Source of the DNA: a virus
Virus record (IMG/VR): IMGVR_UViG_3300043419_000402
Location: 1 to 29,793 of that record
DNA: 29,793 nt
Direction: 5' to 3' (one strand)
In this document: piece by piece, positions 1 to 29,793 of the stretch
How the letters are laid out: each line of letters opens with the position of its first letter
How positions within the stretch are numbered: the first letter of the stretch is position 1
Notes under the pieces: model-generated
Seen by the model: the letters and a program-made list of their open reading frames with translations, nothing else
The model's database searches: none
Told to the model about the DNA's origin: nothing
Program-made: the position numbers and the translations under genes

Positions 1-692
1 ACGCCATACACATCACCGATTTCACCGTTACGGATGGTGTTAGCACCGCCTTGTTCGCCCACAAAAGCTTGTTCAGTGAAACGAGCCAAGCCCATCAGAG
101 TGTTACGGCTCGATGGAGGAACGATGAAGAAACGACCGTCCATAGGCACATCAGCGTCATCCAAACGCTGAATAGAACGACGAATTGCAGCGTCAGTCAA
201 AGCAGCTTGGTTGTCAGTGGTGTAGTCATAGGCGGTAGTACCGTTAGAACCGATGAAAGCACCAGCGTAACGAGCACCAGCGCCGCCTTGAGCCAGACGA
301 CCCAACTGGATCAGATCTGTATCAACTTGTTTAGCCAAAGCGTAACCAGCATCATCAGTGTAGAACTGACGGAGGCTAGACAGGGCTTGAGCTTCTGTGA
401 TGTCTTCGATCAAGCGGCTGTATTCGTAGTGCTTGTTGATCAAGACTTGCACTTCAGATTCAGTAGCGGCGATCAAAGTCACTTGAGTCGATGCAGCCTT
501 AGCGGAAGCAGAGCCACGGGTAGGGCTAGGAATGTGAACGGTGTCACCTTTCTTACCCTTGAAGCTCATTTTCTTAACGAGGTTAGCAGCGACCAAGCCT
601 TTTTTGTAGGCTGCAACAATTTCATCACTCCAAATTTCAGGAATGAACGTTGCTGCGGTTGTATTGGTTACGTGATTAGTTCCGAGACCCAT
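1..692 (-). CDS. Major capsid protein (3' part off the left edge)
   Basis: The minus strand is open from an ATG at 692 to the window edge, giving 230 codons with no stop. AGGAG lies 8 bases before the ATG. The product starts MGLGTNHVTN and continues with FIPEIWSDEIVAAYKKGL, a basic KKMSFKGKKGDTVHIPSP stretch, and EYSRLIEDITEAQALSSLRQ. This arrangement is typical of HK97-fold major capsid proteins of podoviruses and related phages, whose N-terminal part forms the E-loop region. The scaffold gene lies directly upstream on the same strand, the usual scaffold-then-capsid order. The C-terminal part is missing because the window ends, not because the gene is broken. Family assignment rests on sequence style and context. 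Confidence 0.85.
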   Translation of the reverse strand, partial: MGLGTNHVTNTTAATFIPEIWSDEIVAAYKKGLVAANLVKKMSFKGKKGDTVHIPSPTRGSASAKAASTQVTLIAATESEVQVLINKHYEYSRLIEDITEAQALSSLRQFYTDDAGYALAKQVDTDLIQLGRLAQGGAGARYAGAFIGSNGTTAYDYTTDNQAALTDAAIRRSIQRLDDADVPMDGRFFIVPPSSRNTLMGLARFTEQAFVGEQGGANTIRNGEIGDVYG

Positions 693-733
693 TTTAAATA
701 CTCCTAAAGATATACAAATTAATTAATGTTCAA

Positions 734-1510
734 TTACCGGACACGCCCATCAGCGTAGGCTTGCATGATTTCAGGCTCTAACGCTTCATAACGATCCGGA
801 TCATTCATTCGCAGCCGAATAAGGTCGGCCCGACGATAAACTCTCTTCGATGATTCACCAGTACCTCCGGTATCGACAGTAGCAGCTTTTAAGTTCTGCT
901 TCAATGTCTCTTTACCTTTGGTCGCTACCTGTTGCGTCTTAACTTGTTTAAGTTGCTTAAAGGTAGACAACAATTCATTTGCGCTGTCGTAATCAAACTC
1001 AGCATCGGCTCTAGCGTACAACTGAGTGCGAACGGGAGATTGTTTTACCCACTCCGCAAACTCAGGATCTTGAACAATAGCACCGAAGTCAGGATGTTCT
1101 TGACTTAGCTTCTGTTGAATCTGCATCTTCTTAAATTCCTGAGCACTTTGTCGTGCAGCGAGAACATCTGGATGCTTGTCAATAGAATTACGAATTGCCT
1201 TCTGAGGATCTTCAAAGAAGTCAATTTCAGGCTCTGCTTCAGTAGGTGCAGCAGTTTTACTCGATAGACTTTGTTTCAACAATTCATCAGCAAGTTTACG
1301 AACCTCGCCAACTTCTTGTGCCTGTTTACCAATGAGCTTCTCAGCCTCTTGGTGCATCTTGATGATCTCCTGTGCGGACTTCCCTTTGTATTTCTCAGGG
1401 ATTGTGTCTTCACTGGCGTGATCTTCTTCAATCTTGGGCGGTGTTGCGGTGAGTTGTTCAACTACGTCGAGTTCACCTACAGTACTATCTTCGTTATCAT
1501 CTACTAACAT
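734..1510 (-). CDS. Capsid assembly scaffolding protein
   Basis: The product is 258 aa. It has an acidic N-terminus (MLVDDNEDSTVGELDVVEQL), a YKGKSAQEIIKMHQEAEKLIG helix typical of phage scaffolds, and a long charged helical body rich in Gln, Lys and Glu. It lacks Cys and ends in a basic, Arg-rich tail (RVYRRADLIRLRMNDPDRY) of the kind that contacts coat subunits. The protein would guide procapsid assembly and then leave the head. It sits just upstream of the capsid gene, with 41 bases between the two genes. A candidate sigma70-like promoter lies at 1560-1588. Function comes from composition, the YKGKS...MHQEAEK motif and position; no catalytic residues are expected in such a protein. Confidence 0.8.
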   Translation of the reverse strand: MLVDDNEDSTVGELDVVEQLTATPPKIEEDHASEDTIPEKYKGKSAQEIIKMHQEAEKLIGKQAQEVGEVRKLADELLKQSLSSKTAAPTEAEPEIDFFEDPQKAIRNSIDKHPDVLAARQSAQEFKKMQIQQKLSQEHPDFGAIVQDPEFAEWVKQSPVRTQLYARADAEFDYDSANELLSTFKQLKQVKTQQVATKGKETLKQNLKAATVDTGGTGESSKRVYRRADLIRLRMNDPDRYEALEPEIMQAYADGRVR

Positions 1511-1559
1511 ATACTAATTCCTTTTCCTGCCACACGTATAAGATGTATGGTTCTAGGAC

Positions 1560-1588
1560 ACTATATTTAAAATAAACTCGGTCGTTAA
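1560..1588 (-). promoter_or_regulatory. Candidate sigma70 promoter for scaffold and capsid genes
   Basis: On the minus strand TTAACG (1588-1583) and TATAGT (1565-1560) are separated by 17 bases. This is 4/6 and 5/6 of the sigma70 consensus, about 50 bases upstream of the scaffold start. It lies in the gap between the zinc-ribbon gene and the scaffold gene. The -35 match is only moderate. Confidence 0.45.
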
Positions 1589-1592
1589 TGAC

Positions 1593-1826
1593 TTATGAGT
1601 TCTGCTTTCTTTCTACGGCAAGCTTCTCAGCTCGCTTTCGTTCCCATGAGTCATAAGCTGTCGGAAAAGAGCCTGTCCAGCCTTCTAACTTCATGGTAGG
1701 TGCGCTAACTACTCTCTTAGAATCAGAACCACATTCCCGACAGGGAGTTGCGTGGCACTCTGTGTCTACAAAAGCATCAGTGCGATGACCGTTCTCACAT
1801 AAGAATTCAAAGATACGACGAGGCAT
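1593..1826 (-). CDS. Small zinc-ribbon protein (FmdB-like)
   Basis: The product is 77 aa. It opens MPRRIFEFLCENGHRTDAF and contains a second metal-binding pair, CRECG. Cys10, His14 or nearby, Cys29 and Cys32 could form one zinc ribbon, as in the FmdB-type putative regulatory proteins that begin with MP.Y.F.C..CG. The C-terminal half (FPTAYDSWERKRAEKLAVERK) is basic and probably helical. The ATG overlaps the stop of the upstream 85-aa gene (TAATG), so translation is probably coupled. Its position among head genes is common for these small phage zinc ribbons, whose function is unknown. The first ligand pair is imperfect, so it could also be an unrelated zinc protein. Confidence 0.6.
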   Translation of the reverse strand: MPRRIFEFLCENGHRTDAFVDTECHATPCRECGSDSKRVVSAPTMKLEGWTGSFPTAYDSWERKRAEKLAVERKQNS

Positions 1827-2083
1827 TACACTTCACCAGTCTCTTGCAAATCCTTATAAGTACGGCTGTAGGCTTCCTTCAAGCCATATAACCAGTTCAA
1901 AATATCCATCTGTCCACGACGAAAGTCTAGATTGTGTGTTTCCGTGACAGAAGATAGTTTGTCGTAGCTATCCTTTACTTTGAGGATGTCTTCCATGAGA
2001 TCTTTCCACCCTTGAGTGGACATCATGTCGAAGGCATCATCGTAGAATTTCGATAAATCTTGTACAGTTAGTTCTTTTTCCAT
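1826..2083 (-). CDS. Hypothetical protein, 85 aa
   Basis: The product is an 85-aa, mostly helical acidic protein (MEKELTVQDLSKFYDDAFDM...). It has no Cys, no membrane segment and no motif I recognise. AAGGAG is placed correctly before the ATG, and a strong sigma70-type promoter lies 30-60 bases upstream (2115-2143), so this is the first gene of a transcription unit leading into the zinc-ribbon, scaffold and capsid genes. The reading frame ends in a TAATG overlap with the next gene. Small helical proteins at this position in podovirus head operons are sometimes head-decoration or assembly factors, but nothing in the sequence proves this. Confidence 0.7.
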   Translation of the reverse strand: MEKELTVQDLSKFYDDAFDMMSTQGWKDLMEDILKVKDSYDKLSSVTETHNLDFRRGQMDILNWLYGLKEAYSRTYKDLQETGEV

Positions 2084-2114
2084 GTAAGGAGAACCTATCA
2101 GTTAATAAGTACGT

Positions 2115-2143
2115 AATGTATACTATTTTGTACTCTTTGTCAA
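2115..2143 (-). promoter_or_regulatory. Strong sigma70-type promoter for the head operon
   Basis: On the minus strand a perfect TTGACA (2143-2138) is followed after 17 bases by TACATT (2120-2115), which matches 4/6 of TATAAT. It sits in the only gap between the beta-repeat fibre gene and the 85-aa gene, with a start site expected near 2108 and an SD at about 2090. Confidence 0.65.
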
Positions 2144-2157
2144 CCCCTTATGAGTAC
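2130..2157. repeat. Inverted repeat spanning a -35 box
   Basis: GTACTC (2130-2135) and GAGTAC (2152-2157) form a perfect 6-bp inverted repeat separated by 16 bases, and the TTGACA box of the head-operon promoter lies between the arms. It could be an operator. Read on the plus strand it also looks like a stem followed by a T run, but no plus-strand gene needs a terminator here. Confidence 0.4.
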
Positions 2158-2162
2158 TTTTT

Positions 2163-4847
2163 TTAGAAAAACATTAGAAAATTACCACCTACGCCACTAG
2201 CGGGGGCTACAACAGTGCCGTTGATGTAGCTGACGTTCAAATAGTTAATGCCACCACCAGCGGTAAACGTCAATCCTGTGTTGTTACCCGCATCAGTTGA
2301 GTTAGCACCCATGAACCAAGTAGAGCCTTTTTGTAAGGTTGCTTGGGTAGTGTTAGTTGACCCTAACGTAACAAGGTTAACTAAAGCGCCTGTTAAGTTA
2401 AAGTTGGTAAAAATATTAGTCGTACCGCCTGTGAACAATACGCTTGTAAGGTTTACAGTGTTGGTTAGGTTGCTAAAGGTGTTGTTACCTGAAACCGTTA
2501 GCGTACCAATACCGCCTTGATTCAATGTGCAGTTATATGTAGAGCCGCCGCCTACAAAGGTCTTGGCAGTAGCGGCAGTCATTGAGATCGTGCCTGTGCC
2601 TGTTCCTGCTGTAGTTGTGAATCCTGTGGGTGCTGCGTTGTTAAATGACGTTGTGTTTGCGTCAGGACAAACTAAAGTGCCGCCGTTAAAGGTTAGGTTT
2701 TTTGTTCCTGTGGACGTTGAGAAGCGAGTGCCAACTGTTAATGTTTTACCGTTTAAGTTCAAAGTGCCATTAGCTATACTAGCGGCTCTTGTAGAACCCA
2801 TTGTTAAAGCATCTTCAAGTCGAAATGTTCCGCCAACGCCATTAAAATTAAGTGGGAAATCTATTGTCTTACCGTTTGTAGTAATCTGCTGAATGCCGCT
2901 AGTTCCTGCAAAAGTCATAGCGTTTACAACAGGAGTAAGCGTCATACCAGTAGAAAGCGTTAAGTTTCCATAGATTATTCCAGTTCCCGTTGAACCTAGC
3001 GTACCCGCAAAACCTGTAAAGTTAACATTTCTTGCTGTTGTACTAACTCCAAAAAAAATAGTCAACACATAAGTACCGCCAGTAAAATTAAAACTTATAG
3101 AGTTAGTTTCTGATAATTGGCCTGTGGATACAGTAATAGCAGTAGAACCTGTACTTGTGACGTTAACTACTTGAGTACCTGTTGTAGTTAATCCTGTAGT
3201 TGTTGCTGTAGTCCATACAGTACCCGTACCTGTACAAGTAATGTTACCTGTGCCAAAAGCAATGGTTCTAGTGTTTGAGTTGGTTGAACTAAAATTGCCT
3301 GTGCTTAATGTGTATGACTGAAGGTCTAACGTGCCTTGAGTTAGCGTTGTTGCTCCTGTTAAGGCTGTTGGGGTTGTCATTGCATCTTGCAAAGTAACTG
3401 AGCCACTTGGACTGTTAATTGTGATGGCTTGAGCAAACGGCACACCAGCACTTGTAATTTGCTGTGTTGTGCGCCCCGCAAACGTGTAACTACCCGATAC
3501 GTTGCTTGCATTTGTTACGCCCGTTCCACATATCCAATTGCCATGAATTATTGGGGTGTTTGATAATATTCCTAACGTCATAGTGTTTGACGTTCTTAAC
3601 GACATATCTATTGTGCCAATGTTATAACTGGCGTTAATATTTACCGTTGTGCCAGAAGAAGGATATGTAGCAGCAGGAAAGATGGCAGTATCTTGCGCCA
3701 ACGGGAACATAGTTGCGTCTAATGCACCGCCTGATGTAGCAGACCATGCCCCTGACGCTGATGTTCCCCAGTTTGCACCTAATGTTGATCTATAATAAAC
3801 AGTCTTAGCAGCGTCAAATGTGATGTTGCTATTACCTTTACAGTCACCTAAACGAGTACCTGTAAACGGACTTCCTGCGCCAGAGGCAATAATGTCTCTA
3901 AAGTCAACGTCAGTTAATGATTCTGCGGCGCAAGTTAATGTGCGCGGAGTACCAATCGTGTCAGAGGTAATAAATGTGCGATATGCCGCAGCAGTACCCG
4001 CGCTGACTGTAAATGTTCCGTTAATTGTTTGGTTTGCGCTGATTGTTAGTGTAGTAATGCCAATCGTTGTTCGACCTGTTACCGATAAATTATTAAATGT
4101 ATTTGCACCTGTAATAACGTCAGAACCTTGAGCAGTAGATGTGAACGCTACATCGTAATAAGTTAACCCGCCACCAGCAAAAGTTGGTCCTGTACCGCTT
4201 GATAAATTTATTGTTGATGTTCCTGCATTTAAAGTTGCGTTAGTGCTAGTTGCCATACTCCAAGCAGTACCGTTAGAACTCAATGTTATTGTGGAAGCGT
4301 TTAAATTTATTGTTCTTGCGTTTGAGTTGCTAGATGAAAATGTTGAAGCAGTAATAGCATAATTACTTACTGAAGTATCAAAAGTTCCATTAATAAGCGA
4401 TAAAGTAGAAGTTCCTAAATTAAGTGCAGAACCAAGAGTCCACCCACCACCTACACCATCAAATGTAACTGTTGAAAGAGATACGCCGTTAGTGGTTACA
4501 GTTTTGCCTGTAGTGGTGGCGTTAAATGTAGTTGTGCCTGTATAGGTACGGGTAAAGTTAGTAGCTTGAAATGTAAGACTGCCTGAAACTGTCAAACCAA
4601 TGCTTGTTCCAGCAAGGGTCATCGTGCCATCAAGACCTGACGCTGTGAAGTCGTTACAGACCCTTGGCGATGTTGCCATAGTGACTGTAAATGCACCTGT
4701 GCCTACGTTTGAATTGGCGTTAAAGAATACGTTATCTGCGGCAGTAGGAACGGAAGCACCACTAGCCCCGCCTGAAGTGGCAGACCAGTTAGCTGTGCTA
4801 GTACCGTCCCAAGTACCCGTTCCACCTACCCAATAACGATCAGCCAT
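2163..4847 (-). CDS. Large beta-repeat tail fibre or adhesin
   Basis: The product is 894 aa, dominated by Thr, Ser, Gly, Asn and Ala, with few charged residues, as in beta-helix or autotransporter-like surface proteins. The N-terminus RYWVGGTGTWDG...NWSATSGGASG is partly repeated near residues 350-390 (YRSTLGANWGTSASGAWSATSGG). The body contains three related blocks that start with FDGVGGGWTL, SPSGSVTLQDAM and FNGVGGTFRLEDAL, and share patterns such as NGTLNLNGKTL and NSNTRTI. This implies internal duplication. The protein would sit on the tail or capsid surface and help bind host or particles. There is no catalytic motif and no signal peptide. Its start overlaps the stop of the 55-aa gene (TAATG). 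Fibre is the likeliest role; a head fibre is the alternative. Confidence 0.7.
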   Translation of the reverse strand: MADRYWVGGTGTWDGTSTANWSATSGGASGASVPTAADNVFFNANSNVGTGAFTVTMATSPRVCNDFTASGLDGTMTLAGTSIGLTVSGSLTFQATNFTRTYTGTTTFNATTTGKTVTTNGVSLSTVTFDGVGGGWTLGSALNLGTSTLSLINGTFDTSVSNYAITASTFSSSNSNARTINLNASTITLSSNGTAWSMATSTNATLNAGTSTINLSSGTGPTFAGGGLTYYDVAFTSTAQGSDVITGANTFNNLSVTGRTTIGITTLTISANQTINGTFTVSAGTAAAYRTFITSDTIGTPRTLTCAAESLTDVDFRDIIASGAGSPFTGTRLGDCKGNSNITFDAAKTVYYRSTLGANWGTSASGAWSATSGGALDATMFPLAQDTAIFPAATYPSSGTTVNINASYNIGTIDMSLRTSNTMTLGILSNTPIIHGNWICGTGVTNASNVSGSYTFAGRTTQQITSAGVPFAQAITINSPSGSVTLQDAMTTPTALTGATTLTQGTLDLQSYTLSTGNFSSTNSNTRTIAFGTGNITCTGTGTVWTTATTTGLTTTGTQVVNVTSTGSTAITVSTGQLSETNSISFNFTGGTYVLTIFFGVSTTARNVNFTGFAGTLGSTGTGIIYGNLTLSTGMTLTPVVNAMTFAGTSGIQQITTNGKTIDFPLNFNGVGGTFRLEDALTMGSTRAASIANGTLNLNGKTLTVGTRFSTSTGTKNLTFNGGTLVCPDANTTSFNNAAPTGFTTTAGTGTGTISMTAATAKTFVGGGSTYNCTLNQGGIGTLTVSGNNTFSNLTNTVNLTSVLFTGGTTNIFTNFNLTGALVNLVTLGSTNTTQATLQKGSTWFMGANSTDAGNNTGLTFTAGGGINYLNVSYINGTVVAPASGVGGNFLMFF

Positions 4848-5014
4848 TAGACCTCCTCGTCAGATGGAGGGGCAGTAACTACAGCAATCCAGTTGTCTAG
4901 ACGCTGTTGCTTCATTGCTTCAATTTCAGCATCTGTGTAAGTGTGATCATCAGGCAAATGCAAAGCATCAGCAAACTTTCCGTACTGTGTATCAAAAGAG
5001 AAATCAATTTTCAT
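4847..5014 (-). CDS. Small acidic protein, 55 aa
   Basis: The ATG at 5014 opens a 55-codon frame beginning MKIDFSFDTQYGKFADALHL. It has a PDDHTYTDAEIEAMKQQRLD segment and an acidic end (PPSDEEV). Its stop is TAATG, shared with the start of the large fibre gene, so the pair is probably coupled. AAGGA occurs about 13 bases upstream of the ATG, a longer spacing than usual. It resembles the short chaperone-like or hinge-like proteins that often accompany fibre genes, and the DAEI..M...R.D.W pattern is common in C-terminal parts of phage fibre-associated proteins. No function is proven. Confidence 0.65.
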   Translation of the reverse strand: MKIDFSFDTQYGKFADALHLPDDHTYTDAEIEAMKQQRLDNWIAVVTAPPSDEEV

Positions 5015-5029
5015 TTTTTATATCAATCC

Positions 5030-6334
5030 TTATGCTTGAGTTGCTACTGCAATTACATCCCATCGGGTGTTGTTAGCATTATATATGCAACCGACATACG
5101 TTGTCTTACTTATTGTTGTCGCTGTTGGCAAAGTTACACCGATAACCGTGTAAGTTGAATCCCAAGTCAATGTTCTGCTAGTTCCGTTATCTAACAACCT
5201 AAAGATTAACTTATCTCCATTCGTAGGAGTACCAGTAGGAGCGTTAATTGTCAAGTTAGCCGCTAGTGCTGTGTAAGCGTAGATGTCTCCAACAGATACA
5301 TCAGGTGTCAAGGACGAAGCACTTGCAGCTGATACATCCCTAGGGTCAATACGCTTGTTTGTGAGCGTCTCAGTACCTGAGTAGGTAACAATAGAGGCTC
5401 CAGCAAGCGTTGTAGCGCCTGTACCGCCATTGGCGATAGCTACAGTGCCAGTTACGTTAGAGGCAGTACCTGTGGTGTTCTGGTTTAACGTAGGAAACGT
5501 ACAGTTAGTTAACGTACCACTAGAAGGAGTACCTAACGCACCACCTGAGACTACATAGCCAGCGGAAGCGTGATTACCCCATCCGTAAGCTGTGTCCCAA
5601 TTAGCTTGACTAGCTGTCGTAGGAATAGCGTACCCTGAAGTCATTGACAACGCTAGAGTACCTGATGTAGTCACAGGAGAACCTGTAACAGTCAACCCTG
5701 TAGGCGCAGTTAAACCTACCGAGGTCACAGTGCCGCTACCGCTTGATACCGTAGCCCATGAAGCATCCGTACCATCAGTGGTTAGAAACTTACCTGCATT
5801 TCCTGTTTGATCTGGGAGAGATGAGCCACTAACAGCAGGATTATTGAAGAAAACCTTGAGTTTCTCAGTGGTGTCTAATGGGAGAACTTCACCAGCATTG
5901 ATTTCTTTACCATCAGTCAGAGTAATGACGAGTGAACCATCAAAGTCAACCCTAGCATCAGCTACGCCTACGCCTTGTTCACCGTCTTGACCGTCTTTAC
6001 CATCAACACCTCTAGGGCCTTGGATGCCGGGAGCACCGTCTAAGCCTCTATCGCCTTGCTCACCTTTAGGGCCTTGGATACCATCTTTACCTGAGGTGAT
6101 TGACGCTGTTTTGCTCTCGATGAAGCCTGAAAGCTCATTGAAGCGGTTCTCTACGTTCTCTTGGATCTTCTTAACGGCTGCGATGACCATCTGAGCCTGA
6201 GTTTGAGACTCAAGTTTCATCTGTTCAGCCTTCAAAGCTGGAAGATTAGCTTGGATGTCCTTAACTAAGGCGAGTTTCTCTGCCTCAGAGAGATCTGAGA
6301 TACCTAATTTGGCTTCCAAGTCTTCTAGTTTCAT
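5030..6334 (-). CDS. Tail fibre with collagen-like repeat
   Basis: The product is 434 aa. Residues 1-80 are helical and probably coiled coil. Residues 82-123 contain about 13 uninterrupted Gly-X-Y triplets (for example GPKGEQGDRGLDGAPG), a collagen-like trimerising rod. After this come Ser/Thr/Gly-rich segments (SSGSGTVTSVGLTAPTGLTV, TAYGWGNHASAGYV, VAIANGGTGATTL) that recur in phage fibre shafts. The C-terminal domain has a beta-rich pattern (YAYTALAANLTINAPTGTP) seen in many fibre tips. It would form a homotrimeric fibre contacting the host surface. Its ATG overlaps the portal stop (ATGA). The role is clear from composition; receptor specificity cannot be read. Confidence 0.8.
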   Translation of the reverse strand: MKLEDLEAKLGISDLSEAEKLALVKDIQANLPALKAEQMKLESQTQAQMVIAAVKKIQENVENRFNELSGFIESKTASITSGKDGIQGPKGEQGDRGLDGAPGIQGPRGVDGKDGQDGEQGVGVADARVDFDGSLVITLTDGKEINAGEVLPLDTTEKLKVFFNNPAVSGSSLPDQTGNAGKFLTTDGTDASWATVSSGSGTVTSVGLTAPTGLTVTGSPVTTSGTLALSMTSGYAIPTTASQANWDTAYGWGNHASAGYVVSGGALGTPSSGTLTNCTFPTLNQNTTGTASNVTGTVAIANGGTGATTLAGASIVTYSGTETLTNKRIDPRDVSAASASSLTPDVSVGDIYAYTALAANLTINAPTGTPTNGDKLIFRLLDNGTSRTLTWDSTYTVIGVTLPTATTISKTTYVGCIYNANNTRWDVIAVATQA

Positions 6335-8388
6335 TTATTGAGACCTTCAGTCAAGCTTTTCAAGAATTCAGCATCAGATTTGCTCTGTTCGTTCCTGTGC
6401 TGGCTCATTTGAAGCTCAACAATCTTCGCTTTGTTCTTGATGTCAGCTTCTTTGAGCATTAAGTCAGCAATTTTAACACGTTTCTCGAACTCTTGTGAAG
6501 CTAATTGATCATTATTAGGCAAGTTTTGAGTCGTAGAAGCGATAATCTTAGCTTCAACTTCCTTAGGCTTCAACTGAGTCTCCACCATTGTGTTCATAGC
6601 CTCAGCTTCGTTGCGTTTAGCTTGAGTAGTGTTCACTGCAATCTGAGCCTGAGCAGCTTGGATAGCCAGTTGTTGCTGCATTTGCTGCATCTCTTGTGCC
6701 TGAGGGTCAGGTTGAGCCATCTGATCGAGAGCTGCAATCATCTCAGCGCGGTTAGACAGAGAGGAGTTAGCGATAACACCCTTCAAGATCAAGGGCAACA
6801 CTGGAGTATTCGGGCCTAAGGTCTGTAAGAGAGCGATGAACTGAGACTGTTCGTACTCACGAGCCATGATACCCAGAGTTGCTGTAGGTACGAAGTTCAA
6901 GTCAGCTGAAGGATAACGCTCAGGATCAAACTGCATGAACCTGAATGCTGCCTTCTTGATGAAAGGAGACAGGAAGTCCTCTTGGAAGTTCGTCAAGGTG
7001 CGCTTATTCTTCTTAATCAACGAAGCCACAGCCATCGAGATACCACCTTGGGAGGCATCACGGGAGACTTGGGAGATCATACCATTGGTGTCCATCGTAC
7101 CAGTAGCTTGCAGGAGCATACGCTCGAAGTTCTGAGCTGCCGCCGGAGCGTTACCATCTGTGCTACCGAACTTGAACGGCATCATGATCTCGGAGGGATT
7201 ACCGTTAGTCAGGAGGGCCTTACCGGGCTTAACTTCAAACTTAGCACCACGAGGCAAGCGAGTAGCATCCATAGCGATCATGGGCGATGTAGTCAACGCC
7301 AATGAGTCTAGGTAGGCACGATACTGAGCATCGATGGCCTTTTGCATATTGTAAGCCTTCTCAACGACACCGCGACCCAACAGACGGTTAGGCACTGTAT
7401 CGTCTTGGTACGTCATGATAGGACGATCCTTCATCATGTAAGGATTCTCTTCAGCCTTTAGGAGCAAGGAGCCATTACCGATAACGATGATAGCCTCTAC
7501 GAGATCGGAGTAGTCATCAGCTGCTGAGTCTTCAGGGAAGAGATCTACAACTTCCTTACCGTCCCCTTCGAGTTGCTCCAAGTACTCACGAGGCACTAAG
7601 CCGTAGTACGTGAGCATCGTAGCTTTACCGTCTTGGTACTGACGTAGTTCCTGAGTAGCCTCTAGAGAGTCATCGTCCATGTAAGGGGAGATGTCTACCT
7701 TGCGATAGATACCTGACTCCATACCAGCTACGATCTTATGCAAGCTCACAGGCTTCTCAATCGCTACACCCATACAGTCATCCACCGATGTACCGTTAGG
7801 GTCAAACAAGAAGTTCTTAGGGTTGATAGGGTTCAAGGAGACGGAGATACGATCCTTCTCAACTACTCCAATGGCTGCTTGACCCATCACACCGGGGATA
7901 GCCTGAGTAGTTGGGGTGTACTCTTTAACAGTCTTCACAACCAACTCACCGATACCTGTACCGTAGATCTTAGCCATCAAGCCAATCTGGTCGATACTCT
8001 TACGGATCTTATCCTTGTTGAAGTCTTCCATCATCATGGCCTTCAACATACCTACGTCGATAGGCTGACCGTTGATGTCCTTAACGTCATCTTCAATGTC
8101 GAAGAACTCACCTTGACCGAACACAGCTTCCATGATCTCAGCATGAGATGTCTCAACAGCTTGCTGAGTGGCAGGGGAGATGATACGTGAACGCTCTGAC
8201 TCACGGGTGGAGTCACTAGCTTGCCATTGACCACGGAAGATACGCTCGTACTCTTCCCAGTTATCAATGTAGTTAGCGTCACGGAAGTCACGCCAGCGCT
8301 CAATGTGATCCATCACCCATGAGACTAGCTCTTTGTCGTTCTCAGACGGCTCTTCAAATTGAGCGTCATTGTTCATGTTTTCAGCCAT
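6331..8388 (-). CDS. Portal protein
   Basis: The product is 685 aa, the size of large podovirus portals. Residues 20-60 include WVMDHIERWRDFRDANYIDNWEEY, followed by SERSRIISPATQQAVETSHAEIMEAVFG, both typical of the portal N-terminal wing. The middle contains the stem region (RPIMTYQDDTVPNRLLGRGVVEKAYNMQKAIDAQYR), and the C-terminus is a Gln/Ala-rich coiled coil (QEMQQMQQQLAIQAAQAQ) that would form the barrel. As a dodecamer it forms the DNA entry vertex and docks the terminase. It lies between the large terminase and the fibre gene. It has its own strong promoter (8416-8444) inside the end of the terminase gene. AGGA is positioned before the ATG. Confidence 0.88.
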   Translation of the reverse strand: MAENMNNDAQFEEPSENDKELVSWVMDHIERWRDFRDANYIDNWEEYERIFRGQWQASDSTRESERSRIISPATQQAVETSHAEIMEAVFGQGEFFDIEDDVKDINGQPIDVGMLKAMMMEDFNKDKIRKSIDQIGLMAKIYGTGIGELVVKTVKEYTPTTQAIPGVMGQAAIGVVEKDRISVSLNPINPKNFLFDPNGTSVDDCMGVAIEKPVSLHKIVAGMESGIYRKVDISPYMDDDSLEATQELRQYQDGKATMLTYYGLVPREYLEQLEGDGKEVVDLFPEDSAADDYSDLVEAIIVIGNGSLLLKAEENPYMMKDRPIMTYQDDTVPNRLLGRGVVEKAYNMQKAIDAQYRAYLDSLALTTSPMIAMDATRLPRGAKFEVKPGKALLTNGNPSEIMMPFKFGSTDGNAPAAAQNFERMLLQATGTMDTNGMISQVSRDASQGGISMAVASLIKKNKRTLTNFQEDFLSPFIKKAAFRFMQFDPERYPSADLNFVPTATLGIMAREYEQSQFIALLQTLGPNTPVLPLILKGVIANSSLSNRAEMIAALDQMAQPDPQAQEMQQMQQQLAIQAAQAQIAVNTTQAKRNEAEAMNTMVETQLKPKEVEAKIIASTTQNLPNNDQLASQEFEKRVKIADLMLKEADIKNKAKIVELQMSQHRNEQSKSDAEFLKSLTEGLNK

Positions 8389-8415
8389 TAGGTATCCTAA
8401 TTAGGTTATGCGCGG

Positions 8416-8444
8416 AATATATCACAAAAGTAGTAATTTGTCAA
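8416..8444 (-). promoter_or_regulatory. Strong sigma70 promoter for the portal operon
   Basis: On the minus strand TTGACA (8444-8439) and TATATT (8421-8416) are separated by 17 bases, a near-perfect match. The -35 box overlaps the stop codon of the large terminase gene. A 10-bp perfect palindrome, CCTAATTAGG (8396-8405), lies just downstream, around the portal ribosome-binding site. Confidence 0.8.
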
Positions 8445-9700
8445 TACCCAGATATAATATCGAGTACTTCGTGATCGTCTTCTTCGTAGTCTTGCTGGTA
8501 GTTGCTCATCGCCAGTTGGTCAACGTAAGACAAGGAGTCAATCAAGTCATCGTGAACACCTGTGGCGGGGAACATAATGAATTGATCCTCAAATTGCTTC
8601 CAATCCTCATCGACGTTCAAGGAGATACGTCCATGCTCGAAGCGACCTTGTAAGGCCCATACGACCCTATCTGTCTTCTTCTTGTTACCGTGGGTGAGGT
8701 CGTGGATGTGCGTATACACATTGTTCTTTCTCATCAAGTCTTGAAGGTAGTGCATCACAGCATTCTTCAAGGCTCCTCGCTCGATACCCACAGCGACAGG
8801 TTGATACTCTTTCACAGCTAGAAGGATCTTCGAGGCAGTCTCCCTGATGTCCCAACGTCCGTGGATGATCTTCTTAACCCACCAGTCACCATTGTCTAGG
8901 ATCTTACAGACGGTGATAGCTGATTCATCTAGTCTCTTCTTAGAGGCTCCAGCGTTCTTAGCGACATCCTCGAAGCCAGCTAAGTCGATAGCGATAACGT
9001 AGTCACCGTACTGAGGTTCATCTTTGTACTTTAACCACTCTTCCTTGAACAAGTCACTACCTGCTGTGTCGAAACTGGATAAATATTCTTGCTTGAAGGC
9101 GAAGGAGCTTAGAGTCCTCTCAGCAGCTTCAATCTCCTTAGGATCGATAGTCTCGTTGTCCTTGGTGGTGAAGTGCCATGACTGCCACTCCTCGTCCTTA
9201 CCTTCTTGTCCTAGGTTAAAAACATCGTAGAACCAGTTACGACCACTAGGAGTACTAATAAATAAAGCTCTACCCTTCTTGTCTGACAGGGAAGCTCGAA
9301 TGATCTTCTGCCATGTGTCTTCTTTGATAAAGGCACACTCGTCTAGCACGACATATGTAAGAGAAACACCACGGAGACTATCAGGATTATCAGCACCTCG
9401 AACGAGAATCTTACGTCCATTGATTAAGGTAATCTCCAAGTTGTTGACATGGGAAGTCTTGATGACAGGTCTACCTAAGTCAAGTAACAAGTCCCACATA
9501 ATAGTTCTAGCTTGTCCTAGGGTGGGTGCTATGTACATCACAGCTGACCCTTCAGGACAGTTCAGAGCCTCAATGAGCAGGGTTACAGCTGAGAGCCTAG
9601 ACTTACCACATCGTCGTCCAGCTGCTACGACCTTGAAGCGATGGGAGTCTTTAAAGACCTCTTGTTGCCACTTCAGTAGTTGGAAGTTAAGAGCCGTCAT
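8441..9700 (-). CDS. Terminase large subunit
   Basis: The product is 419 aa. The N-terminal ATPase has a Walker A motif AAGRRCGKS (residues 26-34), an SAVMYIAPT segment, and a Walker B motif with catalytic Glu, TYVVLDE (about 115-121), followed by CAFI and the coupling motif SLSDKKGRALFISTPSGRN. The C-terminal RNase H-like nuclease has an acidic residue in YVIAIDLAGFED (about 233-244), then SAITVCKI and a final HDDLIDSLSY with paired Asp. It would package DNA into the procapsid through the portal and cut the concatemer. Its ATG overlaps the small terminase stop (ATGA). Length and motif order match complete terminases. Confidence 0.95.
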   Translation of the reverse strand: MTALNFQLLKWQQEVFKDSHRFKVVAAGRRCGKSRLSAVTLLIEALNCPEGSAVMYIAPTLGQARTIMWDLLLDLGRPVIKTSHVNNLEITLINGRKILVRGADNPDSLRGVSLTYVVLDECAFIKEDTWQKIIRASLSDKKGRALFISTPSGRNWFYDVFNLGQEGKDEEWQSWHFTTKDNETIDPKEIEAAERTLSSFAFKQEYLSSFDTAGSDLFKEEWLKYKDEPQYGDYVIAIDLAGFEDVAKNAGASKKRLDESAITVCKILDNGDWWVKKIIHGRWDIRETASKILLAVKEYQPVAVGIERGALKNAVMHYLQDLMRKNNVYTHIHDLTHGNKKKTDRVVWALQGRFEHGRISLNVDEDWKQFEDQFIMFPATGVHDDLIDSLSYVDQLAMSNYQQDYEEDDHEVLDIISGY

Positions 9701-10101
9701 AGCTCCTCTTCCTTAGGCGTAACATCTTCAATGTCGTACTGAATCTCCTCAGCATCGACAGTAGGCGCAGTGAGACCTGTAATGTTAATGCTAATAGAAG
9801 GAGTACCAGATCCTTGTTTAGTTTGTTCGAAAGCACTTACTGGCATTATCCTATCTACGACTAGCTTCCACGCAGCTGCTTGGTTCTTATGGTCATCATT
9901 GAGAGCAGCATTGAGGATAGTCTCTAAGACTTTGGCTGACTTAGGGGAGTTAAGCATCCTAGCTTTGTACTCATCGATAATAGCCTTATCACCCTTAGGA
10001 CGACCTAAGGTTCCTCTGTTCTTGGACTTCTTAGCTACTATCTCACCCTTCTTAGGTCTACCTCGTCCTCTGACTTTAAACTCTGTGATCTCTTGTGTCA
10101 T
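9697..10101 (-). CDS. Terminase small subunit (DNA recognition)
   Basis: The product is 134 aa from the ATG at 10101, where AAAGGA is correctly spaced. A reading 19 codons longer exists, but its ATG lacks an SD and would place coding sequence over a folded leader. The N-terminus carries two basic AT-hook-like motifs, RGRGRPKKGE and TLGRPKGDK, suited to DNA minor-groove binding. A helical core follows (IIDEYKARMLNSPKSAKVLETILNAALNDD), with AAWKLVVDRIMPVSAFE, a pattern common in phage small terminases. The C-terminus is acidic and couples to the large subunit gene. It would select the genome for packaging. It is the first gene after the leftward promoter at 10445-10472. Confidence 0.75.
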   Translation of the reverse strand: MTQEITEFKVRGRGRPKKGEIVAKKSKNRGTLGRPKGDKAIIDEYKARMLNSPKSAKVLETILNAALNDDHKNQAAAWKLVVDRIMPVSAFEQTKQGSGTPSISINITGLTAPTVDAEEIQYDIEDVTPKEEEL

Positions 10102-10138
10102 CTTTGTCCTTTTAGGAGATGATAATAATAAATAAAGA

Positions 10139-10225
10139 GTTGGTTGCCTAGGAGCCACCTAAGACCTCTTGTGAGGGGCTTACCTCACCTCATTCTTTGC
10201 CTAACAAAGAACCTTCTCAACCAAC
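10139..10225 (-). promoter_or_regulatory. Structured 5' leader of the packaging transcript
   Basis: An 8-bp perfect closing stem (10139-10146 with 10218-10225, GTTGGTTG/CAACCAAC) encloses three perfect hairpins. These are TAGG/CCTA (10149-10152, 10158-10161), GTGAGG/CCTCAC (10171-10176, 10183-10188) and TTCTTTG/CAAAGAA (10193-10199, 10205-10211). The drawing resembles a four-way junction, but there is no T-loop sequence, so it is not a normal tRNA. It would lie in the mRNA leader about 40 bases upstream of the small terminase ATG, or could act as DNA in packaging recognition. Confidence 0.45.
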
Positions 10226-10314
10226 GTAATAGCACTTAGAGTACTCTAGAGTACCTAAGACATTTAACTTTAATGCAAGAATCTAAATGAAGTATTTAAC
10301 TACTTTATTAAACC

Positions 10315-10562
10315 CTTGTGTCCACTTTCAAGTAAACACTAGGGCTAACTAAGTAACCTCATAAAGAAACTTCCTGTATTTAAACTAAGTAGCCTGTCTA
10401 CAAAGTCTTCATTTGAGTTCTTGGAAGGATAACCTTCATAGAGAATTATACTGTACTTTTCAGAGAAGTCAAGCATTATTTACATTTATTTATACTGTCT
10501 TCTATCTTTAGAGTCTACACTCTAACTTATCTACCTTCATAGACCTCTTGTGTCCACTTTCA
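10315..10562. repeat. 16-bp direct repeat
   Basis: CTTGTGTCCACTTTCA occurs exactly at 10315-10330 and again at 10547-10562, flanking the leftward promoter. The second copy is preceded by ACCTTCATAGA, which also appears just downstream of the promoter near 10432-10442. The repeats could be regulator or replication-protein sites. Confidence 0.6.
10445..10472 (-). promoter_or_regulatory. Strong leftward sigma70 promoter
   Basis: On the minus strand TTGACT (10472-10467) and a perfect TATAAT (10450-10445) are separated by 16 bases. The start is expected near 10437, giving a leader of about 335 bases before the small terminase gene. It is the best candidate promoter for the packaging operon. Confidence 0.8.
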
Positions 10563-10813
10563 TGACCTCAAGCGGGTCTATGACAGCCCTCCTGTGCACA
10601 GATTATCTCCATAGATCTAACCTGTCCCTAATTAGTTCCATAACTTCTTTGATTTTATTAGACTTTTTAGTCATGATTGTCTACTTTCTTAATTACTCTT
10701 TTTTGTGTACTTAGGAGGCTCCCACAAAAGTAATCACCCAAGCCTACCCCTCCCCCCTATCAAGTTACACTAATGACTCATTGGTCAGTAAAGTAGTAAG
10801 TATACATACTAAG

Positions 10814-10981
10814 TTATCCACAGGTTACTAACAAGATCTCCACAGGTTGTGCATGAGAGGCGATGAAGCACCTATAAAGTACTACTCCAGCAACACAATA
10901 GTTCTAAGGGTAAACACCTACCTCAAGAGTTATCCACAAGAGGTTGTTACTAAGCTGTGCATAAGTACGTAGTTATCCACA
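10814..10981. other. DnaA-box cluster, candidate replication origin
   Basis: The perfect E. coli DnaA box TTATCCACA occurs three times on the plus strand (10814-10822, 10930-10938, 10973-10981). TGTGCATAA (10956-10964) is a fourth site on the minus strand that fits TTATNCACA. A weaker relative, ATCTCCACA, lies at 10836-10844. An AT-rich stretch lies about 100-200 bases to the left. The density in 170 bases is far above chance and marks a probable origin or a DnaA-controlled region. Confidence 0.65.
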
Positions 10982-11204
10982 GACTAATCAACTTGGTGCA
11001 TAAAAGCTCACCAAAGTAGTGCACTGGTGTCCATTCTGCATCACAATGGTGCATCATAAATGAATACTATACGTTACAATCTATACACATCATAGACTAT
11101 ATGTATACAAATTAGTGAAAACTATACATATCAAGTACTACAAAATCAGGGCTGGCATGGGGCTTGCAATATACCTAGCATTATCAACCACAGAGGTGCA
11201 TCAC

Positions 11205-11384
11205 ATGACACACGCAACAGAATCAACTATCAAAGGCTTAATGCTTGATCTAAGCCAGTATCAGAAGGCTAAGGTATACTACGTGGCGCAGCGGTCTGAG
11301 TGTCCTATCTGGGTCGCGTACGATATCTTAGTATCTGAAGAATGGGATTGTGATGACGCCATCAAGGATATTCGCAATATGTAA
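11205..11384 (+). CDS. Small early protein, 59 aa
   Basis: The first rightward gene encodes 59 aa starting MTHATESTIKGLML. I chose this ATG because AGAGG lies 8 bases upstream; a GTG 90 bases earlier has no SD. The protein contains VYYVAQRSECPIWVAYDIL and ends in an acidic, probably helical WDCDDAIKDIRNM segment. There is no membrane segment or known motif. Being the promoter-proximal early gene suggests a host-takeover or regulatory role, which is inference from position. A small UUCG-loop hairpin follows its stop. Confidence 0.6.
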   Translation: MTHATESTIKGLMLDLSQYQKAKVYYVAQRSECPIWVAYDILVSEEWDCDDAIKDIRNM

Positions 11385-11389
11385 ACAAC

Positions 11390-11405
11390 AGATCCTTCGG
11401 GGTCT
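11390..11405 (+). other. UUCG tetraloop hairpin
   Basis: AGATCC (11390-11395), loop TTCG, then GGGTCT (11400-11405) form a 6-bp stem with one G-U pair. The UUCG loop is exceptionally stable in RNA. It sits between two small early genes, 4 bases before the next SD region, and is followed by TTTC, not a long U-tract. It is more likely an mRNA stability or processing element than a terminator. Confidence 0.5.
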
Positions 11406-11422
11406 TTCAAGGAGTTATCACA

Positions 11423-11644
11423 ATGAAAACCATCATCCATGTGAACCAACACGCCATACGCCGGAATATCAAGGCTACTGAGCCTGAACCTGTGCTGACA
11501 GTCAAAACTTACAAGTCCAACACCTACGCACATGAGGTAAGCATTGAAGGCTCTAGCAAGGTCGTATACAGTCCACACAAGCCTCTCTCATGTGGTGCTA
11601 GAGTGTGGATTGAAACTGAATCAACTGTAACTATTATTAAGTAA
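11423..11644 (+). CDS. Small early protein, 73 aa
   Basis: AAGGAG lies 8 bases before the ATG. The product is basic at its N-terminus (MKTIIHVNQHAIRRNIKA) and then probably beta-rich (VLTVKTYKSNTYAHEVSI, ARVWIETESTVTIIK). It has one Cys, no membrane segment and no recognised family. It lies in a run of small early genes and is followed, 12 bases after its stop, by the first copy of the membrane micropeptide. Confidence 0.6.
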   Translation: MKTIIHVNQHAIRRNIKATEPEPVLTVKTYKSNTYAHEVSIEGSSKVVYSPHKPLSCGARVWIETESTVTIIK

Positions 11645-11656
11645 GGAATCTAAACC

Positions 11657-11740
11657 ATGAACACCCACGAATTCATTGACCGCTTTGTCTTGCCTGCCTT
11701 GACCTTCATTGCTATACTTGTGGTCTGGATGACAGCCTAG
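11657..11740 (+). CDS. Membrane micropeptide, copy A (27 aa)
   Basis: The frame has 27 codons, with AAGGA before the ATG. It starts MNTHEFIDRFVLPALTF and ends in a hydrophobic stretch closing with ILVVWMTA. A single membrane segment fills residues 9-27. Copies B (12044) and C (13660) share the ending VVW[ML]T, and copy C also shares the EFIDR/ELIDR start. Each has its own SD and sits at the end of a small gene and before a foldable spacer. Three related tiny frames with SD sites are unlikely by chance, so they are probably translated. Their function is unknown; a membrane-acting host-takeover peptide or a regulatory leader peptide are both possible. Confidence 0.6.
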   Translation: MNTHEFIDRFVLPALTFIAILVVWMTA

Positions 11741-11818
11741 TCTGTAGAGTCTCAGCGATGGGGCTTTATGGGGTAGGATTGTCTACCTGTCTCAATCAAC
11801 TTGTTAAGGATTAACACA
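11741..11818 (+). promoter_or_regulatory. Spacer A: hairpin plus shared leader
   Basis: This contains GGTAG (11772-11776), loop GATTGT and CTACC (11783-11787), preceded by TATGGG, and ends with the leader CAACTTGTTAAGGATTAACA that carries the SD of the next gene. The same order (TATGGGG, hairpin, TCAATCAACTT, SD) is found at 13744-13831. The conserved leader also appears at 12119-12220. Confidence 0.5.
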
Positions 11819-12022
11819 ATGTCAAACACTACACTAAACACAAACGTAAACGTAATGAAAGCAAGGGCAATGCTAGGCACTGTCTCAGGTGCTACATGCG
11901 TTGATTCTAGCTTACTGTTAGAAGATGATGGATTCTGTGCACTACTCACGAAACTGTCTCATACTGTCTCACTCAATGAGGGCATCGAAGCCTTGATAGA
12001 ATACGTGAACAACAACTATTAA
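11819..12022 (+). CDS. Small early protein, 67 aa
   Basis: The ATG at 11819 follows AAGGA by 8 bases; an in-frame TTG 18 bases earlier lies inside the conserved leader and was not used. The product starts MSNTTLNTNVNVMKARAMLG, has a middle with two Cys (GATCVDSSLLLEDDGFCALL) and ends EGIEALIEYVNNNY. It is slightly acidic with no membrane segment. No family was recognised. It is the gene carried behind micropeptide cassette A. Confidence 0.6.
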   Translation: MSNTTLNTNVNVMKARAMLGTVSGATCVDSSLLLEDDGFCALLTKLSHTVSLNEGIEALIEYVNNNY

Positions 12023-12043
12023 TCAACAGTAAGGGAAAACACC

Positions 12044-12118
12044 ATGAACAATCTCGCTCAATCTGTCTTATACTGGGTTTATGCCGTGGCTATCTTAGTT
12101 GTTTGGCTAACTCTGTAA
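12044..12118 (+). CDS. Membrane micropeptide, copy B (24 aa)
   Basis: The frame has 24 codons starting MNNLAQSVLYWVYAVAIL and ending VVWLTL. AAGGG lies upstream. Almost the whole peptide is hydrophobic, enough for one membrane pass. The AILVVW core matches copy A exactly, and the last residues match copy C apart from the final one. It is followed by a longer, differently folded spacer. Confidence 0.55.
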   Translation: MNNLAQSVLYWVYAVAILVVWLTL

Positions 12119-12220
12119 CAATCTACCGTGAAGCCTATTATGCGTAGGCTTTGCAGTGCATTGTCAATCGCATCCAGCGATGCTGCACTATCTCGCTAAC
12201 TTGTTAAGGATTAACACACC
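12119..12220 (+). promoter_or_regulatory. Spacer B: two hairpins plus shared leader
   Basis: Two structures are visible. AAGCCTA (12131-12137) pairs with TAGGCTT (12145-12151). AGTGCA (12155-12160) pairs with TGCACT (12184-12189), with an inner ATCGC/GCGAT stem (12167-12171, 12177-12181). The segment then reads CTAACTTGTTAAGGATTAAC, the same leader as spacer A, before the ATG of the acidic 110-aa gene. Confidence 0.5.
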
Positions 12221-12553
12221 ATGAAAACCTCTGTAAATTTCCATGACTTCATTGACGCATTCAAACGCTTTGACCGCTATGACGGTTACGGTTACGAAGC
12301 CCTCAAAGTAATCTATAACTACTTGGAAGAATACGAAGAATCAACAGGCGAAGAAATAGAGTTAGATGTAATTGCAATCTGTTGTGACTATAACGTAGAC
12401 ACGCCTTTAAGCATTGCTGAAAATTATGGCATTGAGATTGACGTCAACGAAAATGATGATGAAATTACTCAGCAAGTTAAAGACTTTTTAGAATCGGCTA
12501 CGATTATGCTCGGTGAAACCGCTGACGGTCAAATAGTCTATCAAGTATTCTAA
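12221..12553 (+). CDS. Highly acidic early protein, 110 aa
   Basis: I count 26 Asp/Glu against 6 Lys/Arg, a net charge near -20 in 110 residues. The order is an N-terminal FHDFIDAFKRFDRYDGYGYE segment, a helical LEEYEESTGEEIELDVIAIC core, and a C-terminal ATIMLGETADGQIVYQVF strand region. Similar small proteins with an EE.ELD.IA.C pattern are widespread in phages and unassigned, as far as I recall. Such charge and size are compatible with a DNA mimic (as in Ocr-like antirestriction proteins), but there is no sequence similarity to Ocr that I can see. The gene has its own conserved leader and SD. Confidence 0.7.
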   Translation: MKTSVNFHDFIDAFKRFDRYDGYGYEALKVIYNYLEEYEESTGEEIELDVIAICCDYNVDTPLSIAENYGIEIDVNENDDEITQQVKDFLESATIMLGETADGQIVYQVF

Positions 12554-12568
12554 ACTCAGGGGCTAACT

Positions 12569-12811
12569 ATGTTTAAAGTTATCGAAAAGGATAATCCATT
12601 GGCGGTGCATTGTCTCTGCGACACGTTAGAGCGTGCTCAGTATTGGATTGACGTTAGAGCGCCTTGTTCGCTTGAAAGTGTAGCATGTTGGGTAGAAAGT
12701 CAGTTAAACCTATCAACAGTGGACTTTGTAAGGTGTGTTGATAGCTTAGTTAGGCAAGGTTCCATTGAGCTATCAATAGACGGTGCAGGTATTGTTATAG
12801 ATTTAAGATAA
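12569..12811 (+). CDS. Hypothetical protein, 80 aa
   Basis: The product is 80 aa starting MFKVIEKDNPLAVHCLCDTL with GGGG upstream. It has four Cys (two in HCLC) that are not spaced like a zinc ribbon. The middle segment ACWVESQLNLSTVDFVRCVD could form helices, and the C-terminus is a short hydrophobic strand (AGIVIDL). No family recognised. It stands 15 bases after the acidic gene, so both are probably on one message. Confidence 0.6.
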   Translation: MFKVIEKDNPLAVHCLCDTLERAQYWIDVRAPCSLESVACWVESQLNLSTVDFVRCVDSLVRQGSIELSIDGAGIVIDLR

Positions 12812-12820
12812 GGTTTTAAT

Positions 12821-13330
12821 ATGTCTAATAACATAGAAAACAAAGTTTTGAAACAAGCCCTTGATGCGTTGAAGTTGATCGCTTCACAAGACCAAGGGTG
12901 TGGAGGAACTTACACCGAAGCGGACGCGTGGCGGTCAGCTAAATACATTGCACTTACTAACATTGCTTCAATTAAAGAAGGATTATCAAAGGTGTCCGCA
13001 TTTTCAAAGCCTGTAGCTTGGATGGATGCTAATCAGCCTTGGGACTTATATAAAAATAAGCCTAACATAGAAGCGCTGCCTCTTTATACCGAACCTCCAC
13101 AACATGCGCTCATAGCTGAACACCGGAAAAATAAGTATGATGAACTACAAAACAGAATGGAAACTTTGTTCCGTTGCCCACGGTGTTGGTATTCTGAAAT
13201 TATCCCTAACCGTTCATGGGTTGGTCTTACAATGGAAGACAAAAAAGAATATGTAGCTCAAGACTTTGGAGGTAATCGACTAGATGCCATGGACTGGGCA
13301 GAAAAACGATTAAAGGAGAAAAATACATGA
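12821..13330 (+). CDS. Hypothetical protein with PVAWMD and PLYTEPP motifs, 169 aa
   Basis: The N-terminal third is helical (ALDALKLIASQDQG). The middle has the PVAWMD...PLYTEPPQ pattern found in many small phage proteins of unknown function. The C-terminal part has one CPRC pair (FRCPRCWYSEII) and ends in a basic helix. A related pattern (PVAWRD...PLYTTPQ) occurs in the protein at 16401-16871, so the two share a module. Half a zinc site is visible, which might dimerise. Its stop overlaps the next ATG (ATGA). Confidence 0.6.
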   Translation: MSNNIENKVLKQALDALKLIASQDQGCGGTYTEADAWRSAKYIALTNIASIKEGLSKVSAFSKPVAWMDANQPWDLYKNKPNIEALPLYTEPPQHALIAEHRKNKYDELQNRMETLFRCPRCWYSEIIPNRSWVGLTMEDKKEYVAQDFGGNRLDAMDWAEKRLKEKNT

Positions 13331-13638
13331 AAAACTTTACCAAAGAAGACGCACTTTGTTTAATGAATGAGGCAGGGCTAGGAATCGGAGGGGCGTTTTA
13401 TGTTGAAGATGTGCTCAGGTTTATGTCGTTAGTGGTTGAACGCGCCGATTTAAAACCTAGACTATTAGATGGACAGCTTCGGCGTCTATGGTGTCAATAT
13501 GCGGCTAACATGCACGGCTGGCCCAATGATGGAGTGCCTCCGCTTTGTGATATAAATGGGTATGTAGGCTTTCAAGAGCCTTGGCATGAATCAGAATATC
13601 AAGTTTTCAAAGCGGGCTATCTATCAGCTTACAACTAA
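13327..13638 (+). CDS. Hypothetical protein, 103 aa
   Basis: The product starts MKNFTKEDALCLMNEAGLGI and continues with VEDVLRFMSLVVERADL, probably a small helical N-terminal domain, like the start of the protein at 24789-25040 (EIIEMARQAGMRL...KRFAKLVEER). The C-terminal half (RLWCQYAANMHGWPN...FKAGYLSAYN) ends with the F..GY...Y pattern seen in several unassigned phage proteins. The ATG overlaps the preceding stop, with GGAG upstream. The function is unknown. Confidence 0.6.
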   Translation: MKNFTKEDALCLMNEAGLGIGGAFYVEDVLRFMSLVVERADLKPRLLDGQLRRLWCQYAANMHGWPNDGVPPLCDINGYVGFQEPWHESEYQVFKAGYLSAYN

Positions 13639-13659
13639 TCAACCAAAGGAATCACTACC

Positions 13660-13743
13660 ATGTCTATAAACGAACTGATCGATCGAGTTATCATCCCTGC
13701 TTTGGGCTTTGTTGCCCTTGTAGTGGTTTGGCTTACTGCCTGA
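13660..13743 (+). CDS. Membrane micropeptide, copy C (27 aa)
   Basis: The frame has 27 codons with AAAGGA upstream. It starts MSINELIDRVIIPALGFVAL and ends VVVWLTA. It aligns over its full length with copy A: E[FL]IDR, then two or three hydrophobic residues, PAL.F, and VVW[ML]TA. A single membrane helix is likely, with the charged end probably in the cytoplasm. The cassette is displaced about 1.6 kb from copy B. Confidence 0.6.
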   Translation: MSINELIDRVIIPALGFVALVVVWLTA

Positions 13744-13831
13744 GTTACAATCTAGCTTATAGGGGCTCTGCGAGGGGCTTCTATGGGGTACATTGTGTAC
13801 CGTCAATCAACTTTCTAAGGATTAGAACATC
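13744..13831 (+). promoter_or_regulatory. Spacer C: hairpin plus shared leader
   Basis: GGTAC (13787-13791), loop ATTGT and GTACC (13797-13801) follow TATGG, and the segment ends with CAATCAACTTTCTAAGGATT before the next ATG. Compared with spacer A the loop-closing pair changes from G-C to C-G, a compensatory change that keeps the stem. Confidence 0.5.
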
Positions 13832-14086
13832 ATGCAAGCAATTCAAACACGCTATCTTTGCCCAACTAACTCACGCGGGGCACGCATCAAGGCCTCTTGT
13901 GCCGCTGGTTCAATCACAATCAGCTATCCACACGAGCTATCAGGCCAAGCGGTACATCGCAAAGCTGCTGAGGCTTTGGTGACTAAATTAGGCTGGGTTG
14001 ACCCTTATTATGGCGGCTTATTGGGTGGTTGTCTGCCTAATGGTGACTATTGCTTTGTGTTCACCTCTAAAGTGTCTGAGGAGTAA
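13832..14086 (+). CDS. Conserved phage hypothetical protein, 84 aa
   Basis: The product starts MQAIQTRYLCPTNSRGARIK and has ASCAAGSITISYPHELSG, HRKAAEALVTKLGW and LLGGCLPNGDYCFVF. This pattern (MQAI.T.Y..PTN..G.RI.A...AGS) is familiar from small proteins in many phages and some mobile elements; no biochemical role is known to me. It lies behind cassette C with the conserved leader. GAGGAG near its end provides the SD of the next gene. Confidence 0.7.
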   Translation: MQAIQTRYLCPTNSRGARIKASCAAGSITISYPHELSGQAVHRKAAEALVTKLGWVDPYYGGLLGGCLPNGDYCFVFTSKVSEE

Positions 14087-14092
14087 TAAACC

Positions 14093-14287
14093 ATGGCATT
14101 TTCTACTTTACCCGTCCGTTTCTTTGTCGTTGACCACGATGTAGAAGATGATTGCATGGAATGGGACTTAAAAGAAGTCACAGAGCACGAATTCCTCAAA
14201 GCTGAGGGTTCAATCACATACGAACGACACACCAAGCGCGATAATGGTGTATCACAAATTTGTTTAACTAAGGGGTTAACATGCTAA
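14093..14287 (+). CDS. Hypothetical protein, 64 aa
   Basis: The product is 64 aa starting MAFSTLPVRFFVVDHDVEDD, acidic in the first half, with KEVTEHEFLKAEGSITYERH and a C-terminal ICLTKGLTC. GAGGAG is 9 bases or so upstream of the ATG. The N-terminal strand and the helix are all that can be predicted. Its last bases overlap the next gene by 7. Confidence 0.55.
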   Translation: MAFSTLPVRFFVVDHDVEDDCMEWDLKEVTEHEFLKAEGSITYERHTKRDNGVSQICLTKGLTC

Positions 14288-14547
14288 ACAACCGAGATTT
14301 TATCGACCTCGAACGCCGCTTATGGCGTGAAGGCAACCCATTGTGTGATGAATTAGTCTCCACACGGGATGAGTTGCTACATTTATTGTCAGTATCTAAG
14401 AAGATACTACAAAAGTATTCACCAGTAATCAATGCGCTACATTCGCCGGATGATCTGCGTACCGAAGGGAGCGACTTAGAATTCTTTAGAGAATGGGATA
14501 ACTTCGGTGACACTTTGGACAATTTAACTTATCACTTGGGAGAATGA
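14281..14547 (+). CDS. Hypothetical helical protein, 88 aa
   Basis: An AAGGGG SD lies inside the preceding gene. The product is nearly all helical: NNRDFIDLERRLWREGNPL, then a heptad-like ELVSTRDELLHLLSVSKKIL and an acidic end. A short coiled coil is plausible. No known family. It stands within a string of overlapping small genes. Confidence 0.55.
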   Translation: MLNNRDFIDLERRLWREGNPLCDELVSTRDELLHLLSVSKKILQKYSPVINALHSPDDLRTEGSDLEFFREWDNFGDTLDNLTYHLGE

Positions 14548-14551
14548 CATT

Positions 14552-14794
14552 ATGACAGAACAGGAATTCGAAGATCAATTCGACAGGGGAAACCTAGATT
14601 GTTCCTATTGTGACTTTATTTGTGACAGGTATGATGCAATCAATAAGGAACACATGCTGCGATTATGGGATGATGATGGGGTATATGCTGACTTTAAAGA
14701 TTCAATGGTGACTACTGTGGTAGAAAAACAACAGTATTCATTGGGGCCTAATCCATTAGATAAATTCCCATCTATGTGGGGGACACCTAAATGA
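14552..14794 (+). CDS. Hypothetical protein, 80 aa
   Basis: The product is 80 aa starting MTEQEFEDQFDRGNLDCSYC and acidic. It has three Cys (CSYC and one more), WDDDGVYADF, and a C-terminal LGPNPLDKFPSMWG. GGGAGA is upstream. The two N-terminal Cys residues are not followed by a matching second pair, so no zinc site is claimed. Its stop overlaps a 20-codon frame (ATGA). Confidence 0.55.
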   Translation: MTEQEFEDQFDRGNLDCSYCDFICDRYDAINKEHMLRLWDDDGVYADFKDSMVTTVVEKQQYSLGPNPLDKFPSMWGTPK

Positions 14795-14853
14795 CCTTTA
14801 TGATCATAGTTTTCTATACAATCGATTTAATTGTGGAGCATGACCTGTGGTAA
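14791..14853 (+). CDS. Possible hydrophobic micropeptide, 20 aa
   Basis: The frame begins with the ATG in an ATGA overlap with the preceding gene. It starts MTFMIIVFYTIDLIV and ends with charged residues. It has no separate SD but may be translated by coupling, and it contains the SD (GGAG) of the next frame. It could be a real membrane peptide or only a coupling device. Confidence 0.3.
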   Translation: MTFMIIVFYTIDLIVEHDLW

Positions 14854-14984
14854 ACCCTAAGCCTGACCCTTATTGGCCTTTTCCGTCTGAAGTGCCACCT
14901 AAGCCTTGGACACCTGAACAACAGAAGAAGTGGGCAGAGGATCAACTCAAGAATGTGCCTGAGAGCCCTTTAATGGGGCTTTAA
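14847..14984 (+). CDS. Small Pro-rich protein, 45 aa
   Basis: A GTG start with GGAG 8 bases upstream opens a 45-codon frame. The product is Pro- and Trp-rich (NPKPDPYWPFP, VPPKPWTPEQQKKW) and then helical. Many small phage proteins look like this; none with a known role comes to mind. It ends in a hairpin region. Confidence 0.45.
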   Translation: MVNPKPDPYWPFPSEVPPKPWTPEQQKKWAEDQLKNVPESPLMGL

Positions 14985-14987
14985 AGG
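14964..14987 (+). terminator. Weak terminator-like hairpin, two alternatives
   Basis: AGCCC (14964-14968) can pair with GGGCT (14976-14980), followed by TT. Alternatively CCTTTAA (14967-14973) pairs with TTAAAGG (14981-14987) around the same centre. Only a short U stretch follows. The two hairpins are mutually exclusive. The segment lies just before the HNH gene promoter. Confidence 0.35.
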
Positions 14988-14992
14988 CTAGT

Positions 14993-15021
14993 TTGTAAGT
15001 TTCGTGTAAGTTTCGTATGCT
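14993..15021 (+). promoter_or_regulatory. Candidate promoter built on an 11-bp tandem repeat
   Basis: GTAAGTTTCGT occurs twice head to tail (14995-15005, 15006-15016). TTGTAA (14993-14998) and TATGCT (15016-15021) are 17 bases apart, each matching 4/6 of the consensus. It lies 35 bases before the HNH gene. Confidence 0.4.
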
Positions 15022-15056
15022 AAAGTCTTACCTTTATAGCTTTATGAGGGTAAGTT

Positions 15057-15557
15057 ATGGCTACACGAAAGCACAGACAAGATTTAATCAAAATGCACCA
15101 TCACAAATACACTCGACACTATACGACAGAGGGTTATTACTGCTTTTATTGCGGTGATCCTGCCGAAGGGTTAGATCATGTGCCGCCAATTAGCTTAATT
15201 GACGCTATGCCGTACAAAAAGAGGAAACAAGACAGGATTCCCGCCGTAACTGTGGCTTGCTGTCAGGAATGTAACTCTGCCTTGTCAAGTCGAAGGCTTG
15301 CAACTGTGGATGATCGTCTGATGTTTCTAGAATCCTACTATGACGCAAAGTTTAAACAACAAAACGCCATGTGGACAGAAGAAGAAATCAACGAGTTAGG
15401 GTTTTCCCTACAAAAGAGCGTTAGAGCGCGACAGGAGAAACTTCAACGATACATTCATAAAATCCGAGCAATTCAACGCCGACACATCATGGTTGAGACA
15501 CATCCGACCTTTGAAGTGAATCCAGCAGAGGAAGAAAAGCTCAAAAGTAGCGTTTAA
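15057..15557 (+). CDS. HNH-type nuclease-like protein
   Basis: The product is 166 aa. Residues 26-80 hold an HNH-like zinc core: CFYCG (Cys29, Cys32), LDHVPPIS (Asp40, His41) and CCQECN (Cys69 and Cys72, Asn73). The rest is a long, basic helical tail (SVRARQEKLQRYIHKIRAIQ). Asp-His plus Asn fits the catalytic part of HNH enzymes, although the third His is not evident. It has its own promoter and is followed by an unrelated small gene. It could be a free-standing homing-type nuclease, a packaging-associated cutter or a host-DNA nuclease. Confidence 0.65.
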   Translation: MATRKHRQDLIKMHHHKYTRHYTTEGYYCFYCGDPAEGLDHVPPISLIDAMPYKKRKQDRIPAVTVACCQECNSALSSRRLATVDDRLMFLESYYDAKFKQQNAMWTEEEINELGFSLQKSVRARQEKLQRYIHKIRAIQRRHIMVETHPTFEVNPAEEEKLKSSV

Positions 15558-15627
15558 AACGATTTAAACCTACCTAGAAGCGATTTTGTACCTTCCAACC
15601 AATTCCGCAACATCCTAAGGAGTTAAA

Positions 15628-15900
15628 ATGCACTGCCAAGCCTGCAATCGATTGTTAAGTGACTTCGAATCAACGCGCAAACATGCCATCACGTTTGAAT
15701 TCTTAGACCTTTGCAAAGTTTGCTTTGAAGATGTGAAGACCATCATTCCTACGATTGACCGCAGAGAATTGATGACAGAACAAGATTTTGACGATGAACC
15801 AGAGGATGATCTGGACACACAGGTTTCCCTAGAAGCTGAAGATGTACTATATAGCTATGTAGATACTATGAAGTTCTCTAGTGAAGACTACGATGTTTAA
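15628..15900 (+). CDS. Small zinc-binding protein, 90 aa
   Basis: TAAGGAG precedes the ATG. Two pairs, CQAC near residue 3 and CKVC near residue 29, form a probable zinc site, with DFESTRKHA and EFLDLC between them. This N-terminal arrangement is familiar in small unassigned phage proteins. The C-terminal two-thirds is very acidic (DFDDEPEDDLD). The charge and zinc knob suggest a protein-protein adaptor. No function proven. Confidence 0.65.
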   Translation: MHCQACNRLLSDFESTRKHAITFEFLDLCKVCFEDVKTIIPTIDRRELMTEQDFDDEPEDDLDTQVSLEAEDVLYSYVDTMKFSSEDYDV

Positions 15901-15912
15901 GAGACTTCTATG

Positions 15913-15973
15913 TCATTAAAGCTCATTAAAGTAAATACTACTTTATTGTTTATCTTTAAAACTCATTAAAGTA
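15913..15973. repeat. CATTAAAG direct repeats
   Basis: TCATTAAAG is found at 15913-15921, and CTCATTAAAGTA at 15922-15933 and 15962-15973 (12-bp exact copies, 40 bases apart). The segment is very AT-rich and lies in the gap before the 53-aa gene. It could hold binding sites or a weak promoter; no good -35/-10 pair was found. Confidence 0.5.
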
Positions 15974-15986
15974 TAAAGGGGATAAC

Positions 15987-16148
15987 ATGGAAGAAATTGT
16001 AACTCAACATCAAGATGATTATGTCTTGTTACAAAAAGAAGCACATTATGTACACACCATTAATGCTTTTGTGGAATTGATTGTTGAACATGGGTGGGAT
16101 AAAGTAACGTCTGATCTTAGAATCGCTATGGGTAACAAATCATGGTGA
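15987..16148 (+). CDS. Small helical protein, 53 aa
   Basis: AAAGGGG is 6 bases before the ATG. The product starts MEEIVTQHQDDYVLLQKEAH, then NAFVELIVEHGWDKVTSDLR, and ends GNKSW. It is acidic, helical and Cys-free, with no recognised family. Its stop overlaps a 16-codon frame (TGATG). Confidence 0.55.
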   Translation: MEEIVTQHQDDYVLLQKEAHYVHTINAFVELIVEHGWDKVTSDLRIAMGNKSW

Positions 16149-16198
16149 TGGCTTTGATTGTTTTTGTCTTAACTTTGATAAAGGTATCATTAAAATGA
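16148..16198 (+). CDS. Possible hydrophobic micropeptide, 16 aa
   Basis: The frame encodes MALIVFVLTLIKVSLK. Its ATG overlaps the preceding stop (TGATG) and its stop overlaps the next ATG (ATGA). It contains the AAAGG SD of the next gene. It may serve only to hand ribosomes from one gene to the next, or may be another tiny membrane peptide. Confidence 0.25.
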   Translation: MALIVFVLTLIKVSLK

Positions 16199-16404
16199 GT
16201 GGAACTGCAACATTAACCTATGACTTGTCTAAACCTGAGCAGGTCATGGCACATAAGTACGCATTGAAGGGTCTTGAGGCTTGTCAGATGCTAGAGTCTC
16301 TAAAAGCAGCAACGGCTGGCTACCAAGCCTATAAAGGTCTCTCTGAGAGCGTTCTAGCGGACATCATCGCTGACTTGTCTAAATGGGAGGACGTGAAGCT
16401 ATGA
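16195..16404 (+). CDS. Hypothetical protein, 69 aa
   Basis: The product starts MSGTATLTYDLSKPEQVMAH and is otherwise helical (ALKGLEACQMLESLKAATAG, LADIIADLSKWEDVKL). The TYDLS.P boundary followed by helices is common in small phage proteins. One Cys, no membrane segment. It overlaps the next gene by four bases (ATGA). Confidence 0.55.
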   Translation: MSGTATLTYDLSKPEQVMAHKYALKGLEACQMLESLKAATAGYQAYKGLSESVLADIIADLSKWEDVKL

Positions 16405-16871
16405 CACATGAAAATGCAATGAAGCTGGCGCTTGAGGCGTTAATGCACGAAATGAAATATGTTTTGTGCTGTATTAACTTAGACATAGTTCCGTTTGATG
16501 GTGATGATTTTCATGAGGCTTTGCGGCTTGGTGAAGAAGCGCTGAACCATTGCGAGGACAAACTCAATATGGTCAAGCAAGAGCAGCGCAGTGATAGAGC
16601 GTTAGCGGACAGCGAGCATACGGGTGAGCCTGTGGCGTGGCGAGATAGAACGTCTGGGACTTTGCTTCATGAAAAATGGTTAGATGCTGAACCTCTTTAC
16701 ACCACACCACAACCAAAACATGAGTGGGTTAGCTTAACTGATGATGAAGTGAGCATCATTGAGCATAAGGTCTACAGTCGAACAATTCAGAAGGGTAAAT
16801 CCATGAGTGTGTTTATCGCTCAACTCGCCAAGGCCATCGATTCAGCATTGAAGGGGAAGAATAGTGCTTAA
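16401..16871 (+). CDS. Hypothetical protein with PVAWRD and PLYTTPQ motifs, 156 aa
   Basis: The ATG at 16401 overlaps the preceding stop; GGAGG is 11 bases upstream. An ATG 18 bases earlier lies in front of this GGAGG and is less likely. The N-terminus (ENAMKLALEALMHEMKYVL) is helical. The middle has EPVAWRDRTSGTLL and AEPLYTTPQP, shared in pattern with the protein at 12821-13330. The C-terminus (EWVSLTDDEVSIIEHK) resembles an unassigned domain often fused to this module. The function is unknown. Confidence 0.6.
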   Translation: MTHENAMKLALEALMHEMKYVLCCINLDIVPFDGDDFHEALRLGEEALNHCEDKLNMVKQEQRSDRALADSEHTGEPVAWRDRTSGTLLHEKWLDAEPLYTTPQPKHEWVSLTDDEVSIIEHKVYSRTIQKGKSMSVFIAQLAKAIDSALKGKNSA

Positions 16872-16913
16872 TTACATTCTCAATCTCTTGTTACCGAAAG
16901 GGTATCAACCAAA

Positions 16914-17297
16914 ATGATTAGTTCTAAATTTATCCATGAAACCAAGGAAAAGCGTGAGCGCACAGGTAAACAATACGCTGATTGGATTCTTCTGCACCCT
17001 GAAGGCGTTACAGTCGCTCAGGTGACAGAGCACTTCAAAAAGAAGGATAAGAATACTGTCAGGGGTTTACTACAGAAGACACCTAACATCTATGTATCTC
17101 ATTGGACTAGGAACAGTAAGAACCTCCCACAAGCTATCTTCAAAGCTGTGAGAGAAGGTGAACCAGTGCCTGAAACAGTTAAAAACCTTAACTCAATTCA
17201 TGCGATGGATGTGCGACTCTCTAATGCGGGATATGTGCGTCAAGGCTTAACTGTAATCCGTGGGCCTTGGCCTTCAACTACAAGGGTGACAGCATGA
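16914..17297 (+). CDS. Possible winged-helix protein, 127 aa
   Basis: The product starts MISSKFIHETKEKRERTGKQ. Residues 20-70 (YADWILLHPEGVTVAQVTEH, then NTVRGLLQKTPNIYVSHW) look like a helix-turn-helix with a wing. The rest is basic with IRGPWPSTTRVTA at the end. AAGGG lies about 13 bases upstream, a long spacing. If it is a DNA binder, it could regulate the replication genes that follow. The assignment rests on pattern only. Its stop overlaps the next ATG. Confidence 0.5.
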   Translation: MISSKFIHETKEKRERTGKQYADWILLHPEGVTVAQVTEHFKKKDKNTVRGLLQKTPNIYVSHWTRNSKNLPQAIFKAVREGEPVPETVKNLNSIHAMDVRLSNAGYVRQGLTVIRGPWPSTTRVTA

Positions 17298-17584
17298 GTA
17301 CACATGGTGATGGTGGTAAGGGATCAGCGAGGCGTAAGGAAGATGTCAGCAAGATTCATGAGAATTGGGATCGCATATTTGGTAAAAAGGACGACGATAA
17401 ACCTATGATTGACGATAACGAACACGATGAAGAAGATGGTAGCGAGGATGATGAGTACGACTACTGCCATGTCTGTAGCGGCTCAGGCGAGGGTATGTAT
17501 GATGGCTCCAGTTGTCACGCTTGTGGCGGCACAGGGAACGCTACAGTAGACAAAGAGGATGACTGCTATGACGACTACGAGTAA
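17294..17584 (+). CDS. Small protein with DnaJ-type zinc finger
   Basis: The ATG at 17294 overlaps the preceding stop (ATGA) and gives a 96-aa product. The N-terminus MSTHGDGGKGSARRKEDVSK followed by NWDRIFGKK matches a short conserved phage protein. An Asp/Glu-rich linker follows. The C-terminus has CHVCSGSGEG and CHACGGTG, two repeats of the CXXCXGXG type found in DnaJ. It lies directly before the primase-helicase and overlaps it by 17 bases. It may chaperone or load replication proteins; no role is proven. Confidence 0.65.
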   Translation: MSTHGDGGKGSARRKEDVSKIHENWDRIFGKKDDDKPMIDDNEHDEEDGSEDDEYDYCHVCSGSGEGMYDGSSCHACGGTGNATVDKEDDCYDDYE

Positions 17585-19199
17585 TCTCAAGGTAGCGTCT
17601 AAGTTCCTACGTCATGGGCCATGTGAGGCTTGTGGTAGCTCAGATGCCAACAGTTTCTACGATGATGGGCATACGTACTGTCATAGCTGTCAAAACTATA
17701 CATCAGGAAATGAATATGTAAACAATTCCGCATTTTCTATACATGAGAAACCAACAAAAACTAAGGTATTTACAATGAAAACACAAGGGGAAGTGAAGGC
17801 CATAGTGGACAGAGGTATCGTCAGGGAAACCTGTGAGTTCTTCGGTGTCACACAGGAGACAGGGAAGCACTATTACCCTTACTACGATGAAACAGGCGCT
17901 AAGGTAGCTGAAAAGATCCGATCAGTTGAGAACAAGACATTCTCTATTGCAGGAAACTTCAACAAAGCTACTCTATTCGGACAGAACTTGTTTCAGAAAG
18001 AGGGTAAGTACATCACCATTGTCGAAGGTGAACTAGACGCATTGGCTTCGTATCAGATGACAGGCAGCAAATGGCCTACTGTGAGCATCCGTAATGGTGC
18101 TTCAGCGGCTGTTAAAGACTGCAAGGCTCAGTATGAGTATCTAGATAGCTTCGAGACTATCGTGATCTGCTTCGATGCTGATGAGGTAGGACAGAAGGCA
18201 GCTAAGGACGTAGCTGAACTCTTTGGCAACAAAGTTAAAATAGTCAAACATTTGAAGGAGTGCAAAGATGCCTGTGATTACCTCTCTAACGGACGAGGAG
18301 CTGAATACGTTAACCAGTGGTGGAGAGCTGAGAGTTATGTACCCGATGGGATCATCCAAGCCTCAACACTTTGGGACAGCGTATCTGCACCTGAGCCAGT
18401 CGCTGAGGCATTCTATCCATTCAAAGGACTTAATGAACTCCTCTACGGACTCAGATCGAGTGAACTCATTACTGTCACTGCTGGAAGTGGCCTCGGAAAG
18501 AGTCAGTTCCTTAGAGAAATCCTATTCCAAATCCTTAGAACAACTAAGTGGAATGTTGGGGGGATGTTCCTCGAAGAGTCGGTGCGAAAGACTGCCAGAT
18601 CTATTATGTCACTGCAAGCAAATAAGAAGCTACATTTGCCAGATACACCCGTCACAGAACGAGAATTGAAGGAGGCATTCGATGCTACTCTGGGTACTAA
18701 TCGTGTGTTCCTCTTTGATCATTTCGGCTCCCTTGCTATTGACAACGTGCTTAACCGCATACGATATATGTCCAAGGCTTGTGATTGCCGTGTTGTTTTC
18801 TTGGATCACATCTCTCTCGTTGTCTCTGGTATGGATGGGAATGATGAGCGCAAGTCTATTGATGTCTTAATGACCCGCTTGAGGACATTGGTGCAGGAGA
18901 CAGGTATTACCTTGATCTGCGTATCGCACCTGAAGCGTCCTAGCACATCTAACAAGGGACATGAGGACGGAGAAGCTGTATCGTTGTCTCAGCTGCGAGG
19001 CTCAGGTGCTATCGCTCAACTGTCCGATGCTGTGATCACCTTAGAGCGTAACTCCATGAGCACTGATCCTAATGTACGTCATACAACCAAGGTAGCAGTG
19101 GCTAAGAATCGCTACAATGGACTCACAGGCCCTGCTTGTGCGTTGAAGTACGACATGGATACAGGACGCATGATTGAAACTGTGATGGAGGAACTTTGA
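17568..19199 (+). CDS. DNA primase-helicase (T7 gp4-like)
   Basis: The product is 543 aa from the ATG at 17568, where GAGG lies 9 bases upstream; the ATG three codons earlier directly abuts that SD. The order is a zinc finger with Cys19, Cys22, Cys38 and Cys41; a TOPRIM primase core with ITIVEGELDALAS (about residue 152) and ICFDADEVGQ (about 200); then a RecA-like helicase with Walker A AGSGLGKS (about 305-312), RVVFLDHISLV and ICVSHLKRP. T7 gp4 is 566 aa, so this looks complete. It unwinds DNA and makes primers at the phage fork, working with the polymerase at 19666. Confidence 0.93.
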   Translation: MTTTSNLKVASKFLRHGPCEACGSSDANSFYDDGHTYCHSCQNYTSGNEYVNNSAFSIHEKPTKTKVFTMKTQGEVKAIVDRGIVRETCEFFGVTQETGKHYYPYYDETGAKVAEKIRSVENKTFSIAGNFNKATLFGQNLFQKEGKYITIVEGELDALASYQMTGSKWPTVSIRNGASAAVKDCKAQYEYLDSFETIVICFDADEVGQKAAKDVAELFGNKVKIVKHLKECKDACDYLSNGRGAEYVNQWWRAESYVPDGIIQASTLWDSVSAPEPVAEAFYPFKGLNELLYGLRSSELITVTAGSGLGKSQFLREILFQILRTTKWNVGGMFLEESVRKTARSIMSLQANKKLHLPDTPVTERELKEAFDATLGTNRVFLFDHFGSLAIDNVLNRIRYMSKACDCRVVFLDHISLVVSGMDGNDERKSIDVLMTRLRTLVQETGITLICVSHLKRPSTSNKGHEDGEAVSLSQLRGSGAIAQLSDAVITLERNSMSTDPNVRHTTKVAVAKNRYNGLTGPACALKYDMDTGRMIETVMEEL

Positions 19200-19345
19200 T
19201 GATTGAAATGATTATCGTAGGTACTATCGGTATCGGTTACTCCGTTGTAGGTGTGCTACAGTGGCTCAAGGGTGACATGGGTGCTGGTATCATGTGGATC
19301 GGTTACTCATTCGCTCAAATCGGACTATTTATAAACCTAAAGTGA
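19199..19345 (+). CDS. Small membrane protein, 48 aa
   Basis: The ATG overlaps the primase-helicase stop (TGATG), with GGAGG about 9 bases upstream. The product has two hydrophobic segments, MIEMIIVGTIGIGYSVVGVL and IMWIGYSFAQIGLFIN, joined by a short charged turn (QWLKGDMGAG). This is a two-pass membrane hairpin. Tiny two-pass proteins beside replication genes are common in phages and generally unassigned; membrane attachment of replication proteins is one possibility. Confidence 0.6.
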   Translation: MIEMIIVGTIGIGYSVVGVLQWLKGDMGAGIMWIGYSFAQIGLFINLK

Positions 19346-19351
19346 GGCTTT

Positions 19352-19669
19352 ATGAACAACGATAAAGAACTGCTAGAGCTTGCAGCTAAAGCGGCTGGAT
19401 ATGAATGGGATTGGTTTGGCCCTAATTTTCACATTGCCATTGATGAAAGGCGATTTACAGCTTGGAATCCATTAACAGACGATGGCGATGCTTTTCGTCT
19501 TATGGTGAATCTGGAAATAGCTATTAACCCCTACGCTGGAAAAGTTGTTACTTGGGTGGAAGCAAATAGGATGGCTACACATAAGACATGGGATAATAAC
19601 GAAGATGCAACAAAGGTAGTTAGATTGGCAATCGTAATAGCGGCAGCAGAAATCGGAAAGACGTTGTGA
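19352..19669 (+). CDS. Phage ABA-sandwich domain protein
   Basis: The product is 105 aa starting MNNDKELLELAAKAAGYEWD. It contains FTAWNPLTDDGDAFRLMVNL, the signature of the small phage ABA-sandwich domain, followed by a helical C-terminus with WDNNEDATKVVRLAIVIAAA. Proteins of this family are common in tailed phages and have no known activity. Its last codons overlap the GTG start of the polymerase gene. Confidence 0.65.
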   Translation: MNNDKELLELAAKAAGYEWDWFGPNFHIAIDERRFTAWNPLTDDGDAFRLMVNLEIAINPYAGKVVTWVEANRMATHKTWDNNEDATKVVRLAIVIAAAEIGKTL

Positions 19670-21399
19670 AAAGAATTGCTCTCGACATTGAGACTAACAT
19701 GACACATGATGTGATTCATCTATGTGTGACACAAGACATTGACACAGGAGAAACAATTACATGGAGCAATCCAAGTGGGTTAACAGCCTATCTCGAAAAG
19801 GCATCACAGTTGATCGCATTCAACGGCCTATCATTCGACTTTCCGATCTTAAACAGGCTTTGGAAGACCAAGATTGGGTTGAAGAAAGCGTACGATCCAC
19901 TCGTGGTAAGCAGACTTTTAGAGCCAACAAGGGACGGGGGACACAGCCTAGCAAGTTGGGGCGAAACTCTGAAGCTTCAGAAGATTGAGTACGAACGTGT
20001 TTGGGAATGGTTAAACAATCGTAGACAAGAATACAAGGGAGAATGTTATGACAATCCTCACATGGATTTGCTTGAGCATTATTGTCAGCGGGACGTTGAT
20101 GTGTTGGTTAGAGTCTTCAAACACTTAGAGCTAGAGATTGACTCTAAAGAGTTCTCTCGTGACTCAGTTCACTTGGAACACCAAGTAGCAGCTATCATAA
20201 ACAAGCAAGAGAAGAATGGCTTCAAGTTAGACACTATTCACGCTACGTGCTTACTAGCTGAACTCAAGGGGAAGATGAGTGCCATCAATGACAAAATGCA
20301 GGATCTCTATCCACCGTATGAGGTTGAGCGCATCTCTGAAAAGACAGGGAAGGTTCTCAAGCCTGAAGTGGTGGTATTCAATCCAGCTTCTAGACAACAA
20401 ATAGCTGAGAAGCTCATTGGCCTAGGGTGGAAACCTAAGAAGTTCACTGAGCCTACAGCTAACTACCCACAAGGTCAGGCTATTGTCGATGAAGCTGTGT
20501 TGATGTCTCTGAAGTATCCTATCGCTCAGTTGATCGCTGAGTACATGATGCTCGGTAAACGTATCGCTCAGATTGAATCGTGGTTAGAGGTCGTAGGAGC
20601 TGATGGTAGGGTACACGGTAGAGTCATCACCAATGGCGCTGTAACTGGAAGGGCTACTCATATGAAACCAAATATGGCGCAGATTCCAAATTCGGGGTCT
20701 CCGTACGGGCCAGAGTGTAGACAATGTTGGACAGTGGAAGAGGGAAATGTGTTAGTTGGAGCAGATGCTAGTGGTTTGGAACTGCGAATGCTTGCTCACT
20801 ATATGAAGGACGAAGCATATGTTAAAACAGTCTGTGAGGGATCGTCTAAAGATGGTACGGACATCCATACGATCAACCAGAAAGCAGCGGGGTTGCAGAC
20901 ACGCGATCAAGCAAAGACGTTTATCTATAGCTGGATGTATGGCGCGGGGCCTTCCAAGGTTGGCTCGATTGTCGGTGGTAGTGCTAAGGATGGACAAAAG
21001 CTTATCGATGCCTTTCTTAAAGGGACTCCCGCACTCAAGCGTCTACGTGATAAAGTCGCCGTATACGCGAGCAAGGGCTATGTACCCGGGCTTGATGGTC
21101 GTAAGATATGGGTTCGTAGTGAACACGCGGCACTCAATAGCTTGTTACAAGGCGCTGGCGCGATTGTCATGAAGAAAGCTCTTGTGTTATTTGATCAGAC
21201 TGTCCGCAAGAATAAGTGGGAAGTCAAGTTGGTTGCGTGGGTGCATGACGAAGCTCAGATTGAATGTAGACCTGAGATAGCTGACTTAGTTGGCAAGGCT
21301 TTTGTCGATGCCATTAAAGATGCTGGCTTGGCGTATAACTTACGTTGTCCTCTCTCAGGAGAATACTCTGTCGGGGCCAACTGGCGCGAAACCCATTAA
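19666..21399 (+). CDS. DNA polymerase, family A, with 3'-5' exonuclease
   Basis: The start is GTG, overlapping the preceding stop (GTGA), and gives 577 aa. Exonuclease motifs are DIET (Asp7, Glu9), FNGLSFDFPILNRL and YCQRDVDVLVRVF. Polymerase motifs are A, GADASGLELRMLAH (about 365-380), B, RDQAKTFIYSWMYGAG (about 414-430) and C, VHDEAQIE (about 526). All catalytic residues look intact, so both proofreading and synthesis are expected. T7 gp5 is 704 aa; the region between the exonuclease and motif A is about 110 residues shorter here, so the thioredoxin-binding insertion is probably absent. Confidence 0.95.
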   Translation: MKRIALDIETNMTHDVIHLCVTQDIDTGETITWSNPSGLTAYLEKASQLIAFNGLSFDFPILNRLWKTKIGLKKAYDPLVVSRLLEPTRDGGHSLASWGETLKLQKIEYERVWEWLNNRRQEYKGECYDNPHMDLLEHYCQRDVDVLVRVFKHLELEIDSKEFSRDSVHLEHQVAAIINKQEKNGFKLDTIHATCLLAELKGKMSAINDKMQDLYPPYEVERISEKTGKVLKPEVVVFNPASRQQIAEKLIGLGWKPKKFTEPTANYPQGQAIVDEAVLMSLKYPIAQLIAEYMMLGKRIAQIESWLEVVGADGRVHGRVITNGAVTGRATHMKPNMAQIPNSGSPYGPECRQCWTVEEGNVLVGADASGLELRMLAHYMKDEAYVKTVCEGSSKDGTDIHTINQKAAGLQTRDQAKTFIYSWMYGAGPSKVGSIVGGSAKDGQKLIDAFLKGTPALKRLRDKVAVYASKGYVPGLDGRKIWVRSEHAALNSLLQGAGAIVMKKALVLFDQTVRKNKWEVKLVAWVHDEAQIECRPEIADLVGKAFVDAIKDAGLAYNLRCPLSGEYSVGANWRETH

Positions 21400-21402
21400 A
21401 AC

Positions 21403-21431
21403 TTGACACTATCATTCATTTATGGTATAGT
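21403..21431 (+). promoter_or_regulatory. Strong sigma70 promoter before the endonuclease VII gene
   Basis: A perfect TTGACA (21403-21408) and TATAGT (21426-21431) are separated by exactly 17 bases, immediately after the polymerase stop. AAGGAGG follows at 21440-21446 with a good spacing to the ATG at 21451. Confidence 0.85.
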
Positions 21432-21450
21432 TGAGGTTTAAGGAGGCACT

Positions 21451-21888
21451 ATGCAAATAGGAAACGGAAACAAAAAACAAGCAGATCAAACAGCAGACCC
21501 ATCAAAATATCCACAAGGGCATTTCAAAGACAAGCCTTGTAGGTGCTGTGGTGAACTGTTCAAGCCTAAGGCTCCATCACATTTGTATTGTTCACAAGAC
21601 TGTGCAGATGTTGGGCTTAACAACCGATACTTAAAAAGGAACTACAATACTGATTACAACAACGTAAAGCAGATGTATGAAGAACAAAATGACAGGTGTT
21701 TCTTGTGTGGTACAGAAGGTTTTAAAATGAATCCTAAGGCCAAGAAAAACCTTGTTGTCGATCACTGCCATACAACGGGAAAAGTTCGTAGGCTTTTGTG
21801 CCATAATTGCAACAGAGCTTTAGGACTTTTTCAAGACAATCCTGATGTGCTCAGAAAAGCCGCAGACTATGTTGAGGGGTACAAGTGA
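21451..21888 (+). CDS. Recombination endonuclease VII-like protein
   Basis: The product is 145 aa. Residues 83-125 are CFLCG (Cys83, Cys86), LVVDHCHTTGKVRRLLC (Asp104, His105, His107, Cys117) and HNCNRALGLF (Cys120, Asn121), followed by PDVLRKAADYVEGY. This is the HNH core of the T4 endonuclease VII family, which cleaves Holliday junctions and branched DNA. The N-terminal part adds a second zinc-like set (Cys30, Cys33, Cys47, Cys51). It has its own strong promoter, unlike its neighbours. It could be a resolvase or an inserted homing-type nuclease; a second resolvase is present at 23539. Confidence 0.85.
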   Translation: MQIGNGNKKQADQTADPSKYPQGHFKDKPCRCCGELFKPKAPSHLYCSQDCADVGLNNRYLKRNYNTDYNNVKQMYEEQNDRCFLCGTEGFKMNPKAKKNLVVDHCHTTGKVRRLLCHNCNRALGLFQDNPDVLRKAADYVEGYK

Positions 21889-22070
21889 TCGATAAGTCAG
21901 ACAAATTGAAATCTCAGATCATGCTGAACATAGGTGAGAACTCTTTCACTCTATTACATTCAGACGATCTGGATCTCCTTGAGGTATACTTGGTGCTCTC
22001 AGCAGCCCTAGATTACATCGAGGATGAAGCAGAAGCTATCTCTCGTCGAGAAGGTAGTTATTTACAGTGA
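21885..22070 (+). CDS. Hypothetical protein, 61 aa
   Basis: The start is GTG in a GTGA overlap with the endonuclease stop, with GAGGGG upstream. The product is MIDKSDKLKSQIMLNIGENS followed by an acidic helical half (DDLDLLEVYLVLSAALDYIE, DEAEAISRREG). It is coupled to the endonuclease gene; no family recognised. Confidence 0.55.
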   Translation: MIDKSDKLKSQIMLNIGENSFTLLHSDDLDLLEVYLVLSAALDYIEDEAEAISRREGSYLQ

Positions 22071-22202
22071 TAGAATCAGCTTGATCCAACACCTCTTATG
22101 AAAGTAGGAGAAGGCCCGAAAGGGCGGCAGTGTTCCTGTAGTATGGTAAGCAGGGTTTAACTAACGAGGCGAAAGCCCAATCCTAGAAAAGGAAAAGAAA
22201 GT
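22071..22202 (+). promoter_or_regulatory. Structured leader of the ssDNA-binding protein gene
   Basis: There is no convincing gene in these 132 bases. Two GAAA-tetraloop hairpins are present: GCCC GAAA GGGC (22114-22125) and GGC GAAA GCC (about 22168-22177). The second lies 16 or more bases before the AAAGGAAAAGAAAGT leader of the next gene. It may be a translational control element, for example for autoregulation by the ssDNA-binding protein. Confidence 0.45.
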
Positions 22203-22622
22203 ATGTCAGATCTCAAAGCAGTAAAAATTAACGGTGAGTTGTTCTGGTCTAAGTGGATGGCTGAATTCAACACAGCATTCAACACCGACAATGATCGCTA
22301 CGAATGCACCATCGGTAACATCTCCGATGACGATGCAGCGAAGCTCACAGGCTTAGGCATCAAAGTGAAGCACAAGGATGCTATGGGTAACTTCATTGTC
22401 GCTAAGAGCAAGTACTTGTTCAAGCCTACTGACGATAAGCTCCAAGAAGTGCCTATCGAGTCTCTCGGTAACGGTTCTAAGTGCGTAGCCATCGTAGGCT
22501 CGTACACACACCGTATGTCAGCTAAACACGGTAATGCTCCATCGCTGAAGACAATCATGGTCACTGAAGTGAAGACTTACGTGCCTGAGACTACAACAGG
22601 CGAAGATGACGACGCCCTCTAA
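22203..22622 (+). CDS. Single-stranded DNA-binding protein (T7 gp2.5-like)
   Basis: The product is 139 aa. It has alternating strands (AVKINGELFWSKWMAEFNTA, GNFIVAKSKYLFKP, CVAIVGSYTHRM, LKTIMVTEVKTYVPE) consistent with an OB fold. It ends with an acidic tail and a hydrophobic last residue (TTTGEDDDAL), as in phage and bacterial SSBs where the tail recruits partners. It would coat ssDNA at the fork and aid recombination. It lies between the polymerase and the exonuclease. Its gene overlaps the exonuclease start by 17 bases. Identification rests on fold pattern, tail and context. Confidence 0.7.
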   Translation: MSDLKAVKINGELFWSKWMAEFNTAFNTDNDRYECTIGNISDDDAAKLTGLGIKVKHKDAMGNFIVAKSKYLFKPTDDKLQEVPIESLGNGSKCVAIVGSYTHRMSAKHGNAPSLKTIMVTEVKTYVPETTTGEDDDAL

Positions 22623-23334
22623 TGAGCGTCCTAAGTTAGCCATCATCGACGCTGACATCATAACCTATCGTGTTGGGTTTGCCAGTGAAGACGTTGATGA
22701 GGCTATCTGTTTGGCTCGTGTGACTCAGTTAGTTCATGAGATTGTTTTCGATGACTTGAAGTGTGATGACTACAAAGCGTACATCACAGGTCGAGGAAAC
22801 TTTCGCAATGAGATAGCAGTCACTGAGCCTTACAAAGGGAACAGGAAGGATGCTAAGAGGCCAGTGCATTACGAAGCTATCAGACACCATCTCCAGCGCC
22901 TAGGGGCAGAACTGGTTGAAGGTCAAGAAGCAGACGATGCAGTGGCTATCGAGGCAACTAAGACGGGTGGGTGGATTGTCTCCATTGACAAAGACCTAGA
23001 TCAAGTCGCTGGTTGGCACTACAACTTTGTGAAGCATGAGGAATACTACGTTACTGAGGAGCAAGGTCTTCGTAACTTATTCACACAGGTGCTCACAGGA
23101 GATCGTATTGACAACATCATTGGCTTGAAAGGCATTGGGCCTAAGAAGGCAGAGAAGCTTCTTAAAGATTGTAAAACTGCAAGGGAATACTATGACGCTT
23201 GTCTCAAAGCTTACGATGGTAATCAACTTCGTGTCGATGAAAACTTGATGTTGCTATGGCTACGAAGAACACCAAACCAAACGTGCCCTCATCTTTCTAT
23301 TTTGTTGGGTGTCAATGGACAGTCAAGTACGTAG
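22606..23334 (+). CDS. 5'-3' exonuclease (T7 gp6-like, FEN family)
   Basis: The product is 242 aa. Acidic metal ligands lie in LAIIDADIITYRVG (Asp15, Asp17), VEGQEADDAVAIEA (Glu108, Asp110, Asp111), VSIDKDLDQV (Asp128, Asp130) and LTGDRIDNI (Asp166, Asp169). The helix-hairpin-helix, IGLKGIGPKKAEKLL (about 172-186), binds DNA. It would remove primers and degrade host DNA. The C-terminal LMLLWLRRTP is typical of phage exonucleases. Its 3' end overlaps the metallopeptidase-like gene by 79 bases, which is unusually long. Confidence 0.9.
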   Translation: MTTPSNERPKLAIIDADIITYRVGFASEDVDEAICLARVTQLVHEIVFDDLKCDDYKAYITGRGNFRNEIAVTEPYKGNRKDAKRPVHYEAIRHHLQRLGAELVEGQEADDAVAIEATKTGGWIVSIDKDLDQVAGWHYNFVKHEEYYVTEEQGLRNLFTQVLTGDRIDNIIGLKGIGPKKAEKLLKDCKTAREYYDACLKAYDGNQLRVDENLMLLWLRRTPNQTCPHLSILLGVNGQSST

Positions 23335-23552
23335 AGGACTTGAGCGAGTACGGTAAATGTGATTGTGCTACATTCATGATTTATCTTCGCTCAGGTATGA
23401 ACAAGAACTTCACCGAACAGACATTCTGCCATGAACTCGTCCACGCTATCATGTTCGCTATGGGACATACTAACCACGATGAGATCTTCGTAGATGCCTT
23501 CGGTGCTCTACTTCATCAATACGAACGGACTAGGATAAATGGTAACTCGTAA
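23256..23552 (+). CDS. HExxH metallopeptidase-like protein, 98 aa
   Basis: The product is MATKNTKPNVPSSFYFVGCQ, a beta-rich middle (WTVKYVEDLSEYGKCDCATF), and then FCHELVHAIMFAMGH with His59, Glu60 and His63 as the HExxH zinc site, followed by HTNHDEIFVDAFGALLH with possible third ligands. HExxH plus a small size recalls minimal phage and SprT/ImmA-like peptidases. No activity is proven. It begins inside the exonuclease gene and ends inside the endonuclease I gene. A protease that cleaves a host or phage factor is one hypothesis. Confidence 0.7.
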   Translation: MATKNTKPNVPSSFYFVGCQWTVKYVEDLSEYGKCDCATFMIYLRSGMNKNFTEQTFCHELVHAIMFAMGHTNHDEIFVDAFGALLHQYERTRINGNS

Positions 23553-23994
23553 GACAACAAGTGACGTAAGAGCTAACGCTATCAGACATGGTTGGCGTAG
23601 CGGCTTAGAGGAGAAGGTTGCTAATGCTCTCACTGAAGCGGGTATCCCTTTCACGTATGAGAAGACCAAAGTTAAGTACATCAAGCCAGCGAGTGAACAC
23701 CAGTACACACCTGACTTCGTACTTGACAACGGTATCATCATCGAGACTAAAGGGTTATTCACTGCTCTAGATCGTCAGAAGCATATGCTCGTTAAGAGGC
23801 AGCATCCTCACTTAGACATTCGTTTCGTATTCTCGAATAGCAAACAGCGTCTAAGTAAGGCATCTCGTACAACGTATGCTATGTGGTGCATTAAAAACGG
23901 GTATATGTACGCTGATAAAGTAATCCCTGAAGATTGGCTTAAAGAACGTAGAAGGAGTGTTAAAGATGGACATAGAATTAATCAAGGAGAATGA
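23539..23994 (+). CDS. Endonuclease I, Holliday junction resolvase (T7 gp3-like)
   Basis: The product is 151 aa, against 149 aa for T7 gp3. Conserved parts are RSGLEEKVANAL, YTPDFVLDNGIIIETKG, KHMLVKRQHP and LDIRFVFSNS. The catalytic set Glu24, Asp59, Glu69 and Lys71 keeps the spacing of T7 Glu20, Asp55, Glu65 and Lys67. The protein resolves branched DNA and breaks down host DNA during phage replication. It overlaps the peptidase-like gene at its 5' end and the next gene at its 3' end. Confidence 0.92.
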   Translation: MVTRKTTSDVRANAIRHGWRSGLEEKVANALTEAGIPFTYEKTKVKYIKPASEHQYTPDFVLDNGIIIETKGLFTALDRQKHMLVKRQHPHLDIRFVFSNSKQRLSKASRTTYAMWCIKNGYMYADKVIPEDWLKERRRSVKDGHRINQGE

Positions 23995-24148
23995 TGATGG
24001 CAGTGCAGACTTCCATATCAACTTGAGTGATCAAGAGCAAGCAGATCTGATTCGCTTTGCCTTCATTGAGATGCTCAAACGAGGAATAGAAGAAGGAAAG
24101 AAGTACGATGTCGAAACTGATAGTTCACTACAAAGATCCCCCGTTTAA
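23966..24148 (+). CDS. Small acidic protein, 60 aa
   Basis: The ATG at 23966 has AAGGAG 8 bases upstream, inside the endonuclease I gene. The product starts MDIELIKENDDGSADFHINL, then SDQEQADLIRFAFIEMLKRG and an acidic end. It resembles small phage proteins with D/E-rich strands followed by a helix. No function recognised. Confidence 0.6.
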   Translation: MDIELIKENDDGSADFHINLSDQEQADLIRFAFIEMLKRGIEEGKKYDVETDSSLQRSPV

Positions 24149-24314
24149 GCCTGACTGGACTGACGGGTGCTACAAAGTCTACGTGACTGACCATCCTAGA
24201 CTAGGGTGTCGTTTAATTACAACATCTAAGGTCATCAGGGATTACGGTGATGGAATCTTTGAGACACAATGGGTGGTGTATCATCCTGTTGACGGAGACT
24301 TCAATGACACTTGA
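24108..24314 (+). CDS. Hypothetical protein, 68 aa
   Basis: The product starts MSKLIVHYKDPPFKPDWTDG, with GGAAAG upstream. It has strand-like segments CYKVYVTDHPRLGCRLITTS and FETQWVVYHP. Beta-rich and neutral. No known family. It overlaps both neighbours. Confidence 0.55.
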   Translation: MSKLIVHYKDPPFKPDWTDGCYKVYVTDHPRLGCRLITTSKVIRDYGDGIFETQWVVYHPVDGDFNDT

Positions 24315-24792
24315 GCAATATTTCCATAACATTGTAAACAAACAAAAGGAACCGACAACTATGTTTGATAATTTGAAAGCACATTTCATGTCCTTATGGA
24401 CTAAGCTTGTAGCCTTCGTAGAAGACCATCCTAAGATCATGGATGATGACTACTGGGCTTTCGAGATGGTGACTCACGAGTGGATTGACGAATGCGGTGT
24501 TGTACATCCTATCAAAGAGACAATCATTATTGAGCCTCATGACACTACTTGGATGGAAGTCCTAGACCGTATCCTAGACGAGATGGGTAAGCACTACGGA
24601 TACAACATCAAAGAGCAAGTGTACTACTCAGTTGAGTTCCCTCTTAATGAAGTCGATGAGCACACTGGTAAGCCCTTCGCAGGTCATGGACGAAGCCTCA
24701 ACGATAAGGTACTTCAGCAGCTCCTGTTGGCCTTCCCTGAGGTCTATGAGACATTCCCGTTCAACAAGCCAACTAAGGATCTCTTCGAATGA
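24304..24792 (+). CDS. Hypothetical protein, 162 aa
   Basis: I chose the ATG at 24304 (GGAG 6 bases upstream, overlapping the previous gene by 11 bases); an internal ATG at 24361 with AAAAGGA upstream is a possible second start giving 143 aa. The product has LKAHFMSLWTKLVAFVEDHP, then an acidic body (ETIIIEPHDTTWMEVLDRIL, YYSVEFPLNEVDEHTG) and LPL-like helices at the end. It has little basic charge and no membrane segment. No family recognised. Confidence 0.6.
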   Translation: MTLEQYFHNIVNKQKEPTTMFDNLKAHFMSLWTKLVAFVEDHPKIMDDDYWAFEMVTHEWIDECGVVHPIKETIIIEPHDTTWMEVLDRILDEMGKHYGYNIKEQVYYSVEFPLNEVDEHTGKPFAGHGRSLNDKVLQQLLLAFPEVYETFPFNKPTKDLFE

Positions 24793-25040
24793 CGCAAGAT
24801 GAAATCATTGAGATGGCTAGACAGGCTGGAATGCGTTTAGATAAACACAATGGCGGCTTTGTAGACGCATCCGAAATTAAACGTTTTGCCAAACTGGTAG
24901 AGGAACGGACAGCAGACAAAGAGCGTGAGGCGTGTGCAAAGTTAGTTGAGGTTTTACCGCCTGTTAGCGAGTATCGACAACTAGAACGTGCCACATTCAA
25001 AGACGCAGCAACGGCAATCCGAGCAAGGGGGCAAGAATGA
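24789..25040 (+). CDS. Hypothetical helical protein, 83 aa
   Basis: The ATG overlaps the preceding stop (ATGA). The product starts MTQDEIIEMARQAGMRLDKH, a pattern common at the N-terminus of unassigned phage proteins, followed by EIKRFAKLVEERTADKERE and a C-terminal AATAIRARGQE. It is charged and helical throughout. Its stop overlaps the phosphoesterase start. Confidence 0.6.
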   Translation: MTQDEIIEMARQAGMRLDKHNGGFVDASEIKRFAKLVEERTADKEREACAKLVEVLPPVSEYRQLERATFKDAATAIRARGQE

Positions 25041-25822
25041 GGATTTTAACAATACCTGATACGCAGTGCAAACCGGATGCCCCACAAGAGCATCTCACAT
25101 GGGCAGGGAAAGCAATCTGTGAGTACCGTCCTGATGTCGTAGTTCACCTCGGTGATCACTGGGACTTCCCTAGTCTCTCAAGCCATGACAAAGCAGGTAG
25201 CAAGTACTTTGAAGGTAAGCGCTACCTAGCTGACGTAGCAGCTGGAAACACAGGGATGCTGACCTTACTGAACCCTCTTCATGCGCTCCAGAAGAACCAG
25301 AAGGAGAACAAACAGAAGGTATACAAGCCTCGTATGGTGTTCTTGAAGGGTAACCATGAGAATCGACTCACGAGGGCTGTGAACAACAACCCCATGCTTG
25401 AAGGTCTACTGACCTACGATGACCTTAACTTGAAAGATTGGGAAGTACATGAATTTTTACATCCTGTTTTTATCAATGGTGTCGGTTTTAACCATTACTG
25501 GCCTGTTGGAGCTATGGGACGCCCTGCTGCTTCTCCTGCCGCTATCATTAGCAAGCTTCATATGTCTTGTGTCGCTGGTCATCAACAAGGTAAACAAATC
25601 GCCTACGGCAAACGTGCTGATGGAAAGCCTATTTGCGCTATTGTTGCTGGCTCTTATTACCTTCATGACGAGGATTATATGGATCAGCTCAGTAACCGCC
25701 ACTGGAGGGGCCTACTGGTGATGAACGAAGTAGAGGACGGACACTTCGATGAGATGTTCTTATCCATTGAATATTTAGAACGAAAGTACTCACATCATGA
25801 AACCAACGCTCAAAGAGATTGA
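25037..25822 (+). CDS. Metallophosphoesterase
   Basis: The product is 261 aa. Motifs in order are ILTIPDTQ (Asp8), VVVHLGDHWDF (Asp40), FLKGNHENRL (Asn106, His107) and SCVAGHQQGK (His182), matching the calcineurin-like metallophosphoesterase scaffold with two-metal ligands. The substrate is not readable; nucleotide or nucleic-acid ends are possible in a phage. It lies between small genes and the nucleotide module, and overlaps the next gene by 26 bases. The length is ordinary for this family. Confidence 0.85.
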   Translation: MRILTIPDTQCKPDAPQEHLTWAGKAICEYRPDVVVHLGDHWDFPSLSSHDKAGSKYFEGKRYLADVAAGNTGMLTLLNPLHALQKNQKENKQKVYKPRMVFLKGNHENRLTRAVNNNPMLEGLLTYDDLNLKDWEVHEFLHPVFINGVGFNHYWPVGAMGRPAASPAAIISKLHMSCVAGHQQGKQIAYGKRADGKPICAIVAGSYYLHDEDYMDQLSNRHWRGLLVMNEVEDGHFDEMFLSIEYLERKYSHHETNAQRD

Positions 25823-26084
25823 GGAGTATATGTCAGGATTGAACGGAACAACAGCTAAAGACCTAGCAATCAAGGGTGCTAATGCTAAACAAGTAAGTGG
25901 AAATCATTACAAGGAGAAAGAAATTCAGCCTTGGGACTACATTTATGCAAATAACATTGGCTATTTTGAGGGAAACTGTGTAAAATACGTGTCCCGCTGG
26001 AAAGACAAGGGCGGTATAGCCGACCTCCAAAAGGCAATCCATTACCTCGAAAAACTAATTGAACTAGAGAAAAGCAAACAATGA
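25797..26084 (+). CDS. DUF3310 protein (T7 gp1.7-like)
   Basis: The product is 95 aa. Residues 30-80 contain KQVSGNHYKEKEIQPWDYIY, YFEGNCVKYVSRWKDKGG and IADLQKAIHYLEKLIE, the DUF3310 signature shared with T7 gp1.7, which phosphorylates dGMP and dTMP. The N-terminal 25 residues are less conserved; an internal ATG at 25830 has GAGGAG only 3 bases upstream, so the start is slightly uncertain. It directly precedes the ribonucleotide reductase, fitting nucleotide supply. Confidence 0.8.
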   Translation: MKPTLKEIEEYMSGLNGTTAKDLAIKGANAKQVSGNHYKEKEIQPWDYIYANNIGYFEGNCVKYVSRWKDKGGIADLQKAIHYLEKLIELEKSKQ

Positions 26085-27988
26085 CAACAATGACCCCCTA
26101 TCAGACCTACATCGCTAAGTCACGCTACAGCCGCTACTTGGACGATAAAGGCCGCCGTGAACACTGGCACGAGACAGCTAAACGCTACTTTGACTTCATG
26201 GAGAGTCACCTAAGTGACAAGCATAACTACACTTTGACACCTGAGTTGCGTAGCCGCTTAGAGAACGCAGTGATCAACTTGGATGTTATGCCTTCGATGC
26301 GTTCAATCATGACCTCAGGTGAGGCTCTGGAGCGTCAGAACGTAGCTGGCTATAACTGTTCATTCCTGCCAATCGACGACCCTAAAGCCTTCGATGAGGC
26401 TATGTACATCCTCCTGTGTGGTACAGGCGTAGGTTTCTCTGTGGAGCGTAAGTATGTCAATCGTTTACCTGAAATTCCTGAGAAGCTTTATGAGTCTAAT
26501 ACTGTGGTTCACGTTAAAGACTCCAAGGAAGGATGGGCAAAGGCTCTCCGTCAGGTCATGGCACTCCTATGGGCTGGCGAAGTCCCTAAGTGGGATGTCT
26601 CTGCTGTGCGTCCTGCTGGCACACGCCTCAAGACGTTCGGGGGACGTGCGAGTGGCCCAGAGCCGTTGGTTGAACTCTTTAAATACGTGGTCGCTAAGTT
26701 TAAAGCTGCCCAAGGGCGCAAGCTCTTCTCGATTGAAGCTCATGATATTCTGTGTAAAATTGGAGAAGTTGTGGTTGTCGGTGGAGTTCGTCGATCAGCG
26801 ATGATCTCTCTGTCTGACTTAGACGATGATCGTATGGCTCACGCTAAAGCTGGTAACTGGTGGGACGGTAACGGGCAACGAGCCTTAGCTAACAACTCGG
26901 CAGTGTATGATGTCAAGCCTGACGTAGGTCAGTTTATGCGTGAATGGAGCAATATTTATGAAAGCCACTCAGGTGAACGTGGAATCTTTAACCGCTATGC
27001 TTCGGAAATTCAAGCATCTAAGAATGGTCGCCGTGTATTGGGCAAAGAATGGGGTACTAACCCTTGTTCTGAAATTATTCTCCGGCCTTACCAATTTTGC
27101 AACCTCAGTTCAGTTATTGTGCGTTCGGGGGATACACTGGAGTCTCTTAAAGAAAAAGTTGCTATTGCGACAATCTTGGGAACCTTCCAATCGACCTTGA
27201 CTAACTTCCCGTATCTTCGTAAGGTGTGGCAGACTAACACTGAAGAAGAGCGTTTGTTGGGTGTCTCCATGACTGGTATCCTAGACAATACATTGCTCAA
27301 CAACGCCTACGACAAAGAGCTGCCAGCACGTTTGGAGGAATTGAAGAATGTCGCTGTGGATACTAATAAGCATCTTGCTGCTGAACTCGGCATCAATGCT
27401 TCTGCTGCGATCACCTGCGTTAAGCCAGAGGGAACGGTTAGTCAGCTTACTGGTACTGCCAGCGGTATTCATCCTCAACACAGTGCTTATTTCATTCGTC
27501 GTGTACGCTCTGATGCCAAAGATCCGATCACTACTTTCTTGAAGGATGCTGGATTCCCTTGGGAGCCTTGTGTGATGAAGCCTGAGTCAACAGCTATCTT
27601 CTCCTTCCCGATGAAGACACCTGAGGGCGCTCGTCTACGTGAGGATTTGAATGCTATTGAACACTTGGACTTGTGGTTGACATTCCAGCGCCACTGGTGT
27701 GAGCATAAACCTTCAGTGACCATCTCAGTCAATGAGAATGAGTGGCCTAAGGTAGGAGCGTGGACATGGGAGAACTTTGATGAGATTACTGGCGTATCGT
27801 ATTTGCCTATGGATGGCGGTACGTATCGACAGGCTCCCTATGAGTCTATCGACGAAGCAACGTACAATTCGATGCTTGTGGAGATGCCTCAGTCGATTGA
27901 TTGGGAAGCGATGAGCGAAGTTACAGATAACGTCGAGGGTGCTCAGATGTTGTCGTGTACTGCTGGAGCTTGTGAGATTGCCTTCTAA
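26081..27988 (+). CDS. nrdJ: Class II (cobalamin-dependent) ribonucleotide reductase
   Basis: The product is 635 aa. It has MRSIMTSGEALERQNVAGYN (with the first active-site Cys in YNCSF), GTGVGFSVERK, WGTNPCSEIIL (radical-bearing Cys near residue 328), FCNLSS, and ITCVKPEGTVSQLTGTASGI. It ends with CTAGAC (Cys626 and Cys631), the redox pair that re-reduces the active site. The pattern is that of monomeric B12-dependent RNRs such as Lactobacillus RtpR and phage relatives. It converts ribonucleotides to deoxyribonucleotides using adenosylcobalamin from the host. No separate NrdB subunit is needed. Start overlaps the DUF3310 stop. Confidence 0.92.
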   Translation: MTTMTPYQTYIAKSRYSRYLDDKGRREHWHETAKRYFDFMESHLSDKHNYTLTPELRSRLENAVINLDVMPSMRSIMTSGEALERQNVAGYNCSFLPIDDPKAFDEAMYILLCGTGVGFSVERKYVNRLPEIPEKLYESNTVVHVKDSKEGWAKALRQVMALLWAGEVPKWDVSAVRPAGTRLKTFGGRASGPEPLVELFKYVVAKFKAAQGRKLFSIEAHDILCKIGEVVVVGGVRRSAMISLSDLDDDRMAHAKAGNWWDGNGQRALANNSAVYDVKPDVGQFMREWSNIYESHSGERGIFNRYASEIQASKNGRRVLGKEWGTNPCSEIILRPYQFCNLSSVIVRSGDTLESLKEKVAIATILGTFQSTLTNFPYLRKVWQTNTEEERLLGVSMTGILDNTLLNNAYDKELPARLEELKNVAVDTNKHLAAELGINASAAITCVKPEGTVSQLTGTASGIHPQHSAYFIRRVRSDAKDPITTFLKDAGFPWEPCVMKPESTAIFSFPMKTPEGARLREDLNAIEHLDLWLTFQRHWCEHKPSVTISVNENEWPKVGAWTWENFDEITGVSYLPMDGGTYRQAPYESIDEATYNSMLVEMPQSIDWEAMSEVTDNVEGAQMLSCTAGACEIAF

Positions 27989-28011
27989 GGTAGTTATCCT
28001 GATGCGGGTGG

Positions 28012-28039
28012 TTGAAATGATCACCTGCTTTCATATTAT
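28012..28039 (+). promoter_or_regulatory. Candidate sigma70 promoter before the 51-aa gene
   Basis: TTGAAA (28012-28017) and TATTAT (28034-28039) are separated by 16 bases, each one base off consensus. They lie 24 bases after the reductase stop, and GGAGG follows at 28051-28055. Confidence 0.6.
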
Positions 28040-28063
28040 CGCTAACGCTTGGAGGCACTGGTA

Positions 28064-28219
28064 ATGAGAGTAGACTTCTCATGGTCTGGAGGCTTTGTAC
28101 TCGGTATTAACCATACTGACCAAGCCATTGTAGAGACAGACGAAGATGAATACGAGATGGCTAGTGCTATCCTGATACATCTAGGCTTCTTCACAGTAGC
28201 AATCTTATTCATAGACTAG
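28064..28219 (+). CDS. Small protein with hydrophobic C-terminus, 51 aa
   Basis: GGAGG lies 8 bases before the ATG. The product starts MRVDFSWSGGFVLGINHTDQ, has an acidic middle (ETDEDEYEMASA) and ends with a membrane segment, ILIHLGFFTVAILFID. It is the last rightward gene, with its own promoter and a terminator 9 bases after its stop. The pattern FVLGI.HT......T.....Y recurs, as far as I recall, in tiny proteins of other tailed phages. Function unknown. Confidence 0.7.
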   Translation: MRVDFSWSGGFVLGINHTDQAIVETDEDEYEMASAILIHLGFFTVAILFID

Positions 28220-28227
28220 AAACAAAG

Positions 28228-28245
28228 AAGCCCCTCACGGGGCTT
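28228..28245. terminator. Strong, probably bidirectional terminator
   Basis: AAGCCCC (28228-28234), loop TCAC, GGGGCTT (28239-28245) followed by TCTCTTTT on the plus side; the opposite strand continues CTTTGTTTC. It separates the rightward genes from the converging leftward lysis genes, so it may stop both. Confidence 0.8.
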
Positions 28246-28267
28246 TCTCTTTTAAGGCTTTACGCCG

Positions 28268-28723
28268 TTAGGCTTTGTGGTATTCCTCTTCAGTGAGGAT
28301 ACCTGCTTTGTATTTATTCTCCGGACGGAAGATAGTCAGTTCTTGTTGTCTCATCTCAGGAGCGAAAGAGATGTGCATCCAACGACCAAACTCATGGATC
28401 ATCTGATCGAACTTGATACCGGCCTTCTTGACTTCCTGACACAGTTGCAGAGGAGTCAGCTTAGAGCTAGAGACATCAATAGCCCATCCATCCATGTGCG
28501 AAGAGACCTTAGAGCCTCCAACAGCCACGTTAACAGCGGGTAGACGCAACCATGAATTGATACGCAGGGGGCCAGTAACGGCTCTCAGTTGCTCTAGTTT
28601 CTGAGCTGCTACCTTCATGTTCTCAAGTTGGACAGTAGATGGTTGATTGTCGATACCGTTACGTACAGCAGTTTCACTGTAGGTCGCCTCTTCAAGAGTA
28701 AAGTGCTCACTCAGTTGCGTCAT
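28268..28723 (-). CDS. Endolysin, peptidase M15 family
   Basis: The ATG at 28723 has GAGGAG 7 bases upstream; a GTG 18 bases earlier has no SD. The product is 151 aa. The zinc site is SSHMDGWAID (His76, Asp83) with EFGRWMHISF (His117), the M15A D-Ala-D-Ala carboxypeptidase or L,D-peptidase signature. NSWLRLPAVN is typical of this family. It would cut peptide cross-links in peptidoglycan at lysis. There is no signal peptide, so it depends on the holin. It is the last gene of the leftward lysis cassette and overlaps the preceding gene by 17 bases. Confidence 0.88.
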   Translation of the reverse strand: MTQLSEHFTLEEATYSETAVRNGIDNQPSTVQLENMKVAAQKLEQLRAVTGPLRINSWLRLPAVNVAVGGSKVSSHMDGWAIDVSSSKLTPLQLCQEVKKAGIKFDQMIHEFGRWMHISFAPEMRQQELTIFRPENKYKAGILTEEEYHKA

Positions 28724-28949
28724 TTGTCTTCTCCTCGTCACCGTTCATTTTGATAGCTGCAAGCCAGCCGATAAAGCCACCGACAATCGTTGAGAATGCA
28801 GGAGCGATAATCGGGAAGATGTCCTTGTTGTCTACAACACTGTTAGGGAGGAACATAGCACCTAACAATGTCACAGTCATAGCGACCATAACGAAAGCTA
28901 GAGTCCTAGCGATCATCCTTGCAATTTCAAATATAACTTGTTCTTTCAT
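28707..28949 (-). CDS. Two-pass membrane protein of the lysis cassette, 80 aa
   Basis: The product has two hydrophobic segments (about 14-34, ARTLAFVMVAMTVTLLGAMF; and 44-66, FPIIAPAFSTIVGGFIGWLA) and a short acidic tail (GDEEKTNDATE). Its ATG overlaps the holin stop (ATGA). Small size, two passes and position between holin and endolysin suggest a second holin or antiholin. No lysis motif can be proven. Confidence 0.6.
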   Translation of the reverse strand: MKEQVIFEIARMIARTLAFVMVAMTVTLLGAMFLPNSVVDNKDIFPIIAPAFSTIVGGFIGWLAAIKMNGDEEKTNDATE

Positions 28950-29401
28950 TTCTTTCCTACTTTATCAGCTAGTTTTTCCATCGTTCTGCCACCGAAGTAG
29001 AAGGACATAACCAACATACCCCATTGACCTAACAGCTCCACATAAGCCCCGCGAGTCTCATACTCAAAGATGGAAGCTATAGCGAAACCACTATAAGCAA
29101 CCAACAAGAAGATGAGAACCATAGGACGGATGTTCTTAGACAACCATGAGTCAGAAGACATATCAGCCTTCATGCGCTCAGTGAGGTTACTCTGTTCAAT
29201 TTCGTACTCTTTACAATCAATCTCCTTGAGCTTCGCAGCTAACTCAGGATTGTCTTTGAGAGCTTGAGTGACTGCACTAGGTGAAGCCTCCACACCTAAC
29301 TTAGCGGCAATAGCGTTCATAGCCATACCACCTAGAGGGCCACCTACGGCAGTAGCCAGAGCAGGTGCTGCTGACTTCAAAAGGTTCATTAGTTCGTTCA
29401 T
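28946..29401 (-). CDS. Holin, GTA-type 3-TM family
   Basis: The product is 151 aa. An amphipathic Ala/Gly-rich N-terminus (LLKSAAPALATAVGGPLGGM) is followed by a charged, helical middle (LKEIDCKEYEIEQSNLTERM). Then come SWLSKNIRPMVLIFLLVAYS and LGQWGMLVMSFYFGGRTMEK. RP at the start of the second segment and FGGR near the end match the 3-TM holin family first described in gene transfer agents. It would open the inner membrane for the endolysin. Its ATG overlaps the stop of the nested micro-ORF. Confidence 0.75.
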   Translation of the reverse strand: MNELMNLLKSAAPALATAVGGPLGGMAMNAIAAKLGVEASPSAVTQALKDNPELAAKLKEIDCKEYEIEQSNLTERMKADMSSDSWLSKNIRPMVLIFLLVAYSGFAIASIFEYETRGAYVELLGQWGMLVMSFYFGGRTMEKLADKVGKK

Positions 29402-29547
29402 GCTGGTTTACACGCCGCTACAGCGTCCTTTACGATAATGTATAAGTAGAGTTCAAAAGGTAAGATGATGCAAAACAGTAGAGTAAGCAGCACTAGGAAG
29501 CTTACGTAGAGTGTCTCGCTAGAAGTATCGCTGCTGTTAGTCCCCAT
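29398..29547 (-). CDS. Nested membrane micro-ORF, 49 aa
   Basis: The frame begins within the end of the upstream 94-aa gene, in a different reading frame (overlap 29502-29547), and its stop overlaps the holin start (ATGA). It encodes MGTNSSDTSSETLYVSF, then a hydrophobic LVLLTLLFCIILPFELYLYI segment, and ends DAVAACKPA. GGA is near the ATG. The arrangement recalls overlapping spanin genes, but no lipobox is visible. Its coupling to the holin start supports translation. Confidence 0.5.
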   Translation of the reverse strand: MGTNSSDTSSETLYVSFLVLLTLLFCIILPFELYLYIIVKDAVAACKPA

Positions 29548-29793
29548 ATTTCCAATACCAATATAGCCATTACTACGACCAATGCTATCCGTTTCCTTAC
29601 CTTAGCGATAAGGCGTTGTTTCTTTAATACTTCTTCTTTTCTATTCTTTATCGACAACAAGTGCGTTATCTCTTGCTTCTCTTGCACTATCCCGAACATC
29701 TCAACTACATCGCTATACAGAGCACCTAACTCAGCAGGGCTTTGGTAGACCATGATCTCCCTGATCTCCTTCTGTAGCTTCTCCATCTCCTTC
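29502..29793 (-). CDS. Coiled-coil protein with C-terminal membrane anchor
   Basis: The frame is open to the window edge, and an ATG at 29786 has no spaced SD. An internal ATG at 29753 has AGGGAG 5 bases upstream and may be the true start; otherwise the gene starts outside the window. The product has QKEIREIMVYQSPAELGALY and a charged helix (KEEVLKKQRLIAKVRKRI), then one membrane segment (ALVVVMAILVLEIWGLTAAI). The tail-anchored form is unlike spanins with N-terminal anchors. It is the first visible gene of the lysis cassette and contains the start of the nested micro-ORF. Confidence 0.55.
   Translation of the reverse strand, partial: KEMEKLQKEIREIMVYQSPAELGALYSDVVEMFGIVQEKQEITHLLSIKNRKEEVLKKQRLIAKVRKRIALVVVMAILVLEIWGLTAAILLARHST

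Follow-up and report, generated by a model that had tools for sequence, protein, structure and literature searches.

The boundaries between early genes in a 29.8 kb viral record (hereafter the window, the whole stretch of DNA analysed) point tentatively to a new class of translational control. An RNA lying between one stop codon and the next start codon would sense the termination of upstream translation through mutually exclusive folds and feed a hairpin that holds the Shine-Dalgarno (SD) sequence in its loop. The stem of this hairpin would be interchangeable and its loop read by a putative RNA-binding regulator, and the whole would travel between early genes as a cassette that also includes membrane micropeptides of a new family. 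We regard this complete reading as possible rather than probable. The structures are well supported; that a regulator acts on them, and how expression responds, we infer.

The window and its early region

The structural genes of the window, including terminase and portal, are oriented leftward, and the replication genes (primase/helicase, PolA-type DNA polymerase, exonuclease, endonucleases and ribonucleotide reductase) rightward. The same three leaders recur in a 36.2 kb IMG/VR contig, a longer version of the window. There is no close relative among named phages: the DNA polymerase shares at most 45% identity with its counterpart in Pelagibacter phage HTVC103P, the portal protein only about 25% with portals of Roseobacter and Pelagibacter phages, and the region gave no match to named phages at the DNA level. 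A promoter and terminator scan of the window yielded nothing clearly above shuffles and no site at the three spacers. A search for a T7-type phage RNA polymerase in 11 related records found no match, the control being likewise silent. Between the leftward structural genes and the rightward early genes lie three exact copies of a DnaA-box-like motif, TTATCCACA (at 10814, 10930 and 10973). The window has no further exact copy, and the interval that they span (10814-10981) is a possible replication origin.

An initial annotation had proposed three micropeptide ORFs with their own SDs at 11657, 12044 and 13660, each followed by a foldable spacer and a near-identical leader. All three are present at these places; the start of the gene after micropeptide A was corrected to 11819. 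The features of the region are the following.

11657..11740, plus strand: micropeptide A, MNTHEFIDRFVLPALTFIAILVVWMTA, 27 aa with one hydrophobic segment; close relatives in contigs L128 and L140
11731..11787, plus strand: predicted two-state RNA element A, from folds and pair counts
11731-11735 (GACAG) with 11779-11783 (TTGTC), plus strand: predicted outer stem of element A; GACAG overlaps the last codons of micropeptide A
11742-11771 and 11772-11787, plus strand: predicted hairpins H1 and H2 of element A
11798..11818, plus strand: SD-loop leader A, AACT-TGTT-AAGGATT-AACA-CA
11819..12022, plus strand: 67-aa gene downstream of leader A, with few relatives
12044..12118, plus strand: micropeptide B, MNNLAQSVLYWVYAVAILVVWLTL, 24 aa, the commonest subtype
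12118..12189, plus strand: predicted two-state RNA element B, diverged, from the covariance model (E 2e-7) and folds
12118-12122 (ACAAT), 12128-12154 and 12155-12189, plus strand: outer strand, H1 and H2 predicted for element B
12198..12218, plus strand: SD-loop leader B, AACT-TGTT-AAGGATT-AACA-CA
12221..12553, plus strand: 110-aa gene downstream of leader B, PHROG_9974-like, no function assigned
13660..13743, plus strand: micropeptide C, MSINELIDRVIIPALGFVALVVVWLTA, 27 aa
13747..13801, plus strand: predicted two-state RNA element C, from the covariance model and folds
13747-13751 (ACAAT) with 13792-13796 (ATTGT), 13756-13787 and 13787-13801, plus strand: outer stem, H1 and H2 predicted for element C
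13809..13829, plus strand: SD-loop leader C, AACT-TTCT-AAGGATT-AGAA-CA
13832..14086, plus strand: 84-aa gene downstream of leader C, PHROG_3199, no function assigned

Two ORFs without a PHROG match, one of 169 aa and the other of 103 aa, occupy positions 12821-13638 between cassettes B and C.

A conserved family of hydrophobic micropeptides

An HMM run over the ORFs of all fetched contigs, with a membership threshold of E < 0.01, recovered 37 micropeptide copies (32 at first) of 23-28 aa in 34 related environmental viral contigs. With reversed sequences nothing reached the threshold, the best match having an E-value of 0.26-0.37; since family members occur in viral contigs and none in the reversed controls, the micropeptides are not chance ORFs. 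Conservation of the frames and a codon-position bias, on which the initial annotation had staked its case, are both found: pairwise differences among 25 B-type copies number 1872, 545 and 3131 at codon positions 1, 2 and 3, and the median dN/dS of B-type micropeptides is 0.22 (0.36 when the database-search motif is left out). Judged from these substitution patterns, the micropeptides are under purifying selection.

The consensus sequences, MxNxxxQTVLYWLYAIAIVVVWLTL for the B-type and ...E[FL]IDR...PxLxFIAIVVVWMTA for the A/C-type, agree with the shared VVW[ML]T end and the E[FL]IDR start of A and C described initially. Both types have the residues A, V, W and T of this end in common, and conservation spans the entire hydrophobic stretch, not this end alone. 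Comparison shows a conserved peptide of 23-28 aa to be encoded, hydrophobic and predicted to be single-span, which may itself act as a small membrane protein. As had been anticipated for frames of this size, the family is absent from PHROGs, Pfam and NCBIfam (two matches at E 0.05-0.1 fall far below the cut-offs); tblastn against named phages found none, and a search of bacterial genomes found no relatives. These micropeptides form a conserved family that falls under the usual size limits of annotation and is missing from the libraries searched. That they regularly stand next to the leaders offers a practical route to hidden phage genes.

A spacer anchored on the upstream stop codon

The spacers A, B and C of the window fold better than shuffles (z -2.4, -2.9 and -4.1), and all three are detected by one covariance model built from 13 seed copies, including the diverged spacer B, which lies outside the seed and is yet detected at E 2e-7. 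Standard pairs make up 95.9% in the seed copies, with double changes in all three helices, and the covariation score is 0.476 versus 0.245±0.021 after shuffling and at most 0.13 in slid controls. The model retrieves 22 good copies, a set that excludes weak matches without the hairpin pattern (e.g. L133, L139, L120 and L135).

Relative to where the element's CTA landmark begins, the stop codon of the upstream ORF lies at -14 to +1 nt in 22/22 copies. In the predicted long fold the stop-codon strand (ACAAT in most cases) reaches over H1 to pair with ATTGT. The result is a single long hairpin, irregular and some 20 pairs in length, in which a C-C mismatch recurs. Because ATTGT also forms the loop and part of an arm of H2, this fold and the combination of H1 and H2 are mutually exclusive. 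By estimated free energy most copies prefer the long fold, the H2 form being mostly 1-8 kcal/mol higher. Covariation is seen in the outer stem (ACAAT/ATTGT, ACAGT/ACTGT, the G-U intermediate ACAGT/ATTGT, and ACGCT/AGCGT) as well as in H2 (GGTAC/GTACC, GGTAG/CTACC, CCTAG/CTAGG, AGTGC/GCACT). The pairs of both were counted by hand, the MAFFT alignment of H2 being wrong in a few rows, and the outer-stem register was set by eye in 6 of 21 copies, the other 15 needing no choice. In contigs L129 and L137 the outer strand doubles as the last micropeptide codons. Covariation together with fold prediction shows a spacer that starts at the upstream stop codon and is predicted to form either the long hairpin or H1 plus H2, not both. 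The structure claimed initially is thus retained, and to it are added the stop-codon anchoring and the alternative folds, which had gone unremarked.

Neither fold hides the downstream SD. None of the window spacers resembles an intrinsic terminator (a G+C-rich hairpin followed by a U-run), Rfam 15 returned no family at gathering thresholds or at E up to 10, and comparison with named phages gave just chance matches of 20-25 nt. Its anchoring on the stop codon suggests that the spacer may sense termination: a ribosome ending the upstream ORF would cover the stop-codon strand and switch the spacer to the two-hairpin form, and upstream translation would thereby be coupled with the downstream gene or with transcript cleavage. 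If true, this would be a compact natural device linking the expression of neighbouring genes.

The main rival to such a termination-sensing spacer is RNA processing, which we hold to be unlikely. The spacer would be a site for RNase III or another nuclease, giving each early gene a stable, well-translated mRNA, and the SD hairpin would tidy the new 5' end. The long fold, an irregular duplex of the length given above predicted between cistrons, fits this proposal, and in several copies the spacer lies between early genes with no terminator-like site there. Processing leaves unexplained, however, both the covarying alternative hairpin H2 and the anchoring on the upstream stop codon, and the SD-loop hairpin is also found in leaders without a spacer.

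A leader hairpin with the Shine-Dalgarno sequence in its loop

Across contigs the leader reads AACT-N4-AAGGAT(C/T)-N4'-CA, followed by ATG, with the SD in the loop and arms that vary but pair. The sequence AACTTNYTAAGGATTA occurs exactly three times in the window, once after each micropeptide ORF, all other sites having three mismatches, and the strict-pattern control for it in the window gave 0. The sharing of this leader had been recognized initially, while the inverted repeat around the SD went unremarked.

A scan of 2.9 million viral contigs that put no constraint on the arms gave 23 distinct sites, among which 18 have fully complementary arms (4/4 Watson-Crick) of the types ATTC/GAAT, TTCT/AGAA, TGTT/AACA, TCTT/AAGA, TATC/GATA and AATC/GATT. 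The pairs formed amount to 83 of 92, against 42±6 in 10,000 arm shuffles (maximum 66), and two of the exceptions resemble chance matches. A replicate scan with CACCATG found 9 of 11 sites fully paired, including the new type TGTC/GACA, 3 of the 11 being from the window's own contig or from contigs already seen. For 45 distinct leaders, picked by AACT, core and ATG only, with the arms disregarded, the covariation score is 0.659 versus 0.214±0.035 when shuffled and at most 0.137 with the arms slid. The sequences compared, here and for the spacer, share kinship, so that shuffle controls overstate their independence. The AAGGATY core before ORFs is fully paired in 39/65 cases with AACT and 2/46 without it, and the same core elsewhere reaches at least 4 of 5 arm pairs in only 3/160. 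Within the MKQSV... gene family alone, the leaders carry six different arm pairs (including TGCT/AGCA, TTCT/AGAA and TCTT/AAGA). Covariation shows the SD of the next gene to occupy the loop of a short hairpin whose stem can vary provided that it pairs. A reading of the leader as a DNA operator was rejected, as the arm sequences vary yet pairing is kept.

Minor leader classes have the loops AAGUAUC (9) or AAGAAUC (few), without GGA. In CACC-AAGTATC-GGAG or TTCC-AAGTATC-GGAG the SD lies in the 3' arm and not in the loop; AAGTATC-class sites are located at L107 5137, L112 4734, L115 4419, L117 4188, L120 544 and, on the minus strand, L132 8182. Arms of unlike types are found at L109 5032 (TCTT/AGAT), L123 507 (TTCT/AGAT) and L163 7217 (AGTC/GACA), as though recombination had taken place inside the common core.

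The free energy of the leader stem is about +1 to -1.6 kcal/mol. With so weak a stem the hairpin alone should not block ribosomes, which naturally suggests a bound factor. The hairpin would then be the operator of an RNA-binding regulator that reads the loop, any stem being sufficient, in a CsrA/RsmE-like manner, and this putative regulator would jointly repress or activate sets of early genes. No csrA gene was found in 11 related phage records, and the regulator is hypothetical.

Linked but separable parts

A leader follows within 200 nt in 28 of the 37 micropeptides, in line with the initial expectation of such frames beside the leader in relatives. Conversely, a micropeptide precedes 28/62 leaders, against a general background of 32/446 SD-bearing ORFs, rates that are biased by some contigs having been collected via one cassette feature; the window was not so collected and shows 3/3. 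The spacer is present at 13/37 micropeptides, and 9/22 spacers are preceded by unrelated ORFs. The leader also serves genes without an upstream micropeptide, among them some that seem to open the early region, and some leaders have no ORF just upstream, as expected for genes in that position. Both RNA elements are thus found at non-micropeptide genes too, and the downstream genes served by leaders belong to many families. This separate occurrence of peptide, spacer and leader indicates that the parts are linked but separable. The cassette proposed initially holds as a combination of micropeptide, RNA structure, shared leader and swapped downstream genes, but not as one fixed triplicated module. 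That the early region consists of recombining cassettes with RNA control elements at their junctions has, in our estimate, an even chance of being correct.

In contig L115 (4945-5075) a second, startless B-type micropeptide lies directly behind the spacer of the first copy and is fused to the AATCAACT portion of a leader; from its arrangement, this copy is evidently a relic of recombination between cassettes, or cassette collapse. Unrelated tiny hydrophobic ORFs also occur directly before the SD-loop leader, at L045 3862-3975 (37 aa) and in L139 (28 aa, minus strand, with its stop 1 nt before the leader core at 5432).

The swapped downstream genes, the collapsed cassette of L115 and the hybrid-looking arms of L109 and L123 would also suit an explanation in which leader and spacer are kept mainly as homology for early-gene swaps, their palindromes being maintained by hairpin-directed copying and not by selection on RNA. 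We consider it quite improbable: the hairpin stands in sense orientation with the SD in its loop just before ATG, the same core is rarely paired elsewhere, and in L129 the coding strand of the outer stem and its distant partner change together (ACGCT/AGCGT). Attenuation of the TnaC/Erm type, in which the VVW-L/M-T end of a cis-acting leader peptide would stall its own ribosome at the stop and thereby set the spacer, accords with the strict conservation of VVW[LM]T beside the stop, with the spacer strand on the stop codon and with a 24-aa chain being short enough for the ribosome exit tunnel. We think it very unlikely, as 24/37 micropeptides lack a spacer, the spacers behind other ORFs follow different ends, and conservation across the whole hydrophobic stretch is expected of a membrane helix. 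Ordinary strong ribosome-binding sites copied along the operon with incidental pairing, although the core does hold a standard SD close before ATG, are already disfavoured to the point of near dismissal by compensatory arm changes far above shuffled and slid controls and by the conservation of AACT outside any SD pairing.

Comparison with known systems

The association of micropeptide and SD-loop hairpin in this group of phages suggests an uncharacterised control of early genes, some parts of which have counterparts elsewhere. Unlike stalling peptides of the TnaC/Erm type, the micropeptide is not constantly tied to a downstream regulatory RNA. The early region of T7 has repeated RNase III hairpins between small early genes, and the present phage, with its T7-type replication genes, likewise has repeated hairpins in such positions; its spacer differs in the covarying alternative hairpin, the stop-codon anchoring and the separate SD hairpin. 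RegB of T4 cuts GGAG/U, prefers an A-rich 3' side and is hindered by structure (PMC3014915); as at RegB sites, phage control at the SD of early mRNAs is predicted here, whereas the GGAU of the leader lies within a conserved hairpin.

The closest working precedent for the leader, by analogy, is the CsrA-type reading of a GGA loop over the SD. At CsrA/RsmA/RsmE sites a short hairpin, often over the SD, carries GGA in its ANGGAN loop and has a flexible stem; CsrA-selected stems are mostly of at most 4 bp with a loop preference of 6 nt (PMC7652899). The leader similarly has an AAGGAU loop, which matches ANGGAN, on a 4-bp stem overlapping the SD, but its loop counts 7 nt, and GGA is absent from the minor loops AAGUAUC and AAGAAUC.

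The closest described system is the SAS/ESAS of cluster K mycobacteriophages; the leader works like SAS without being a member. These start-associated phage repeats were described in 2011, and the literature searched holds no tested mechanism for them. SAS is a repeated SD-containing element a few nt before the ATG of non-structural genes of different families, nearly always in one orientation and with no function assigned; its 13-bp consensus, GGGATAGGAGCCC, has symmetric outer bases (GGG-N7-CCC) and sits a few nt at most from the start codon (PMC3203893). An inverted repeat lies upstream of about half of the SAS, whose arms do not vary, and for ESAS the authors saw little evidence of RNA pairing (PMC3203893). 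The three leaders of the window are likewise SD-containing repeats before ATG, all in sense orientation and early, with 62 in relatives. They differ in their core, AACT-N4-AAGGATY-N4'-CA instead of GGGATAGGAGCCC, in arms that vary with compensation, and in an upstream element that is anchored on a stop codon, has two exclusive predicted folds and often follows a micropeptide. The compensatory changes in this counterpart of SAS point to RNA as the working molecule and make the mechanism testable by arm swaps.
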